DNA of 64,000 bases from Sinomonas susongensis (GTDB taxonomy: Bacteria > Actinomycetota > Actinomycetes > Actinomycetales > Micrococcaceae), in NCBI RefSeq assembly GCF_005877005.1, contig NZ_SSNH01000015.1, positions 1 to 64,000 on the forward strand, read 5' to 3'. The position numbers were made by a program, and so were the translations under genes. The notes under the pieces were generated by a model, which saw only the letters and a list, made by a program, of their open reading frames with translations, had not been told where the DNA came from and ran no database searches. Below, piece after piece: positions 1-64,000 of this stretch (position 1 is the stretch's first letter; each line of letters starts with the position of its first letter).

Positions 1-2
1 CC

Positions 3-119
3 TACCTCGAGGCCATCGCCTTCGAGATGAACAACCGGCCACGCAAGACACTAGGCTTCAAAACACCACGAGAAGTCTTCCTCGAAGACATCGAACAGGC
101 CGTTGCCAACATGCCTTGA
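3..119 (+). CDS. IS30-family transposase, C-terminal fragment (cut by window edge)
   Basis: Only the last 38 codons are inside the window, ending in TGA. The peptide carries an NNRPRKTLGFKTPREVF segment, which matches the C-terminal end of the DDE catalytic domain of IS30-type transposases (NxRPRKxLGxxTPxE). The catalytic residues lie outside the window, so it cannot be said whether the element is intact. The next gene lies on the opposite strand and belongs to the chromosome, so this is probably the right boundary of an insertion sequence. An IS3-type transposase is less likely because of the RPRKTLG signature. Confidence 0.72.
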   Translation, partial: YLEAIAFEMNNRPRKTLGFKTPREVFLEDIEQAVANMP

Positions 120-142
120 ATCCGCCTATCTTCGCTGACGCC

Positions 143-184
143 ACTGTGCCTCGGCGCGTCGTTCACGGCGCGCCGAGGCACAGT
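143..184. terminator. 16-bp perfect inverted repeat behind the transposase
   Basis: Positions 143-158 and 169-184 are exact reverse complements (arm begins ACTGTGCCTCGG) separated by 10 nt. The hairpin starts 24 bp after the transposase stop codon and has no T-run. It lies between two converging genes, so it may be a bidirectional terminator. It could also be part of the end of the insertion sequence. Confidence 0.5.
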
Positions 185-237
185 CGTAGAAACGGGCTGG
201 ACGCGGCGCCGATCCGGCAGCACCGACGCGTGCGCGC

Positions 238-819
238 CTACTCGTCACCAGCCACGGCCCGCTCGATCCGCCGGTCCGGCACGATCCAGACGGCCGCGAC
301 CGCGACGTACGCTGCCGCGCTGATCCACACCGAGAGGTAGGCTCCCAGGCACCCGATCGCATAGAGGGCCAGAGACCACTTGCCCTTCGCGTCGTTCTGG
401 ATCGCACGCGCGAGCCGGCTGTCCGCGCCCTGGATCCTGATGAGCCTCGTCTGCAGGATCGTGTAGGCGATCGCCGCGAGCAGGAGGTTGATCCCGTAGA
501 CGAGCACGGGGAGGGGGCTGAGGCTGCTCTCGTCCATCCACCGGGTCGTGAACGGAACGATCGAAAGCCAGAACAGCAGGTTGAGGTTGGCCCAGAGCGC
601 ACCACCGTCGACCCGCTCGCTCAGGTGCATGAGGTGGTGGTGGTTGTTCCAGTAGATGCCGATGTAGACGAAGCTCAGCACGTACGTGAGGAACGTCGGG
701 AGGATCTGCAGTACGCCGCGCAGGTCAGGGGTGTCAGGCGTCTTGAGTTCGAGCACCATGATGGTGAGCGCGATGGCCATGACGCCGTCGCTGAAGGCCT
801 CGACCCGGTTGGTCTCCAC
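238..819 (-). CDS. TMEM175-family (DUF1211) putative potassium channel
   Basis: A 193-residue membrane protein with the family signature R-x3-FSDG near the N terminus (residues 5-12), followed by about five or six hydrophobic segments and a cluster of three histidines after the second one. Prokaryotic TMEM175 proteins form tetrameric potassium-selective channels, and the FSD motif lines the first helix. The start is a GTG at 819, and no clear Shine-Dalgarno sequence precedes it. The gene stands alone, convergent with the transposase remnant and divergent from glycerate kinase. The family is clear; channel activity is inferred from family. Confidence 0.88.
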   Translation of the reverse strand: METNRVEAFSDGVMAIALTIMVLELKTPDTPDLRGVLQILPTFLTYVLSFVYIGIYWNNHHHLMHLSERVDGGALWANLNLLFWLSIVPFTTRWMDESSLSPLPVLVYGINLLLAAIAYTILQTRLIRIQGADSRLARAIQNDAKGKWSLALYAIGCLGAYLSVWISAAAYVAVAAVWIVPDRRIERAVAGDE

Positions 820-890
820 GCAGACGATTCAATCACCACGAGCCGGCCAAGACACCCCGTGTCGCTGGCCCGGGCTGGCAGGATGGTGGA

Positions 891-2006
891 ATGCGCATCC
901 TGATCGCCCCGGACAAGTTCAAGGGCTCCCTCACCGCCGCCGAGGCCGCCGACGCTATGGCCGAGGGCGCCATGAGCGTCTACCCGGACGCGCAGATCAG
1001 CCGGGTTCCGATCGCCGACGGCGGCGAGGGAACCCTCGAGGCGGCCGTCGCCGCGGGCTTCGAGGAGCGGAACAACGCCGTCGTCGGACCGATCCTGCGG
1101 CCCGTGGGCGCCTCGTGGGCGCTCAAGGGCACGACCGCCGTCATCGAGACCGCACAGTCCTCGGGCCTTGCCGCCCTCGGCAGCGAGCCCACTCCCGAAA
1201 CGGCCCGGCGCGCCCATTCGTACGGCGCAGGCCAGCTCATCGCCGCCGCGCTCGACGCCGGCGCAACTGAGATCATCCTCGGCCTCGGGGGTTCGGCCAT
1301 GACCGACGGGGGCTCTGGCGCCCTCCGAGCGCTCGGGCTCACGCCCCTCGATGCCGCCGGCAACGTCGTTCCGCTCGGGGGCGCCGCGCTCGCGGAAGTC
1401 GTCGCCGTCGACGCCTCGGCCCTCGACCCCCGGCTCGCGCGCACGCGGTTCCGGATCGCCGTCGACGTCCGCAACCCCCTGACCGGGCCGGACGGCGCGG
1501 CGTACGTCTTCGGGCCACAGAAGGGAGCCGACGCGGAGGCCGCCGAGGCGCTCGACGCAGGCCTCCGGACGTGGGCGCGGGTCCTCGCCGAGGCCGGGGG
1601 ACGCGACGTCGACGTCCCCGGGTCCGGCGCCGCCGGCGGCTTCCCCGCGGCCTTCCTCGCTTACACCGATGCTGAGCTCGAGAGCGGGTTCGAGCTCGTG
1701 GCCGACCTCGTCGGCCTTGATGCCCAGCTGGACGCGGCCGACCTCGTCATCACCGGTGAGGGCTCCCTCGACGGGCAGTCGCTCACGGGCAAGGCGCCTA
1801 TCGCGCTTGCGGACCGCGCCCGGGAACGCGGAGTCCCCGTCGTCGCCGTCGCGGGGCGCATCCTCGTGGCGCCGGAGGAGCTGGCCGCGCACGGGATCGA
1901 GGTCGCGGGCGCCCTCGTCGACCTCGCCCCGAGCCCGGCGGAGGCTATTGCCGAGGGCGCCGCCTATGTCCGGCGCGCGGTCGCGGAGCTCCTGGCCGGC
2001 GCCTGA
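891..2006 (+). CDS. glxK: glycerate kinase
   Basis: A 371-residue protein of the GarK/GlxK glycerate kinase family (usual length about 380), which phosphorylates D-glycerate using ATP, feeding glycerate from glyoxylate or sugar-acid breakdown into lower glycolysis. It opens with the typical APDKFKGSLTA segment and contains the glycine-rich GLGGSAMTDGGSG around residues 130-145 and VITGEGSLDGQSLTGKAP near residue 285. It stands alone, convergent with an amino acid permease. A CAGGAT box lies 6 nt before the ATG, which might be a -10 for a nearly leaderless message. Which carbon is phosphorylated cannot be told from sequence. Confidence 0.93.
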   Translation: MRILIAPDKFKGSLTAAEAADAMAEGAMSVYPDAQISRVPIADGGEGTLEAAVAAGFEERNNAVVGPILRPVGASWALKGTTAVIETAQSSGLAALGSEPTPETARRAHSYGAGQLIAAALDAGATEIILGLGGSAMTDGGSGALRALGLTPLDAAGNVVPLGGAALAEVVAVDASALDPRLARTRFRIAVDVRNPLTGPDGAAYVFGPQKGADAEAAEALDAGLRTWARVLAEAGGRDVDVPGSGAAGGFPAAFLAYTDAELESGFELVADLVGLDAQLDAADLVITGEGSLDGQSLTGKAPIALADRARERGVPVVAVAGRILVAPEELAAHGIEVAGALVDLAPSPAEAIAEGAAYVRRAVAELLAGA

Positions 2007-2049
2007 CCCCGGGCTGTTCAGGGAGGGCCGCCTGCCCGCAGGCAGGTCG

Positions 2050-3486
2050 TCAGTCGGGCGTGCCGCTGGCCGTCGTCGTCTCGTGCCGCGGGCTTTCCGG
2101 GTTCAGCAGAGAGTGCCGACGCGAGTAGCCGAAGTAGATCGCGAGCCCGATCACGAGCCAGACGGCGAAGCGCACCCAGGTCTCCCACGGCAGCGAAATG
2201 ATGAGCCAGAGGGAGAAGAGCACACCGACGGCGGGCACCACCGGCATCCACGGCGTCCGGAACGTGCGGGGGATCTCCGGGCTCCGGTACCGGAGCACGA
2301 TGACCGCCACGCAGACCACGACGAACGCGGACAGGATGCCGATGTTGGTCAGCTCGGCAACGGTGTTGATGGGCAGGACGCCCGCGAGGACGGCGGATCC
2401 GATGCCGACGATCCACGTCACCCGCGTGGGGACGTGCCGTTCCGGGTGCGTCTTCGCGAACCACTTCGGCAGGAGCCCGTCGCGGCTCATCGAGAACCAG
2501 ACCCGCGTGACGCCGAGCATGAACGTGAGCATCACGGTGAGGATCGAGATGATCGCGCCCACGGCGATCACGTCCGCGACGGCCGGCAGCCCGACGGCTG
2601 AGAAGGCGCTCGAGAAGCCGGACTTGGGGTCGATCTCGGTGTACTTCTGCATCCCCGTCAGCACGAGGGTTGCGAGCACGTAGAGGGCCATCGCGATCGC
2701 GAGCGAGTAGATGATGGCCTTCGGCATGTGCCTCGTCGCATCGCGCGACTCCTCAGCGGCCGTGCTCATTGCGTCGTAGCCGAACACGGCGAAGAACACC
2801 GTCGCGGCCCCCGTCATGACGCCCCCGAAGCCGAACGGGAAGTAGGGGTGGTAGTTCGCACTGTTGATGTGGAACACGCCGAGCACCACGATCGCGACGA
2901 CGAGCACCACCTTGAGCGCGACGATCACGAGCTCGAAGCGCCCCGTGCTGCGGATTCCCCGCGTGAGGATCCACGCGGTGAGGAGGCACAGGATGATCGC
3001 GAAGAGATCCACGACGTGGCCCGGCCCGGTGCCGGACGCTCCGAGCATCCAGGCTGGGAGGTTGACGCCGAACTGCCCGAGGAGGAAGCCGAAGTAGCCC
3101 GAGATGCCGATGGCGACGACGGCGACGATGGCCGTGTACTCGAGGAGGAGGTCCCAGCCGATGAACCAGCCGACGATCTCGCCGAGCGCCGCGTAGCCGT
3201 AGGTGTACGCAGAGCCGGCCTTCGGGATCATGCCTGCGAACTCTGCATAGGAGAGCGCCGCCGCGGCGCTCGCCACACCTGCCACAAGGAAGGAGATGAG
3301 GACGGCGGGGCCCGCTGTCGCGTGGGCGACGGCGCCCGCGAGGGAGAAGATCCCGGCGCCGATAATGCCGCCGACGCCGATAGCCGTGAGCTGCCACAGC
3401 CCGAGTGATTTGGAGAGCTGGCCGACGCCGCGCTCTTCCTCGATCTCGCCGATCGGCTTCCGCCGGAGTATGGACTGCTGCGTCAT
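2050..3486 (-). CDS. APC-superfamily amino acid permease
   Basis: About 478 residues with some 12 hydrophobic segments. The first carries the APC signature GVGGIIGAGIFSLAGA, the consensus helix 1 that binds the amino acid backbone. The overall pattern resembles the cationic amino acid transporter (CAT/YfnA) branch, but substrate choice cannot be read from sequence. The frame is open 15 codons further upstream, but the ATG at 3486 is preferred because it has a strong AGGAGGGG 7 nt upstream and begins MTQQSILRRKPIGEIEEE, a normal cytoplasmic tail. It is convergent with glycerate kinase, and the uracil permease lies upstream on the same strand. Confidence 0.88.
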   Translation of the reverse strand: MTQQSILRRKPIGEIEEERGVGQLSKSLGLWQLTAIGVGGIIGAGIFSLAGAVAHATAGPAVLISFLVAGVASAAAALSYAEFAGMIPKAGSAYTYGYAALGEIVGWFIGWDLLLEYTAIVAVVAIGISGYFGFLLGQFGVNLPAWMLGASGTGPGHVVDLFAIILCLLTAWILTRGIRSTGRFELVIVALKVVLVVAIVVLGVFHINSANYHPYFPFGFGGVMTGAATVFFAVFGYDAMSTAAEESRDATRHMPKAIIYSLAIAMALYVLATLVLTGMQKYTEIDPKSGFSSAFSAVGLPAVADVIAVGAIISILTVMLTFMLGVTRVWFSMSRDGLLPKWFAKTHPERHVPTRVTWIVGIGSAVLAGVLPINTVAELTNIGILSAFVVVCVAVIVLRYRSPEIPRTFRTPWMPVVPAVGVLFSLWLIISLPWETWVRFAVWLVIGLAIYFGYSRRHSLLNPESPRHETTTASGTPD

Positions 3487-3576
3487 CGGACCCCTCCTGC
3501 TCACGTTCGCTCTTGCATCGGTGGGCGGCATTCTACGCCGGGGCCTGCCGCGAACGGGCGAGCTGAGGGCGGCCGG

Positions 3577-4866
3577 CTAGACCCGCTCGGTCTCGGGCTC
3601 CCGCACCGTGCCGCGCCAGCGCGCGAGCCCCGTCATGCCGTGGTAGATCAGCAGCGCGGCAGCCGAACCGAGCGCGATTCCGGCGAAGCTCAGCTGGCCC
3701 ACGTTCCACGTGTAGTCGGCGACGCCGACGATGAGCGCCACCGCCGCCGTCGTGATGTTGATCTGGTTCGAGAAGTTGACCCTGCCCTGGACCCAGATCT
3801 TGACGCCGAGGACGCCGATCATGCCGTAGAGCATCGTCGCCGCACCCCCGAGCACGCCCGGCGGGACGGTCGCGATGAGCGCGCCGAACTTCGGCGAGAA
3901 GCTCAGCACGAGCGCGCAGAGGCCCGCGACCCAGTAGGCCGCGGTCGAATACACCTTTGTCGCCGCCATGACCCCGATGTTCTCGGCGTACGTTGTGGTG
4001 CCGGAGCCGCCGCCCAGACCCGCAAGGACGGTCGCGAACCCGTCGGCGATGAGCGCGCGCCCCGCGACGCCGTCGAGGTTCTGGCCGGTCATCGCGGAGA
4101 CGCTCTTGACGTGCCCGACGTTCTCGGCCACCAGCACGAGCACTACGGGCACGAACAGGCCCAGGACTCCGAGGTGGAAGGTGGGCGTCTGGAAGTGCGG
4201 GAGGCCGATCCAAGCCGCGGAGTCGACGTTGGAGAAGTTGATCTCGCCCCGCGCGACCGCCACGACGTACCCCACGAGGACGCCGATGAGGATGCTGAGA
4301 CGTCCGAGGATCCCCCGGAAGAGGACGCTCGCGAGGATGATGGCGAGAAGCGTCACGAAGGCCGTGAGGGGGGCCGCCACGAAGTTCTGCTTGGCCGAGG
4401 GCGCGAGGTTGAGGCCGATGAGCGCGACGATCGACCCCGTCACGACGGGCGGCATGACGACGTTGATCCAGTGCGCGCCGAACGCCTGGACGACGCCGCC
4501 GACGAGCGCGAGGACGATCCCCGCGGCGACCACCCCGCCGAGCGCGCCCGCGACGCCGAACTGCTGCTGGGAGGCGAGGATCGGGGCGATGAACGCGAAC
4601 GACGAGCCGAGGTAGCTCGGCACGCGTCCCCTCGTGATGACGAGGAACAGCAGTGTCCCGATGCCGGAGAAGAAGAGCGTCGTGGCCGGCGGCATGTGCG
4701 TGAGGATCGGGACCAGGAACGTCGCCCCGAACATCGCCACCACGTGCTGGAGGCCGATCCCGATCGTGAGGGGCCATGCGAGCCGCTCGTGCGGTGCGAC
4801 GACCTCGCCGGGACGGACGGAACGACCGTCTCCGTGAAGCTTCCATCTGGTTCCGAGCAGGCTCAT
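3577..4866 (-). CDS. uraA: uracil-xanthine permease (NCS2 family)
   Basis: A 429-residue nucleobase:cation symporter of the NCS2 family. The N terminus has the family segment LQHVVAMFGATFLVPILT. Further along, ENVGHVKSVSAMTGQNL matches the helix-8 region with the substrate-contacting glutamate, and GLGGGSGTTTYAENIGVMA matches the helix-10 region. Length and helix pattern fit UraA rather than the longer xanthine permeases. It is transcribed divergently from a RutE-like nitroreductase 198 bp away, which suggests uracil as the substrate. A GGAAGGG ribosome-binding site precedes the ATG. Confidence 0.9.
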   Translation of the reverse strand: MSLLGTRWKLHGDGRSVRPGEVVAPHERLAWPLTIGIGLQHVVAMFGATFLVPILTHMPPATTLFFSGIGTLLFLVITRGRVPSYLGSSFAFIAPILASQQQFGVAGALGGVVAAGIVLALVGGVVQAFGAHWINVVMPPVVTGSIVALIGLNLAPSAKQNFVAAPLTAFVTLLAIILASVLFRGILGRLSILIGVLVGYVVAVARGEINFSNVDSAAWIGLPHFQTPTFHLGVLGLFVPVVLVLVAENVGHVKSVSAMTGQNLDGVAGRALIADGFATVLAGLGGGSGTTTYAENIGVMAATKVYSTAAYWVAGLCALVLSFSPKFGALIATVPPGVLGGAATMLYGMIGVLGVKIWVQGRVNFSNQINITTAAVALIVGVADYTWNVGQLSFAGIALGSAAALLIYHGMTGLARWRGTVREPETERV

Positions 4867-5064
4867 GCAGGGCCCTTCCGATGCGGGGGATGTGGGGATG
4901 CCGGAGAAATCTTACCCGTGGGCTGCGACGTCCGGGCCGGGAGGGACGCTCTCCGTGTGTCGAACCTCACCACGGATGTCGGAAGCCTAACGGACGACGG
5001 CGGGTTTGACCCCTTGAGAGGACGGCCGCTCGGCCGCCGTCGTGAATGTGGAGAAGGAGACCCC

Positions 5065-5670
5065 TTGAGCATCGCCCACCAGGAAGCCGCACTGGATGCC
5101 GCCGCCGTCGACGCCCTGTTCGTCGAGGCGCGCACGGCCAACTCGTTCACCGGAGAGGTGACCGAGGAGCAGGCACAGGCCATCTACGAGCTGACCAAGT
5201 TCGGCCCGACCGCCTTCAACAACCAGCCTCTCCGCGTCACGTACGTGCGCTCGGCCGAGGCCCGCGAGCGGCTCGTGGCCCGCATGATGCCGGGCAACCA
5301 GGAGAAGACGCGCAACGCCCCGCTCGTCGCGGTCCTCGCGTTCGACACCGAGTGGCATGAGAAGTGGGAGGAGTTCCTCCCGGCGGCACTCCGCGTCAAG
5401 GCCATGTACGACGCCGACGAGTCCCTGCGCTACGGCACGGGCCGTGACAACGCGCACCTCCAGGCGGGCTACTTCATCCTCGCCGTCCGCGCCCTCGGCT
5501 TCGCCGCCGGCCCGATGACGGGTGCCGACTTCGAGGCGATCGATGCCGAGTTCTTCCCCGAGGGTGGCCGCAAGAGCTTCCTCGTGGTGAACATCGGCCT
5601 CCCGGGTGCGGACGCCTTCGGCCCCGCAAAGCCGAAGTTCGCGTACGAGGACGTCGTCGAGGTCCTCTGA
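5065..5670 (+). CDS. RutE-like nitroreductase (malonic semialdehyde reductase)
   Basis: A 201-residue nitroreductase-fold flavoprotein. RutE-type members reduce malonic semialdehyde to 3-hydroxypropionate in the Rut route of uracil breakdown. Visible features are the early FNNQPLRVTYVRS segment, which contacts FMN and NADPH in the family, the RNAPLVAVLAFD strand, and a C-terminal KSFLVVNIGLPG segment. The start is a TTG at 5065 with GGAGAAGGAGA directly upstream. The same frame is open far upstream across the antisense of uraA, but that part does not look like protein. The divergent uraA neighbour supports a pyrimidine role, although no other rut genes are in the window. Confidence 0.82.
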   Translation: MSIAHQEAALDAAAVDALFVEARTANSFTGEVTEEQAQAIYELTKFGPTAFNNQPLRVTYVRSAEARERLVARMMPGNQEKTRNAPLVAVLAFDTEWHEKWEEFLPAALRVKAMYDADESLRYGTGRDNAHLQAGYFILAVRALGFAAGPMTGADFEAIDAEFFPEGGRKSFLVVNIGLPGADAFGPAKPKFAYEDVVEVL

Positions 5671-5712
5671 CGGGTCCTCTGACCTTCGGGTCTGACCCCC
5701 GCGTCACGCAGG

Positions 5713-5749
5713 CTGATCCCCCGTTGCCACCTCGGCAGCGGGGGATCAG
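5713..5749. terminator. bidirectional terminator hairpin
   Basis: Arms 5713-5728 and 5734-5749 pair over 16 bp with a single G-T wobble and a 5-nt loop. It sits exactly between the convergent nitroreductase and MFS genes, so it can stop transcription from both sides. It has no long T-run, as is usual in GC-rich actinobacteria. Confidence 0.8.
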
Positions 5750-5758
5750 TGCTTTAGG

Positions 5759-7177
5759 TCAGTTCTTGAGCGGCTCCCGCGCGGCCGCCGCGGAGTCGCC
5801 GGTGTCGACCGTGCCACTCTTCCCAGGCTCGGGGACCGGCGCCGTGACGGGGGTGTTGAGCACGGTGGGCCGCTCGGCGGCCGCTGCGGCCGACCCCGCG
5901 CCGTCATTCGTCTTCCGGGCCAGCTCCTCGTCGTGCCTCGCCGTCCAGACGGCCCGCAGCTGGTCGCGCAGCGTTCCCTCGCCCCAGCGCGTGAGGGCGA
6001 CGACGCCGAGGACGCCCGCTACGAGCGCGGCGAACCCCCCGATGACGATCGACCAGCGCGCGCCGGCGGAATTGGCGATCCAGCCGATGATCGGTGCGCC
6101 GATCGGGGTTCCGCCCTGGATCACCGCCATGTACAGCGCGAGTACTCGCCCGCGGTACCGGGCGTCCGTGCTGAGCTGGACGATCGTGTTGCACAGATTG
6201 AGGAACGTGATCGAACAGAGCCCGACCGGGATGAGCAGGATCGCAAACCACAGGTAGCTCGGCATGGCGGCGGCGACGATGGTCGCAACACCGAGCAGGA
6301 TCGCCGCGGCGACGAGCAGGCTCATCCGCGCGCTCCGGCGCCGGGCCGAGAGCAGAGCACCGAGAAGCGTTCCGACGGCCATGACGGAGCCGAGGAGACC
6401 GTAGGCATCGGGACCGGTGCGGAAGACGTTCGCCGCCATCAGCGCGTTCGTCACCTGGAAGTTGAGGGTGAACATGCCGACGATGCCCGCCATGGCGAGG
6501 ATGAGCACCGTCCTCGGCTGGCTGCGGACATAGCGGATGCCCTCGATGATCTGATGCTTCCCACGGGGCACGGGTGCGGACCGCTCCAGGAGGTCCACCC
6601 GGAGCTTCATGAGGGAGGCGATGACGGCCGCGAAGGAGACCGCGTTGAGGAAGAACACCCATCCGGTGCCGATGACGCCGATCAGGACACCCGCGACGCC
6701 CGGCCCGGCGAGGCGGGCGAGGTTGAACGACGCGCTGTTGAGCGCGACGGCATTGGGCAGGTCCTGCCGGCCCACGAGCTCGGAGACGAAGGCCTGCCGC
6801 GCCGGGGCGTCGAAGGCGCTCGCGACGCCGAGGAGCAGCGCGATCGCGTAGATCTGCCACAGCTGCGCGGTCCCGGAGAGCACGAGCGCGGCCTGCAGGA
6901 GAGCGAGCGCGCCCATGGCGCACTGCGTGCCGATGAGGAGCTTGCGCTTGTCGAGCCTGTCGCCGACGACGCCGGCGTAGGGGCCGAGCACGAGGATGGG
7001 CAGGAACTGGAGCCCAGTCGTGACACCGACGGCTGCGCCGTCGTGCTGGGTGAGCTGGGTGAGGACGAGCCAGTCCTGGGCCACGCGCTGCATCCACGTG
7101 CCCACGTTGGACACGAGGGCGCCAGCAGCCCAGAGGCGGTAGTTCGGGTGGCGGAGGGCGCTGAAGGTCTTGTTCAT
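5759..7177 (-). CDS. MFS efflux transporter (MFS_3 / DHA3-like)
   Basis: A 472-residue major facilitator with 12 predicted helices. The N terminus reads FSALRHPNYRLWAAGALVSNVGTWMQ, followed by a GVVGDRLDKRKLL motif-A loop, both typical of the enterobactin-exporter-like (DHA3) branch that exports drugs or siderophores. The final 60 residues are a charged cytoplasmic tail. The start overlaps the stop of the upstream marR-type gene by 4 bp, so the two form a coupled operon. MarR control of an efflux pump is a common arrangement and suggests induction by a small lipophilic or aromatic compound. The substrate is unknown. Confidence 0.87.
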   Translation of the reverse strand: MNKTFSALRHPNYRLWAAGALVSNVGTWMQRVAQDWLVLTQLTQHDGAAVGVTTGLQFLPILVLGPYAGVVGDRLDKRKLLIGTQCAMGALALLQAALVLSGTAQLWQIYAIALLLGVASAFDAPARQAFVSELVGRQDLPNAVALNSASFNLARLAGPGVAGVLIGVIGTGWVFFLNAVSFAAVIASLMKLRVDLLERSAPVPRGKHQIIEGIRYVRSQPRTVLILAMAGIVGMFTLNFQVTNALMAANVFRTGPDAYGLLGSVMAVGTLLGALLSARRRSARMSLLVAAAILLGVATIVAAAMPSYLWFAILLIPVGLCSITFLNLCNTIVQLSTDARYRGRVLALYMAVIQGGTPIGAPIIGWIANSAGARWSIVIGGFAALVAGVLGVVALTRWGEGTLRDQLRAVWTARHDEELARKTNDGAGSAAAAAERPTVLNTPVTAPVPEPGKSGTVDTGDSAAAAREPLKN

Positions 7178-7632
7178 CGGGCGCACATCTCCACGAGGAG
7201 CTCTGCGGCACGGTGCATGACGGCCCTGTCCTGCTCGGGTAGCCCCTCGAGCCGGCTCGCGAGCCACTCGGATCGCAGCCGCCGCGACTCTTCGAGGACG
7301 GCGGCGCCCTCGGGCGTGAGGGAGACGACGACCTGACGGCCGTCCGTGGGGCTCTCCTTCCGCTCGACCAGGTTCTGCGCCGACAGCGCATTGACGGTGC
7401 GCGTCATGCTGGGCGCCTGGACGCGCTCGGCGTCGGCGAGCTGCCGCATGGTCTGCGGGCCGCGCTTGGCAAGGAGGCCGAGCACGGTGGTCTGACCCGG
7501 AGTGACGACGTCGCTTCCCGCCTGCGTGCGGAGCACACGGGACGTGCGCATGACGGCGACGCGCAGTTCGACGGCGAGCTCGCCGAGGCCCGGGAGGGTT
7601 TCCAAATCTGAGGTTGCTGGTGGGGTCATCAT
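7174..7632 (-). CDS. MarR-family transcriptional regulator
   Basis: A 152-residue winged-helix protein. The DNA-recognition part is visible as MRQLADAERVQAPSMTRTVNAL, followed by the wing signature ERKESPTDGRQVVVSLTPEG, where D-x-R contacts the minor groove. MarR proteins bind as dimers to palindromes and are released by small phenolic ligands. The gene starts with tandem ATG codons at 7632 and 7629, has no Shine-Dalgarno sequence, and is preceded by a palindrome over its promoter, so autoregulation is likely. It overlaps the MFS gene downstream and probably controls it. Confidence 0.92.
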   Translation of the reverse strand: MMTPPATSDLETLPGLGELAVELRVAVMRTSRVLRTQAGSDVVTPGQTTVLGLLAKRGPQTMRQLADAERVQAPSMTRTVNALSAQNLVERKESPTDGRQVVVSLTPEGAAVLEESRRLRSEWLASRLEGLPEQDRAVMHRAAELLVEMCAR

Positions 7633-7634
7633 CG

Positions 7635-7668
7635 ATACTTAGCATAGTTCATTACTCTGGCTAAGTAT
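7635..7668 (-). promoter_or_regulatory. putative MarR operator over a leaderless promoter
   Basis: ATACTTAGC at 7635-7643 and GCTAAGTAT at 7660-7668 are exact 9-bp inverted repeats with a 16-bp spacer. On the minus strand a TATGCT box at 7641-7646 lies 8 nt before the first ATG of the marR gene, so the message would have almost no leader. The palindrome covers the -10 region and the place where a -35 would be, which is what an autorepressor site should do. Confidence 0.62.
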
Positions 7669-7718
7669 ATGAGGCCGGTCACCTCGCCCCGGTGCCTTGG
7701 TCACAAGGTGGGCTGTCC

Positions 7719-9374
7719 CTAGGCGATGACTGAGTCGACGAGCGCCTTCGCCTCGGCCTGCACCTGCTTGAGGTGCTCCTCACCCTTGAAGGACTCTGCG
7801 TAGATCTTGTAGACGTCTTCGGTCCCTGACGGGCGGGCGGCGAACCAGGCGTTCTCCGTGGTCACCTTGAGGCCGCCGATCTTCGCCCCGTTGCCGGGCG
7901 CCTCGGTCAGCTTCGCGGTGATGGCTTCCCCCGCGAGCTCGGTCGCCGTGACGTCGTCCGCCGAGAGCTTCCCGAGCTTCGCCTTCTGCTCCCGGTTCGC
8001 TGCGGCGTCGATCCGCGCGTACGACGGCGATCCGTACTTCGCGGCGAGGTCGGCGTAGCGCTGGGAAGGGCTCTGCCCCGTCACGGCCTGGATCTCGGAG
8101 GCGAGGAGGCATAGGAGGATCCCGTCCTTGTCCGTCGTCCAGACGCCGCCGTCGAGCTTCACGAAGCTTGCGCCCGCGCTCTCCTCGCCGCCGAACGCAC
8201 CCTCCCCGCTCAGCAGGCCCGGCACGAACCACTTGAACCCCACGGGCACCTCGACGAGCTTCCGGCCGAGACCCTCCGCGACCCGGTCGATCATGGTAGA
8301 GCTCACGAGCGTCTTGCCGACGACCGAATCGGGGCGCCAGCCGGACCGGTTGCGGTAGAGGTAGTCGATCGCGACGGAGAGGTAGTGGTTCGGGTTCATG
8401 AGACCTGCATCCGGCGTGACGATGCCGTGCCGGTCGGCGTCGGCGTCGTTGCCCGTGGCGATGTCGAACTTCATGTCTCCCGAGTTGACCTTCGAGATGA
8501 GTCCGGCCATTGCCGAGGGGGAGGAGCAGTCCATCCGGATCTTCTCGTCCCAGTCGAGGGTCATGAAGGCCCACTGCGGGTCCACGGTCGGGTTCACGAC
8601 CGTAAGGTTGAGGTGGTGGCGCTCGCCGATCTCCCCCCAGTAGTCCACGGAGGCGCCGCCCATCGGGTCTGCTCCGATCCGCACCCCGGCGTCGCGGATG
8701 GCCGCGATGTCGAGCACGAGGGGAAGATCGTCGACGTAGCTCGAGAGGAAGTCGTACTGGCCGGTCGTGTCGGCAGAGAGCGCCTCCTGGAGCTGGACCC
8801 GCCTGACGCCCTCGAGGTTCGCCTCGAGGAGTGCGTTGGCCCTGTTTGCGATCCAGCTGGTCGCGTCGGTATCGGCGGGGCCGCCGTGCGGCGGGTTGTA
8901 CTTGAAGCCGCCGTCCGCGGGCGGGTTGTGGCTCGGCGTCACGACGATGCCGTCCGCCCGAGCAGGATCGTCCTCGGCGCGGCCTGCGTTGTACTTCAGG
9001 ATGGCGTGGCTGAGCGAGGGCGTCGGGGTGTAGCCGTGCCGAGCGTCGACCAAGACCGTCACACCGTTCGCCGCGAGCACTTCGAGGGCAGTGTTCGTCG
9101 CGGGTTCGCTCAGGCCGTGGGTGTCCTTCGCGAGGAAGAGCGGGCCGCGGATCCCCTGCCCGGCCCTGTACTCCACGATGGCCTGGGTAATCGCGGCGAT
9201 GTGCTTCTCGTTGAAGGAGGCCCTCAGGCTCGAGCCCCGATGGCCCGACGTGCCGAAGGCGACTCGCTGGCCCGGGTCGCTGAGGTCCGGGGAAATGTCG
9301 TAATAGGCATCGAGGAGTGCCGTGATATCGACGAGGTCACTGGGAAGGGCAACGGTGCCTGCTCGGTTAGCCAT
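7719..9374 (-). CDS. pgm: phosphoglucomutase, alpha-D-glucose phosphate-specific
   Basis: A 551-residue enzyme (E. coli Pgm is 546) that interconverts glucose-1-phosphate and glucose-6-phosphate, linking glycolysis with glycogen and sugar-nucleotide synthesis. In order: an N-terminal [10 protein letters not shown], the active phosphoserine loop [17 protein letters not shown] near residue 143, the metal loop [10 protein letters not shown], the sugar-binding GGEESAGAS, and a C-terminal [15 protein letters not shown] phosphate-binding loop. All catalytic loops are present. The start is ATG 9374 or ATG 9380; neither has a clear ribosome-binding site. The frame stays open upstream but without protein-like content. 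Confidence 0.95.
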
Positions 9375-9562
9375 GCTCATAGCTTTGCAGAGAACACGGA
9401 GGCTGGGTGCCGTCCGGGTAAAGATTTCCGGTGGGAATCCCCGCTGGGAAACCATCGGTCCGGCCTTTCGTGGCCTGTCCAGCCGTCGCGAGTAGGCTGG
9501 TGCCAGCATCCCGCCGGATTCCTTCCCGCGGGGCGGAAGCTCTTCTACACCGAGGGGGAGAC

Positions 9563-10276
9563 GTGTCCGAGACCAATGAGGGCCCCGATCAGTCCGAGCC
9601 GTCGCGGCCGTCCGCCGACGAGCGCCCAACCGAGCCGATCTCCCGCGAGCATCGGCACGCGACGAGCCCCATCCCACCGGTTCCCCAGGCGCCCACGGTT
9701 CCCGGCGGCTCCGCCTCCCCGTACGGCGCGGCCGGCGCGCACAGCCAGAATCCGTCTGGGCAGAACGCGTCTGGCCAGAACCCCTACGGCCAGAACCCCT
9801 ACGGCCAGAACCCCTACAGCCAGCCCCAGGGCAGCAGCCCCTACAGCCAGAGCCCCTACGGGCAGGGCTCCTACGGGCAGGGCCCTTACAGCAGCAGCCC
9901 GTACGGGCAGGGCTCCCAGAGCCAGCCCACCCCGCCGCCCTACGGACAGCAGTACCCGCCGTCGTACGGCTACCAGCAGTGTCCGCAGCCGTACGCCTAC
10001 GCCCAGCCCGAGCCGCGCACACTCAGCATCGTCTCGATGGTGTGCGGCATCGCGTCGCTCCTCGGCTTCGGCTTTCTGCTCCTCCCGCAGCTCGCGGCGA
10101 TCGTGCTCGGCCACCTCGCCCTTTCGCGTGAGCCGGCGGGGCGGGGCTTGGCAATCGCCGGGCTCGCGACCGGCTATTTCTGCCTGCTCATCACGGTGGT
10201 CGTGATCGCGTTCATCGTGATCGGCATCGCCTCGATCAGCCAGTACCACTCGGGCTACTCAGGCGCGAATTTCTGA
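9563..10276 (+). CDS. DUF4190 membrane protein with Q/N-P-Y repeats
   Basis: A 237-residue protein starting at GTG 9563, which has GAGGGGGAG just upstream. The first 150 residues are low-complexity and disordered: a Pro/Ser/Glu-rich stretch, then repeated GQNPY and QSPYGQG units. The C-terminal third is a DUF4190 domain with two helices (about residues 153-186 and 195-226) around the segment [19 protein letters not shown]. Such actinobacterial proteins are common and mostly of unknown function; the cytoplasmic N-terminal tail may drive interactions at the membrane. The last 18 bp overlap the end of the convergent amidase gene. Confidence 0.83.
9774..9820 (+). repeat. tandem 15-bp coding repeat (GQNPY units)
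   Basis: Three consecutive near-identical 15-bp units of the form GGCCAGAACCCCTAC encode GQNPY. They sit in the disordered tail of the DUF4190 protein and are followed by degenerate variants ([15 protein letters not shown]). Copy number may vary between strains through slippage. Confidence 0.75.
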
Positions 10277-11734
10277 TGCCTGTGCCGCCCTGTGCGGTTG
10301 CGGCGCCTCGAGGATCCGGGCGAGCTGGAGGAGCCGCGCCTCCGAGCCCGTCGGCCCGATGATCTGCACGGCCAAGGGCAGGCCGAGGTCGGTCCACGCG
10401 ACCGGCACGCTCACCGCGGGAAGCCCGCAGACGTTGACCATCGATGACCAGGGCGCGAACTCGCACTGCCTCGCGTAGTCGTCGTCCGCCGTCGTCTGCC
10501 ACTCGGGCCCCGAGAACCACCCGACGGGGCGCGGAGTCTGCGCCAGGGCGGGCATGAGCATGACGTCCCACCGGGAGTACTGGGCAATCGTGTCCCGCTC
10601 GAAGCGCCGGAGGAAGTGGAGCGATTCGGCGAGCTTGGCCGGGGTCCGCTGCTGTGCGCGGCGCCGGAAGGCCCGCGTGATCGGGGTGAGGAGGGGCTCG
10701 CTGTGAGAGGCGAGACGCAGCAACCCGACTCCGGCTGTCCACGCGGCCGTGAAGGCGTCGGGGTAGCGGTTGTCGTAGCGGACGTCGGCCTCGCCGACAT
10801 GATGCCCCTGAGCCTCGAGCCTGGCGGCCGCGACGTCGAGTGCCGCCAGCACCTCGGGCTCTGGCTGGATGCGGTACCTCTGGTCCCAAGGGCTTGCGAG
10901 GGTCACGCCGATGCGGAGTCGCCCCGGGTCGCGCACCACGGCGTCCGCGTACGACGCCGCGTGCCGGCCGTGCGCCTCGGCCTCGCCTGGGTGCCCGCCG
11001 CTCCGGTTCGGCGGGCCGACGAGCGCATCGAGCAGCACCGCGGCGTCCTCCGCGGTGCGGGCGAGCGGCCCGGATACCACGAGCCGCGCGGCATCGCCCG
11101 TACCCTGCGGCAGGGCTACGAGCCCACGGCCCGGCTTGAGCCCGACTATCCCGCAGGCTGCGGCGGGGATCCGGATCGATCCGCCCCCGTCGCTCCCGGG
11201 CGCGAACGGGAGCATCCCGGCCGCGACCGCCGCGGCCGAGCCTCCCGAGGACCCACCCGAGCTGAGGGCGTGCCCGTGCGGATTGCGGGACGGCGGAGCG
11301 ATGCGGTTCTCGGAATAGGCGGTGAGCCCGAATTCGGGCACCTGCGTCTTGCCGAGGGAGATAGCCCCCGCCCTCCTGAGGAGGGCCACGACCGGGCCGT
11401 CGTGCTGGGCGGCCCGGGCCTCGACGGTTGCGCTTCCGTGGGTCGTCGGCACACCTTTGACGTCGACGAGGTCCTTGAACGCTGTCGGGACGCCGTGGAG
11501 CGGCGGCAGGGTTTCGAGGTTGCCCGCGCGGCGGGCCGCCGCGTGGGCCTCGTCGGCCGTCGCGGCCTCGGCCAGCGCGGATTCGGCGGTCACCGTCACG
11601 AAGGCCCCGAGGTGCGGGTTCTGGGAGCTGATCGCCTCGAGGAAGTGCGCGACGGCGTCCCTCGCCGAGAGTTCACCGCTGCGCAGCGCGTCACGGAGGC
11701 CACGCGCCGAGAGGCTGGCCACGCCGTCGTCCAT
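10259..11734 (-). CDS. amidase (amidase signature family)
   Basis: A 491-residue amidase-signature hydrolase. The catalytic Ser-cisSer-Lys triad is visible: the lysine in TAFKDLVDVKGVPTTHGS near residue 88, and the serines in the glycine/serine-rich SSGGSSGGSAAAVAAG around residues 157-172, followed by DGGGSIRIPAAACG. The family hydrolyses amide bonds of diverse substrates. The C-terminal half resembles the 6-aminohexanoate-cyclic-dimer hydrolase branch, but that is only an impression. The ATG is preceded by GGAGGGAG. It is not part of gatCAB, since no gatC or gatB is nearby. Confidence 0.9.
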   Translation of the reverse strand: MDDGVASLSARGLRDALRSGELSARDAVAHFLEAISSQNPHLGAFVTVTAESALAEAATADEAHAAARRAGNLETLPPLHGVPTAFKDLVDVKGVPTTHGSATVEARAAQHDGPVVALLRRAGAISLGKTQVPEFGLTAYSENRIAPPSRNPHGHALSSGGSSGGSAAAVAAGMLPFAPGSDGGGSIRIPAAACGIVGLKPGRGLVALPQGTGDAARLVVSGPLARTAEDAAVLLDALVGPPNRSGGHPGEAEAHGRHAASYADAVVRDPGRLRIGVTLASPWDQRYRIQPEPEVLAALDVAAARLEAQGHHVGEADVRYDNRYPDAFTAAWTAGVGLLRLASHSEPLLTPITRAFRRRAQQRTPAKLAESLHFLRRFERDTIAQYSRWDVMLMPALAQTPRPVGWFSGPEWQTTADDDYARQCEFAPWSSMVNVCGLPAVSVPVAWTDLGLPLAVQIIGPTGSEARLLQLARILEAPQPHRAAQASEIRA

Positions 11735-11836
11735 GCCGTCTCCCTCCGGGCGTCCGCTGGGGCCTAACCACTATAGGCTGGAGGGAATCCGCTCTCCGTT
11801 CCGGGTCCATACGTTCGCAGTCCACTGGAGGAATCA

Positions 11837-12160
11837 ATGGCCGACTTCGAATCCGTGCGCATCGACGCCCTGCCCGCCGGCACGCTGCTCGACGTCCGTG
11901 AGGACTACGAGTGGGAGGCCGGGCACGCCGAAGGAGCCGTGCACATCCCCATGGACCAGCTGCCTTCGCGGCTCCATGAACTCGACCCCGATGAGGACCT
12001 GCTGGTCGTCTGCCGCACGGGCGGACGCTCTGCGAGGGTCACGAGCTGGCTCGTTGCCCAGGGCTATTCGGCGATGAATGTCGTCGGAGGCATGGACGCT
12101 TGGCTCGAAGCCGGACGTCCCCTCGTGGCCGAGAACGGCCAGCAGCCGACCGTCCTCTGA
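11837..12160 (+). CDS. rhodanese-like domain protein
   Basis: A single-domain 107-residue rhodanese. The active-site loop CRTGGRS starts at Cys59, the residue that carries the persulfide in sulfurtransferases. The N-terminal LLDVREDYEWEAGHAEGAVHIPM is the conserved substrate-entry segment. Single-domain rhodaneses move sulfane sulfur between partners or detoxify it; the partner here is unknown. GGAGG lies 7 nt before the ATG. It is divergent from the amidase and convergent with the lipid kinase gene. Confidence 0.92.
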   Translation: MADFESVRIDALPAGTLLDVREDYEWEAGHAEGAVHIPMDQLPSRLHELDPDEDLLVVCRTGGRSARVTSWLVAQGYSAMNVVGGMDAWLEAGRPLVAENGQQPTVL

Positions 12161-12212
12161 GGCCCGCCGGGTCCTCGCCTGCAGCTCCCTGGCAGCCTTC
12201 TCGCTCTGGCGC

Positions 12213-13265
12213 CTAACTCGCTACGCGCACGAGGAGCGAGAGCGGATGCACCTCGACCTCGATGTCGGTTGCGGGGCCGGTGGGATCTCCGTCAGCCTGC
12301 GTCTCGACCGGCTCCGCGCTGCGCAGGCGCACCTTCTGCGCCCCGTAGAAGGACATGACGGGGAGCGGCCCGTTGTGCTGGAACAGGATCTTGATGTACA
12401 TCGCCACCCAGCCAATGAGGCTGCGGGGACTCATGACGACGATGTCGAGGACGCCGTCGTCGATGTAGGCCTCGGGGATGAAGTCGACCCCGCCCGGCAG
12501 CTTGCTGCAGTTCGCGAAGAGCACGCTTCGGACGCGGCGCGTCTGGAAGTCGCTGTCGTTGAGCGAGATTTCGACGCGTTTGCGTCTCCGTCCCGGCATG
12601 TGCCGGATTCCCGCCTCGGTGTACGCGATCCAGCCGACGGCCCGCTTGAGGTCCTCGTTGGTATCGCTCAGGATCTCGGCGTCCAAGCCCACGCCTGCGA
12701 TGACGAGGAACGTGTGCGTCGACTTCTTCCCGGTGGTGCGGTCCTCGAGGGACATCGTTGCCGTGTCGATCCGCCGCTGTCTGCCGAAGAGCGCCGTGTG
12801 GACGCACTGCGAGATCCGGGTGATGTCCAGATCCAGGTTGCGCGCGAGGAGGTTTCCCGTCCCGAGCGGTACGAGACCGAGCGGGACATCCGTGCCGGCG
12901 AGGGCTTCGGCGACGACCCTGACTGTCCCATCGCCTCCGCAGGGGATGACGACGTCCGCCCCCGCCGCGAGCGCCTTGCGGGTCATGGAGTGACCTGGGT
13001 CCTCGGCCGTCGTCTCGAAGACGAGGGGCTTCGGCCAGCCCGCACCGCGGCACGCGGCCTCGATGAGCATCTCGGCCTCAGCGGCCCGGGCCTTCGTAGG
13101 GTTGAGGATGACGGCGACCTGCTGGGGGCCGGGCGGCGGCGCCTGGGCGGGCTCCCCCACGGCGCTACGGCTGTGCTGCTCACGCAGCCGCCGCACACCC
13201 CACCAGCTGGTGACCGCGACGGCCCCAGCCGTCGTGACGGCTCCCGCGATGATCCAATTGCGCAT
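12213..13265 (-). CDS. diacylglycerol kinase-family lipid kinase
   Basis: A 350-residue protein with an N-terminal hydrophobic anchor (about residues 5-24) followed by a DAGK catalytic domain. The nucleotide-binding GGDGTVRVV near residue 107 and the [14 protein letters not shown] loop are both intact. Members phosphorylate diacylglycerol or related lipids in membrane phospholipid turnover; the exact lipid is not predictable. The predicted anchor suggests membrane attachment. The gene is divergent from serS, with GAGGAAACC before the ATG. Confidence 0.88.
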
Positions 13266-13314
13266 GGTTTCCTCACTCTATCCCGCGTCGACGGGACGTA
13301 CGGGCGCCTCCCGT

Positions 13315-13320
13315 TAGGCT
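13315..13320 (+). promoter_or_regulatory. TAGGCT -10 box of serS (leaderless type)
   Basis: TAGGCT ends 7 nt before the GTG start of serS, the spacing expected when transcription begins at or next to the start codon. The purine run between box and start could still serve as a ribosome-binding site if the true -10 is elsewhere. Confidence 0.45.
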
Positions 13321-13327
13321 AGGGGGC

Positions 13328-14614
13328 GTGATCGACGTTCGAGAGCTCAGCGAGAACCCCGAGAAGTTCCGGTCCAGCCAGCGTGCCCGTGGCGCGGACG
13401 AGTCCCTCGTGGACCGGCTCCTTGCTGCTGATTCCCGTCGGCGGGCTGCCCTAACCCAGTACGAGACGCTGCGCGCCGAGCAGAACTCCTTCGGCCGGAA
13501 GGTCGCGGCGGCCAAGGGCGAGGAGAAGCAGACCCTGCTCGCGGAGGTCAAGGAGCTCGCGGCCAAGGTGAAGTCGGCCTCCGCTGACGCCGATGCCGCG
13601 CAGGCCGAGCAGGACGAACTGCTCAGGGTGTTCCCGAACCTCGTCGTCGACGGCGTGCCGTCAGGTGGGGAGGACGACTTCGTCGTCGTCAAGACCGTGG
13701 GGACGCCCCGCGACTTCGCCGCCGAGGGCTTCGAGCCCCGCGACCACCTCGAGATCGGCGAGCTGCTCGATGCGATCGACATGGAGCGCGGCGCCAAGGT
13801 CTCCGGGGCTCGCTTCTACTTCCTCAAGGGCGTGGGCGCACGGCTCGAGCTCGCGCTGCTCCAGATGGCGTTGGACCAGGCGGTTTCCGCTGGCTTCATC
13901 CCGATGATCACGCCGACGCTCGTCCGCCCCGAGACGATGCAGGGCACGGGGTTCGACGTCAAGCACGACGCCGAGATCTACAGGCTCGCCGAAGACGACC
14001 TCTACCTCGTGGGCACTTCCGAGGTTGCGCTGGCCGGCTATCACGGGGACGAGATCCTCGACCTCTCGGACGGTCCGATCCGCTACGCGGGCTGGTCCTC
14101 GTGCTATCGCCGCGAGGCGGGGTCGCACGGCAAGGACACGCGCGGCATCATCCGGGTCCACCAGTTCAACAAGGTCGAGATGTTCTCGTACGTCCCACTC
14201 GAGGAGGCTGAGGCCGAGCACGCCCGTCTCCTTGCGTGGGAGGAGGAGATGCTCGCGAAGGTCGAGCTGCCCTACCGGGTCATCGACACGGCGGCGGGTG
14301 ACCTCGGAATGAGCGCCGCGCGCAAGTTCGACTGCGAGGCCTGGGTTCCGACCCAGGGTCGCTACCGAGAGCTGACGTCCACGTCGAACTGCACGGGTTT
14401 CCAGGCGTGCCGCCTCAACATCCGGGAACGGACCTTCGACGGCGACGGCGCCCCGAAGGGCACGCGCAGCGTCGCGACGCTCAACGGCACCCTCGCCACG
14501 ACCCGCTGGCTCGTCGCGATCCTCGAGCACCACCAGAACCCGGACGGCTCCGTCACGGTGCCAGCGGCGCTCCGCCCCTACCTCGGCGGCCTCGAGGTCC
14601 TCCCGGTCCGCTGA
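13328..14614 (+). CDS. serS: seryl-tRNA synthetase
   Basis: A 428-residue class II aminoacyl-tRNA synthetase. The N-terminal 110 residues form the antiparallel coiled-coil arm that binds the long variable arm of tRNA-Ser. The catalytic domain then shows motif 2 ([21 protein letters not shown]), the serine-contacting [18 protein letters not shown], and motif 3 ([15 protein letters not shown]). Length and motifs are normal. The start is GTG 13328, giving [14 protein letters not shown], the usual SerRS beginning. Confidence 0.97.
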
Positions 14615-14629
14615 GCCCCGCCCCCGGTT

Positions 14630-14694
14630 CTGCCCCGGTTTTGGACTTCGCCCCCCGCTTCGGCCCGGGGCAGTGTCCGAAACGCGGGGCAATC
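14630..14694 (+). repeat. 65-bp dispersed repeat, copy 1
   Basis: This copy starts 16 bp after serS. It matches 15812-15877 over its whole length with about five differences and one gap. Inside, CTGCCCCGG and CCGGGGCAG form an inverted pair, so RNA from either strand can fold. It may also terminate serS transcription. Confidence 0.75.
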
Positions 14695-14761
14695 GCGGAA
14701 GTTGTCCACATGGCAGCCGATCGCGCTGTCTCCTGCCGGGCCCGTGCGTTTGGCTGGAGGG

Positions 14762-15934
14762 ATGCAATTCCCCTCAGTCCGCTTCCACAGTTCGGCAGCT
14801 GCAGCCCGAACCGGGCGCGATCCCCGGTCTCTGAGCCGGGCCTACGCCGCCGGCGACCTCGTCAGGCTGCGCCGTGGGGTGTACCTCCCAACCGCGGACT
14901 GGCTGAACGGGACGGCGCTGAGCCGCTACGCCTTGACGACGGCGTCCCTCGCCGTATGCGGGCCTGCGCCAGTTCTCTGCCGGGAGACTGCCCTCATAGC
15001 GTGGGGCCTCGGGTTCGCCCGAGTTCCTTCCCATGTGCACTACCGGACGACGCGGCGATCGGCGGTCGGTTCGGCGGCGCCCGTCGCCCTCTACGGCGAC
15101 CGGGCAGCAGTCCTTGCCGCCCACTCGGCGACGACTCCGGGAACGAGTTCGGGGGCGCGCAGGCTGCCCTCGGGGTTCCCTGATGCCCGCCACTTCGAAC
15201 TGACTTCCTCGTCTGTTCCCCTGCGGATACCGAACCTCGGGCTCAGCCTGCTCCTCGAGCCCTTCGACGTTGCGTTCCCCGACACGCTGCACCGGCTTCC
15301 GTTCGCCGACGCCGTGGTCCTGTCGGACGCGGTGCTCGCTGGCCGCGGCCTGCATTCGGTCACAAGGTCGCGCGACGCACTGCTGGCGCTGGCGTCGGGT
15401 CTCCCCTCGGGCGCCGCACGACGTCGCATGGTCGCCGTCGTCAGTTTCGCGGACGAGGGCGCCGAGTCGGTGGGCGAGTCGTACAGCCGTGCCCTCATGC
15501 GGGAGCTCGGCTTCGAGCTTCCCCGTCTCCAAGTCTGGCTGGATCGGGATGGCCGACGCATCGCGCGCGTGGACTTCTACTGGCCGAGACTCCGGCTCGT
15601 GGGCGAATTCGACGGAGTGATGAAGTACACGCGGTCGAAGGAATTCAGCGGGCAGGCCCCGGCCGAGGTGCTCGTGGCGGAGAAGCGACGCGAGGACGAG
15701 ATCAGGGCCTTGGGGGAACGCGTTGTCAGATGGGGCTGGGACGACCTCATGCACCCCCAGCGTTTCGGGCGCAATCCTCCACCGGGCGGGGGTCCTCAGG
15801 GCGGCCTGATCCTGCCCCGGGTTTTGGACTTCGCACCCCGCTACGGCCCGGGGCAGTGTCCGAAACCGGGGGCAATCCCGGCTCGCCGCCTTCCGAAACT
15901 GCTCGGAGGTTGTCCGGGGGGAGTGGTTCACTAG
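14762..15934 (+). CDS. AbiEi-like / DUF559-like protein, flanked by repeats
   Basis: About 390 residues. The N-terminal part (LSRAYAAGDLVRLRRGVYLP) resembles the winged-helix domain of AbiEi-type antitoxins. The C-terminal part has the pattern of DUF559/Vsr-like PD-(D/E)xK folds: ESYSRALMRELG, then RVDFYWPRLRLVGEFDG, then a lysine and VVRWGWDDL. The last 40 residues are encoded by repeat copy 2 and look unlike protein, so the ancestral stop may have lain earlier. ATG 14762 is chosen; TTG 14702 is in frame but only adds poorly conserved sequence. No AbiEii toxin is adjacent. Such orphans are frequent in actinobacteria; function is unknown. Confidence 0.72.
   Translation: MQFPSVRFHSSAAAARTGRDPRSLSRAYAAGDLVRLRRGVYLPTADWLNGTALSRYALTTASLAVCGPAPVLCRETALIAWGLGFARVPSHVHYRTTRRSAVGSAAPVALYGDRAAVLAAHSATTPGTSSGARRLPSGFPDARHFELTSSSVPLRIPNLGLSLLLEPFDVAFPDTLHRLPFADAVVLSDAVLAGRGLHSVTRSRDALLALASGLPSGAARRRMVAVVSFADEGAESVGESYSRALMRELGFELPRLQVWLDRDGRRIARVDFYWPRLRLVGEFDGVMKYTRSKEFSGQAPAEVLVAEKRREDEIRALGERVVRWGWDDLMHPQRFGRNPPPGGGPQGGLILPRVLDFAPRYGPGQCPKPGAIPARRLPKLLGGCPGGVVH
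15812..15877 (+). repeat. 66-bp dispersed repeat, copy 2
   Basis: Same orientation as copy 1 at 14630-14694. Its inverted arms CTGCCCCGGG (15812-15821) and CCCGGGGCAG (15847-15856) are perfect. A short downstream segment (CGGAGGTTGTCC, near 15904) also recalls the sequence after copy 1 (CGGAAGTTGTCC), with extra bases in between. The copy runs into the 3' end of the AbiEi-like reading frame. Confidence 0.75.
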
Positions 15935-15938
15935 ACCC

Positions 15939-16775
15939 ATGACTACAACGATCAGGGCTGGCATCGACGACCAGCCGATTCCAGCACTTCCAAAGCTCGT
16001 CGCGCTCGACGTCGACGGAACCCTCGTGGACCACGACGGCCACATGAGCCCCGAGGTCCGGGAGGCCGGCCAGGCTCTCGTCGCGGCCGGACACGAGTTG
16101 GTCGTGGCAACCGGCCGGTCGCTGGGCGCGACCCTCCCGATCGTCGAGCTGCTCGGCATCGAGCACGGCTACGCCGTCTCCTCGAACGGCGGCGTCGTGA
16201 CCCGCATCGACGCCGGGGCGAACGGTGGCTACACGGTCATCGACCGGCGCCTCTTCGACCCATCGGCCGCGCTCCTCGCGCTGCGGCATCGCCTGCCCGG
16301 CGCCAAGTACGCGATCGAGGACGCCGAGGGGAACTTCTTCTCGACGGAGCGGTTCCAGGACCCGAGCTTCGGCGTCGAGGCCAGGGGCGTCTCCTTCGAG
16401 GAGCTGCTCGAGCTCACTGCCGTCCGCCTCGTGGTGTTCTCGACAGACGCGACCGCGGAGGAGTTCGGCGACGCCGTCGAGGTGATCGGCCTCCACGGGG
16501 TCACCTACTCGGTCGGCTGGACGCCGTGGCTCGACATCGCCGCCCAAGGCGTCACGAAGGCGAGCGGCCTTGAGCTCGTCCGCCGCCGGGTGGGGATTGA
16601 CGCCGCCGACACCGTGGCCGTCGGCGACGGGCGCAACGACATCGAGATGCTCCAGTGGGCGGGTCGCGGGGTCGCGATGGGGCAGGCCCCCGAAGAGGTC
16701 AAGGCCGCGGCCAACGAGGTCACGTCTACGGTGGAGCAGAACGGGCTGGTCTCCGTCCTGCGCTCGCTCGTCTGA
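15939..16775 (+). CDS. HAD-superfamily hydrolase, Cof type
   Basis: A 278-residue Cof-type (class IIB cap) phosphatase. Motif I is DVDGTL with nucleophile Asp24 and acid Asp26, motif II is in the VVATGRS segment, and motifs III/IV are KASGLELV and VGDGRNDIEMLQWAG. All catalytic residues are present. These enzymes dephosphorylate sugar phosphates, flavin or pyridoxal phosphates with loose specificity, so the substrate is not assignable. The next gene converges on it. Confidence 0.9.
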   Translation: MTTTIRAGIDDQPIPALPKLVALDVDGTLVDHDGHMSPEVREAGQALVAAGHELVVATGRSLGATLPIVELLGIEHGYAVSSNGGVVTRIDAGANGGYTVIDRRLFDPSAALLALRHRLPGAKYAIEDAEGNFFSTERFQDPSFGVEARGVSFEELLELTAVRLVVFSTDATAEEFGDAVEVIGLHGVTYSVGWTPWLDIAAQGVTKASGLELVRRRVGIDAADTVAVGDGRNDIEMLQWAGRGVAMGQAPEEVKAAANEVTSTVEQNGLVSVLRSLV

Positions 16776-16853
16776 CCCCGCGCGCATCTGACCCGTCCGC
16801 TCCCGGCGGCTCGCCGCCCAACAGCTCGCGCCCAACAGCTCGCTGCGAGACTC

Positions 16854-17465
16854 TCAGTGCGGCTCGAGCATGAGCCGCAGGAGGTGCGCGACGGCCGGCC
16901 GCGCATCGAACTCCTCGTTCCAATGCGCTCGTGCGATCGCCTTCGAGACCGCCTGCGCCGTGATCCCGAGCGCCTCCGCAATCGCCTTCTGCTGTCCCCG
17001 CACCCCAGGCGTGAGGAGCTCGAGGACCCGCCATTCCGCCGTCGTGCGGCGCGCCACGGTGAGCGCGAGCAGCCGGAGGACGGCCCCCGCCTCGGCGGCG
17101 AGCACGCGGTCCGGACCGTCGACGGCGACGGCACCCTCGTCCTTGATGTGCTGGGCGCGCTCGACGGCGCGGCGGGAGTAGACGAGCCCTAGGCCCGTGA
17201 CGTCCTGCATTTCCTTCGGCAGCGGTTCCCCGAGGGGGCCGACGCCGATGCCGACGTTCCAGCGGACCCCACCGCATGCGTCGGCGTGCATGGCGGTCAG
17301 GGCGGCGTCGACTGCGGGCTCTGGAGCGGAGAAGACGCCCTGGACTTCGTCGCCGACGGTCCGGGCGAGCGGCACGTCGGGCGTGAGCCGGGCCAACGCC
17401 CGGAGAAGCTGGGGAACCCGGTCGCCCGGTGCGCGGTCGCGCTGGTTGATCGTGACCGTGTACAT
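16854..17465 (-). CDS. SatD-like protein with C-terminal helix-turn-helix
   Basis: A 203-residue protein. The N-terminal half carries ARTVGDEVQGVFSAPEPAV, which matches the TxGDEFQG signature of SatD-family proteins, a fold related to nucleotidyl cyclases. The C-terminal half contains a helix-turn-helix, AEALGITAQAVSKAIARA, around residues 165-185. The family was named from an acid-stress operon in Streptococcus; the biochemical role is unknown. A TAGGCT box lies 7 nt before the ATG, so the mRNA may be leaderless. It lies downstream of ppa on the same strand, separated by a terminator-like hairpin. Confidence 0.75.
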   Translation of the reverse strand: MYTVTINQRDRAPGDRVPQLLRALARLTPDVPLARTVGDEVQGVFSAPEPAVDAALTAMHADACGGVRWNVGIGVGPLGEPLPKEMQDVTGLGLVYSRRAVERAQHIKDEGAVAVDGPDRVLAAEAGAVLRLLALTVARRTTAEWRVLELLTPGVRGQQKAIAEALGITAQAVSKAIARAHWNEEFDARPAVAHLLRLMLEPH

Positions 17466-17472
17466 GGGGTCG

Positions 17473-17478
17473 AGCCTA
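17473..17478 (-). promoter_or_regulatory. TAGGCT -10 box of the SatD-like gene
   Basis: On the minus strand TAGGCT ends 7 nt before the ATG at 17465. No ribosome-binding site is visible. Together these suggest leaderless transcription. Confidence 0.45.
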
Positions 17479-17524
17479 GCGGGGGAGGGGTTACCGGCAC
17501 GGGAGGCCGGAGCCGCAACACGAA

Positions 17525-17556
17525 GGACGGGACCCTGCGGCTGCGGGGTCCCGTCC
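17525..17556 (-). terminator. terminator hairpin after ppa
   Basis: An 11-bp perfect inverted repeat (GGACGGGACCC at 17525-17535, complement at 17546-17556) with a 10-nt loop that can pair further inside. It lies 18 bp downstream of the ppa stop codon and separates ppa from the SatD-like gene. Confidence 0.75.
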
Positions 17557-17573
17557 CGGGTGATTCTGGGTTG

Positions 17574-18059
17574 CTAGTGTCCTTCGCCGAACCGCTTGAT
17601 GGAGGCCTCGAGTTCGGCCTCGGCGGCAGCGCGGTCCGCCCAGCCGGCGGGCTTGACCCACTTGCCCGGCTCGAGGTCCTTGTAGCGGCTGAAGAAGTGC
17701 TCGATCTCCTTCACAAGCCACTCGTCGAGGTCGGAGGCCTCCTGGATGTGGTCGAACCGCTTGTCCGCGGGGACGCACACGAGCTTGGCGTCTCCGCCGG
17801 ACTCGTCCTCCATGTTGAAGACGGCGATCGGGCGCGCCTCGAGGACGATGCCCGGGAAGAGGTCGACGTCGGGGTAGAAGACGAGGGCGTCGAGCGGGTC
17901 GCCGTCCTCGCCGAGGGTGTTCTCGAAGTAGCCGTAGTGCGTCGGGTACTGCATCGAGGTGAACAGGACGCGGTCCAGGCGGACTCGGCCGGTCTCGTGG
18001 TCCACCTCGTACTTGACGCGGGACCCGCGGGGGATCTCGATGGTGACGTCGTGCTTCAT
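17574..18059 (-). CDS. ppa: inorganic pyrophosphatase
   Basis: A 161-residue family I pyrophosphatase, the normal bacterial length. It hydrolyses pyrophosphate to drive biosynthetic reactions. The catalytic signature D-G-D-P-x-D is at residues 52-57, preceded by the substrate-binding [15 protein letters not shown] segment. The ATG at 18059 has AAGGAG upstream. The same frame extends much further upstream with no protein-like content. It is divergent from dacB. Confidence 0.97.
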
Positions 18060-18203
18060 AGTGCTCCTTGAGGTCGTGCCGGTGCGGCAATCAGTGTCTT
18101 GGGCGGCAACTAGTATTGAGGATATCTGCACTGGGGGCGCGCCCTCCCACTGCGCAGAGAACCGCGCAGCCCGCCGTAAAGCCCGACCCCAGGACCACAA
18201 CGC

Positions 18204-19640
18204 ATGATTTCGTCGCCCGAGCGCGCCCATCGAGCCGTGACATGGGGCCTCGTCTCCTTCCTCGTCCTCGTGGTCTCGGCACTCGTCGGGGCGGTCCTCG
18301 GACCGGTCATCGCCCCGGTCTTCCCGGCCTCGCTCCTCGCCCCCCCGACGCCCTCGGCGAGCGTGCCGCCGTGGCTGCTCCCGCCGTCGTCCGACGCGCC
18401 GCTCGCAGGGGCGACGCCGCTCGCGACCACCGCGCCCGAGCCCGTCCCCGCCTCGGTCGCGAAGCAGCTCGACGGCCTGCTCGTCGCGGACGGCGGGAGC
18501 TTTTCGGGGGAGGTGGTCGATGGGGTGACCGGGCAGAGCCTCTACAGCCGGGCGGGCAACCAGCCGGTGGCCCCCGCGTCGAACCTCAAGCTCCTCACCG
18601 CCGCGGCCGTGCTCACGACCCTCGGCCCGGACGCCGTCCTCCAGACACGGGTCATGCGGGGGAGCACGCCCGGCAGCGTCGTGCTCGTGGCGGGCGGCGA
18701 CGTCTTCCTCGGCGCGGGCGACTCGCAGCCCGGGCAGGTCGTGGGCCACGCAGGCCTGGCCACGCTCGCGCGCGAAACGGCAGCCGCGCTCGGTCCGGTC
18801 CACGGGCAGGTCTCGGTACAGCTCGACACGTCGCTCTTCACGGGGGCCCCGCTCAATCCCGCGTGGGCCACGGGCGACGTCGACGCGGGCGAGATCGCTC
18901 CCATCGCGCCGATCGCGCTCAACGTTGCCGGCGCCCAGCCCGGCGACACGGCCCCTCGGCCCTCCGACCCGGCCATGGCCGCGGGGAATGCCTTCCGGGA
19001 CGCGCTCGCCGCCGCGCTCGGTCCGGGAGCGAACGTGGCCGACGGCGTCGCCCTCGGTTCCGCGGGGCAGGGGGCGCAGCAGCTTGCGAGCGTCGCCTCA
19101 TCGCCGATCGCGGACCAGCTCGCCTACACGCTCCGTGAGTCGGACAACTACGCGGCCGAGACGCTCGCTCGTCTCGCGGCCGCGGCAAGCGGCAAGGAGG
19201 CAAGCATCGCCGGCGCCCGCGCCGTCCTGGAGGCCACCGCCCAGCGCATCCTGGGGACGACGGCGGGGCTCCAGCTCGACGACGCGTCCGGCCTTGCCAT
19301 CTCGGACCGGATCTCGCCCGCCGACCTTGCCGCGCTCATGCGCGCCATGACGACGGGCGACGACGCGCGGCTCCGGAGCGCCCTCGACGGCCTCCCCGTC
19401 GCAGGTCTGACGGGAACGCTGGCCAAGCGCTACCCGGACAACTCGCCGGGGGCCGGCTTCGTGCGGGCCAAGACGGGGACCCTCAACACCGTCATAGGCC
19501 TCACCGGGTACGTCGTCGACGCCGACGGGCGACTGCTCGTGTTCTCGTTCGTAGGAAACGGGCTCACCCCCGGCAGCACGGCCAACGTCTCAGCCGTCGA
19601 CGCCGCCGCCTCGGCCCTTGCCGGCTGCGGCTGCCGGTAG
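18204..19640 (+). CDS. dacB: D-alanyl-D-alanine carboxypeptidase/endopeptidase (PBP4 type)
   Basis: A 478-residue class C low-molecular-mass penicillin-binding protein that trims peptidoglycan peptides outside the membrane. A membrane or signal segment lies at about residues 12-45. The three serine-peptidase motifs are intact: SNLK with Ser126 and Lys129, SDN at 313-315 and KTG at 423-425. The inserted domain between the first two motifs is typical of PBP4. A proline/alanine-rich linker follows the signal. Together with the metalloprotease, tilS, hpt and ftsH genes downstream it forms a gene order common in actinobacteria. Confidence 0.93.
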
Positions 19641-19730
19641 GAATCCGCCCCGCGGCGAGCAACAGCCCTCAGCGAACGCGGTCCTGCGCCTGCCCGGAGC
19701 CCATGTGCTGCGTCGCGTCCGTGTGGTCTG

Positions 19731-20849
19731 ATGGGGTGTATGGATGTCCATGAGACGGCCCCGCAGCTCATCAAGTGGGACCTCGCGGCCGCCACGGCAG
19801 CGCGTCTGAGCCCTCCCGGGCCGCAGCTCGAGCCGTGGGAGGCCGCCGACGCCGTCGCGAGCCTCCACCGGCTCGCCGACGCCGCCGTGCCCCACGTGCA
19901 CCGCATCACGGGCCTCGCGGCCGCCGAGGACCTGCGCGATTCCCAGGTGCTCGTCGTCGACCGCGGGTCCTGGGCGAAGGCGAACACGCAGGGCTTCCAG
20001 GTCATGCTCGGGCCGGTCCTCACGCATCTCCTGGAGAAGAGGGCGAGCGATATCACGCCGTCCGCTGCCCGGATGGGCGGCGCGATCACGGGTGCCCAGC
20101 TCGGCGCGGTCCTCGCATTCCTCTCGAACAAGGTGCTGGGCCAGTACGAGCCCTACTCCGCGCTCGCTCCCGGTTCGACGGTCCCCGAAGCCGGCCGCCT
20201 CCTCCTCGTCGCGCCGAACATCGTGCAGATCGAGCGCGAGCTCAACGTCGACCCGGAGGACTTCCGGCTCTGGGTGTGCCTCCACGAGCAGACCCACCGG
20301 GTCCAGTTCGCTTCGGCCCCGTGGCTGCGCAACCACATCCTGGATCAGGTCGCCCAGCTCTCGGACAGCCTCATCGGCAACATGGATTCGCTCATGGAGC
20401 GCGCCACGGCCGCGGCGAAGTCGCTCCGCGACCGTCCGTGGGCGGGCGTCGGCCAGCCCGTTCCGAGCAGGGGCGCGATCCTCGACCTCCTCCAGGACCC
20501 TTCGGAGAAGGCCGCGATCTCGCGGATGACGGCGATCATGAGTCTTCTCGAGGGGCACGCGAGCGTAGTCATGGACGCAATCGACGACGCCGTCGTCCCC
20601 AGCGTGCGCACCATCCGCCAGCGCTACAACGCGCGCAGCGAGAACAGGGGGGCGCTCGAGTCGTTCGTCCGGCGGCTCCTCGGCCTCGACGCCAAGATGC
20701 GGCAGTACACGGACGGCGCGAAGTTCGTGAACGCCGTCGTCGACCGGGTCGGAATGGAAGGCTTCAACCGCATCTGGGAGCAGCCCGAGAACCTTCCGAC
20801 CGAGGAGGAGATCCACGCCCCGGAGTCGTGGGTCTCCAGGATGGGTTGA
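19731..20849 (+). CDS. zinc-dependent metalloprotease (DUF2342 / F420-associated type)
   Basis: A 372-residue protein of the actinobacterial family annotated as zinc-dependent metalloprotease or coenzyme F420 biosynthesis-associated protein. The zincin motif HEQTH is at residues 185-189 within LWVCLHEQTHRVQF, so zinc binding is plausible, although no activity is established for the family. It starts at ATG 19731 or ATG 19740. Its stop overlaps the TTG start of tilS (TTGA), which indicates translational coupling. The link with tilS is conserved in actinobacteria, but its meaning is unclear. Confidence 0.87.
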   Translation: MGCMDVHETAPQLIKWDLAAATAARLSPPGPQLEPWEAADAVASLHRLADAAVPHVHRITGLAAAEDLRDSQVLVVDRGSWAKANTQGFQVMLGPVLTHLLEKRASDITPSAARMGGAITGAQLGAVLAFLSNKVLGQYEPYSALAPGSTVPEAGRLLLVAPNIVQIERELNVDPEDFRLWVCLHEQTHRVQFASAPWLRNHILDQVAQLSDSLIGNMDSLMERATAAAKSLRDRPWAGVGQPVPSRGAILDLLQDPSEKAAISRMTAIMSLLEGHASVVMDAIDDAVVPSVRTIRQRYNARSENRGALESFVRRLLGLDAKMRQYTDGAKFVNAVVDRVGMEGFNRIWEQPENLPTEEEIHAPESWVSRMG

Positions 20850-21913
20850 GCTCCCGGGACTCTGCTTCGCCCTCGAGGCGCAGGCTGGATCCCGCGGTGG
20901 GGCGGGCGCGCAACGCGGTCAAGGCGGCACTCGAAGAGGCCGGGTGGCCCCTACGCGTGCTCGTCGCCTGCTCAGGAGGGGCCGATTCGCTTGCGCTCGC
21001 GGCCGCCGTCGCCCATTTCGCCCGTCGCGGCGAGGTCGACGGGCACCCACTCGAGGCGGGCGCCGTCGTCGTCGACCATGGGCTCCAGGAGGCCACGGCG
21101 GAGGTTGCCCGGACGACGGCGGGCGTGCTGCGGGAGCTCGGGCTCTCGCCTGTCCGGGTGGTCGCCGTGGAGGTGCGCCGCTCGGGGGAGGGGCCCGAGG
21201 CCGAGGCCCGGGCCGCGAGGTTCGCGGCCCTCGAGGCCGCGGCTGCGGAGTGGGGTGCGCGCGGCGTGCTGCTCGGACACACGCTCGACGACCAGGCGGA
21301 ACAGGTCCTGCTCGGGCTCGCCCGCGGCTCCGGCACGCGCTCGCTCGGGGGCATGCGTCCCGTCCGTGGACTGTACGTGCGTCCTTTCCTCGGGCTCCGC
21401 CGCGCGGACACGGTCGCGGTGTGTGCGGCCGAAGGCATCGAGCCCTGGTACGACCCCACGAATGAAGACCCCCGGTACATGCGCTCCCGCGTACGGGTCG
21501 GCATCATGCCGTTCCTCGAGGCGGAGCTGGGGCCGGGGGTGGCGGAAGGCCTGGCCCGGACGGCCACCATCCTCGGCCGGGACGCCGACTACCTCGATGC
21601 CGAGGCTGGCCGGGCCTATGCATCGCTCGTCGAGCGGGCGGAGCCGGGCACGCTGCTCCTTCCGGGCCCCGAGGTCCGTGCCCTCCCGGCCGCTATCCGC
21701 AGCCGCGTCCTCTGGCTCGCGGTCGTCGAGCTCGGCGGGCAGCCGACATTCGAGCGGCTCGCGGCAGTCGAGCGCCTCCTCGACCGCCGCGGATCCGCCG
21801 GGCCGATCGAGGTTCCGGGGCACGTGAGCGTCCGCCGGCAGCCGCGGAGGAAGGATGCGGCGCCCGGAACGGAGTATGGGAAGCTAGTGTTTGTATCGCA
21901 TCCCCGACGCTGA
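20846..21913 (+). CDS. tilS: tRNA(Ile)-lysidine synthase
   Basis: A 355-residue N-type ATP pyrophosphatase that converts C34 of the CAU anticodon of tRNA-Ile2 to lysidine. The PP-loop SGGADS is at residues 43-48 and is followed by the [19 protein letters not shown] segment that activates the cytidine. The C-terminal portion is shorter than in E. coli, as usual in actinobacteria. The start is taken as TTG 20846, overlapping the upstream stop, because it leaves a normal N-terminal length before the PP-loop. GTG 20897 is the alternative. Confidence 0.9.
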
Positions 21914-21977
21914 GCTCGTCACCGGCCCTTTCTGGCACTGGCCGAGCCGCAGCCGAGACCGAGTCCCAGGAGCCCAG

Positions 21978-22529
21978 GTGGATTCTCAAGACGTCCAGGC
22001 AGACCTCAAGCACGTCCTCTACGGCAGGGAGCAGATCCAGCAGCGGATCTCCGAGCTCGCCGCCCAGATCGACGAGGACTACGCAGGGCGAGACCTTCTG
22101 ATCGTCGGAGTGCTCAAGGGAGCCGTGATGGTCATGGCAGACCTCGCGCGCGCCCTCCACAGCCACGTCACGATGGACTGGATGGCGGTCTCCTCGTACG
22201 GGTCCGGGACGCAGTCCTCCGGCGTGGTCCGGATCCTCAAGGACCTCGACACGGACCTCATGGGCAAGCACGTGCTGATCGTCGAGGACATCATCGACTC
22301 CGGCCTCACCCTCTCGTGGCTCAAGACGAACCTCGAGTCGCGCGGGACCGCGTCGGTCGAGATCTGCACGGCATTCCGGAAGCCGGGTGCCGCCAAGGTC
22401 AATATCGATGTCAAGTATGTGGGCTTCGACATTCCCAACGAGTTCGTGGTCGGCTACGGGCTCGACTACGCCGAGAAGTACCGGAACCTTGATTTCGTGG
22501 GTACTCTCGCTCCGCACGTCTACGAGTAG
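21978..22529 (+). CDS. hpt: hypoxanthine(-guanine) phosphoribosyltransferase
   Basis: A 183-residue purine-salvage enzyme transferring phosphoribosyl from PRPP to hypoxanthine or guanine. The PRPP loop [14 protein letters not shown] and the pyrophosphate loop [13 protein letters not shown] are intact, and [21 protein letters not shown] near the C terminus is typical of HPRT. GTG 21978 is preferred because AGGAG lies 5-6 nt upstream and it removes a 29-residue tail that is not typical of the family. It sits 64 bp after tilS, followed by ftsH, a common order in many Gram-positive bacteria. Confidence 0.95.
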
Positions 22530-22738
22530 TCGGACAGGAGCTCTTCCGGCACCCTTCATCGAGGAGTTGCCCTCGGGCGCACGCTGGGGGAACTTTTGTC
22601 CGCCGCTGTGCGTGAAGGTCTCCGAACGGTATAGCTTGTTGCGGTACTGCTCGACAGCAGAAGGCAGCAGGGGCAGGGGACCCCAGCAGTTACTGGCGCC
22701 GCGGCACAACAGAAGGGACGGGGCTCGGCCCCGAGTTC

Positions 22739-24874
22739 ATGAACGTCAAAAGCTTCGTCAAGGGTCCGGGGATCTGGATCCTCGTCGTGATCGCACTCCT
22801 CCTCATCGCCTTCGGAACCCTGGCTCCGGGCGGGAGCGCGACGGTCGACACGAATGTGGGCATCCAGCTCATCAAGGACGGCAAGGTCCAGTCCGCCAAG
22901 ATCAACAACGGCGAAGAGCGCGTTGACCTGACGCTGAAGAACGACTACGTGGATCCCAGTGGGTCGGACAAGGGCAAGAACGTCCAGTTCTACTACGTCG
23001 ACCCCCGCGGCAACGAGGTCGTCCAGGCGATCGACAACGCCAACCTCCCGGGCGGCTACAACGACGTCCCCACGGGGAACAACTGGTTCGGCTCGATCCT
23101 CTCCCTCATCATTCCCGTCCTCCTGCTCGGCGCCCTGTTCTGGTTCCTGCTCTCCCGCATGCAGGGTGGCGGTTCCCAGGTCATGAAGTTCGGCAAGTCC
23201 CGGGCCAAGATGATCACCAAGGACATGCCGCAGGTCACCTTCGCCGACGTCGCCGGCGCGGACGAGGCGGTGGAGGAGCTCCAGGAGATCAAGGAGTTCC
23301 TGCAGGAGCCCGGCAAGTTCCAGGCCGTGGGCGCCAAGATCCCCAAGGGCGTCCTGCTCTACGGCCCTCCCGGTACCGGCAAGACCCTCCTCGCTCGGGC
23401 TGTCGCGGGCGAGGCGGGTGTCCCCTTCTTCTCGATCTCCGGCTCGGACTTCGTCGAGATGTTCGTCGGCGTGGGTGCCTCGCGTGTCCGGGACCTCTTC
23501 GAGCAGGCGAAGTCGAACTCGCCGTCCATCGTCTTCGTCGATGAGATCGACGCCGTCGGCCGCCATCGTGGCGCGGGCATCGGCGGCGGCAACGACGAGC
23601 GCGAGCAGACCCTGAACCAGCTCCTCGTCGAGATGGACGGGTTCGACCCGAAGACCAATGTGATCCTCATCGCGGCGACCAACCGTCCTGACGTCCTCGA
23701 CCCCGCCCTCCTGCGCCCCGGCCGCTTCGACCGCCAGATTCCCGTGGAGGCCCCCGACCTCGTGGGCCGCGAGCAGATCCTCTCCGTGCACGCGAAGGGC
23801 AAGCCGATGGCGGGCAACGTCGATCTCAAGGCCGTCGCGAAGAAGACCCCGGGCTACACGGGTGCGGACCTCGCCAACGTGCTCAACGAGGCAGCCCTGC
23901 TCACCGCGCGCTCCAACGCGCAGCTCATCGATGACCGCGCTCTCGACGAGGCGATCGACCGCGTCATGGCCGGCCCGCAGAAGCGCAGCCGGGTCATGAA
24001 GGACCTCGAGCGCAAGATCACGGCGTACCACGAAGGCGGCCACGCCCTCGTGGCGGCAGCGCTGCGGAACTCGGCGCCGGTCACCAAGATCACGATCCTT
24101 CCGCGCGGGCGTGCCCTCGGCTACACGATGGTGGTCCCGGAGGACGACAAGTACTCCGTGACGCGCAACGAGCTGCTCGATCAGCTCGCTTACGCGATGG
24201 GCGGGCGCGTCGCCGAGGAGATCGTCTTCCACGATCCCTCCACCGGTGCGTCCAATGACATCGAGAAGGCAACGTCGACGGCCCGCAAGATGGTGACCCA
24301 GTTCGGCATGAGCGAGCGCGTGGGTGCGGTGAAGCTCGGCCAGGGCGGCGGCGAGCCGTTCCTCGGCCGTGACGCTGCCCACGAGCGCAACTACTCCGAC
24401 CAGGTCGCGTACGTCGTGGACGAGGAGGTGCGCCGCCTCATGGACCAGGCCCATGACGAGGCATATGCGATCCTCACGGAGAACCGCGACATCCTCGACC
24501 GGCTGGCCGGCGCGCTGCTCGAGCACGAAACCCTCAATCAGCGCGAGATCGCCGCTATCTTCACCGACGTGCGCAAGCGGGACTTCCGCGAGGTGTGGCT
24601 CTCCAAAGCGTCACGGCCCGTGCAGCACATTCCGCCGGTCGAGACCGAGAACGAGCGCCGGCTGCGCGCGGAGCTCGAGGCCAAGGCCAACCACGATCAC
24701 GATGAGACCGACGCCGAGATCAAGGCCCAGGAGGAGGCGAACGACGCGCGGCGCAACCAGCCGCTCGACGCGCAGCATCCGCATGTGCACACCGGGGGCG
24801 AGCAGGACTTCTCCTCGGGCAACGGCCAGCCGCCGCACGACGGTCAGCCCCGAGGCCCCCGACACGGGGCGTGA
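22739..24874 (+). CDS. ftsH: ATP-dependent zinc metalloprotease FtsH
   Basis: A 711-residue membrane-anchored AAA+ protease. Two transmembrane helices (about residues 9-29 and 117-140) flank an extracytoplasmic domain. The AAA module follows, with Walker A GPPGTGKT at 209-216, a Walker B ending in FVDEID, and the second region of homology [22 protein letters not shown]. The zinc site HEGGH is at residues 431-435. The C-terminal tail is long, histidine-rich and acidic, as in other actinobacterial FtsH. It degrades misfolded membrane proteins and some regulators. A 209-bp untranslated gap separates it from hpt. Confidence 0.97.
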
Positions 24875-24885
24875 GCTGCCCCCGA

Positions 24886-24891
24886 TAGGAT
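24886..24891 (+). promoter_or_regulatory. TAGGAT -10 box of folE
   Basis: TAGGAT ends 6 nt before the GTG start of folE and no Shine-Dalgarno sequence is present. A leaderless message for the folate operon is likely. Confidence 0.5.
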
Positions 24892-24897
24892 CATTCC

Positions 24898-25512
24898 GTG
24901 ACCCACATTGACGACGACGACGTTGCCGCCGCCGCCGACTTCGACCCGCACATCGACTTGCCGCGGATCGAGGCTGCTGTCCGCGAGATCCTGCTCGCGG
25001 TAGGAGAGGATCCGGAGCGGCACGGGCTGCGCGATACCCCCAAGCGGGTGGCCAGGGCGTATGCCGAGACGTTTGCGGGGCTCCACCAGACCCCCGAGGA
25101 CGTCCTCGGCGTGACCTTCGACCTCGACCACGAAGAGCTCGTGCTCGTGAAGGACATCCCGTTCTACTCGACTTGCGAGCACCATCTCGTCCCGTTCCAT
25201 GGGGTTGCCCACGTCGGGTACATCCCGTCGCACGACGGCCGCGTCACCGGGTTGAGCAAGCTTGCACGCCTGGTCGACGTCTACGCGCGCCGGCCCCAGG
25301 TGCAGGAGCGCCTCACGACCGATGTGGCCGAGGCGCTCGTGAAGCACCTCAAGCCGCGTGGCGTGATCGTCGTCGTCGAGTGCGAGCATATGTGCATGTC
25401 GATGCGCGGGGTCCGCAAGCCCGGTGCGAAGACGGTCACGAGTGCGGTCCGCGGGCAGCTGCACGATCCTGCCACCCGCGCCGAAGCCATGAGCCTCATC
25501 CTCGGAAGGTAA
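24898..25512 (+). CDS. folE: GTP cyclohydrolase I
   Basis: A 204-residue type I GTP cyclohydrolase, the first step of folate synthesis from GTP to dihydroneopterin triphosphate. Zinc ligands are visible as the cysteine and histidine in [13 protein letters not shown] and the cysteine of [15 protein letters not shown]. The start is GTG 24898. It heads a five-gene run (folE, folP, folB, folK, DUF3180) with gaps of at most 10 bp or overlaps, so the folate genes are probably cotranscribed. Confidence 0.97.
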
Positions 25513-25520
25513 CCCCGACT

Positions 25521-26426
25521 ATGGACACCCTCGCCGCCCCACCCGGGACCGGGCCCAACACCACCCCGCTGCCTGTTCTCCGCAAGCCCCGCCCCAGGGC
25601 CACCTTCGAGTCGCTCCCGACGGACCGCACGGTGGTCATGGGCATCCTCAACGTCACCCCCGACTCCTTCAGCGACGGCGGCCAGCACGACTCGGCCGAT
25701 ACCGCCATCGCCGCGGGCCTCCGGATGTTCTACGCGGGTGCTGACATCATCGACGTGGGCGGCGAGTCGACGCGTCCGGGTGCCGAGGAGGTGCCCGAAG
25801 ACGAGGAGCAGCGCCGGGTCCTCCCCGTCGTCGAGGCGCTCGTCAAGGCGGGCGCACTCGTTTCCGTGGACACGCGGCGTGCCACCACGGCCGCCAAGGC
25901 GCTCGACGCCGGGGCCCTCATCGTCAACGACGTGTCGGGGCTCGAAGTGGGCCAGGACATGATCGACCTCGTCGCAGACCGCGGAGCCCACTACGTGCTC
26001 ATGCACAACCGCGGCAATTCGCGCACCATGACCACCCTCGCGGACTACGACAACGTGCTCGAGGACGTCCTCGCGGAGACGGTCTCTGTCCGCGACCGCC
26101 TCCGGGCCGCCGGGGTGGCCGACGAGAAGATCATCGTCGACCCCGGACTCGGATTCGCGAAGAACGGCGAGCAGAACTGGGAGCTGGTCGCGGGCATCGA
26201 CCGCTTCGTCGAGCTCGGCCACCGTGTCCTCGTCGCGGCCTCCCGCAAGCGCTTCCTCGGCGAGCTGCTCACGACGGCGGGGAAGGCCGCCGAACCGGAG
26301 CAGCGGGACGCGGCGACGGCCGCCATCACGGCACTCGTTGCGTCGAAGGGCGTGTGGGGAGTGCGCGTGCACGACGTCGCCCCGAACCTCGACGCGGTCA
26401 AGGTCGTCGCCCGGGCACGGACCTGA
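25521..26426 (+). CDS. folP: dihydropteroate synthase
   Basis: A 301-residue TIM-barrel enzyme that joins dihydropterin pyrophosphate to para-aminobenzoate, the sulfonamide target. The first signature VMGILNVTPDSFSDGG, the second GADIIDVGGESTRPGAE, the NDVSG loop and DPGLGFAKNGEQNWEL are all present. The ATG at 25521 has GGAAGG upstream. The frame is open into folE but without protein-like content there. Confidence 0.96.
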   Translation: MDTLAAPPGTGPNTTPLPVLRKPRPRATFESLPTDRTVVMGILNVTPDSFSDGGQHDSADTAIAAGLRMFYAGADIIDVGGESTRPGAEEVPEDEEQRRVLPVVEALVKAGALVSVDTRRATTAAKALDAGALIVNDVSGLEVGQDMIDLVADRGAHYVLMHNRGNSRTMTTLADYDNVLEDVLAETVSVRDRLRAAGVADEKIIVDPGLGFAKNGEQNWELVAGIDRFVELGHRVLVAASRKRFLGELLTTAGKAAEPEQRDAATAAITALVASKGVWGVRVHDVAPNLDAVKVVARART

Positions 26427-26436
26427 GGCGGCGCGC

Positions 26437-26808
26437 GTGGGCACCCGAGCCGATCTGATCAAGCTTCGCGGCGTCTCCGCCGTCGGCTACCACGGCGTCC
26501 TCGACTTCGAGCGCCGCGACGGGCAGCCCTTCGTGGTCGACGCCGTCCTGCACTGCGATTTCGCGGAGGCTGCCGCAGGGGACGACCTGACCAAGACGGC
26601 GAGCTACGCGGAGATCGCGGAGCGGATCACGCAGATCGTCTCCGGCGAACCCGTGAGCCTCATCGAGACGCTTGCAGTCCGGATCGCGAACGCCATCCTC
26701 GGTGAGTTCGCCGCGGTCGACGCCGCCGAGGTGACGGTCCACAAGCCGCAGGCGCCCATCGCGGTTCCATTCGACGACGTCGCTGTCACGGTCTTCCGGG
26801 AGCGCTGA
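26437..26808 (+). CDS. folB: dihydroneopterin aldolase
   Basis: A 123-residue enzyme converting dihydroneopterin to 6-hydroxymethyl-dihydropterin and glycolaldehyde. GYHGVLDFERRDGQPFVVD carries the pterin-binding segment with the conserved tyrosine, and the C-terminal KPQAPI contains the catalytic lysine. The GTG at 26437 gives the normal length for the family. It ends 1 bp before folK. Confidence 0.95.
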   Translation: MGTRADLIKLRGVSAVGYHGVLDFERRDGQPFVVDAVLHCDFAEAAAGDDLTKTASYAEIAERITQIVSGEPVSLIETLAVRIANAILGEFAAVDAAEVTVHKPQAPIAVPFDDVAVTVFRER

Positions 26809-26809
26809 C

Positions 26810-27349
26810 GTGGACGCCGAGACTCCCGCCATCCAGTCCGAGTACACCCGCGCCGTCCTCGCGCTCGGGAGCAACCTCGGCGAACGGGCCGAGACGCTTG
26901 CGGAGGCGGTCTCGGACCTCGTCGACCGCCCGGAGGTCCGGCTCGTCGACGTCTCGCCCGTGGTCCAGACGAAGGCTGTGGGCGGCCCCGACGGCCAGCC
27001 CGACTTCCTCAACATGGTGATGATCGTGCAGACGAGCCTCGGCCCCTACGAGCTCCTCGCCCATTGCCAGGCCGTCGAGGCCAAGCACCTCCGCACCCGT
27101 GAGGTGCGATGGGGTCCGCGGACGCTCGACATCGACATCATCACCTACGGTGACCTGGTCCAGGACGACCCGGTCCTGACCCTCCCGCATCCTCGCGCGG
27201 CCGAGCGGGCGTTCGTGCTGTTCCCGTGGCTGCTCATCGATCCGACGGCCGTTCTCGAGGGCCACCCCATCGTGGAGCTCCTCGAGGACTGCGGCGACAC
27301 GAGCGACATCGAGGACTACGACATGCTGCTCGACGAGGGCCTCGCATGA
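26810..27349 (+). CDS. folK: 2-amino-4-hydroxy-6-hydroxymethyldihydropteridine pyrophosphokinase
   Basis: A 179-residue HPPK that transfers pyrophosphate from ATP to hydroxymethyl-dihydropterin, the substrate of FolP. ALGSNLGERAETL is the N-terminal pterin loop, and VRWGPRTLDIDIITYG is the signature with the two magnesium-binding aspartates. The start is GTG 26810 with GGGAGCG upstream. The stop overlaps the next start (ATGA). Confidence 0.96.
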   Translation: MDAETPAIQSEYTRAVLALGSNLGERAETLAEAVSDLVDRPEVRLVDVSPVVQTKAVGGPDGQPDFLNMVMIVQTSLGPYELLAHCQAVEAKHLRTREVRWGPRTLDIDIITYGDLVQDDPVLTLPHPRAAERAFVLFPWLLIDPTAVLEGHPIVELLEDCGDTSDIEDYDMLLDEGLA

Positions 27350-27858
27350 AGCCACTGCGCATCACGGTTCTCGGTCTCATCGGCATAGTCCTCGGCCTCC
27401 TCGGCTTCGCCGCCACCCAGCTCTCGGACCGGGCCTCAGCGGCGACTCCGGTGCTGCCGTACAGCGCACTCGGGAGCGTGGCGATCATCGCGGTCTTCAC
27501 GCTCGCGCTCGGAATCCGCGTGCTGCGCTGGCGCAACGAGGAGACCAGGAAGCGGATGATCGACCCGATCTTCGCGGCGCGAACCCTCGTCCTCGCGCAT
27601 GCCTGCGCGTATGCCGGCGCTGTACTGCTCGGCTGGCACGCCGGGATCGTGGCGGACCAGATCCCCGTGTGGATCGCACGCGCCACGAGCCCCGTCGTGC
27701 TGCAGGCGGTAGCGATGATGGGAGGCGGCGTCGTCATGGTCGCGATCGGCCTGCTCGTGGAGCGCTTCTGCAGGATCCCTCCCGAGGACACCGACGAGGG
27801 CGAGGGGGGCGGCAAGGGCGCGCCGCGGACGGGCGACGCCGAGGGCGGCTATGCGTAA
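27346..27858 (+). CDS. DUF3180 membrane protein
   Basis: A 170-residue integral membrane protein with four predicted helices (about residues 5-25, 40-60, 83-103 and 118-140) and an acidic, glycine-rich C-terminal tail. DUF3180 proteins follow folK in many actinobacteria and are of unknown function. The ATG overlaps the folK stop by 4 bp, so it is translated with the folate genes. Confidence 0.85.
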   Translation: MKPLRITVLGLIGIVLGLLGFAATQLSDRASAATPVLPYSALGSVAIIAVFTLALGIRVLRWRNEETRKRMIDPIFAARTLVLAHACAYAGAVLLGWHAGIVADQIPVWIARATSPVVLQAVAMMGGGVVMVAIGLLVERFCRIPPEDTDEGEGGGKGAPRTGDAEGGYA

Positions 27859-27903
27859 GAGGTCCACGCTCGTGATGGATGCCCTGACTGGAGGGGGCGA
27901 GCG

Positions 27904-28851
27904 GTGGTGACTCGTCCCGGGCGCTTGGGGGTCGGCGTCATCGGCGCGGGAAAGGTGGGTGCCGTACTCGGTGCGGCCCTGCGCGCGGCCGAGCACGCCG
28001 TCGTCGGCGTTTCCGCTGTCTCGGAGGCTAGCCGCGACCGTGCGGAGGCCCTTCTCCCCGGCGTTCCGGTCCTCGAGATACCGGACATCGTGGAGCGCTC
28101 CGAGCTCGTGCTCCTCGCCGTCCCGGACGACGCACTGGGACCACTCGTCGAGGGGCTCGCGAAGCTCGGGGCGTGGCAGGCTGGCCAGCTCGTCGCGCAC
28201 ACGTCCGGCCGCCATGGCGTCGGCGTTCTCGCACCGGTCCGCTCCGCTGGGGCGATCCCGCTCGCCATCCACCCGGCGATGACGTTCACGGGCATGAGCC
28301 TTGACCTCCGCAGGCTCCTCGACTGCCGCTTCGGGGTGACTGCGGATCCGGCGATGCTGCCGATCGCCCAGGCCCTCGTGGTCGAGATGGGTGCGGAGCC
28401 CGTCGTCATAGCAGAGGGCGACCGGGTCACCTACCATGCGGCACTCGCGCACGGATCGAACCATCTCGTCACCCTTGTCGCGCAGGCGGCGGAGGTCCTC
28501 GGCCGGATCGGGGTGGACGAGCCGGACCAGCTCCTCGGGCCGCTTCTGCGCGCGTCGCTCGACAATGCGCTGGCCGCGGGCGAGTCGGCGCTCACTGGAC
28601 CTGTCGCCCGCGGGGATGTCGGCACCGTCGGCGCGCACGCCGAGGCGCTCGTCGAGCTCGCGCAGGAGACCAGCGGCCCGGGCGACGGCGGCACCGCCGA
28701 TATCCTTGAGGCCTACCGGGCGATGGCCCTTGCCACAGCCCGCCGCGCAGAGCGGCGCGGCCTCTTCGGTGCCGACGTCCGGGCCAGGCTCGAGGCCGCC
28801 CTCAGACCCGAGGACGAGCCCGGGGCGGAGGACCCAGGAGAGGAACCGTAG
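27904..28851 (+). CDS. Rossmann-like / DUF2520 domain protein
   Basis: A 315-residue protein with an N-terminal NAD(P)-binding fold ([21 protein letters not shown], residues 8-28) and a helical DUF2520 C-terminal domain. In outline it resembles ketopantoate reductase or 6-phosphogluconate dehydrogenase-like enzymes. It stands 2 bp before panC, so a role linked to pantoate supply is tempting but unproven. The start is GTG 27904 with GGAGGGGGC upstream; the next codon is also GTG. Confidence 0.85.
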
Positions 28852-28853
28852 AG

Positions 28854-29801
28854 ATGCCCATCACCGTCGGGACGAAGGCCGAGCTGCGGTCTGAGATCGC
28901 GCGCCTCATGGAGGAGCATGCGGGCCGGCGGGGTGGAGGGGCGTCACTCGGGCTGGGCGACGCCTCAGCGGCCAGACCATCCCTGGGACTCGTGCCGACC
29001 ATGGGCGCCCTCCACGACGGCCACCGGAGTCTGGCCGAGGCAGCCGTCGCGGCGAACGACGTCGTCGTGGTGAGCATCTTCGTCAATCCGCTCCAGTTCG
29101 GCGACCCCGAGGACCTCGAGCGGTACCCCCGAACGCTCGAGGCGGACGTGGCGCTCCTCGACTCCATCGGCGTCGACCTCGTTTTCGCCCCCTCCGTGGA
29201 GGAGATGTATCCCGGCGGCGACCCGCTCGTGCGGGTGACCGCGGGCCCGCTTGCCGAGAAGTGGGAGGGCGCTTCGCGTCCGGGTCACTTCGACGGTGTC
29301 CTCACGGTCGTGTCGAAGCTGTTCCACCTCGCCCTGCCGGGACCTGCGGCGGGGCGTCCCGCGGTGTTCCGCGCGTACTTCGGGCAGAAGGATGCGCAGC
29401 AGGTCGCGATCGTGCGGCGCATGGTGAAGGACCTCGACTTCCCGGTCGAGGTGGTGGGGGTCCCGATTGTGCGGGCCGAGGATGGTCTCGCCCTCTCGAG
29501 CCGCAACCAGTTCCTCGATGAGCAGGACCGCGAGGCGGCACTCGTGCTCTCGCGCGCCCTGCGTCTCATGGATGAGCGGGCCGCAGCCCGCGAGCCGCTC
29601 GAGCCGGACGACGCCGTCGCCCTCATCAAGTCGCAGCCCGGCGTCGACCTCGACTATTTCGAGGTCGTGGACCCGGACACCCTCGAGCCGTTGGCCTTCA
29701 ACTGCCGCGAGACGCCCTTCACGGGTGAGGCCCTCGCGATCGTGGCAGCCCGCGTCGGCGGCGTTCGACTCATCGACAACATGCCCCTCGCCGCCCGCTG
29801 A
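28854..29801 (+). CDS. panC: pantothenate synthetase
   Basis: A 315-residue ATP-dependent ligase joining pantoate and beta-alanine. The HIGH-like motif is in [17 protein letters not shown], followed by [20 protein letters not shown]-type [17 protein letters not shown], and the KMSKS-equivalent loop [12 protein letters not shown]. The first 40 residues carry a short glycine-rich extension compared with E. coli PanC. It lies 2 bp after the DUF2520 gene. A tandem repeat block follows the stop codon directly. Confidence 0.95.
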
Positions 29802-29820
29802 CCCCGCCCGGCCCCTTTGC

Positions 29821-29914
29821 CGTTTCGGGTACAGAAACCCGCCGGCTTCTGGCGTTTCGGGTACAGAAACCCGCCGGCTTCTGGCGTTTCGGGTACAGAA
29901 ACCCGCCCGGCAAC
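29821..29914. repeat. tandem repeat family A (3 x 32 bp)
   Basis: Three head-to-tail units of 32 bp start at 29821, 29853 and 29885, the last one incomplete. Each begins CGTTTCGGGTACAGAAACCC, where GTTTC and GAAAC can pair as a small hairpin. The units share the core TCGGGTACA with family B, but in the opposite orientation. Confidence 0.9.
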
Positions 29915-29930
29915 ATTCTGAGACGAGGCA

Positions 29931-30048
29931 GTTGGTGTACCCGAAATGGGGTGGTGGGGGGAGTTGGTGTACCCGAGATGGGGTGGTGGGGGGAGTTGGT
30001 GTACCCGAGACGGGTCGAGGGGGAGTTGGTGTACCCGAGACGGGTGGG
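29931..30048. repeat. tandem repeat family B (4 x 30-32 bp)
   Basis: Four units start at 29931, 29963, 29995 and 30025, each beginning GTTGGTGTACCCGA followed by a G-rich tail. TGTACCCGA is the reverse complement of the family A core, so the seven cores form a 3-versus-4 inverted array. The block abuts the stop codon of the hydrolase gene and would be in the 3' untranslated end of both converging transcripts. Confidence 0.9.
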
Positions 30049-30897
30049 CTAGCTCGCGAAGAAGTCCGCGAGGCGGTCCACGAGGGCCTTCGCGGGCCGC
30101 TCGGGGGCGTCGTGGGCCAGACGCGGAAGGACTCCGAAGTCGGAAGCGGGCAGCACGCCGTCGAGCGCTTCCGCGGCTTCGGCGAAGTACTCCGGACTCG
30201 CGCCGCCGACCAGGAGCAGCGTCTCGAGCGGGAGCTGCTCGAACGGCTTGGCCTTCGAATCGGCGGCGACGACGGCACGGATTTCGCGAGGGCCGGTCGG
30301 CAGGAGGCTCGTGAGCACCTTGCCGGGCTGCGTCCGGCTGCCGATGCGATTCAGGACGGTGAGGATCGGCAGCGGCAGCTTCGCGATCGGACCAGCCGTC
30401 TGGAGCCCGCGCAGGAGGACGGCGAGGGCCTTCTCCTCGTCGCCCCTGCCGAGCGCTGACTCGTAGTCCTCGAGCCAGTCGGCGTTGAAGTTCCCGTTGA
30501 AGGAGATGATGGGGTCGTAGACGGCGAGCTGCGTGATGTCGAGCGTCCGGCCCGCGTTGAGCGCGATGCACCCTCCGTAGTTGTGCCCGAACACCGACTG
30601 CGACCGCGTCTGCGCGAGGACCGCCCCCAGATCGTTCACCTCGACGGTGAGCGAATAGTCGTCCGGCTGGGGCGACGATGCCCCACGGCCGCGGCGGTTG
30701 TAGACATGGACTGGGGCGTCGAGCGCCTCGGCCAGCCGTTGCGCGAGGTCTCGGTACAGTTCCGCCGTCACCATCGAGCCGTGGACGACGACGACCCCGC
30801 CTTCCGCCCGAGCCTCGCCGGTCGCGGCGGTGAACAGCTCGAGAACAGCGCCGTCCGGAGTCGGGACGGTGGAGGCGACAAACTGGGAGGCTGCCAT
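30049..30897 (-). CDS. alpha/beta hydrolase fold protein, nucleophile serine replaced
   Basis: A 282-residue alpha/beta hydrolase. VVVHGSMVTAELYRDLAQRL gives the HG oxyanion region. The nucleophile elbow reads FGHNYGGCIAL instead of the usual GHSxGG, so the catalytic serine is an asparagine (codon AAC). LLLVGGASPEYF precedes the acid position, and a histidine occurs near the C terminus (LAHDAPERPA). It may be a non-catalytic member or use another residue. A TAGGCT box lies 6 nt before the ATG. It is divergent from lysS. Confidence 0.82.
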   Translation of the reverse strand: MAASQFVASTVPTPDGAVLELFTAATGEARAEGGVVVVHGSMVTAELYRDLAQRLAEALDAPVHVYNRRGRGASSPQPDDYSLTVEVNDLGAVLAQTRSQSVFGHNYGGCIALNAGRTLDITQLAVYDPIISFNGNFNADWLEDYESALGRGDEEKALAVLLRGLQTAGPIAKLPLPILTVLNRIGSRTQPGKVLTSLLPTGPREIRAVVAADSKAKPFEQLPLETLLLVGGASPEYFAEAAEALDGVLPASDFGVLPRLAHDAPERPAKALVDRLADFFAS

Positions 30898-30903
30898 ACG
30901 ACG

Positions 30904-30909
30904 AGCCTA
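30904..30909 (-). promoter_or_regulatory. TAGGCT -10 box of the alpha/beta hydrolase gene
   Basis: On the minus strand TAGGCT ends 6 nt before the ATG at 30897, and no ribosome-binding site is present, as expected for a leaderless message. It lies 19 bp from the proposed lysS -10 on the other strand, so the two promoters overlap back to back. Confidence 0.45.
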
Positions 30910-30927
30910 GCCCACAGGCTGCTGGCC

Positions 30928-30933
30928 TAGAAT
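30928..30933 (+). promoter_or_regulatory. TAGAAT -10 box of lysS
   Basis: TAGAAT ends 8 nt before the GTG at 30942. No Shine-Dalgarno sequence lies in front of either possible start, so a leaderless lysS message starting at or near the GTG is likely. Confidence 0.48.
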
Positions 30934-30941
30934 TGAACACT

Positions 30942-32474
30942 GTGACTGCGCAGAACACCGCCCCTGGAGCCGAGCAGGCCCTTCCGTCCGGAACAGAGCC
31001 CGCCGACGCCAGCGAGCAGATGCACGTTCGCCTGGACAAGCGCGGCAAGCTCATCGCGCGGGGCGAGGAGCCCTATCCGGTGATGCTCGAGCGCAGCCAC
31101 TCACTCGCCCAGATCCGCGAGAAGTTTCCTGATCTCGAGCCGGATACCGCCACGGGCGAAGTCGTGGGTGTCGTGGGTCGTGTCGTCTTCGTGCGCAACA
31201 CGGGCAAGCTGTGCTTCGCGACCCTCCAGGAGGGGGACGGGACGCGTCTCCAGGCCATGCTGAGCCTCGCGAACGTCGGCGAGGAGCGTTTGGCCGACTG
31301 GAAGTCCCTTGTCGACCTCGGTGATCATGTCTACGTCCACGGCGAAGTCATCTCGTCCAAGCGCGGCGAGCTCTCGGTCATGGCGGACGACTGGAAGATG
31401 GCGTCGAAGGCCCTCCGGCCGCTCCCGACCCTGCACGCTGAGCTCAATGAGGAGACCCGGGTTCGCCAGCGTTATGTCGACCTCCTGATCCGGGAGGAGG
31501 CGCGGCAGATGGTCTATACGCGGGCCAAGATCACGAAGTCCGTCCGTGACACCCTCGATTCCCACGGATATGTGGAGGTCGAGACACCTATGCTCAATCT
31601 CATCCATGGCGGCGCAGCGGCTCGGCCGTTCGAAACGCACCTCAATGCATTCGACCAGCGGATGACGCTGCGCATTGCGACGGAACTGTATCTCAAGCGC
31701 GCTGTCGTGGGCGGAATCGAGCGGGTCTACGAGATCGGCAGGGTGTTCCGCAACGAGGGTGTGGATTCGACGCACAGCCCCGAATTCACGACGCTCGAAT
31801 GCTACGAGGCGTACGCCGACCAATTCACGATGGCCGAGCGGATGAAGGAGATCATCCTCAACGTCGCGGATGTTGTGGGCAGCCGGCAGATTGAGACGCC
31901 GCAGGGAACGATCGACCTCGACGGCGAATGGCGCTGGCTCGGGGTGTATCCGGGCCTGTCCGAGGCGGTGGGCGAAGAGATCACGCCCGATACGCCCCTC
32001 GAAAAGCTCCTCGAGATCGGCGACCGCCATGGCGTCAGGACCGACCCGCTGTGGACGGCGGAAAAGGCCGTGGTCGAGCTCTTCGGAGACATCGTGGAGC
32101 CGACACTGATCCATCCGACTTTCGTCTATGATTACCCGCCTTCGGCGCAGCCGTTGGCGCGTCCCCACCGTGACGACCCACGTCTCATTGAGGCTTGGGA
32201 CCTGATTATCGGCGGAATGGAGCGCGGTACAGCATTCTCCGAGCTCATTGACCCCGTCATCCAGCGCGAGCGGCTCACGGAGCAGTCGCGCCTTGCCGCG
32301 GAGGGCGACGACGAGGCGATGCAGCTCGACGAGGACTTCCTGCGCGCGCTCGAATACGGTGCACCCCCCATGGGGGGCATCGGCCTCGGGATCGACCGCC
32401 TTGTCATGCTGTTCACGCAGGCGGGCATCCGCGAGACCATCCTGTTCCCCTTGCTCAAGCCGGAGGCCAACTGA
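30942..32474 (+). CDS. lysS: lysyl-tRNA synthetase, class II
   Basis: A 510-residue class II LysRS. An OB-fold anticodon-binding domain (residues about 60-165) precedes the catalytic domain with motif 2 (GRVFRNEGVDSTHSPEFTTLE) and motif 3 (GGIGLGIDRLVML). GTG 30942 is preferred; TTG 30933 is also in frame but would lie inside the proposed -10 element. The second half uses more A/T-ending codons than the neighbours, a trend that continues into the next two genes. It begins the lysS, small membrane protein, lsr2, clpC order typical of the group. Confidence 0.96.
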   Translation: MTAQNTAPGAEQALPSGTEPADASEQMHVRLDKRGKLIARGEEPYPVMLERSHSLAQIREKFPDLEPDTATGEVVGVVGRVVFVRNTGKLCFATLQEGDGTRLQAMLSLANVGEERLADWKSLVDLGDHVYVHGEVISSKRGELSVMADDWKMASKALRPLPTLHAELNEETRVRQRYVDLLIREEARQMVYTRAKITKSVRDTLDSHGYVEVETPMLNLIHGGAAARPFETHLNAFDQRMTLRIATELYLKRAVVGGIERVYEIGRVFRNEGVDSTHSPEFTTLECYEAYADQFTMAERMKEIILNVADVVGSRQIETPQGTIDLDGEWRWLGVYPGLSEAVGEEITPDTPLEKLLEIGDRHGVRTDPLWTAEKAVVELFGDIVEPTLIHPTFVYDYPPSAQPLARPHRDDPRLIEAWDLIIGGMERGTAFSELIDPVIQRERLTEQSRLAAEGDDEAMQLDEDFLRALEYGAPPMGGIGLGIDRLVMLFTQAGIRETILFPLLKPEAN

Positions 32475-32475
32475 C

Positions 32476-32643
32476 ATGGATTACGTAGAAGTCCTGCTCC
32501 CGCCGATCGTGGTCGGACTCATATTCTGGTTCGCAATCCGCGCAATTTTCAATGCGGACAAGTCGGAGCGTGAGGCTCTCGCTGCCGCCGAAAGGGAAGC
32601 GGACCTCCGTGAGCAAGGAAAAAGTTCTCCCTCTGGCGAGTGA
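32476..32643 (+). CDS. small single-helix membrane protein
   Basis: A 55-residue protein with one hydrophobic helix (about residues 7-23, LLPPIVVGLIFWFAIRAIF) and a charged, Glu/Ala/Arg-rich cytoplasmic tail. It starts one base after the lysS stop, with GGAGG inside the lysS 3' end as ribosome-binding site, so it is cotranslated with lysS. Its position between lysS and lsr2 looks normal for the family of genomes, but I know of no function. AT content is higher than in the surroundings. Confidence 0.78.
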   Translation: MDYVEVLLPPIVVGLIFWFAIRAIFNADKSEREALAAAEREADLREQGKSSPSGE

Positions 32644-32775
32644 TTCGTTTTGACGCCATGGTGGCGCGGCAGCATAATGGCAGTGCAATAGCGACGCCAG
32701 CACGAATTGTGCCGTCTGCAAGTGCAGCGCCTGCCAGGCAGGCCGTCGATCAAGCACCGACAGAGAGAGAATGCC

Positions 32776-33120
32776 ATGGCACAGAAAGTCAAGATCATCC
32801 TCGTTGACGACCTCGACGGGGGTTCCGCGGACGAGACCGTCCGTTTCGGCATCGACGGCTCGAGCTATGAGATCGATCTCTCCCATGAGAATGCGACGAA
32901 GCTTCGTGACTCCCTCCAGGGGTACGTGTCGGCGGCCCGCAAGTCGTCTGCCCGTGGGCAGCAGGCCCCCCGCGCCCGTTCTGCTTCGGGCAGCACGGGT
33001 TCACGCAATTCTGATTCCGCCAAGATCCGCCAGTGGGCTCGTGACAACGGTTACAACGTGAACAGCCGCGGCCGCATTCAGGCCGAGATTCAGGAAGCAT
33101 ACCGCAAGGCAAACGCCTGA
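32776..33120 (+). CDS. lsr2: Lsr2 nucleoid-associated protein
   Basis: A 114-residue H-NS-like xenogeneic silencer. The N-terminal dimerisation domain starts AQKVKIILVDDLDGGSADETVRFGIDG. A serine/arginine-rich linker follows, and the C-terminal DNA-binding domain ends with the minor-groove hook RGR in YNVNSRGRIQAEI. Lsr2 coats AT-rich DNA and bridges it. ATG 32776 is used with AGAGAGAGA upstream; the ATG at 32771 is in another frame. A strong terminator follows. Confidence 0.95.
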   Translation: MAQKVKIILVDDLDGGSADETVRFGIDGSSYEIDLSHENATKLRDSLQGYVSAARKSSARGQQAPRARSASGSTGSRNSDSAKIRQWARDNGYNVNSRGRIQAEIQEAYRKANA

Positions 33121-33145
33121 TTCTGACTTTCCCTGATTGATCGCG

Positions 33146-33178
33146 AAACCCGGCGCCGCAACGGCGCCGGGTTTTCTG
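33146..33178 (+). terminator. rho-independent terminator of lsr2
   Basis: A 13-bp perfect stem (33146-33158 with 33162-33174) with a 3-nt CAA loop, rich in GC and followed by TTTTC. It is the most classical terminator in the window and closes the lysS-lsr2 unit. Confidence 0.92.
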
Positions 33179-33282
33179 CATTTGTTGGGCTAATTTCGAA
33201 ATTACGGGAAGTGCGACGGCGGATGAAACGGCCCGCGGACGACTCCAGGGCGCACTCCGGGAACTTCCGTGACCACGGCGCG

Positions 33283-33300
33283 GTTCACCCCGTGGCGAAC
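33283..33300 (+). promoter_or_regulatory. palindrome upstream of clpC (ClgR-type site candidate)
   Basis: GTTCACC-CCGT-GGCGAAC is a near-perfect palindrome with one mismatch. A possible TAGCAT -10 lies at 33328-33333, so the palindrome would be centred about 50 bp before the start of transcription, a normal place for an activator. ClgR activates clp genes in actinobacteria through GTTCGC/GCGAAC-type sites; the spacing here may be one base off the published pattern, so the assignment is tentative. Confidence 0.4.
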
Positions 33301-33400
33301 AGCGCTGTGCGGGCAGCAGCCGCCACGTAGCATCGAACTACTTGCCAGTGCTGTCTTTGGCAGCTCTGCACCCAATCAGCAACACCGGGGAGTTCGAGCG

Positions 33401-35920
33401 ATGTTCGAGAGATTCACAGACCGCGCCCGTCGCGTGGTCGTGCTGGCCCAAGAAGAGGCCCGCATGCTCAACCACAACTACATCGGCACCGAGCACATCC
33501 TCCTGGGTCTTATCCACGAGGGGGAGGGAGTGGCCGCGAAGGCGCTCGAATCCCTTGGTATCTCCTTGGACGGTGTGCGGGAGCAGGTGCAGGAGATCAT
33601 CGGCCAAGGCCAGCAGGCGCCTTCTGGTCACATTCCGTTCACGCCGCGCGCCAAGAAGGTGCTCGAGCTGTCCCTGCGCGAGGCGCTGCAGCTCGGCCAC
33701 AACTACATCGGCACCGAGCACATCCTGCTGGGCCTGATCCGCGAGGGCGAAGGCGTCGCGGCCCAGGTCCTCGTCAAGCTCGGCGCCGACCTCAATCGCG
33801 TCCGCCAGCAGGTCATCCAGCTGCTCTCGGGCTACCAGGGCAAGGAGACGGCGTCGCCCGGCTCCGGCTCGGGCCAGCCGGAGGGGAGCCCCGCGGGTTC
33901 CGTGGTGCTCGACCAGTTCGGCCGCAACCTCACGCAGGCCGCCCGCGAGAACAAGCTCGATCCCGTGATCGGGCGCGAGCACGAGATGGAACGCGTCATG
34001 CAGGTCCTCTCGCGCCGCACCAAGAACAACCCCGTGCTCATCGGCGAGCCCGGCGTCGGCAAGACCGCCGTCGTCGAGGGCCTCGCGCAGGCGATCGTGC
34101 GCGGCGACGTCCCCGAGACGATCAAGGACAAGCAGCTCTACACGCTCGACCTCGGTTCCCTCGTGGCCGGCTCCCGCTACCGCGGCGACTTCGAGGAGCG
34201 CCTCAAGAAGGTCCTCAAGGAGATCCGCACCCGCGGCGACATCATCCTCTTCATCGACGAGATCCACACGCTCGTCGGTGCCGGTGCCGCTGAGGGCGCG
34301 ATCGACGCCGCGAGCATCCTGAAGCCGATGCTCGCGCGCGGCGAGCTCCAGACGATCGGCGCGACGACGCTCGACGAGTACCGCAAGCACATCGAGAAGG
34401 ATGCGGCGCTCGAGCGGCGCTTCCAGCCGATCCAGGTTGCGGAGCCGACGGTGGCGCTCACGATCGAGATCCTCAAGGGGCTCCGCGATCGCTACGAGGC
34501 GCACCACCGTGTCACGATCACGGACAGCGCGCTCGCTGCTGCGGCCAATCTGTCGGAGCGGTACATCAGCGACCGCTTCCTCCCGGACAAGGCCATCGAC
34601 CTGATCGACGAGGCTGGCGCCCGCCTGCGGATCCGTCGGATGACGGCGCCGCCGGAGCTCAAGGCGCTCGACGAGCGCATCGCGAGCCTCAAGCTCGAGA
34701 AGGAATCTGCGATCGACGCGCAGGACTTCGAGGGCGCGGCGGCGCTGCGGGACAAGGAGCAGAAGCTCATTTCGGAGCGCGCCGAGCGCGAGCGTGCGTG
34801 GAAGTCCGGCGACATGGACGGCGTGGCCGAGGTGGACGAGGAGCTCGTCGCCGAGGTGCTCGCCAATTCGACGGGCATCCCGGTCTTCAAGCTCACCGAG
34901 GAGGAGTCTTCGCGGCTCCTGCACATGGAGGACGAGCTCCACAAGCGTGTCGTCGGCCAGGACGACGCCATCAAGGCGCTCTCCCGCTCCATCCGCCGCA
35001 CGCGGGCCGGCCTCAAGGACCCGAAGCGCCCCGGTGGGTCGTTCATCTTCGCGGGCCCGACCGGCGTCGGCAAGACGGAGCTGGCGAAGGCCCTCGCGGA
35101 GTTCCTCTTCGGCGAGGAAGACGCGCTCATCACGCTCGACATGTCCGAGTTCTCGGAGAAGCACACCGTCTCGCGGCTCTTCGGTGCCCCTCCGGGCTAC
35201 GTCGGCTACGAAGAGGGCGGCCAGCTCACCGAGAAGGTGCGCCGGCGGCCGTTCTCGGTCGTGCTGTTCGACGAGGTTGAGAAGGCCCACGCGGACCTCT
35301 TCAACTCCCTCCTGCAGATCCTCGAGGACGGACGCCTCACGGACAGCCAGGGCCGGGTCGTGGACTTCAAGAACACGATCATCATCATGACGACCAACCT
35401 GGGTACCCGGGACATCTCGAAGGGCGTCATGACCGGCTTCCAGTCGGGCACGGACACGAAGACGACCTACGACCGCATGAAGGCCCGCGTGACGGAGGAG
35501 CTCAAGCAGCACTTCCGCCCCGAGTTCCTCAACCGCGTCGACGACATCGTCGTGTTCCCGCAGCTCACGCAGGACGAGATCATCGAGATCGTCGATCTCA
35601 TGATCGAGCGGCTCGAGCGGCGGCTCAAGGACAAGGACATGGGCATCGAGCTCACCCAGAAGGCGAAGGTCCTGCTGGCGACCCGCGGCTACGATCCCGC
35701 CATGGGTGCCCGGCCGCTGCGCCGGGTGATCCAGAGCGAGATCGAGGACCAGCTCTCGGAGAGGATCCTCTTCGGGGACATCTCCGCGGGCGACATCGTG
35801 CTCGTCGATGTCGAGGGCGAAGGTGATCTCGCGAAGTTCACGTTCGTCGGCACGGCGCGCCCGCACCTCCCCGAGGTGGTCACGGCGGGCAAGGGCGGCT
35901 CGAAGGAGCTCGGCGCCTGA
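33401..35920 (+). CDS. clpC: ATP-dependent Clp protease ATPase subunit ClpC
   Basis: An 839-residue Hsp100 unfoldase. Two Clp N-terminal repeats ([14 protein letters not shown] occurs twice) bind adaptors. AAA-1 has Walker A GEPGVGKT, then comes a UVR-type coiled segment ([25 protein letters not shown]), and AAA-2 has GPTGVGKT. It feeds substrates into ClpP. ATG 33401 gives the standard [20 protein letters not shown] start; the frame is open further upstream over the promoter region. It is the last gene before a long terminator hairpin. Confidence 0.97.
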
Positions 35921-35947
35921 TCCGCTGATCCTGCACACAGGCTGATT

Positions 35948-35991
35948 GACGACGCGGCCCCCACCTCCCGAGGTGGGGGGCCGCCGTCGTC
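35948..35991 (+). terminator. long terminator hairpin after clpC
   Basis: A two-part stem. The inner 9 bp (CCCCCACCT with AGGTGGGGG) surround a 4-nt loop, and an outer arm of about 10 bp (GACGACGCGG with CCGCCGTCGTC, one bulge) extends it. No T-run follows. Confidence 0.78.
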
Positions 35992-36145
35992 TGCTGTCGA
36001 ACTCGGCGCGCGGTCCTCTCCGCCTGAGCTCGAAATTGTCTGCGGGCTCTGGAGTTGTGCGGGCACCTCTGCTTACGGTCGGAGGTGCCCGGCCCTGCCG
36101 GGCGCCGTCGGCGTGGCCGGCGGCCTACGACGGAAGGGGAGAGCC

Positions 36146-36346
36146 ATGACGAGCACGAGCGGGTCTGAGGACGAGGGAGTCGAGCGCGCCGAGGAGCAGG
36201 GCGGCTACGGCAGCCCGACCCCCGAACAGGAGGCGGGCGGCCTGACGGGCCAGAAAAGCCAGGACAGCCAAGGCAGCCAGGGCAGCCAGGCACCCGGGCC
36301 GAGCGAAGACGATGACGAGGACCAGGGCGAGCACGACGTCGACTGA
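36146..36346 (+). CDS. small acidic Ser/Gln/Glu-rich protein
   Basis: A 66-residue, strongly acidic, low-complexity protein without hydrophobic segments. The middle holds a short repeat of SQ-x-SQG units encoded by about 9-bp DNA repeats (near 36256-36290), and the end is a run of Asp and Glu. GGAAGGGGAG precedes the ATG. It ends 18 bp before dhaK on the same strand. I do not recognise a family; it could be a disordered accessory protein or a gene with little selective constraint. Confidence 0.55.
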   Translation: MTSTSGSEDEGVERAEEQGGYGSPTPEQEAGGLTGQKSQDSQGSQGSQAPGPSEDDDEDQGEHDVD

Positions 36347-36364
36347 CGGGGGCAGAGGAGCAAG

Positions 36365-37366
36365 GTGAAGAAGCTCATCAACGACCCGCGCGCGGTGGTA
36401 GAGGAGTCAGTCGACGGGTTCGGCCTGGCCCACGCCGATCTCGTCGAGGTGCACCGGGATCCCCTCTACGTCGCGCGAAGGGGCGGGGCCGTGCAGGGCA
36501 AGGTCGGGCTCGTCTCGGGCGGCGGGAGCGGGCACGAGCCGCTCCACGCGGGTTACGTCGGGCAGGGCATGCTCGACGCCGCGGTCCCAGGGCCGGTCTT
36601 CACCTCGCCGACGCCGGACCAGATCCTTCCGGCGACCCGGGCGGCGGACGGCGGCGTCGGCGTCGTCCACATCGTGAAGAACTACACGGGCGACGTGCTC
36701 AACTTCGAGACTGCTGCGGAGCTGTGCGAAGCCGAGGGCATCGAGGTGCGCACCGTCCTCGTGAACGACGACGTCGCGGTCGAGGACTCGCTCTACACGG
36801 CCGGTCGGCGGGGAGTCGCGGGGACGGTGCTCGTGGAGAAGATCGCGGGCGCAGCCGCCGAACGGGGGGAGTCGCTCGACGCGGTCGAGGCGGTGGCGCG
36901 GAAGGTCGTCGCAAACGTCCGTTCGATGGGCCTCGCGCTGGCCCCCGGCACAGTCCCGCACGTCGGGAGGCCGAGCTTCGAGCTCGAGGAGGGCGAGATC
37001 GAGGTCGGCATCGGGATCCACGGAGAGCCCGGCAGGAGGCGCGTGGGCCTCGAGCCGGCCGACGCCCTCACGGAGCACCTGCTCACCCCGGTCGTCGAGG
37101 ACCTCGGCGTCCGAGGGGGAGACAAGGTGCTCCTGTTCGTCAACGGCATGGGCGGGACACCGCTCTCGGAGCTGTACATCGTGTACCGGCGCGCCGCGCA
37201 GCTCCTCGCCGATCGCGGCGCGATTGTTGAACGGAGCCTTGTGGGTAACTACACCACATCGCTCGAGATGCAGGGCTGCTCTGTCACCGTCCTGCGGCTC
37301 GACGACGAGCTGACAACATGGTGGGACGCGCCGGTCAAGACTGCGGCGCTGCGATGGGGAGTGTGA
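36365..37366 (+). CDS. dhaK: dihydroxyacetone kinase subunit DhaK
   Basis: A 333-residue dihydroxyacetone-binding subunit. His219 in GIGIHGEPG is the residue that binds the substrate covalently as a hemiaminal (His218 in E. coli DhaK). [19 protein letters not shown] forms the binding pocket. It starts with GTG and an upstream GGAG. It is the first of three coupled genes making a PTS-type kinase, in which phosphate comes from a phosphoprotein instead of ATP. Confidence 0.95.
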
Positions 37367-37368
37367 GC

Positions 37369-38016
37369 ATGACGGCTTTGGACGCTGCCTGGGCGGACCG
37401 CTGGCTCCGGGAGTGCGCCCGAGTCCTCGCGGAGCGCCGCGAGGAGCTCATCGACCTCGACCGCGCGATCGGGGACGGGGACCACGGAGAGAACATGGAC
37501 CGCGGCTTCCGTGCCGTGGTCGCGAAGCTCGACGAGGCGCGCAGCGATTCCATCGCAGCGGCCCTCAAGCTCGCTGCGATGACGCTCATGAGCACGGTCG
37601 GCGGGGCGGCCGGGCCCTTGTACGGGACGGCGTTCCTGCGCGCGTCCGTGGCCGCCGGCGACCGGGACCGCCTCAACGGGCCGGCCGTCGAGGCGCTGCT
37701 CGCCGCGGCGCGGGATGGGATCGTGGCCCGCGGCAAGGCAGAACCGGGCGACAAGACGATGGTCGACGCGTGGACCCCGGCGGTCAAAGCGGCTGCGGCG
37801 CCCGCCGACGGCGAAGCGGCCCTCGAGGCCGCGGCCTCCGCTGCCGAGGCCGGCGCCCAGGCGACCAAGCCGCTCGTGGCCCGGAAGGGCAGGGCCAGCT
37901 ACCTCGGGAGCCGCAGCGTGGGGCACCTCGACCCGGGGGCGGTGTCGACGTCGTACATCCTTCGGGCGGCCGTGACCGCGGCGATGTCCGAGATCAGCGC
38001 GGGGGGAGTTGCATGA
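37369..38016 (+). CDS. dhaL: dihydroxyacetone kinase ADP-binding subunit DhaL
   Basis: A 215-residue subunit holding a permanent ADP that is phosphorylated by DhaM and then passes phosphate to dihydroxyacetone on DhaK. The magnesium-binding aspartates lie in DLDRAIGDGDHGENM, and GGAAGPLYGTAFLRA and KPGDKTMVDAW-like segments follow. ATG 37369 has GGGGAG upstream; an in-frame ATG at 37354 overlaps dhaK. The stop overlaps the dhaM start by 4 bp. Confidence 0.94.
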   Translation: MTALDAAWADRWLRECARVLAERREELIDLDRAIGDGDHGENMDRGFRAVVAKLDEARSDSIAAALKLAAMTLMSTVGGAAGPLYGTAFLRASVAAGDRDRLNGPAVEALLAAARDGIVARGKAEPGDKTMVDAWTPAVKAAAAPADGEAALEAAASAAEAGAQATKPLVARKGRASYLGSRSVGHLDPGAVSTSYILRAAVTAAMSEISAGGVA

Positions 38017-38687
38017 GCCCGGTCGGCCTGCTGATCGTCTCGCACAGCGCGCGGCTCGCCGAGGGGGTCGTCGAGCTTGCGGAGCAGATGGCCCGTTCCG
38101 TGCCGCTCGTCGCGGCCGGGGGGACGGACGACGGCGGCGTGGGCACGAGTTTCGAGAAGGTCATGAAGGGGATCGCCGAGGCCGATCACGGTGCCGGGGT
38201 GGTCGTCATCGCCGATCTTGGCTCCGCGATCATGACAGCGGAGTCGGTGCTCGAGTTCCTCGACGACGAGCAGCGCTCGCGGGTACGGATCGCCGACGCT
38301 GCGATCGTGGAGGGGGCCGTGGCCGCAGCCGTGGCCGCCGAGTCGGGGGCGGGGCTCGACGCCGTCGTGCGCGCTGCCGAGGAGGCGGTGGCCGGTGCCG
38401 AGCCGGAGGAGGCGCCGGAGGCTGCCGAACCCTCGGAGTCGGCCGTCCTCACGCTCTCGAATCGCACGGGCCTGCACGCCCGCCCTGCCGCTGTCCTCGC
38501 GGGGAGGCTCTCGCAGCTCGATGCCGAGGTGACGATCAACGGCGTCGACGCCCAGTCCGTCATGGCGCTCATGGCGCTGGGAGCGAAGAAGGGCGAGCAG
38601 CTCGTCGTGGAGGCATCGGGGGCGGATGCCGCTCGGGCAGTGAGCCTCGTGCGGGAACAGGTCGAGCAGGGCTTCGGCGAGGTGTGA
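38013..38687 (+). CDS. dhaM: DhaM phosphotransferase subunit fused to an HPr domain
   Basis: A 224-residue protein. The N-terminal half is an EIIA(Man)-like DhaM domain with the phosphorylatable His11 in IVSHSARLAEG. After an Ala/Glu-rich linker (about residues 125-145) comes an HPr domain with His155 in TGLHARPAA, then the regulatory-site region QSVMALMALGAKKGEQL. There is no enzyme I domain, unlike E. coli DhaM, so phosphate must come from a separate enzyme I elsewhere. It is translationally coupled to dhaL. Confidence 0.93.
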   Translation: MSPVGLLIVSHSARLAEGVVELAEQMARSVPLVAAGGTDDGGVGTSFEKVMKGIAEADHGAGVVVIADLGSAIMTAESVLEFLDDEQRSRVRIADAAIVEGAVAAAVAAESGAGLDAVVRAAEEAVAGAEPEEAPEAAEPSESAVLTLSNRTGLHARPAAVLAGRLSQLDAEVTINGVDAQSVMALMALGAKKGEQLVVEASGADAARAVSLVREQVEQGFGEV

Positions 38688-38754
38688 AAGAAGTGTTTCA
38701 CCATAAGTGAACGCCTCTGTGCTCCGGGCCACAGAACAGGGTTGAATCGGTGCC

Positions 38755-40872
38755 ATGAGCGCCGACGTCCAGAACCAAGAACCGCAGACCTCCCAAGCCG
38801 CGCCGAAGGCCAGCCCCGAGACCCCGTTCCACGACCTCGAACACTACGTCGCCCTCCCGCGACTGAGCGGCCTGGTCCTGAGCCCAGACGGTTCCCGGCT
38901 CGTCACGACTGTCGCGACCCTCAACGGCAAGGGCACCGAGTACGGTTCGGCGCTCTGGGAGATCGACCCCTCAGGAGACCGCCCCGCCCGGCGCATCACG
39001 CGCAGTGCGAAGGGCGAGGCGGGCGCGGCGTTCACGGCGAACGGGGACCTGTTCTTCACATCGGCCCGGCCCGATCCGGAGAAGCCCGACGAGGACCCCG
39101 TCACCGCCCTGTGGCTGCTCCCGCGGGACGGCGGCGAGGCGAGGGTAGTGCAGAGCCGGGCGGGCGGGGTCGGCACGGTGCTCACGGCGCGCGCGGCCGA
39201 CGCCGCCTTCCTTCAGGCCTCCGTCCTCCCGGGAAGCTCGGACGAGGAGGACGACGAGAAGCGCCGCAAGGCCCGCAAGGACGGCAAGGTCGCAGCGATC
39301 CTGCACTCGGGCTACCCGGTCCGCTTCTGGGACGCCGATCTCGGCCCCGACGAGCCGCGGCTCTTCGCCGTCGAACGCTCCTCGAAGGAGCCCGAGCCCG
39401 GCAGGCCCACCACAGTCGACGAGGGGCCAGCGCTCGAGCTCCGGAACCTCACCCCCGACATCGGTGGCGGCCTCCGCTTCGGAGAAACCCATGTAAGCCC
39501 CGACGGCACGACGCTGTACGCTGCGGTCCTCAAGCCGCTCGCGAAGGCGGACCAGCGGAGCGAGCTCGTCGCGGTCGACGCCGCGACAGGCGCCCGCCGC
39601 ACGCTCCTCGCCGAGGAGGGCAAGGACTTCTTCCCCGGCCCGGCGAGCCCCGACGGCCGCACGCTCGCCGTCGTCGTCGAGCCGCACACGACGCCGACCG
39701 AGTCCTATCGGAGCGAGCTCCACCTCCTGGACCTCGAGAGCGGCGAGCTGCGCCGCGTCGCCCCCGACTGGGACCGCCAGGCGCACCCCCACGCGTGGCT
39801 TCCGGACGGCTCCGCGCTCCTCGTCACAGCGGACGACGCCGGCCGCTCGCCCGTCTTCCGCATCGACCAGGAGAGCGCCGGCGTCAGCCGGGTGACGGAC
39901 GACGACGCGACGTACAGCGACGTCGTCGTCGGCCCCGACGCTTCCCTCGCCTACGCCCTGCGCAGCTCGTACCTGTTCCCGCCAGAGGCCGTCCGCATCG
40001 ATCTCGCGAGCGGGGACGTGACCCGGCTGTCGAATCCGGTGGAGCGCCCCGAGATCCCGGGCCGCCTCGAGGAGGTCACTGCCACGGCCGAGGACGGGAC
40101 GCCGCTGCGTGCGTGGCTTGCCCTTCCTCCGGGCGGGGAGGGGACCCGCCACCCGCTGCTCCTGTGGATCCACGGCGGCCCCATCGGCTCCTGGAACGCG
40201 TGGACCTGGCGCTGGAACCCCTGGCTCATGACAGCGCAGGGCTACGCCGTCCTGCTCCCGGACCCGGCCCTCTCGACCGGCTACGGGCAGGACTTCATCC
40301 AGCGGGGCTGGGGACGGTGGGGCGCGGAGCCCTTCACCGACCTCATGGCGATCACGGACGCCGCGCTCGAACGGCCCGACCTCGACCCCGAGCGGACGGC
40401 CGCGATGGGCGGCTCGTTCGGCGGGTACATGGCCAACTGGGTGGCGGGCCACACAGACCGCTTCCGGGCGATCGTCACCCACGCGAGCCTCTGGGCGCTC
40501 GAGGGCTTCGGCATGACAACGGACATGGCCCACTACTGGGCGAAGGAAATGGACGAGGCCATGCAGGAGGCCTACTCGCCGCACCGCTCGGTCGGCGACA
40601 TCCGCACACCCATGCTCGTCATCCACGGCGACAAGGACTACCGCGTCCCGATCGGGGAGGGCCTGCGCCTCTGGTACGAGCTCCTCAGCAAGTCGCAGCT
40701 CTCCATCGACGAGTCGGGCCGCACGCCGCACCGCTTCCTCTATTTCCCGGACGAGAACCATTGGATCCTCAAGCCGCAGCACACGAAGGTCTGGTACGGC
40801 GTCGTGAATGCGTTCCTCGCGCAGCATGTCCTCGGGGAGGAGCGTGAGCTGCCGGAGGAACTCGGGCTCTAG
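38755..40872 (+). CDS. S9-family prolyl oligopeptidase-like peptidase
   Basis: A 705-residue serine peptidase. The first 420 residues form a beta-propeller with repeated SPDG/DG-T motifs, and the rest is an alpha/beta hydrolase domain. The nucleophile is Ser554 in GGSFGGYMANW; the acid lies in VIHGDKDYRVP and the histidine in FPDENHWIL. The propeller limits substrates to short peptides. No signal peptide is seen, so it is probably cytoplasmic. A TTGAAT box 7 nt before the ATG could be its -10. Confidence 0.92.
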   Translation: MSADVQNQEPQTSQAAPKASPETPFHDLEHYVALPRLSGLVLSPDGSRLVTTVATLNGKGTEYGSALWEIDPSGDRPARRITRSAKGEAGAAFTANGDLFFTSARPDPEKPDEDPVTALWLLPRDGGEARVVQSRAGGVGTVLTARAADAAFLQASVLPGSSDEEDDEKRRKARKDGKVAAILHSGYPVRFWDADLGPDEPRLFAVERSSKEPEPGRPTTVDEGPALELRNLTPDIGGGLRFGETHVSPDGTTLYAAVLKPLAKADQRSELVAVDAATGARRTLLAEEGKDFFPGPASPDGRTLAVVVEPHTTPTESYRSELHLLDLESGELRRVAPDWDRQAHPHAWLPDGSALLVTADDAGRSPVFRIDQESAGVSRVTDDDATYSDVVVGPDASLAYALRSSYLFPPEAVRIDLASGDVTRLSNPVERPEIPGRLEEVTATAEDGTPLRAWLALPPGGEGTRHPLLLWIHGGPIGSWNAWTWRWNPWLMTAQGYAVLLPDPALSTGYGQDFIQRGWGRWGAEPFTDLMAITDAALERPDLDPERTAAMGGSFGGYMANWVAGHTDRFRAIVTHASLWALEGFGMTTDMAHYWAKEMDEAMQEAYSPHRSVGDIRTPMLVIHGDKDYRVPIGEGLRLWYELLSKSQLSIDESGRTPHRFLYFPDENHWILKPQHTKVWYGVVNAFLAQHVLGEERELPEELGL

Positions 40873-40875
40873 GAT
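40870..40875 (+). promoter_or_regulatory. TAGGAT -10 box before the acetyltransferase
   Basis: TAGGAT overlaps the stop codon of the peptidase gene and ends 6 nt before the ATG at 40882, where no ribosome-binding site exists. Read-through from the peptidase gene is the alternative. Confidence 0.38.
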
Positions 40876-40881
40876 GGCTGC

Positions 40882-41442
40882 ATGACAGCCGCGGAAGCCA
40901 CGACCGAGCCCACCGCTGCCCCGCCCTTCAGGGTTCGACGCGCGCGGACGAGCGATGTCGCCGCCATCAGGCGGCTCGTGGCCCCGCTCGCAGAGCGCAG
41001 GATCCTCATATCCAAGGAGTCCGTCGCCTACTTCGAATCCATCCAGGAGTTCCGGGTCGCGGAGACGGACGACGGCGAAGTCATCGGCTGCGGGGCGCTC
41101 CACGTCATGTGGGAAGACCTCGCCGAGGTCCGCACTCTTGCCGCCGCCGACAGCTGGCGGGGGCACGGGGTGGGCCATGCGCTCGTCGAGCGGCTCCTTG
41201 ACGACGCGGCCGAGATCGGTGTGCAGCGGGTCTTCTGCCTCACGTTCGAGGTGCGGTTCTTCGAGCGGCACGGCTTCGAGGTCATGGCCGACCAGACGGC
41301 CGTGGACCCCGAGGTCTACTCGGAGCTCCTGCGGTCGGCCGACGAGGGCGTTGCCGAATTCCTCGACCTGGCCAGGGTCAAGCCGAACACGCTCGGCAAC
41401 ACGCGCATGATCAAGTGGCTCGCGGGGCGCGCCCGGGAGTAG
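40882..41442 (+). CDS. amino-acid N-acetyltransferase (GNAT)
   Basis: A 186-residue GNAT enzyme resembling the short ArgA-type N-acetylglutamate synthases of actinobacteria. The N-terminal VRRARTSDVAAIRRLVAPLAERRILISKE segment and the acetyl-CoA loop AADSWRGHGVGHALVERLL with its RGxGxG pattern are clear, followed by RFFERHGFEV. ArgA-type proteins start arginine synthesis by acetylating glutamate. No arg genes are adjacent, so the substrate rests on resemblance only. Confidence 0.82.
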   Translation: MTAAEATTEPTAAPPFRVRRARTSDVAAIRRLVAPLAERRILISKESVAYFESIQEFRVAETDDGEVIGCGALHVMWEDLAEVRTLAAADSWRGHGVGHALVERLLDDAAEIGVQRVFCLTFEVRFFERHGFEVMADQTAVDPEVYSELLRSADEGVAEFLDLARVKPNTLGNTRMIKWLAGRARE

Positions 41443-41448
41443 CCGCGC

Positions 41449-42375
41449 CTAGTGGGGGAGTGAGAGCCCCGCGGGGAGCTCTACCGCGAGTCCGTCCGCG
41501 AGGAGCCCGGCGATGCAGCGTTCGAGCTGTTCCGGGGCGGGCGCGAGCGTGTGGAGGCGTGCGAGCTCGGGATTCGTGCTCTCCCGTTCGGCGACCGCCA
41601 TCGCCGGGCCTTCCAGGACGACGCGAGGAACCGGGTGCGAGGCCCCACGGAGCACGGCCATGACGGCGCCCCGCACCTGCCGGTCCGTCCCGTGCCAGGC
41701 CTGGCCCTTCGGGACGTATGACGGCGGGGGCTCACCTGCCGCCCGCCACGCACACGCGTCCGCTACCGGGCAGATCAGGCATTTCGGCGCCCGGGCCGTG
41801 CAGACCATGGCTCCCAGCTCCATGACGCCCGCGTTCCAGCGGACGGACGTCTCGTCGTCGTCCGGGAGGAGCGTCTCGGCGAGCCGTCGCTCCGCGGCCG
41901 TGAGGGCCGGAGCGGGAAGGGCCTCGCCACGGATCAGCCTCGCGTGCACCCGCCGGATGTTGGTGTCGACCACGGATGCCCGGCGCCCGAACGCGAACGC
42001 CGCGACGGCGGCCGCGGTGTAGCCGCCCACTCCGGGCAGCGCGAGGAGGCCGTCCTCGGAATCGGGGAGCTCGCCGTCGTGCGCGGTGGCGATGACCGTC
42101 GCGGCGGCGTGAAGGCGCAGCGCCCGGCGCGGATAGCCGAGCCGCCCCCAGGCCCGGACCGCCTCCCCAGACGGCTCGGCGGCCAGGTCGCCGGGCTTGG
42201 GCCAGCGTTCCATCCACGCGCTCCACACCGGGAGCACCCGCACGACCGGCGTCTGCTGGAGCATGACCTCGCTCACGAGCACACCCCACGGGCTGCACTC
42301 CGGGTGCCGCCAAGGGAGGTCCCGCGCCTCGGCGGCGAACCAGCGGACGACGGCGCCATGCAGTTTCGCGGTCAG
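41449..42375 (-). CDS. mutY: A/G-specific adenine glycosylase, probable CTG start
   Basis: A DNA repair glycosylase that removes adenine opposite 8-oxoguanine. The catalytic glutamate lies in EVMLQQTP, the aspartate in VVDTNIRRVH, and four cysteines spaced C-x6-C-x2-C-x5-C form the [4Fe-4S] site. Between the upstream stop (42441-42439) and the family's conserved LPWR segment there is no ATG, GTG or TTG. The first NTG codon is CTG at 42375, preceded by GGAGGAGGA. The first conventional start, GTG 42282, would lose LPWR and the first helix. The C-terminal MutT-like domain is reduced. Confidence 0.87.
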   Translation of the reverse strand: MTAKLHGAVVRWFAAEARDLPWRHPECSPWGVLVSEVMLQQTPVVRVLPVWSAWMERWPKPGDLAAEPSGEAVRAWGRLGYPRRALRLHAAATVIATAHDGELPDSEDGLLALPGVGGYTAAAVAAFAFGRRASVVDTNIRRVHARLIRGEALPAPALTAAERRLAETLLPDDDETSVRWNAGVMELGAMVCTARAPKCLICPVADACAWRAAGEPPPSYVPKGQAWHGTDRQVRGAVMAVLRGASHPVPRVVLEGPAMAVAERESTNPELARLHTLAPAPEQLERCIAGLLADGLAVELPAGLSLPH

Positions 42376-42482
42376 GGCTCCTCCTCCGGGTATGGTCGCC
42401 GGTGCGGTATTGATGGCCGGCTCGTGGGCGATTCCACTCTAGCTGCGCGGCGCGGCGTGGCCGCGGGCGCCCCAAGGTTTCC

Positions 42483-42488
42483 TAGCCT
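42483..42488 (+). promoter_or_regulatory. TAGCCT -10 box of the secreted-protein gene
   Basis: TAGCCT ends 6 nt before the ATG at 42495. No ribosome-binding site is visible, which fits a leaderless message. Confidence 0.42.
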
Positions 42489-42494
42489 AGAAGC

Positions 42495-43262
42495 ATGGCA
42501 GCGCGCGGAACACAGGGTGAAGGACCGGGCACGGGCGGGCCGGGCGCGTCCCGCCCGGCATCCCCTCGCCCCGCACCCCGTCGCCACAGTCCTGCCGTCT
42601 ACCGCCGGCGGCGCCTCGTTGTGGGCACGCTGCTCGCCCTCGTGCTGGTCGCCTTCGCCGGCGGCGCCTGGGCGCTCGTGCGCGGCTCAGCTCATCAGGC
42701 GGCGCCAGGCAGGACGTCCGCCGATGCGGGTCCCGTTGCGCTCCCAACGGCCTCGGCGCCGCCCGCGTCAACCGGCGCCAGCCCAACGTCCCCGACCACC
42801 CCGTCCGACGCGGGAACGGGAATGCCCGCGTCGGCAAGCACCGCGGCGTCTAGCTCGCCGAGCCCCACGCCGACCGCAACCTGCGACCCCGCGAAATTCG
42901 CGCTCACGGCCTCGACCGACAAGCGGGAGTACGGCCCCACGGAGGACCCTGTGCTGACGCTCAAGGTCACCAACCAGAACAGCATGCCGTGCACCCTGAA
43001 CGTGGGCACGTCCCAGATGGAGTACCTCATCGTGAGCGGCGCCGACCGCATCTTCGACTCCAAGGACTGCCAGGACGGCTCGTCGGACCTCCTCAAGACC
43101 CTCGCTCCCGGCGCGAGCGAGACCGCGAACTTCCCGTGGCCGCGCGTGCGTTCATCCGAGGGCTGCAAGCCCGTCCCGGTCAAGCCCCTTCCGGGGACCT
43201 ACGTCCTCACCACGTCCCTCGGTCCGTTGGACAGCCCGAAGGCCGTGTTCACACTCCAGTAG
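42495..43262 (+). CDS. membrane-anchored secreted protein of unknown function
   Basis: A 255-residue protein with a cytoplasmic, Pro/Arg-rich head, one transmembrane segment (about residues 42-64, VVGTLLALVLVAFAGGAWAL) and a long Ser/Thr/Pro/Ala-rich extracellular linker. The exported domain from about residue 135 has the pattern of an immunoglobulin-like beta-sandwich (DKREYGPTEDPVLTLKVTNQN, then SETANFPWPRVRS, then PGTYVLTTSL) with three cysteines. Such domains resemble BsuPI-like inhibitor or copper-protein-like folds, but I cannot assign one. Divergent from mutY. Confidence 0.72.
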   Translation: MAARGTQGEGPGTGGPGASRPASPRPAPRRHSPAVYRRRRLVVGTLLALVLVAFAGGAWALVRGSAHQAAPGRTSADAGPVALPTASAPPASTGASPTSPTTPSDAGTGMPASASTAASSSPSPTPTATCDPAKFALTASTDKREYGPTEDPVLTLKVTNQNSMPCTLNVGTSQMEYLIVSGADRIFDSKDCQDGSSDLLKTLAPGASETANFPWPRVRSSEGCKPVPVKPLPGTYVLTTSLGPLDSPKAVFTLQ

Positions 43263-43277
43263 CCGCAGGTGCCGGCC

Positions 43278-44003
43278 TCAGCTGAAGTGGGTGTTGGGGT
43301 CCGCATCGTCGAAGCGGGCGAGGATCGAGGAGGCGACGTCGCGCAGCTTGACGTTTCGCTGGTTCGACGCCCGCTTGAGGATCTCGATCGCCTCGTCCGA
43401 GGTACAGCGGGACTGGGCCATGATGATCCCAGCGGCGAGATTGATCGAGGTCCGGGATTCCAGAGCCGTTGCGAGGTCGGCCGCACGGTCCGACTCCGAG
43501 GTGAGACGTACGGCAAGCGCGACAGAGGTCGAGGCGAGCTGGGCGAACTCGAGGACCTCCTGGCGAGCCTCGCCTCCGAAGGCCCCGGGAGTCTCGGAGT
43601 AGCAGTTGAGCGCCGCGGAAGCACCGCCCGCAAGCGGGATCGGCACCGCGAGGACCGATCGGATGCCAGTGGGACGGAGTCCGGCCGTGTACCGCGGCCA
43701 CCGTTCCTCCTGACCGACGTCTCGCACGTCCACGACATGGCCCGTGCGCAGCGCGTCAATGCAAGGCCCCTCGAGGGCGGCGTACTGAATCTGGTCGAGC
43801 TCGCCAGCGAGCTCCGCGCTCACCCCCATGGTCGCCGGCCTGCGTTCGCGGGAGACGGTCACGCTGCACTGAACCGGCGTCTCCCCCGAAATGCTGCGCG
43901 CGGCCGCCGACGAGAGCCCGTCGAGGAATGTCCTGATGTCGGCGCTGTCCAGAAGCAGGTTCTGTAACTCGGCGACACTCGTCTGTTCTTGATTCTCGAC
44001 CAT
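43278..44003 (-). CDS. GAF-ANTAR transcription antitermination regulator
   Basis: A 241-residue protein. Residues about 20-165 form a GAF sensor domain (GPCIDALRTGHVVDV, RSVLAVPIPLAGGASAALNCYSE). Residues about 180-235 form an ANTAR RNA-binding domain, recognisable from LAAGIIMAQSRCTSDEAIEILKRASNQRNVKLRDVASSI. ANTAR proteins bind two-hexaloop RNA hairpins in leaders to prevent termination. The GAF ligand and RNA target are unknown. It lies alone, convergent with the secreted-protein gene. Confidence 0.9.
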   Translation of the reverse strand: MVENQEQTSVAELQNLLLDSADIRTFLDGLSSAAARSISGETPVQCSVTVSRERRPATMGVSAELAGELDQIQYAALEGPCIDALRTGHVVDVRDVGQEERWPRYTAGLRPTGIRSVLAVPIPLAGGASAALNCYSETPGAFGGEARQEVLEFAQLASTSVALAVRLTSESDRAADLATALESRTSINLAAGIIMAQSRCTSDEAIEILKRASNQRNVKLRDVASSILARFDDADPNTHFS

Positions 44004-44115
44004 GTGCTTCGCGGCCTTTCGCAGGAGGCCAGAGACCCGGCCTGTCCTCTAGCCTAGGCCTCTTCCGGCGCGCGGGACCCGCTCGTACCGCGCAAACGAC
44101 CTGAGGGAAGCTGTC

Positions 44116-45192
44116 TCAGAGGAACCGGTCGAGAAGGCTCGCCTCAGCCATGCGGCTGAGCCCCTCGCGGACGGTCCGTGCCCGCTGCTCGCCGATGCCG
44201 TCCACCGTCATGAGGTCCTCGATGGTCGCGGCCATGAGGTTCTGCAGTCCGCCGAAGTGGTCCACGAGCCGCTCGGCAACGGCGCGGGGCACGGGCTTGA
44301 GCCCCGAGATGAGCCGATAGCCGCGGGGTTCGACAACCGCGTCGAGCGTGCTCTCGCCCCCGGCGTAGCCAAGGATGCCGGCAATGCGGTTGAGGTCGAT
44401 GAGATCCGTCGAGGAGAGCTCGGTGAGGGCGAGGACGGCGGCGTCGATCGTCTCGGCTGTCGCGTCGTCCCCGGCGTAGTCGCGGATGACGACGTCGCTG
44501 CCCGGGCCCCGGCCGACCGTGAGCTCCTCGAGCTGAAGGGACAGCAGGCGCCCGTCCTCCCCGAGCTCGAGGACGTACTGCCCGATCTCGTCCGAGATGC
44601 GGCGCACCATTTCCTGGCGCTGGAGGGTCTGCGTGACGTCGCGGACCGTCACCATCGCCTCGATCTCGAGCGCCGACAGGGAGTTCGTGACCTGGTCGAG
44701 GCGCGCGCGGTAGCGTTCGAGCGTCGCTAGCGCCTGGTTGGCGCGGGCGAGGACCTTCTCCGAGCCCTCGAGCACGTAGCGCAGGCCACGTACGTAGAGC
44801 GCGATGATCTGCATCGACTGGCTCACCGAGATCACGGGGAGCCCCGTCTGGATCGCGACCCGTTCGGCCGTCCGGTGCCGGGTGCCGGATTCGGAGGTCG
44901 GAAGCGTCGGGTCGGGAACGAGGTGGACGCCTGCGCGCAGGATCGTCCGCGCTTCGCGGTCGGTGACGATCGCCCCGTCCATCTTGGCGAGCTCACGGAG
45001 CCGGGTGGGGGAGAAGTCGATGCCGATCTCGAAGCCGCCCGAGCAGATGGATTCGACCGTGCGGTCGAAGCCGAGGACGATGAGCGCACCCGTGCGGCCC
45101 CTGAGGATCCGCTCCAGACCGTCGCGGAGACCCGTTCCCGGTGCTACCCGACCCAAGGTGGCGGCTAGCACTTCCTCGGGACTCCGAGCCAT
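44116..45192 (-). CDS. disA: DNA integrity scanning diadenylate cyclase
   Basis: A 358-residue c-di-AMP synthase. The DAC domain carries the DGA motif (KMDGAIVTD) and the RHR motif (SGTRHRTAERVA). A helical spine follows, and a C-terminal RuvA-like helix-hairpin-helix domain (VDGIGEQRARTVREGLSRM) binds branched DNA. DisA makes c-di-AMP while scanning and stops at recombination intermediates. It lies downstream of radA, 118 bp away on the same strand, a pairing conserved in Gram-positives, where RadA and DisA act together. Confidence 0.96.
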   Translation of the reverse strand: MARSPEEVLAATLGRVAPGTGLRDGLERILRGRTGALIVLGFDRTVESICSGGFEIGIDFSPTRLRELAKMDGAIVTDREARTILRAGVHLVPDPTLPTSESGTRHRTAERVAIQTGLPVISVSQSMQIIALYVRGLRYVLEGSEKVLARANQALATLERYRARLDQVTNSLSALEIEAMVTVRDVTQTLQRQEMVRRISDEIGQYVLELGEDGRLLSLQLEELTVGRGPGSDVVIRDYAGDDATAETIDAAVLALTELSSTDLIDLNRIAGILGYAGGESTLDAVVEPRGYRLISGLKPVPRAVAERLVDHFGGLQNLMAATIEDLMTVDGIGEQRARTVREGLSRMAEASLLDRFL

Positions 45193-45309
45193 ATGTCATT
45201 CCCTTTCGCGGCACAGCAAAGGCACCCACGCGGGCACGACTCCCATGCTATATGCGCGTACAGGCGCGTGATGTTCGCCTACGGCAACGATTCGGCGACC
45301 ATTCCGCGC

Positions 45310-46710
45310 TCACTTGCCGGCGATGAGCAGCCCGAGGGCCTCGGCGACGTGACTCACCTCGCGCACCGAGAAACCCGCCGGGATCTCACCCGGGCCGGTG
45401 GGGCTGGCGGGAACGACCGCGTGGGTGAAGCCCAGACGGTGCGCCTCCTGGATCCGCTGGTTGATCCCGGGCACCGGCCTCACCTCGCCCGCGAGGCCGA
45501 CCTCGCCGAACGCGATGAGCCGCTGCGGGAGCGCCTGGCGGCTCTTGGCGGACGCGACGGCGAGGGCGACCGCCAGATCGGTGGCCGGCTCGCTGAGCTT
45601 GACGCCCCCGACCGTCGCGACGTAGCTGTCGTCCTTGTGCAGAAGGCAGCCGGCGCGCTGCTGCAGCACCGCGAGCAGCATCGCGACCCGCGATGAATCG
45701 AGTCCGCTCGTCGCGCGGCGCGGCTGGGCGTTCGTGCTTTCGGCCAGGAGCGACTGCACCTCCGCGAGCAGCGGCCGGCGGCCCTCGAGCGTGACGGTGA
45801 TGCAGGTGCCCGAGACGGGTTCCTTAGTGCGGGACAGGAAGAGCCCCGACGGGTCCGTGACGCTCGCGATCCCGTCCTCGCCGAGGTCGAAGCAGCCGAC
45901 CTCGTCCGTGGGGCCATAGCGGTTCTTGACGGCCCGGATGAGTCGGAGCCTCGAATGCCGCTCACCCTCGAACTGGCACACGACGTCGACGAGGTGCTCG
46001 AGCAGGCGCGGGCCTGCGATGGACCCGTCCTTCGTCACATGCCCGACGAGGAGCGTGGTCATGTTGCGCCGCTTGGCTGCCGCGATGAGCGATGCCGCGA
46101 CCTCCCGGACCTGGGATACCCCGCCCGCGCTGCCCTCGACCTCCGCGCTCGAGAGCGTCTGGACCGAATCGACGACGAGGAGCCGCGGCTCGAGCTTCTC
46201 GACCTGCCCGAGCGCCTGGCCGAGGTCCGTCTCGGCAGAGATGTACAGCCCGGGGGAAACCGCTCCGATGCGCTCGGCGCGGAGCTTGACCTGTGCGGCC
46301 GACTCCTCGCCCGTCACGTAGAGAACTCCCGAAGCGGCAGCCGAGGAGCCGGCCGACGCGACTCTGGCCGCGACGTCGAGCAGGAGCGTCGACTTGCCGA
46401 CGCCCGGTTCTCCCGCGAGCAGGATGACAGCGCCGGGCACGAGTCCGCCGCCGAGGACCCGGTCGAGCTCCCCGACCCCGGTCGGCAGGAAGGCCGCCTG
46501 GGTCGCATCGACGTCGGCGATCAGGCGCGCAGGTTCGCGCACGGTGACGGCCGCCGTCGTCCGCGCTACCGGCGCGCCGACCTCCTCGACGGTGCCCCAG
46601 GACTGGCATTCGCCGCAGCGTCCGACCCATTTCGCCGTCGTCCAGCCGCATTCGGCGCAGCGGTAGCTGGCGGCGGGCCGGGACGAGCGCGAGGAGGTCT
46701 TGGAAGGCAT
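45310..46710 (-). CDS. radA: DNA repair protein RadA
   Basis: A 466-residue RecA-like helicase. A C4 zinc finger lies at the N terminus (YRCAECGWTTAKWVGRCGEC), followed by Walker A GEPGVGKST, the RadA-specific KNRYGPTDE motif, and a C-terminal Lon-like domain. It promotes branch migration in recombination and DNA uptake. Start ATG 46710 has a TAGCCT box 6 nt upstream and no ribosome-binding site. Confidence 0.96.
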   Translation of the reverse strand: MPSKTSSRSSRPAASYRCAECGWTTAKWVGRCGECQSWGTVEEVGAPVARTTAAVTVREPARLIADVDATQAAFLPTGVGELDRVLGGGLVPGAVILLAGEPGVGKSTLLLDVAARVASAGSSAAASGVLYVTGEESAAQVKLRAERIGAVSPGLYISAETDLGQALGQVEKLEPRLLVVDSVQTLSSAEVEGSAGGVSQVREVAASLIAAAKRRNMTTLLVGHVTKDGSIAGPRLLEHLVDVVCQFEGERHSRLRLIRAVKNRYGPTDEVGCFDLGEDGIASVTDPSGLFLSRTKEPVSGTCITVTLEGRRPLLAEVQSLLAESTNAQPRRATSGLDSSRVAMLLAVLQQRAGCLLHKDDSYVATVGGVKLSEPATDLAVALAVASAKSRQALPQRLIAFGEVGLAGEVRPVPGINQRIQEAHRLGFTHAVVPASPTGPGEIPAGFSVREVSHVAEALGLLIAGK

Positions 46711-46716
46711 GCCCCA

Positions 46717-46722
46717 AGGCTA
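46717..46722 (-). promoter_or_regulatory. TAGCCT -10 box of radA
   Basis: On the minus strand TAGCCT ends 6 nt before the radA ATG, with no Shine-Dalgarno sequence between. A leaderless start is likely. Confidence 0.45.
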
Positions 46723-46751
46723 GTCGGAGCCCACGACATTCCTGCGGGCCA

Positions 46752-47927
46752 TCAGAGGGCCGGGAGCAGTTCGACGGCCTCGTCGTGGTCGTAGCCGGAG
46801 GCTTCGAGGAGGTCGACGAGCATGGGCCGGAGGAGGATCACGAGGGCCTCGCCCTCGAGCCGTTCGACGTGGAGCTTGCGGGGGTGTGCCCGGGCCGCGA
46901 TCTCCTCCAGCATGAGACCGGCTGAGCGGCGGTTGACGCGCCGCTCCTCGCGGTCGGTCGTCGAGAGACCTGCCGCGACGAGGTCGAGCGCCTCGGCGGT
47001 GTCCTCGAGAAGTTCCGCGATGCTCTCTGCGGCCAACTCGGAAAGGGCCGCGTTGTTGATCGCGCTCGCGATCCTGCGCGCGACCACGCGCCCGTTCCGC
47101 AGTGCGAGGTCGAGGTATTCGACCGCATGCTCGTAGTTCTCGATCTCCTCCCGGTAGCGGCGATAGGCAGGTGCGAGCCGGGTGACCTCGCTCGAGGTCT
47201 TGAGGGTCGTCCGGATGGCGTCGACAAGGGCCTGCGAGCCGCGGCCTCGCACGAGCGCGTGCCACGCGCGGGTCGAATCGGCCTCCGTGAGCGCCTCCGA
47301 GCACTCGCGGAGCATCTCCGAGAACGCGCCGACGAGCTGTTGAAGGTCGTGCCGGGGCTGGACGCGGGGGTCCCGCGGGAGGAGCGCCGTGATGAGGAGG
47401 GAGACGAGGCCGCCGACGACGGCGTCGATGCTCCGCGTGAACGGACCGCCCACGGGGGCCGGGAGCAAGACGACGAAGAGCGACTGGATGCCCAGCTGCG
47501 TCGCGAAGATCACGCCGCGGTCGAGGAAGCGTGCCAGCAGAAGCGAGACGACGAGCACGACCGCCGTCTGGGCGATCCCCGACCCGAAGAACGTCACCAT
47601 GAGGTCGCCCAGCACGATTCCGAGTGTGCAGCCGCCGGAGACTTCGAGCACCTTGCGCAGTGTGAGGTCGCGCCCGAAGCCCAGTGAGATGAGGGCGGAA
47701 GTCGCTGCGAAGATGGGGCCGACGTGGCCCAGGAGATGCTGGGCGATGAGGTAGGCCGAGACCGCGCCGAACGTCATGAGGAGCACGGGCATGATCGAGG
47801 CACGCGTGCGCGCCCAGCCTGCGCGCGCCCGGTCCCTCGCTGCCCACGTCACGGGGGCGAGCTTGGCTCGCCCCGAAGCGCGCGGCGGCTCTCGCCGCGG
47901 TCCTTCCCCTCGTCGAGCGATCTCCAT
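46752..47927 (-). CDS. FUSC / aromatic acid exporter-family membrane protein
   Basis: A 391-residue protein with about six hydrophobic segments in the first 180 residues and a large helical cytoplasmic domain after that, the architecture of half-size FUSC/ArAE proteins. Helix sequences such as LGIVLGDLMVTFFGSGIAQTAVVLVVSLLLARFL fit the family. Members are thought to export aromatic carboxylates, but the actinobacterial ones are uncharacterised. A TAGACT box lies 6 nt before the ATG. It lies 41 bp upstream of radA on the same strand. Confidence 0.82.
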   Translation of the reverse strand: MEIARRGEGPRREPPRASGRAKLAPVTWAARDRARAGWARTRASIMPVLLMTFGAVSAYLIAQHLLGHVGPIFAATSALISLGFGRDLTLRKVLEVSGGCTLGIVLGDLMVTFFGSGIAQTAVVLVVSLLLARFLDRGVIFATQLGIQSLFVVLLPAPVGGPFTRSIDAVVGGLVSLLITALLPRDPRVQPRHDLQQLVGAFSEMLRECSEALTEADSTRAWHALVRGRGSQALVDAIRTTLKTSSEVTRLAPAYRRYREEIENYEHAVEYLDLALRNGRVVARRIASAINNAALSELAAESIAELLEDTAEALDLVAAGLSTTDREERRVNRRSAGLMLEEIAARAHPRKLHVERLEGEALVILLRPMLVDLLEASGYDHDEAVELLPAL

Positions 47928-47933
47928 AGAGGC

Positions 47934-47939
47934 AGTCTA
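47934..47939 (-). promoter_or_regulatory. TAGACT -10 box of the FUSC-type gene
   Basis: On the minus strand TAGACT ends 6 nt before the ATG at 47927, without a ribosome-binding site. Confidence 0.42.
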
Positions 47940-48108
47940 GGGAGGCCTGCTGGGCGCCGGACGACGCCGGGGCGGCGCACCCGCGTTCATCTCGACGTTG
48001 CCTCCCGTCACCTCGGCGACGCTTTCCGCTTGGGAGACGTTCCAATACTCAGGCAAGACTGTGATGTGCAAGGCCCCCGCACCAGATGTCACCGTTCCTC
48101 CCCCACCC
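47940..48108. other. upstream half of the 321-bp gap before pstS
   Basis: The gap between the FUSC-type gene and pstS runs from 47928 to 48248. Its first half holds the divergent FUSC promoter and otherwise nothing I can assign. Short open frames here lack protein character. The second half contains the PHO box and pstS leader. Confidence 0.5.
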
Positions 48109-48130
48109 GTTCACCTTGTGTTAACCATCG
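48109..48130 (+). promoter_or_regulatory. PHO box of the pst operon
   Basis: GTTCACC-TTGT followed by GTTAACC-ATCG forms two direct 11-bp units, the repeat pattern bound by the PhoP response regulator in streptomycetes and relatives (GTTCACC consensus). A TTACCT box at 48144-48149 lies 17 nt after the second GTTAACC, so the box occupies the -35 position of the pstS promoter, as expected for PhoP activation under phosphate starvation. Confidence 0.8.
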
Positions 48131-48248
48131 GCGAGGAATCTCGTTACCTGAGGCTCTTACGTTCGAGGTCAGTACGACTCGTACGCACCCGATGGTCCGC
48201 GCCATTCGCACGGCGCACACCTCAGATCACCCTGGAAGGGGTCACTTC

Positions 48249-49376
48249 GTGAAGGCTCTCCGTTTCGGCCGTGTCTCGGCCGTTGCTGTCGTCGCCGCTG
48301 GCGCGCTTGCCCTGTCCGCGTGCGGTTCCGACAACGGGACCGGCAGCTCCGCAACCGCGACCGGCTCCGCCACTTCCGCCGGCCCGAAGGTCACCGGCAC
48401 TCTCACCGGTGCAGGCTCGACCGCCCAGTCGGCGGCCATCGACGCCTGGAAGCAGGGCTTCACCGCCGCCAACCCGGGCGTCACGGTCCAGTACAACCCG
48501 GTCGGCTCTGGCGCCGGCCGCAAGACGTTCATCTCGGGTGCCGGCCAGTTCGCCGGCTCGGACGCCGCGATGACCAGCGATGAGCTCACCCAGTCGAACG
48601 CCGTGTGCGGCACCGACGGCGCGCTCGACCTGCCGGTCTACATCTCCCCGATCGCTGTGGCCTTCAACCTCCCGGGTGTCACGACCCTGAACCTCTCGCC
48701 TGACACGATCGCGAAGATCTTCCGCGGCACGATCACCACCTGGAACGATCCGGCCATCGCGGCGGACAACTCCGGCGTGAGCCTGCCGAGCATGAAGATC
48801 ACGCCCGTCCACCGTTCGGACGACTCGGGCACGACGCAGAACTTCACCGACTACCTCAACAAGGCCGCCCCGTCGGTCTGGACCGACAAGTCGAACCAGA
48901 CCTGGCCGGCCTCGCTCCCGGGTGAGAACGCCAAGGGCACGTCGGGCGTCGTCACGACCGTCACCAACACCCAGGGCGCCATCGCCTACTCGGACGACTC
49001 CGCCGTGAGCGGCAGCCTCGGCAAGGCCAAGGTCAAGGTCGGCAGCTCGTGGGTCGCCCTCTCGGCTCAGGGTGCCGCCAAGGCCGTCGAGCTCTCGCAG
49101 CCGGCCACGGGCCGCTCCGCGAACGACCTCGCGCTCAACCTCGACCGCACCCCGACGGACACCTCGGCCTACCCGATCGTGCTCGTCTCGTACCACATCG
49201 TCTGCTCGACCTACAAGGATCAGGCGACCGTGGACCTCGTGAAGGCGTGGGAGAACTACGTGGTCTCTGACTCCGGCCAGCAGACCGCCGCTGCCGCCGC
49301 GAAGAGCGCCCCGCTCTCCTCGGCCCTCGCCTCCAAGGCCAAGACCGCGATCGCCTCGATCAAGGTCAAGTCCTGA
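48249..49376 (+). CDS. pstS: phosphate ABC transporter substrate-binding lipoprotein
   Basis: A 375-residue periplasmic-type phosphate-binding protein anchored as a lipoprotein. The signal ends with the lipobox LALSAC, lipidated Cys25. Phosphate-contacting loops are visible in TGAGSTAQSAAIDAW, GSGAGRKTFISGAGQFAGSDA and RSDDSGTTQNFTDYL. GTG 48249 is used with GGAAGGGG upstream; the open frame continues upstream without signal-like sequence. It captures phosphate for PstCAB. Confidence 0.96.
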   Translation: MKALRFGRVSAVAVVAAGALALSACGSDNGTGSSATATGSATSAGPKVTGTLTGAGSTAQSAAIDAWKQGFTAANPGVTVQYNPVGSGAGRKTFISGAGQFAGSDAAMTSDELTQSNAVCGTDGALDLPVYISPIAVAFNLPGVTTLNLSPDTIAKIFRGTITTWNDPAIAADNSGVSLPSMKITPVHRSDDSGTTQNFTDYLNKAAPSVWTDKSNQTWPASLPGENAKGTSGVVTTVTNTQGAIAYSDDSAVSGSLGKAKVKVGSSWVALSAQGAAKAVELSQPATGRSANDLALNLDRTPTDTSAYPIVLVSYHIVCSTYKDQATVDLVKAWENYVVSDSGQQTAAAAAKSAPLSSALASKAKTAIASIKVKS

Positions 49377-49398
49377 TAGCTTCTTGATGATGGCGCCA

Positions 49399-49429
49399 GC
49401 CCGCTCCGGCCGTTTCGGCTGGGGCGGGC
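49399..49429 (+). terminator. pstS-pstC intercistronic hairpin
   Basis: Arms 49399-49412 and 49416-49429 pair over 14 bp (two wobbles) with a 3-nt loop. It sits in the 83-bp gap between pstS and pstC. Such a structure usually stabilises the upstream message or attenuates, so the binding protein is made in excess over the permease. Confidence 0.7.
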
Positions 49430-49459
49430 CTTGCGCTGAGTGAGAGAGGACGTGCCAAG

Positions 49460-50470
49460 ATGGCGAAAACCCTCCATGAGACCCCCAGCGTGACCAAGGG
49501 ACGAGATGTGACTGCAACCCAGACAAAGACTCCGGAGAGCCCGAAGGAGCTCCGGGAGATGTCCTCCGGTCGTGGCGCCGCAGGAGACAGGATCTTCTCG
49601 GGTGCGGCCCTCGCGGCTGGTGTGCTCATCCTCGTAGCGCTCGTCGCCGTCGCCGTCTTCCTCGTCGTCCAGGCACTGCCCGCGTTCGTCGCACCGCAGA
49701 GCCAGATCGCGAACGGGCAGGGCTTCTGGCCCTACATCTTCCCTCTCGTGGTCGGCACGGTCATCGCTGCCGCCATCGCGCTGCTCATCGCCACGCCCAT
49801 CTCGATCGGTGTCGCCCTCTTCATCTCGCACTACGCGCCGCGTCGCCTCGCGCAGATCCTCGGATACGTCATCGACCTGCTCGCGGCCATTCCTTCCGTC
49901 ATCTTCGGCGCATGGGGCATCTCGTTCCTCGCGCCCGCGCTCGTGCCCGGATACACGTGGCTCTCCAACGCCCTCGGCTGGATTCCGATCTTCGCCGGGC
50001 CTCCCTCCGCCACCGGCAAGACGCTTCTGACGGCCTCCATCGTGCTTGCCGTCATGGTCATCCCCATCATCACGTCGGTCTGCCGAGAGATCTTCCTCCA
50101 GACGCCCAAGCTGCACGAGGAGGCCGCACTGGCCCTCGGCGCAACCCGCTGGGAGATGATCCGGATGACCGTTCTGCCGTTCGCGCGGCCCGGCATCATC
50201 AGCGCCGTCATGCTGGGCCTCGGCCGCGCCCTCGGCGAGACGATGGCCGTCGCCCTCGTGCTCTCCTCGGGGCCGCTCATCGCGAGCCTCATCCGGTCCG
50301 GGAACCAGACGATCGCCGCGGAGATCGCCCTCAACTTCCCCGAGGCGAGCGGCTTGAGCCTCAACACACTCATCGCTGCCGGCCTCGTCCTCTTCCTCTT
50401 CACCCTCGCGGTCAACATCCTGGCCCGCTGGGTCATCAGCCGCCACAAGGAATTCTCGGGAGCGAACTGA
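49460..50470 (+). CDS. pstC: phosphate ABC transporter permease PstC
   Basis: A 336-residue permease with six transmembrane helices. The EAA loop (EEAALALGATRWEMIRMTVLPFARPG) contacts PstB, and GLGRALGETMAVALV is typical of PstC. The N-terminal 45 residues are a polar cytoplasmic tail, as in other actinobacteria. It ends one base before pstA. Confidence 0.95.
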   Translation: MAKTLHETPSVTKGRDVTATQTKTPESPKELREMSSGRGAAGDRIFSGAALAAGVLILVALVAVAVFLVVQALPAFVAPQSQIANGQGFWPYIFPLVVGTVIAAAIALLIATPISIGVALFISHYAPRRLAQILGYVIDLLAAIPSVIFGAWGISFLAPALVPGYTWLSNALGWIPIFAGPPSATGKTLLTASIVLAVMVIPIITSVCREIFLQTPKLHEEAALALGATRWEMIRMTVLPFARPGIISAVMLGLGRALGETMAVALVLSSGPLIASLIRSGNQTIAAEIALNFPEASGLSLNTLIAAGLVLFLFTLAVNILARWVISRHKEFSGAN

Positions 50471-50471
50471 C

Positions 50472-51578
50472 ATGACAGCGATCGCGACCTCTGGGCGCCG
50501 CAGTGCCCTCACCCGCAACCGGCTCCCGCGCTATGCCCCTTGGGCTTCTCTCGCCGTCGGCCTCATCGTCGGCGCGGCGCTCTCGACCCTCGTCGGCTTC
50601 AGTCTGTTCGGATGGGGCCTCTTCGCGGCGATCGTCTACACGCTCGTCTACGTCTCGTGGAGCGGCGCGGTCGAGGGCGGTCGGAAGGCACGGGACAAAC
50701 TCGCCACGTCTCTGGTGATCGGCGCGTTCATCATCGTTGTCCTGCCGCTCTTCTCCGTCATCTGGACTGTGCTCGAAGGTGGGATAAAGGGCTTCCTGAC
50801 GCCCGGCTTCCTCAATACGTCGATGAACGGCGTGAGCGGCATCCAGGACAACATGTCCGTGAACACGGGCGGTCGGGTCCTGGGCGGCATCTACCACGCA
50901 ATCATCGGTACGCTGCTCATCACGCTGTGGGCGACGGTCATCTCGGTGCCCATCGGCCTGCTCACCTCGATCTACCTCGTGGAGTACGGGGAGGGCCGCC
51001 GTCTGGCGAGGGCGATCACGCTGTTCGTCGACGTCATGACCGGCATCCCGTCGATCGTGGCCGGCCTCTTCGCCGCAGCCCTCTTCGCCACGATCTTCGG
51101 CCCGGGTACGGAAACCGGCTTCGTCGCGTCCATCGCGCTCACGGTCCTCATGATCCCCGTCGTCGTCCGCTCGAGCGAGGAGATGCTGCGCATCGTCCCC
51201 AACGAGCTCCGCGAGGCCGCGTACGCGCTCGGAGTGCGGAAGTGGCGCACGATCCTCATGGTCGTCATCCCCACCGCGATCTCGGGCATCGCGTCCGGCA
51301 TCACGCTCGCGATCGCGCGAGTGATCGGCGAGACTGCGCCGATCCTGCTCACGGCGGGCTTCGCGACGAAGATCAACTTCAACGTGTTCTCGGACTGGAT
51401 GGCATCGCTTCCGACCTACATCTACTTCCAGATCCTCAACCCGGCTTCGCCGTCGAACCCGGGGCCGAGCATCCAGCGGGCGTGGGGCGCCGCCCTCGTC
51501 CTCATCATCTTCGTGATGGTCCTCAACCTCGTCGCGCGCCTCGTGGCCCGGATCTTCGCCCCGAAGACCGGCCGCTGA
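50472..51578 (+). CDS. pstA: phosphate ABC transporter permease PstA
   Basis: A 368-residue permease with two extra N-terminal helices before the standard six. The EAA loop is [26 protein letters not shown], followed by [17 protein letters not shown], the usual PstA signature. It starts one base after the pstC stop. Confidence 0.95.
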
Positions 51579-51618
51579 GCGCCGCCCCAGATCGACCCCT
51601 TTCGAACCGAAGGAAAGC

Positions 51619-52398
51619 ATGTCCAAGCGAATCGACGTCAAGGACCTGAACGTCTACTACGGCAACTTCCTCGCCGTCGAGGGCGTCTCCATCAACATTG
51701 CCCCGCGCTCCGTCACCGCGTTCATCGGCCCTTCGGGCTGCGGCAAGTCGACCTTCCTCCGCACGCTCAACCGCATGCACGAGGTCATTCCGAATGCGCG
51801 GGTCGAGGGAGAGGTGCTCCTCGACGGGGACAACCTGTACGCCCCCGGGGTCGATCCCGTGGCCGTGCGGAGCCATGTGGGCATGGTGTTCCAGCGTCCC
51901 AACCCGTTCCCGACGATGTCGATCCGCGACAACGTCCTCGCGGGAGTGAAGCTCAACGGCGGTCGTCTCTCGAGGTCGGAGGCGCAGGAGATCGTCGAGT
52001 CCTCGCTCCTGGGCGCCAACCTCTGGAACGAGGTCAAGGACCGCCTCGACAAGCCGGGTTCCGGTCTCTCGGGCGGCCAGCAGCAGCGCCTGTGCATTGC
52101 CCGGGCGATTGCGGTGAAGCCGGACGTCATCCTCATGGACGAGCCCTGCTCGGCCCTCGACCCGATCTCCACGCTCGCGGTCGAGGACCTCATCAACGAG
52201 CTCAAGGAGCAGTACACGGTCGTCATCGTGACGCACAACATGCAGCAGGCCGCGCGCGTGTCCGACAAGACCGCGTTCTTCAACATCGCGGGCACGGGAA
52301 AGCCGGGCAAGCTCATCGAGTACGCGGAGACGGCGACGATCTTCAACAACCCGAAGGAGAAGGCGACCGAGGACTACGTCTCGGGCCGCTTCGGGTAG
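51619..52398 (+). CDS. pstB: phosphate ABC transporter ATP-binding protein
   Basis: A 259-residue ABC ATPase, the usual length. Walker [10 protein letters not shown], the Q-loop in VFQRPNPFP, the signature [14 protein letters not shown], Walker [14 protein letters not shown] and the switch histidine in [19 protein letters not shown] are intact. AAGGAAAG precedes the ATG. It is the last gene of the operon; no phoU follows, and the next gene converges on it. Confidence 0.97.
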
Positions 52399-52438
52399 AC
52401 CACTCTCGATCGGCGCGCTGGCGCGGGGAAGGCGTGCC

Positions 52439-53449
52439 CTAGCGCACGAGCGGGTCGAGCGCTAGCGCGAGGACGAGCCCGAGGAGCGCGGTAGCGAGCG
52501 GCGTCGCGATCCAGAAGGCCACGAGCCGGGTGAGCAGCCGCCGGTGGATGGCGGCATATCCTTGGTTGCTTCCTGCGCCGAGGATCGAGGCGGCCACGGT
52601 GTGGGTCGTCGAGAGCGGCCACCTGAGCCACAGGGCGCCGAAGAACAGCATGAGCGTGGTCACGAGCTGTGAGACGAAGCCGCGCAGGGGGTCCGTGCGG
52701 ATCAGGCGGTGGCTCAGGGTGTAGGTGACGCGCCACCCACCTGCGAGGGTCCCGAGGCCGAGGGCCAGGGCGGCCAACGTCACGATCCACCCTGGGACCC
52801 CCGCCCAGTCGCCCTGGTTCCCGATCGCGGCGACGACAAGGACCGCGATGATGCGCTGCCCGTCCTGGAGGCCGTGGCCGAACGCGACGGCGGCGGTTCC
52901 CACCGACTGTGCCGCGCGCAGGGTCGCGTGGGCCTGACTCGGCTGGCTGTGGCGCGCGATCCACGTGGTGAAGCTCGTGAGGAAGAACGCCGCTCCGAAG
53001 GCGAGGAGCGGTGAGACGAGCAGCGGAAGCCACACCTGGAGCCACAGGAGGTCCGCGAGGCCGTGCTGGAACGCCTGCCCGCGGATCACCTCCGCGAGAG
53101 TCGCGCCGACGAGGCCCCCGACAAGGGCGTGGGTGGACGACGACGGATAGCCCCGCCACCAGAGGTAGACGTTCCACAGGCTCGCGCCCACCACGGTGGC
53201 GAGCAGCACGACGAGGCCCCGCGTGCCGCTCGGCGCCGTGAGCCACTGGCCGCCGAAGTAGTCGAGGAGCCACGCGCTCGTGACCGTCCCGATGACGTTG
53301 AAGACGGCGGCGAGGACGACGGCGATGCTCGGCGTGAGCGCGCGCGTGCGGACGGTCAGGCCTACGGCGTTCGAGGCGTCGCGGAAGCCGTTGAGGAATC
53401 CGAAGAGGCACGTGAACACGACCACCGCGACAAGGAGCGCGATGGTCAC
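52439..53449 (-). CDS. pit: inorganic phosphate transporter, PiT family
   Basis: A 336-residue low-affinity phosphate symporter. The duplicated PiT motif is visible as GFLNGFRDASNAVGLTVRTRAL at the N terminus and FGHGLQDGQRIIAVLV in the second half. The start is GTG 53449, and its AAGGAG ribosome-binding site lies within the last codons of the upstream DUF47 gene, so the two are coupled. Confidence 0.93.
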   Translation of the reverse strand: MTIALLVAVVVFTCLFGFLNGFRDASNAVGLTVRTRALTPSIAVVLAAVFNVIGTVTSAWLLDYFGGQWLTAPSGTRGLVVLLATVVGASLWNVYLWWRGYPSSSTHALVGGLVGATLAEVIRGQAFQHGLADLLWLQVWLPLLVSPLLAFGAAFFLTSFTTWIARHSQPSQAHATLRAAQSVGTAAVAFGHGLQDGQRIIAVLVVAAIGNQGDWAGVPGWIVTLAALALGLGTLAGGWRVTYTLSHRLIRTDPLRGFVSQLVTTLMLFFGALWLRWPLSTTHTVAASILGAGSNQGYAAIHRRLLTRLVAFWIATPLATALLGLVLALALDPLVR

Positions 53450-53450
53450 C

Positions 53451-54068
53451 TCACGACTCCTTGACGATGATCCGGCCTACGTTGGCACCGACGTCCCTGA
53501 GCGCATGGGCCGCACCGAGAAGCGCCCTCGCCATCTCGATGGTCCGGGCATAGGTGTTGAGGGAGAGCTCGCGCATCGCGTTGGCGCCCCACAGGCGATG
53601 CGTGTGGTTCGCCCTCTTGGCGAGGCGGATCATCTCGATCCAGTAGTCCTCGAGATCGTCGAGATGCCCGAGGCCCCTCATCGCCCCCACCGTGAGCTCC
53701 GCCTGGCGGTTCACGATCTCGAGCTGGTCGGATGCCTCCCGTGCGATCCTGTCGAGCCGGTTCACGAGCGTGATCTCCGCGACGCCTACGAGCTGCTCCA
53801 TGGCGTTGCCGAGTCCCTCGGAGAGGTCGAGGAGGTCTTCGCGGGGGAGCGGGTTGACGAAGCTCGTGCGCAGCTGGGTCAGGAGCGTGCGCTGGAGCTC
53901 GGTCGCCCGACGATCGATCCGCAGGAGCTCCTCGTAGATCCGCTCGTGCTCCTCGATCCGGGCTCCGAACATCTCGGAGAGCACCTGCACGGCGAGCACC
54001 GACTGCTGCGCGAGGTCCGCGAGGAGTTCGAGCGCGGCCGTCTCCTGGGGGAAGAGGCGCAGCTTCAT
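53451..54068 (-). CDS. DUF47 (PhoU-like) phosphate transport regulator
   Basis: A 205-residue all-helical protein of the DUF47/PhoU-like family, which accompanies Pit transporters and probably modulates them. FPQETAALELLADLAQQSVLAVQVLSEM near the N terminus and the later IEMIRLAKRANHTH and ALLGAAHALRDVGANV match the three-helix repeats. ATG 54068 is chosen because GGAG precedes it and the 44-codon upstream extension is arginine/serine-rich and not conserved in style. Forms an operon with pit. Confidence 0.88.
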   Translation of the reverse strand: MKLRLFPQETAALELLADLAQQSVLAVQVLSEMFGARIEEHERIYEELLRIDRRATELQRTLLTQLRTSFVNPLPREDLLDLSEGLGNAMEQLVGVAEITLVNRLDRIAREASDQLEIVNRQAELTVGAMRGLGHLDDLEDYWIEMIRLAKRANHTHRLWGANAMRELSLNTYARTIEMARALLGAAHALRDVGANVGRIIVKES

Positions 54069-54483
54069 GGATTCTCCGGGGGCCAGGCCGTACGGCGGGT
54101 CATCGTTCCGGCGGCGGCCGGCATGACGCATGGTACGCGAACAAGGTGAATTGCCGCGGGAACGGCCGGGAATCGAGGCCGATGGGGAAAACGGCGTCAT
54201 GGCTTCGGCAGCTTGTACTCAGTAGCAGGGGGAGAGCGATTTCTGATCTGGGAGAGCTGAGCACTGATGCCGAGCCTGCGCCACCACGGAGTGAACCGAG
54301 TATTTCCACGGAGAGGCGCCTGTGGTGACACCGAGACGACCGGTCTGACCCTTACCTTCATCCAAAGGCAGTGCGCGCGGCGTTTGCGTCATCCTTCTCC
54401 TTTCGAGCACGACGACGGTCCAACTCTTCGGCTCGAAGGCGAAGGCTGCTGGGGGGCAGACAACAGCGAAAGGTCTTCTAGTC
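54069..54483. other. 415-bp intergenic region before the large LuxR gene
   Basis: It lies between divergent DUF47 and LuxR-type genes and has lower GC than its surroundings. In the frame of the LuxR gene the last stop codon is at 54346-54348 and there is no start codon before TTG 54484. I see no clear -35/-10 pair or strong hairpin. It presumably holds both promoters. Confidence 0.5.
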
Positions 54484-57024
54484 TTGTTTGAGCAGGTCAC
54501 CGACCGCGTGCTGCGCTATGTCGCGCGCGATCTCGGAGTTCGGATCGTGGGGGCGCCGGGAAGCGGCCGGACCTCCGTTGCCAAGAGAGTCGTCGACGAG
54601 CTCGAGGGTCACGGGACGCGGGTGTACACAGTCTTCACCACGCCGTCGCTGGCCAACGTCCCGTTCGCCGGGATCGTCTCGATGGGGATCGACCTCCGCC
54701 CCCGGGCCGCGGGGATCCTCGGCATCGCGGACCTGCTCTCAGAGCATGTCTCACGCATCGGCCAGCGGCTCATCGTGGTCGATGACATCGAGAGCCTGGA
54801 CCGCGAGTCCCTCGCCGTCATCGACATCGTGCAGAGGCGGACCGAGGTGCCGCTCGTTGTCACCATGGGCGACGTGCCGTTCGAGTCCCGGACACCCGCC
54901 GTCGTCCTCGGCCGGTGGCCCGAAGCGACGGTGAGGCTCGCGCCGCTGCGCTATGAGCAGATCAACGCGCTCGTGCTCCAGATGCTGGGTTCTCCTGCCG
55001 AGGTGGACGTCGCCGCCCGCATCCTGGCGAAGTCCGGCGGCAACCTGCGCCTCGCCGTGCGCATCATCGAGACGGCAGTGCTGAGCGAGCGGCTCGTCCT
55101 CCGCGACGGGAAGTACGCGATGACGGGCGCCTCGCTCATGAACGAGCACCTCCACCCCGCCGTCGAGGCGATGCTCCACGGCTTGGGCCCGGACGAGTTC
55201 CGGGCCCTCACGACCATGGCCGTGCTCGGGCCCACACCCGTGTCGGAGCTTGTTGCCTCCGTGGGCGCGAACGTCCTCGACAGCCTTGAGCACCGCCGCC
55301 TCGTCTCGGCCGTGCCCGGCGCGGACGGGCAGCTCTTCGCGTCCGTCTTCCCCCCGGTCATCGAAGACTATCTTGCGGGCCATGTGCTGAGCTCCCGCAA
55401 GATCCTCCGGGACTCGTTGAGGGCCGGGCTCGAGGCGGTCCGGCCCGACGACGAGTTCCCGTCGTCGGACGGCTCCGCGGCGTCAGAGCTCGCCGCTCTG
55501 AGGGAGGAGCAGAGCGGAAGCCACGCCGCGACCGTGCGCTACTTCCACAAGCGGCTCGAAGCGGTCGAGCAGCTCTACTACACCGCCTGGGAGGCCGAGC
55601 GGACGATGTGCAACGCGGTGGCGTTCCTCCGCGTCTACTGGGGAGGCGCGATCGACCGGAACCGCATCCACCGAGTCTTCGAGCTCACTGATCCCACGGG
55701 GAGCGCCCCCGCGGACCGCCTGTTCTTCACCATGACGCGGGCCCTCTGGATGGTCATACACCGCAGTGACGTCGCCGGCGGCCTCGCGGTCCTGGAGGAG
55801 TTCGCGGAGGCCGAGCCCGACTGGGCCGAGGAGGCCCGCGCCTTCAGCCTGCTGGTCCGGGCCCAGCACACGAGGATGCCCGAAGACCTCGATGCGGAAT
55901 TCGCCCGGCTGCCGGTGCGTCAGTCCAGGAGCGGCGTCATCGCTGTGGCGCGCGGCCTGCTCGAGCTCTTCAGGCTCAAACCCGACGCAGCCCTGGCGGC
56001 CGTGGACGAAGCGGAGGGATTCGAGACCCTGCCCCGCTTCGAGCCCCTCATCCGGGGTCTGGCCCTCTTCGCAAGCGGACGCGTCGACGAGGCGATCGCG
56101 TACTCGCTCGAGCGGCGGCGTGCCGCTCTCCGCACCGTGGACCAGTTCACCCTCGTCACGCAGAGCTACGTGGCCTCGCTCGCGCTCCTGTACCGGGGCC
56201 TGTTCGACGAGGCCGAATACCTCATGGGGTGGGCCTTCTCGCTCAGGCGTCCGGGCTTCCTCCTCGGCTCGCTGTACAACGCGATGCTGCGCCTCTCGGC
56301 GCTTCGGGCGGATGCGGCGTCGTCGTCCCTCGGAGAGCAGGCCGCCGCGGCACCGGACGTCGGGCCCATGCCGGGGGTCGGCAAGGGTGTCTACGAGCTG
56401 GTTGCGCGGAAGCCGGCGAGCGCCGAAGCCTTCGACCAGCGCGCGAGCGCACTGCTCGCCGACCAGGAGGCCCACGGATTCGTCCTCGAGGCCGTCTACT
56501 CGGGTCTCTTTGCGCTATGCCTCCTCCCGACGCCGGGAGTGAAGAACCGGCTCGAGAGGATCCTGCGGGAACAGGGGATCACTTCCCACGACCAGCTCCT
56601 CCGCGTCGCCGGCGCCGTCCTCGAGGGCGACATCGCGGCGCTCGACCGGTTCCCTGATGAGTACGAGCCCGACGGAGACGCCTACCAGATCGCCATGCTC
56701 TTGCGCGGGGCCGTGCGGAAGCACCGCGTGAGCAGTCACGGAGGACCGGTCGTCGCGGCGATCGAGCGGGCCGCCGAGCAATTCATGATGCAGCAGCGGC
56801 CGCCGGGCCAGTTCATCGCGTTCGAGCCGGGGGTTCCATACCTGAGCCTCACCGATCGGGAACGGGAGATTGCCCTGCTCGCGGGCAGCCGCAGCAACCA
56901 GGAGATCGCCGACCAGCTCGGCCTGAGCATCCGGACCGTCGAGAGCCACATTTCGAATGCGCTGCGCAAGACCAACGCTGCATCACGCAAGGCGCTCTTC
57001 GAGCTCGTCCGTGGGGACCAGTAG
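54484..57024 (+). CDS. large ATPase/LuxR-type transcriptional regulator (LAL-like)
   Basis: An 846-residue regulator. The N-terminal P-loop ATPase has Walker A GAPGSGRTS (residues 23-31) and Walker B LIVVDD ending at Asp100-Asp101. The middle 500 residues are helical and TPR-like. The C-terminal LuxR HTH (residues about 787-840) carries LTDREREIALLAGSRSNQEIADQLGLS and RTVESHISNALRKTN. The layout is that of MalT/LAL regulators, which need ATP and an inducer to activate. The start is TTG 54484, the first possible start in frame, with a weak AAAGG 11 nt before it. The target is unknown. Confidence 0.85.
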   Translation: MFEQVTDRVLRYVARDLGVRIVGAPGSGRTSVAKRVVDELEGHGTRVYTVFTTPSLANVPFAGIVSMGIDLRPRAAGILGIADLLSEHVSRIGQRLIVVDDIESLDRESLAVIDIVQRRTEVPLVVTMGDVPFESRTPAVVLGRWPEATVRLAPLRYEQINALVLQMLGSPAEVDVAARILAKSGGNLRLAVRIIETAVLSERLVLRDGKYAMTGASLMNEHLHPAVEAMLHGLGPDEFRALTTMAVLGPTPVSELVASVGANVLDSLEHRRLVSAVPGADGQLFASVFPPVIEDYLAGHVLSSRKILRDSLRAGLEAVRPDDEFPSSDGSAASELAALREEQSGSHAATVRYFHKRLEAVEQLYYTAWEAERTMCNAVAFLRVYWGGAIDRNRIHRVFELTDPTGSAPADRLFFTMTRALWMVIHRSDVAGGLAVLEEFAEAEPDWAEEARAFSLLVRAQHTRMPEDLDAEFARLPVRQSRSGVIAVARGLLELFRLKPDAALAAVDEAEGFETLPRFEPLIRGLALFASGRVDEAIAYSLERRRAALRTVDQFTLVTQSYVASLALLYRGLFDEAEYLMGWAFSLRRPGFLLGSLYNAMLRLSALRADAASSSLGEQAAAAPDVGPMPGVGKGVYELVARKPASAEAFDQRASALLADQEAHGFVLEAVYSGLFALCLLPTPGVKNRLERILREQGITSHDQLLRVAGAVLEGDIAALDRFPDEYEPDGDAYQIAMLLRGAVRKHRVSSHGGPVVAAIERAAEQFMMQQRPPGQFIAFEPGVPYLSLTDREREIALLAGSRSNQEIADQLGLSIRTVESHISNALRKTNAASRKALFELVRGDQ

Positions 57025-57215
57025 GCCGCGTCCAACGGCGCGCACTGAGGGGTGCCAGACCGTCGGCACGGAGACGTTACTTGTCGACCACGGACCCGCT
57101 CCTCACCGCGTCTAGCCTGACTGAAGGCCGTGGCTACTTGTTGCGGATTGGCGCTGGTACGGGCAGGGGGTGCCCGTCGCGCTCCGCGACGCCGGGGGAA
57201 GCAGCACGGCCGGAT

Positions 57216-57267
57216 GCGCGCCCGAGGTGCCTCGTTGGGGGACGAAGATCAAGGCACCCGGGCGCGC
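57216..57267. other. strong inverted repeat, 16-17 bp arms
   Basis: GCGCGCCCGAGGTGCCT at 57216-57232 pairs with AGGCACCCGGGCGCGC at 57252-57267 with one unpaired base; the loop is 19 nt. It is followed at 57278-57300 by another stem (GGACCTCCA with TGGAAGGTCC) and at 57299-57314 by CCGCTC/GAGCGG. Confidence 0.6.
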
Positions 57268-57334
57268 TTCCATTGCTGGACCTCCAGAAGTGGAAGGTCC
57301 GCTCATGCGAGCGGGACGCCTCGGCTCCTGAAAG

Positions 57335-57371
57335 CGTGAAGGCCCCGCGGCGATGCCGCGGAGCCTTCACG
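57335..57371. terminator. 17-bp hairpin, terminator-like
   Basis: CGTGAAGGCCCCGCGGC at 57335-57351 pairs with 57355-57371 (one mismatch, 3-nt loop). On the minus strand it is followed by CTTTC, so it may stop transcription coming from the hypothetical gene at 57559-58221. On the plus strand it closes the hairpin series. Confidence 0.62.
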
Positions 57372-57558
57372 AGGATCAGATCTTCCTGAACAAGTTAGGA
57401 GCGCCGAACCGGGAGCGCCTCTCGGCGGAAGGCCGCTCGAAGCGGCTAAAAGTTGGAGCCCGGGGCTACCGCGGTCCGACGCCACGACCCAGTCTTCTAC
57501 GGGCCTTCGCGGGAGTCAACCTTGACTCGGCCGGGGAGCAGGAGCTAGCGCCCCTCGG

Positions 57559-58221
57559 CTAGTCGAGCTGGCCCCGCCGCCACGCCTTCGCCGAGGCCTC
57601 GAGGTCCTCGGCGGTCTTGACGAGCTGGTGGGCGTTCCTGGTGAGCTTCGTCGCCTGCTGGGCGTTGCCCCATTCGGCGCTGTCGGCCAGCTTCGCCTGG
57701 CCGAGGGCAACCACGCGGCAGAAGGCTGCCGAGCGTTCGAGCGCGACGTCGAAGTCGCCGTCGAACGCACCCGAGAGGATGGCATCCGCCATGACCGTCA
57801 GCTCATCGGCTCCGGGCGGCTCCGCGACGCCGGCAACAGCGTGCGAGACCTGCGCCGTGTCCTTCCCCGCCTTGAAGTAGACCGAGATGCGCTCGGGGTC
57901 GCTGCGCGTCGCGGCTCGGAGCGCATACAGGCGCCATAGGGCGCCGGGAAGCGATCGGGCAGGGCTCTCGGCCCACATCTCAGCGATGGCGTCGAGGCCC
58001 TGCTCGTCCGCGAGCCGGACGAGCCGCCGGGTGATCTCGGGGTCGTCGCTCTCGCGTCCGCGCCGGACGAGGGCCTGCGCGGCGAGGTGCGCAGCCTCCG
58101 AGACGCGCGCGGGGTCCGCTCCACCTGCAAAAGGCTCGAAGTCGAGGGGTGCGAAGGGCTTCGGCTTGTGCGGCCTCACTGGACCAGTGCCGTTTCCGGG
58201 ACCTCCTGGATGCTCGCTCAT
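57559..58221 (-). CDS. hypothetical actinobacterial helical protein
   Basis: A 220-residue soluble protein without a recognised domain. The first 45 residues are Pro/Gly-rich; the rest is mostly helical, Ala/Arg/Leu-rich (EAAHLAAQALVRRG, ITRRLVRLADEQGLDAIAEMW, ALWRLYALRAATRSDPERIS). Similar proteins in Arthrobacter relatives have, as far as I recall, been mislabelled as RNA polymerase subunits; nothing here supports that. A TACCGT box lies 7 nt before the ATG. It is divergent from tRNA-Lys. Confidence 0.75.
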   Translation of the reverse strand: MSEHPGGPGNGTGPVRPHKPKPFAPLDFEPFAGGADPARVSEAAHLAAQALVRRGRESDDPEITRRLVRLADEQGLDAIAEMWAESPARSLPGALWRLYALRAATRSDPERISVYFKAGKDTAQVSHAVAGVAEPPGADELTVMADAILSGAFDGDFDVALERSAAFCRVVALGQAKLADSAEWGNAQQATKLTRNAHQLVKTAEDLEASAKAWRRGQLD

Positions 58222-58228
58222 GCCAAGT

Positions 58229-58234
58229 ACGGTA
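58229..58234 (-). promoter_or_regulatory. TACCGT -10 box of the hypothetical gene
   Basis: On the minus strand TACCGT ends 7 nt before the ATG at 58221, again without a ribosome-binding site. Confidence 0.35.
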
Positions 58235-58332
58235 CTCCTGTTGCCTGCGGGTGCCCACGCTGGCCCCCTGCAGCGAAGAGTGCTGTGCGCGCCGCTGCGC
58301 TAGAGTACTGAGTGCACGGTCTGTGACGGTAG

Positions 58333-58408
58333 GGGCCTTTAGCTCAGTTGGTAGAGCAGCGGACTTTTAATCCGCGGGTCGTGGGTTCGAGCCCCACAGG
58401 GCCCACCA
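58333..58408 (+). tRNA. tRNA-Lys(TTT)
   Basis: A complete 76-nt tRNA. The acceptor arms GGGCCTT and AGGGCCC pair (one G-T). TAGCTCAGTTGGTAGAGC is the D arm. The anticodon stem GCGGA/TCCGC holds the loop CTTTTAA with anticodon TTT. The T arm is GTGGG-TTCGAGC-CCCAC. Discriminator A is followed by an encoded CCA (58406-58408). No second copy of its 3' end was found downstream within the window, so there is no sign of an integrated element at this site. Confidence 0.97.
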
Positions 58409-58498
58409 GACCGCTCTTGTGAAAACCCGGACTGAGAGAATCCAGTGGGGTCTGAGAATCCCCGCGTGAGACGTCAACGCGTGGGGTAGAACCCACCC

Positions 58499-59053
58499 AT
58501 GAAGACTGCCTTACTCGTCATCGACATGGAGAACGCCTTCTTCGAGAACGCTGCCCTGGCTGCACAGCGGGACCGCCTCGTGGGGGCGTGCAACGAGCTC
58601 ATCGCCGCGGCGCGCGAGAGTGACGCGCGGATCCTCCTGCTGCGGACGGAGCACGAGCGGGATCGCTCGACGTGGACGCTTTCGATGCTCGACGACGAAC
58701 AGGGCTTCGCCTTCCACGGCACGGAGCAGGCGGAGCTGCTTCCCGAACTCGACACGGCGGGACTTCCGCAGCTCGTCAAGCGACGAGACAGTGCCTTCTG
58801 GGGCACTGACCTCTTCCAGCGGCTGCACACGTGGGAGGTGGAGCAGCTGCTCCTTGCGGGCGTCTCGACGCATCTGTGCCTCGCCCAGACGGCTTCCGAC
58901 GCCTACGCGCACAACTTCCGTGTGGCCTTCGCGGGGGACGCGATGGGAGCCGAGTCTCCCGACCGCGCAGACGCCATGCTCGACGTCCTGCTCAAGGAAT
59001 ACCGGCAGGCCAAGCTCACGCAGGAGGAGGCGCTCGCACTCCTGCGAGGCTGA
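58499..59053 (+). CDS. isochorismatase-family cysteine hydrolase
   Basis: A 184-residue hydrolase. The catalytic triad of the family is present: Asp9 in LLVIDMENAFF, the lysine near residue 94 in LVKRRDSAFW, and Cys127 in GVSTHLCLAQTASDA. Members include isochorismatases, nicotinamidases and N-carbamoyl hydrolases; with cysteine in the triad, an amidase-type reaction on a small substrate is likely. A GTGGGG-rich leader with a possible hairpin lies between tRNA-Lys and this gene. Confidence 0.9.
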   Translation: MKTALLVIDMENAFFENAALAAQRDRLVGACNELIAAARESDARILLLRTEHERDRSTWTLSMLDDEQGFAFHGTEQAELLPELDTAGLPQLVKRRDSAFWGTDLFQRLHTWEVEQLLLAGVSTHLCLAQTASDAYAHNFRVAFAGDAMGAESPDRADAMLDVLLKEYRQAKLTQEEALALLRG

Positions 59054-59071
59054 CGGTCAGCACGTGCCGGT

Positions 59072-59476
59072 TCACGGGAGCCTCGAGGTCGAGGCGGCAA
59101 GGGCGGTGCGCTCGACGTCGGTAAGGGCTGCGAGAAGGTCGCGCACGACGTCGACCGTCACCCAGAGCTCCTCCGCGAGTTCGTCGGGGTGCTGGGTCCA
59201 GCGGTAGGCCTCGACGAGGAGCTCGAACGGAACGAGCCGCCGCGCGGTTTCCTCCCTCACCCTCCGCTCGACACGCGGGCCCTGACAGCTCGTGTGCCCG
59301 TGCTCGAGGTGCACGAGCTCATGCGTGAGCGCACAGCGGCGCTCTGCCTGCTGGAGGCGCTTGTCGAGCCAGATTCGGCGGCGTCCATCGGTGCGGGCCG
59401 GGGCGCCGTCCGGCATGACGATGAAGTGCAGGGTTACGTGAGTCAGTTCGCGCAGTGCCCCCCAAGGACTGAACAC
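59072..59476 (-). CDS. ImmA/IrrE-like metallopeptidase domain protein
   Basis: A 134-residue protein with a zinc-peptidase motif, His52-Glu53-x2-His56 in LTHELVHLEHGH, followed by further acidic residues. The preceding RRRIWLDKRLQQAERRCALTHELVH fits the ImmA/IrrE (DUF955) pattern. Such peptidases cleave or inactivate a partner HTH repressor in mobile-element immunity and stress systems. It starts with GTG and lies downstream of an HTH regulator gene on the same strand, 83 bp away, which is the usual ImmR-ImmA order. C-terminal residues look helical and uncharacterised. Confidence 0.8.
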   Translation of the reverse strand: MFSPWGALRELTHVTLHFIVMPDGAPARTDGRRRIWLDKRLQQAERRCALTHELVHLEHGHTSCQGPRVERRVREETARRLVPFELLVEAYRWTQHPDELAEELWVTVDVVRDLLAALTDVERTALAASTSRLP

Positions 59477-59559
59477 GAGGCCAGACTAGAGACCGGGGCC
59501 GACATTCCCAGCCGGGAGACCGCCCACTCTCTTCCGGTCGATCATTCCCCCTCGGCCGC

Positions 59560-60066
59560 TCACTCCTTTTCGCCGGGCCCCTGCGGCTCTTCGCCCCGTT
59601 CTGACCACTCGCGCTCGCGTTCGAGGTGCCCGTCCGGTCCGCTGTAGGCCGCGAGGCGCTGCCACGACGGCGGGAGGGCCTCGCCGTCGTTCGTCACGGC
59701 GAGCGGCTCCAACGCCCTCCGGTTGAGGTCGACGAGGGCGCGCAGCATCTCGATCGCCGCGCGGCGAGCCTTGGGCGGGAGGTTGTCGACACCGGGCGGG
59801 AGCTCGTCCGCGAACGGGGGTCCGGGAACTGGTTGGCCGGCCGCGGTGAACGCGACGTCGTCGGTCACGCCTGCGAGCCAGGCGATCGCCCGGATCGTAC
59901 TCGGGCGCGGCTTCGACTTGTACGTGCCCTGCCGGATCGCATTGATGGTCGTGACAGTGATCTTGAAGCCCTCCGCTTCCGCGATCTCCGCGAGGCGCAG
60001 GCCGGAGGCATCGCGCTTCGCTGCGGCGGCCTCGACCAAGTCGCGCAGGCTCAACGGCTCGTTCAC
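59560..60066 (-). CDS. XRE-like helix-turn-helix regulator
   Basis: About 168 residues. The N-terminal HTH reads LRDLVEAAAAKRDASGLRLAEIAEAEGFKITVTTINAIRQG, followed by RPSTIRAIAWLAGVTDDVAFTAAG, the helix 5 region of XRE/lambda-repressor-type domains. The C-terminal half is proline- and glutamate-rich. GTG 60066 is preferred with GAGGAG upstream; TTG 60102 and GTG 60099 are alternatives. Probable repressor partner of the ImmA-like peptidase downstream, divergent from a second small HTH regulator. Confidence 0.8.
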   Translation of the reverse strand: MNEPLSLRDLVEAAAAKRDASGLRLAEIAEAEGFKITVTTINAIRQGTYKSKPRPSTIRAIAWLAGVTDDVAFTAAGQPVPGPPFADELPPGVDNLPPKARRAAIEMLRALVDLNRRALEPLAVTNDGEALPPSWQRLAAYSGPDGHLEREREWSERGEEPQGPGEKE

Positions 60067-60119
60067 GGGCTCGGCTCTCTCCTCATGCGTGCGACACACC
60101 AATAGGCAACAACCTACAC

Positions 60120-60208
60120 ACTCATCCTGCCCGGAATGGAGCGGGCTGAACCGCTTGTATACTCAACAAGTAGTTGACAGTTCGCTTAATTTAACTTGTA
60201 GGATGAGT
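60120..60208. promoter_or_regulatory. divergent control region with nested inverted repeats
   Basis: ACTCATCCT at 60120-60128 and AGGATGAGT at 60200-60208 are exact inverted repeats framing the region. Inside are CTTGT (60154-60158), ACAAG (60166-60170) and CTTGT (60195-60199) half-sites. A perfect -35 TTGACA lies at 60174-60179, and TAGGAT at 60199-60204 could be the -10 (19-nt spacer) for the plus-strand HTH gene. The region is also AT-rich, which marks it as an operator area. Confidence 0.6.
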
Positions 60209-60264
60209 CCCGGGTGTGGGGACCCTGCCGTTGGGTCCCGGCGACCATCCGGAAGGAGAGCCGC

Positions 60265-60570
60265 ATGAAGGTGAAGGACCCGGCGATGCTGCGGAGATGG
60301 CGGAGGCAGGAGAATCTCTCCCAGGCGCAGCTCGCGTTCCTGGTGAATCGCTCGCAGACCACGATCCATCTGCTCGAGACGGGCGGCATGTGCAGGCTGA
60401 GCGAAGGGCTCGCCATCGCGCTCGCGGTACGGCTCAAGCGGCCATGGGACGAGCTTTTCGAGCTCGAGGAGAATGAGAGGCTCAGCCGCGGGGCCAGGCG
60501 ACGCGCCCGGCTGGACACCGCGCAGGCCCCGCCCCCCGTGGCGAGCGTCTCCTTGGAAGGCGGCCCCTAG
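60265..60570 (+). CDS. small XRE-family HTH protein
   Basis: A 101-residue regulator beginning MKVKDPAMLRRWRRQENLSQAQLAFLVNRSQTTIHLLETG, a classic XRE helix-turn-helix of the type common in actinobacterial phages and accessory regions. The C terminus is arginine-rich then disordered. GGAAGGAG precedes the ATG. Divergent from the other HTH gene; the shared control region suggests mutual or autoregulation. It converges on the dodecin gene, overlapping it by 4 bp. Confidence 0.85.
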   Translation: MKVKDPAMLRRWRRQENLSQAQLAFLVNRSQTTIHLLETGGMCRLSEGLAIALAVRLKRPWDELFELEENERLSRGARRRARLDTAQAPPPVASVSLEGGP

Positions 60571-60776
60571 CGCTCGAGGCGGAAGCCGATCTTGATGGTG
60601 ACCTGCCAGTCGGCAACGCCGCCGTCCTCGATGTGGCCGCGAACCGACTTGATCTCGAACCAGTCCAGGTTCCGCAGCGTTTGGGATGCGGTTTCGATGG
60701 CGTTGCGGACCGCCTGGTCGACGCCGTCAGGGGAGGTCCCGACGATCTCGGAAACGCTATAGGTGTGCCCTGCCAT
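60567..60776 (-). CDS. dodecin
   Basis: A 69-residue dodecin, the flavin-storing dodecameric protein. SVSEIVGTSPDGVDQAVRNAIETASQTLRNLDWFEIKSVRGHIEDG contains the conserved tryptophan that stacks on the flavin, and the rest (VADWQVTIKIGFRLE) is the standard C-terminal strand. GGAGGAA precedes the ATG. It probably buffers riboflavin or FMN and limits light damage. Confidence 0.95.
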   Translation of the reverse strand: MAGHTYSVSEIVGTSPDGVDQAVRNAIETASQTLRNLDWFEIKSVRGHIEDGGVADWQVTIKIGFRLER

Positions 60777-60834
60777 GATTCCTCCTGACGTTGAGGGGCC
60801 ACGATGGCCCGACGGGTGATGGCAGACTATCGCC

Positions 60835-61671
60835 GTGACCATGCCATGGCCAGAGCCGGCCCAGCCGTCCGGGGGGGACTCTCCGGACCCGCTTGTCGCG
60901 CGGCTCCGCGCCGCCGGATGCGTTTTCGCGGAAGACGAGGCGCGCCTTCTGCGGGAGGCTGGGGGCGACGACGACGCCCGACTCGAGGCGATGGTACAGC
61001 GGCGCGCTGGGGGAGAGCCGCTCGAGTACGTCCTCGGGTGGGCGGAGTTCGGGGGCCTCCGCATCGGCGTGGCGCAAGGCGTCTTCGTGCCCAGGCGGCG
61101 AAGCGGGCTTCTCGCGCGGGAGGCGGCAACTCTTGCGGGAGCAGTATCGGGCCGGCCCGCCGTCGTCGTCGACCTCTGCTGCGGGAGCGGCGCGATCGGG
61201 GCGTTCGTGGCCCACGCCGTCCCCGGCACTGCGCTCTACGCGGCAGACCTCGACCCGATTGCGGTCGACGTCGCTTCGGCGAACATTGCCCCCTACGGAG
61301 GGCGGGCCTTCGCCGGAGACCTCTACGACGCGCTTCCACGCGAGATCAGGGGACGCATCGACATCCTCGCCGTCAATGCGCCCTACGTGCCCCACGAGGC
61401 AATCGCCCTCATGCCGCCCGAAGCGCGCGACTACGAGCCGCTCGCGGCGCTCGACGGCGGCGAGGACGGCCTCTCGGTCCAGCGCCGCGTCGTCAGGGGT
61501 GCGGCGGAATGGCTCGCGCCAGGGGGCACACTCATGATCGAGACAAGCCAGCACCAGTCGCCCGCCACGGCAGCTCTGTTCGGTGCCGCCGGCCTCACCG
61601 CCCGAATCGTGCGAGATGCCGAGATCGGGGGAACGATAGTAAAAGGACACCCGATGCAAGGAGCCCCATGA
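60835..61671 (+). CDS. PrmC-related N5-glutamine methyltransferase
   Basis: A 278-residue SAM-dependent methyltransferase resembling PrmC/HemK. Motif I is VVDLCCGSGAIGAFVA, and the catalytic loop reads NAPYVPHEA, whereas true PrmC has NPPY. This variant marks a separate actinobacterial group annotated as putative protein N5-glutamine methyltransferase, so release factors may not be the substrate. Start GTG 60835 (ATG 60841 possible). Its stop overlaps the next start (ATGA). Confidence 0.85.
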   Translation: MTMPWPEPAQPSGGDSPDPLVARLRAAGCVFAEDEARLLREAGGDDDARLEAMVQRRAGGEPLEYVLGWAEFGGLRIGVAQGVFVPRRRSGLLAREAATLAGAVSGRPAVVVDLCCGSGAIGAFVAHAVPGTALYAADLDPIAVDVASANIAPYGGRAFAGDLYDALPREIRGRIDILAVNAPYVPHEAIALMPPEARDYEPLAALDGGEDGLSVQRRVVRGAAEWLAPGGTLMIETSQHQSPATAALFGAAGLTARIVRDAEIGGTIVKGHPMQGAP

Positions 61672-62057
61672 GCCAGCAGCCTCCGTCTCCGTCTTCGCCC
61701 CAGGAACCGATCCCCGGTCAGAATCCGACCCCTCGCCCGAGCCAGCCGCCTCGAGACACTGGCCGGACGGCGACACCGCAGACGACAGGCACGGAGCCTC
61801 CTGTGACGCGGGCAGGAGTGGTCTGGGCCGCGGTCGTCGTCGCGCTCGTCGTCCTCATCCTGCTGATCGTGTTCTTCCTGCAGAACCAGGACACGGTGCG
61901 AGTGCAGTTCCTCGGCCTCGACGGGTACGTTCCCCTCGGTCTCGCGCTCTTCATCGCAGCTGTTGCGGGCGGCGTCCTGGTCGCCGTTGCCGGGGCGGTC
62001 CGTATCCTGCAGCTGCGCATGCTGGCCCGCCGGGCGCGGCGGGCGACCAAGCCCTAG
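61668..62057 (+). CDS. LapA-like (DUF1049) membrane protein
   Basis: A 129-residue protein. The first 45 residues are proline/glutamine-rich and disordered. Two helices follow (about residues 48-70 and 85-108) with the LapA hallmark FFLQNQDTVRVQFLG between them, and a basic C-terminal tail. LapA-domain proteins help assemble the envelope in E. coli; in actinobacteria the role is unknown. Translationally coupled to the methyltransferase gene through ATGA, with AAGGAG upstream. Confidence 0.85.
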   Translation: MSQQPPSPSSPQEPIPGQNPTPRPSQPPRDTGRTATPQTTGTEPPVTRAGVVWAAVVVALVVLILLIVFFLQNQDTVRVQFLGLDGYVPLGLALFIAAVAGGVLVAVAGAVRILQLRMLARRARRATKP

Positions 62058-62085
62058 CGGCGCCTTGGCCGGCCGCCGCCGGCGG

Positions 62086-63291
62086 CTAGGGGCGGCTCAG
62101 GACGAGCGCCGCGTTGTGGCCGCCGAAGCCGAAGGAGTTCACGATCGCGGCGCGCGCATCGACCTCGCGCTTGACGTTTGCCACCACGTCGAGCTTGATG
62201 GCAGGGTCGATCGTCCCGACGTTGGTCGTAGGCGGCACGACGCCCTCGCGGAGCGCCATGACCGACGCAATCGCGCTGAGGGAGCCTGAAGCACCGAGCA
62301 GGTGGCCCGTCATCGACTTGGTCGAGGTGACGGGGGCATCGATACCCGTCTCGGCGAGTGCCTCGGACTCGTTGATGTCGCCCGTTGGCGTCGCGGTGGC
62401 GTGGGCGTGCACGAAATCGATGTCGCCGGGCGCGAAGTCGGCGGCACGCAGGGCGAGGTTCATCGTGCGAGCCTGGTTCGAAGGGTCGGCGCCGACGATG
62501 TCGAACGCGTCCGAGGTGACGGCAGCGCCGTCAAGGTACGCGTAGATCTCGGCTCCGCGGGCGCGGGCGTGCGCTTCGCGCTCGAGGACAAGGAGCGCGG
62601 CGCCCTCGCCGAGCACGAAGCCGTCACGGTCGACGTCGAACGGACGCGAGGCGGCCTCCGGATCGTCGTTCCGCTTCGAGAGGGCGCGGATCTGGCCGAA
62701 GGCGGCAAGGGTGAGCCCAGTGATGGCGGCCTCGCTTCCCCCGGCGACGACGATGTCCGCGCTGCCCGAAAGGATCATCTCCCGTCCCATCGCGATGGCC
62801 TCCGCTCCAGACGCGCACGCGCTGGTCGGCGTCCTTGCGCCAGCCTTCGCGCCCAAGTCGATCGAGAGCCACGCCGCCGCACCATTGCCCATGAGCATCG
62901 TCACGGTATGGGGTGAGACCCGGCGGGGACCCGAGGCGTCGAGCACCTGGGTCTGGGCGACCGTCGTCGTGATGCCGCCGATCCCGGTCCCGACCGCGAC
63001 GCCCAGCCGATCGCCTTCGACCTCGGGGCGCCCGGCCATCTCCCACGCCTCGCGGCCCGCGACGAGCGCGAACTGCTCGCAGCGGTCGAGCCGCTTGAGC
63101 TCGCGTACGGCGAGTGCCTCCGTGAACGAGGAGGGGACGGTCCCGGCGATTCGGGTGGTGAGGTCAGAGGCCCATTCAGCCTCGAGGACAGACACGCCCG
63201 ACCGGCCCTCCCGCAGGGATTCCCAAGTCGACGGCGCATCGGTTCCGAGGGGGCTGACTGCGCCGAAGCCGGTGATAGCAATGCGGTCCAT
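62086..63291 (-). CDS. fabF: beta-ketoacyl-ACP synthase II
   Basis: A 401-residue condensing enzyme of fatty-acid elongation. The catalytic cysteine lies in TSACASGAEAI; the two histidines lie in VHAHATATPTGD and NSFGFGGHN, the Cys-His-His triad of KAS I/II. KSMTGHLLGASG is present. In actinobacteria FabF normally follows fabD-fabH-acpP, which would lie just upstream of this gene on the minus strand, but a convergent-direction SDR gene occupies that place here. An AATACT box lies 6 nt before the ATG. Confidence 0.93.
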   Translation of the reverse strand: MDRIAITGFGAVSPLGTDAPSTWESLREGRSGVSVLEAEWASDLTTRIAGTVPSSFTEALAVRELKRLDRCEQFALVAGREAWEMAGRPEVEGDRLGVAVGTGIGGITTTVAQTQVLDASGPRRVSPHTVTMLMGNGAAAWLSIDLGAKAGARTPTSACASGAEAIAMGREMILSGSADIVVAGGSEAAITGLTLAAFGQIRALSKRNDDPEAASRPFDVDRDGFVLGEGAALLVLEREAHARARGAEIYAYLDGAAVTSDAFDIVGADPSNQARTMNLALRAADFAPGDIDFVHAHATATPTGDINESEALAETGIDAPVTSTKSMTGHLLGASGSLSAIASVMALREGVVPPTTNVGTIDPAIKLDVVANVKREVDARAAIVNSFGFGGHNAALVLSRP

Positions 63292-63456
63292 GCTTCAAGT
63301 ATTCCTGTAGAGGCACGTCTTCCGCGGTGCTGGAGCCGTCAACGGCTGTGCCCTCGATTTAGCGGAAACCTACAGACGAACGCCACGAGGCCCGTTGATG
63401 AGGCCGCCATCTTTGTGCCAGTCCGACAAACGCGACGTCCGGTCCCAGTGCGCGAC

Positions 63457-63462
63457 TAGGCT
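63457..63462 (+). promoter_or_regulatory. TAGGCT -10 box of the SDR gene
   Basis: TAGGCT ends 7 nt before the ATG at 63470, with no ribosome-binding site. Another member of the leaderless set. Confidence 0.45.
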
Positions 63463-63469
63463 GGGCAGC

Positions 63470-64000
63470 ATGACGACGGCGCTCATCACGGGCGCGAGTT
63501 CAGGCCTCGGAGCCGAATTCGCGCGCCAGCTCGCTGCCCAGGGCCACGGCCTCGTACTGGTCGCGCGCGACCGCGAGCGGCTCGAGCGCCTGGCGGCGGA
63601 GCTGCGCTCCCAGGCCGGCGTCGAAGTCGAGGTGCTGCCCGCCGACCTCACCGACCAGGACCAGCTCTCCGCCGTCGTCGGCCGCGTCTCGGAACCCACG
63701 CACCCCATCGGGATCCTCGTCAACAACGCAGGGATCGGCCTCCTCCACGACTTCGACCGGAACCCCCTCGAGGACGAGGTCAGGCACCTGCGACTGCACG
63801 TCGAGGCGACGATGAGCCTGTGCCATGCCGCCCTCAGCGCGATGAGCGGGAGACGAGAGGGACGGATCGTCAACGTCGCCTCGATTGCGGCGTACCTCCC
63901 CCGGGGCTCCTATTCGGCCGCGAAGGCTTGGACCCTCTCCTTCAGCCGTTGGGCCAACCTCCACTACCGGCGCGAGGGAATCCTCGTCACGGCGCTCTGC
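63470..64000 (+). CDS. SDR-family oxidoreductase (cut by window edge)
   Basis: The first 177 codons of a classical short-chain dehydrogenase/reductase. The cofactor loop TGASSGLGAEFARQLA is at residues 7-22, followed by NNAG, the catalytic serine in VNVASIAAY and the YSAAK motif (Y-x3-K). A basic residue early in the sequence and ARDRERL suggest NADP(H). The 3' end and substrate-binding part are outside the window. Divergent from fabF. Confidence 0.9.
   Translation, partial: MTTALITGASSGLGAEFARQLAAQGHGLVLVARDRERLERLAAELRSQAGVEVEVLPADLTDQDQLSAVVGRVSEPTHPIGILVNNAGIGLLHDFDRNPLEDEVRHLRLHVEATMSLCHAALSAMSGRREGRIVNVASIAAYLPRGSYSAAKAWTLSFSRWANLHYRREGILVTALC

Follow-up and report, generated by a model that had tools for sequence, protein, structure and literature searches.

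Intergenic repeats at the 3′ ends of genes are usually read as RNA hairpins or as selfish palindromes. Among the described systems, the MIRUs of mycobacteria are interspersed intergenic tandem repeats of actinobacteria, about 50-100 bp long, that do not form inward dyads. The DNA uptake sequences of Neisseria and the USS of Pasteurellaceae number in the thousands, and inverted pairs of them downstream of genes act as terminators. Tandem sites read by proteins include the iterons, which lie in helical phase, the sites to which BldC binds head-to-tail, and the eukaryotic Pol I terminator arrays (Sal boxes with TTF-I; Reb1 sites), where tandem protein sites downstream of genes halt RNA polymerase. 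For BldC, directional half-sites and cooperative protein multimers are described (PMC5859096). REPs lie mostly between convergent and co-oriented genes, often no more than 20 bp from the 3′ ends when the genes converge, and CGTC REPs without a dedicated RAYT are described (PMC3733652). Searches of the open-licence PMC literature for Sinomonas repeats, convergent-gene repeats or roadblocks, REPs and the core string returned, in the portions of text that were available, no description of the element presented here.

This element was found in a Sinomonas window of 64 kb (the whole stretch of DNA that was analysed), between the converging genes panC, encoding a pantoate-beta-alanine ligase (28854..29801, + strand; PF02569, E 7.2e-95), and an alpha/beta-hydrolase gene (30049..30897, − strand; PF12697, E 7.7e-10). 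Direct reading and repeat finders identify a forward array (family A; 29821..29912, + strand) of three half-sites CGTTTCGGGTACAGAAAC with spacers, with a period of 32, and a reverse array (family B; 29927..30048, − strand) of four half-sites CRTYTCGGGTACACCAACT with spacers, spaced by 32, 32 and 30. The repeat finder places family A at 29821-29907 (32-bp period, 2.7 copies, 100% match) and family B at 29930-30044. The core TCGGGTACA occupies 29825..29833, 29857..29865 and 29889..29897 on the + strand (cores 1 to 3), and the core search located cores 4 to 7 on the − strand at 29936..29944, 29968..29976, 30000..30008 and 30030..30038. A central gap (29898..29935) separates the innermost forward core 3 from the innermost reverse core 4; their start-to-start distance, measured from TCGGGTAC to GTACCCGA, is 48 and belongs to a helical phase class found genus-wide (see below). 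The first core lies 23 bp past the panC stop codon and the hydrolase stop codon 10 bp from core 7. The first-pass annotation had described these seven cores, three forward and four reverse, at the joint 3′ end of panC and a hydrolase, and both the layout and the location are borne out by the repeat finders and the Pfam matches. A search of the 64-kb window against Rfam 15 gave no match to the array above the gathering score, the only hit being a tRNA at 58333-58405. Elsewhere in the window, a 237-residue protein with hydrophobic stretches towards its C-terminus has, in its N-terminal half, a GQNPY-like repeat rich in Gln/Asn/Pro/Tyr/Gly/Ser, encoded by 15-bp and 45-bp tandem repeats at 9744-9916.

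The window array is one among many such elements in the source genome (G000; 3.77 Mb, 36 contigs), in which the exact core TCGGGTACA occurs 141 times (80 + 61) versus 19 (10 + 9) for a reversed-pattern control, and in which 58 core pairs (34 + 24) are spaced by 28-35 bp versus none for the control. These controls rule out chance low complexity, in agreement with the initial impression that the array was not random. An assembly artefact is ruled out as well, tandem pairs being also present in G002, G004 (Sinomonas sp. R1AF57) and G009, where single chromosome-sized contigs (4.4, 3.9 and 4.5 Mb, respectively) hold all the listed tandem-pair matches. The spacers between cores are mostly repeated inside a locus in G000, and only the core and its flanks are repeated between loci. 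The consensus of 864 exact-core units reads C-G-T-Y (frequencies 0.82, 0.77, 0.91 and 0.98), TCGGGTAC, R-S-M-W-A, followed by a C-rich spacer, the tail having two main versions, RG(A/C/T)(T/A)A-like or RCCAA-like. In the Sinomonas loci that were fetched, mostly picked for arrays, only 3 of 390 strong-motif sites fall inside genes. The element thus resembles the uptake sequences in its short invariant core, over-represented genome-wide, but differs from them in avoiding genes, in being rarer and in being arrayed in tandem.

Tandem core pairs are present in 7 of the 15 Sinomonas species, the control giving none in all 15. Their number per genome is 192 in G001 (S. albida LC13), 69 in G009, 58 in G000, 12 in G004, 9 each in G006 (S. 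humi MUSC 117) and G010 (S. gamaensis NEAU-HV1) and 4 in G002. No tandem pair was detected in 230 further genomes from 31 other genera, drawn evenly across the family. The looser motif WYTCGGGTACRSMNA gives a similar picture, with 302 matches in G001, 225 in G009, 156 in G006, 124 in G000, 79 in G010, 42 in G004 and 20 in G002. Each of the remaining eight Sinomonas genomes has 0 to 4 matches, and so does each of 225 other genomes, in which the reversed control gives 0 to 3. In a scan of the whole collection for the tandem pair, 59 of the 104 stretches among the matches listed belong to Sinomonas and 45 to scattered other organisms; of the latter, 33 are given with counts, and all but one of these have a single match. 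Since simple arithmetic predicts about 60 chance matches in 257 Gb, the 45 listed stretches outside Sinomonas could be due to chance. The first-pass annotation had proposed a search of the core through the genome and its relatives, and had allowed that the units might occur only here, kept in no relative, or be an assembly artefact. The search found many copies and seven species, so that a strain-private repeat is ruled out, and neither of these two outcomes occurred.

Opposed core pairs, defined as TCGGGTAC at most 60 bp from GTACCCGA, are more widespread than tandem pairs. They were found in 14 of the 15 Sinomonas genomes (control 0), although some of the matches fall inside genes, as in L221. 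Among the species without exact-core tandem pairs, between 5 and 10 such matches were counted in each of G005, G008, G011 and G013, while G012 has two, G003 and G014 one each and G007 none. The loci L214 and L215 carry a four-core dyad with the layout > 32 > 16 < 32 <. On a tree of PanC and the hydrolase, the seven species with at least 20 motif matches require three changes, two of which are forced by well-supported branches. Fourteen regions of S. albida (e.g., L230, L231, L239 and L249) have one and the same exact 25-mer palindrome, TCGGGTACAGATSATCTGTACCCGA, as their innermost opposed pair, which suggests recent copying or conversion.

The elements are located at gene 3′ ends. In loci picked for the motif, with genes called by a custom codon-usage script, 88 element-bearing intergenic regions are convergent, 63 tandem and 6 divergent, versus 56, 254 and 112 element-free regions, respectively; these counts overstate the frequency of the element, since the loci were fetched for carrying cores. 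Within a set of 77 regions, the first core of convergent regions begins a short way past the stop codon, at 3-30 nt in 60 of 82 cases. The orientation rule rests on this set, which was fetched by core, tandem pair or panC, whereas later loci were fetched by opposed pairs. The cores point inward ('><') in 47 of its regions, against one '<>', one '><><' and 28 one-sided regions. Counted as neighbours within a region, 522 cores share the orientation of the next one, 124 face inward and 4 outward. The inward order is the commonest in the tandem regions of the 77-region set too (14 of 26), indicating that the inward dyad is intrinsic to the element and is not set by the direction of transcription. 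In the larger set that includes loci fetched by opposed pairs, 50 of 63 tandem regions read '><'. We also considered that each array might simply serve its own gene as a 3′ UTR element on the sense strand; sense orientation is trivial in convergent regions, and the idea was dropped because reverse units are also present in tandem regions. The close opposed-pair regions lie in the origin-proximal half of the chromosome in 13 of 14 cases in G009 (contig C1, 4.46 Mb) and in 3 of 6 in G002 (contig C1, 4.41 Mb), dnaA being near coordinate 0 in both and core-gene density being left uncontrolled; this bias was not used as evidence. The corresponding figure for G004 (7 of 13) is meaningless, no dnaA being recognised in its first 5 kb.

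The first-pass annotation had suggested a mobile REP-like unit, and the niche part of this suggestion stands: like REPs and BIMEs, including the GTAG- and CGTC-tagged superfamilies, the element consists of many short, high-copy extragenic repeats (as the motif count of G000 illustrates) with a similar preference for 3′ ends. The idea of mobility does not fare as well, because no RAYT/Y1 transposase (PF01797) was detected in the 15 Sinomonas genomes, in a search that gave matches in 5 of 14 known genomes used as positive control, and because the spacers differ between loci. The architecture differs too. REPs are alternating palindromes, whereas the Sinomonas units are head-to-tail half-sites arranged as an inward dyad around a centre, with a strict pitch of 31/32 bp and 10.4-bp phasing across the dyad, and the alternating orientation of BIMEs is not seen in the neighbour counts above. 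To judge from the folds of two of them (see below), the window units lack the imperfect palindrome of 20-40 bp with a short loop that makes a REP unit, the strong palindromes observed arising instead between opposed units. The CGTY that precedes the units recalls the CGTC tag of REPs, which is unpaired and at one end, but it is found at both ends of the dyad, where it would pair. With respect to MIRUs, the element shares the condition of intergenic tandem repeats in actinobacteria and differs in its inward dyads.

The spacings are quantised in helical turns. Same-orientation neighbours lie 30-33 bp apart in 504 of 522 cases (31 bp in 372, 32 in 128, 33 in three and 30 in one), with a mean of 31.26 bp (n = 504), that is 3 x 10.42 or three helical turns. 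The innermost opposed distances cluster at 16-19, 26-27, 36-38, 45-49, 56-59, 65-69 and 79-80, with few values outside these clusters (10, 31, 34). For the 115 of 124 opposed distances that do not exceed 140 bp, the best period is 10.36 (R 0.75). The phase is strong below 45 bp (R 0.82, n = 58) and at 45-100 bp (R 0.77, n = 48), is absent from gaps of 101-140 bp (R 0.28, n = 9) and is thus lost beyond about 100 bp; in these wide gaps, a terminator-like hairpin is often located between the arrays. The signal persists when 99 different centre sequences are counted once each (R 0.72) and when each of 67 flanking-gene groups contributes a single region per draw (500 draws; mean R 0.76, minimum 0.69), a grouping that needs both flanking genes to match and may leave some orthologues uncollapsed. 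Counting each distance value once (n = 40) gives R 0.49, a value reached by none of 2000 random sets. Among the species, the phase is strongest in G009 (R 0.94, n = 14) and G011 (R 0.94, n = 10), intermediate in G000, G001, G006 and G010 (R 0.77-0.82), and weak or absent in G004 (0.61, n = 13) and G002 (0.39, n = 6). As a control, the distance from stop codon to first core (n = 209) departs weakly from uniformity at each of the five periods tested (R 0.15-0.21) and shows no peak at 10.4. Since the short centres form three classes, at 17, 26.5 and 37, with steps of about ten bases, multiples of the 31-bp unit are not the cause of the periodicity. In its directional repeats set in helical phase, the Sinomonas element is akin to iterons and BldC sites; it differs from them in being dispersed over many gene ends, not confined to a replicon origin or promoter, and in the inverted pairing of two arrays.

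This phasing favours the protein-binding array that the first-pass annotation had listed among its candidates, the spacings being quantised both within and between the two families. That annotation had dealt with the window array; beyond it, this array turns out to be one of many, inward orientation to be a rule and the spacings to be helically phased.

In the main rival of a transcriptional role, the arrays would act as topological elements like BIME-2, drawing gyrase, or a nucleoid protein that recruits it, and organising the chromosome without stopping transcription. Positive supercoils pile up at gene ends, and the element shares the niche of REPs, between convergent and co-oriented genes and rarely between divergent ones. 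Three findings from E. coli speak for this reading: the G/C content of the gyrase motif varies in phase every 10 bp, cleavage by gyrase is more frequent past the ends of highly transcribed operons, and BIME-2s are strong gyrase sites independent of transcription (PMC6379681). Yet gyrase is universal, whereas tandem core pairs were found in only one of the 32 genera sampled and the motif is near absent from several Sinomonas species. The invariant 8-bp core with its directional tail also exceeds the specificity of known gyrase preferences. In E. coli, moreover, the attraction of gyrase downstream of transcription seems not to be hard-wired in the sequence (PMC6379681). We therefore regard control of topology as doubtful, while keeping it as the principal competitor.

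It had also been proposed that RNA from either strand could fold family A cores onto family B cores over long range. This holds for the core itself but not beyond it. When innermost opposed units at distances of at least 45 are compared (n = 66), closer pairs being left aside because they overlap, the identity of the tails is 0.497 versus 0.492 for random units and that of the spacers 0.368 versus 0.362. Same-side neighbours (n = 501), by comparison, reach 0.78 for the tails and 0.61 for the spacers. In the array species, the same innermost class (n = 54) gives 0.53 versus 0.53 for tails and 0.37 versus 0.35 for spacers against random units of the same genome. Folded singly, the two sides of the window array behave about like shuffled sequences (z −1.22 and −1.31), as do two single window units (z −0.27 and −1.15). 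Because the resemblance between the innermost units of the two sides does not exceed that of random ones, we treat the half-sites as separate units. Phased spacings combined with the lack of match between left and right units argue that the units are read as double-stranded DNA by a protein on one face, and against a long-range RNA fold.

An element acting at the RNA level, in which opposed cores would pair as hairpins and so end transcription or shield the 3′ ends of mRNAs, nevertheless finds some support in the simplest elements. Two of these form near-perfect hairpins, namely L214, a palindrome of four cores (z −13.2), and L307, found between grpE and dnaJ in G000 (z −9.4); part of L300 that includes opposed cores folds with z −4.3. 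Tails of the second rank match across the dyad in G005, G008, G011 and G013 (0.87 versus 0.69 for same-genome random units, n = 9). In the array species, outer-rank tails are slightly above random as well (0.63 versus 0.55 for the second rank, n = 74; 0.61 versus 0.56), whereas outer-rank spacers do not match (0.37 versus 0.41 and 0.40 versus 0.40). Simple elements are thus strongly palindromic, while in arrays the palindromy decays and the phase and the core remain. The palindromes of L214 and L307 and the outer-rank tails leave room for a role as RNA or cruciform, but folding predicts no gaps quantised by 10.4 bp, and a general explanation at the RNA level appears unlikely to us. We take the reading as DNA to be primary and keep the RNA reading as a rival.

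The window locus lacks the build of an intrinsic terminator (a GC-rich hairpin followed by a T run), with no T-tailed terminator-like site on either strand between 29700 and 30150, although some other loci have strong hairpins between their arrays. With a custom script and a cut-off chosen for this analysis, strong hairpins not made by cores were detected in 15 of the 41 convergent regions that lack the element, in 7 of 46 regions with opposed arrays less than 60 bp apart, and in 20 of 40 regions with wider or one-sided arrays. The shortage in tight arrays (Fisher p 0.03 versus element-free regions and 0.0009 versus wider or one-sided ones) may come from the shorter length of these regions (median 208 bp for tight arrays versus 267 bp for wide ones); tight arrays may also stand in for a terminator. 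A strong hairpin with an ACGACG or CGACG arm recurs between opposed arrays (centres of L017, L028, L100, L124 and L264) and is also present in the element-free convergent regions L098, L165 and L196; it may correspond to a standard Sinomonas terminator.

The base composition raises another possibility, namely that the arrays are Rho-loading (rut) sites whose C-rich 3′ UTR RNA recruits Rho. Indeed, convergent 3′ ends without the element (C 0.38, G 0.35) contain less C than the spacers (C 0.45, G 0.23) or the stretch from stop codon to first core (C 0.54, G 0.23). In the tandem regions of the six array species, however, forward and reverse units are equally rich in C when each is read on its own strand, which for reverse units is the antisense one (skew 0.30 for reverse versus 0.32 for forward units), so that C-richness follows the orientation of the unit and not transcription, giving no support for Rho loading. 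Rut sites, moreover, need no invariant core, and we consider this explanation very improbable.

The same intergenic regions carry the element in different species. When only element-bearing regions are counted, those with the same two flanking genes form 33 groups, of which 26 span at least two species and 19 at least three, the other seven holding a single genome. Between panC and the hydrolase, dyads with 2-5 units per side and differing spacers are present in six species (G000, G001, G004, G006, G009 and G010), whereas the gap of eight species, 9-81 bp long, contains no element. In G011, this gap contains other tandem repeats instead of the core: in L206, after the end of panC at 2403, there is an inverted pair of short CGARRTGGGG-like tandem repeats with, by eye, a spacing of roughly 22 bp, a different motif with the same design. 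The most widespread group corresponds to a dyad between grpE and dnaJ, present in ten species (L307, L319, L321, L323, L325 and others; the genes were recognised by Pfam in G000). A hairpin with the same core is located between grpE and dnaJ in G014 (L222) too, and a locus of G003 (L223) shows the same layout. As grpE and dnaJ often form one operon elsewhere, a full terminator is unlikely at this place, and the dyad could set the ratio of dnaJ to grpE.

This recurrence bears on the hypothesis that the arrays are selfish or neutral repeats, with no function for the host, which would have expanded through slippage or unequal exchange where 3′ ends tolerate them. Several observations fit this scenario: the spacers of same-side neighbours are more alike (see above) than those of random units (0.36), the copy number varies from 1 to 9 units per side (species means and maxima), and more than half of the species have no element in the panC gap. 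However, the core is constant from locus to locus, and the core, the inward order and the helical phase persist between the same flanking genes while the spacers turn over. Neutral spread would, in addition, have to proceed in 15 genomes in which no Y1/RAYT transposase was detected. We judge this scenario quite unlikely.

We propose that the array is a dyad of tandem half-sites, each composed of C-G-T-Y-TCGGGTAC-R-S-M-W-A and a C-rich spacer, that would be read by a sequence-specific protein. As consecutive half-sites of one side are spaced by 31 or 32 bp, or three helical turns, and the gap over which the two sides face each other steps by one turn, all protomers could sit on one face of the DNA, touching along each side and across the centre. 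The resulting protein complex between transcription units may insulate them or, at gene 3′ ends, act on RNA polymerase as a roadblock or backstop. That the array is double-stranded DNA read by a protein seems probable to us; if so, a barrier to transcription or an insulator is its likelier function, and we give the complete proposal, a protein-read dyad with this function where genes end, a probability of roughly 45%. The frequent dyads of tandem regions, the loss of phase in wide gaps, the weak or absent phase in G002 and G004 and the strong RNA folds of the simplest elements speak against it. A functional parallel would be the Pol I terminator arrays, which also have tandem sites downstream of genes; the Sinomonas element differs from them in being bacterial and a symmetric dyad. 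By analogy, one can tentatively imagine that Sinomonas possesses a dedicated protein-based system of transcription ending or insulation, in which a putative protein polymerises on one side of the helix over the inward-facing, three-turn half-sites as in Sal-box/TTF-I arrays and replaces or backs up termination by hairpins and Rho.

The phased array is a variant in the construction of intergenic 3′-end repeats. Hundreds of natural variants with helix-tuned spacing, both within and between arrays, point to a protein on double-stranded DNA. If the arrays recruit gyrase, they would be a non-enterobacterial answer to BIME-2. If they stop or insulate RNA polymerase, bacteria would have a dedicated, DNA-bound mode of transcription ending that varies between the species of a single genus.
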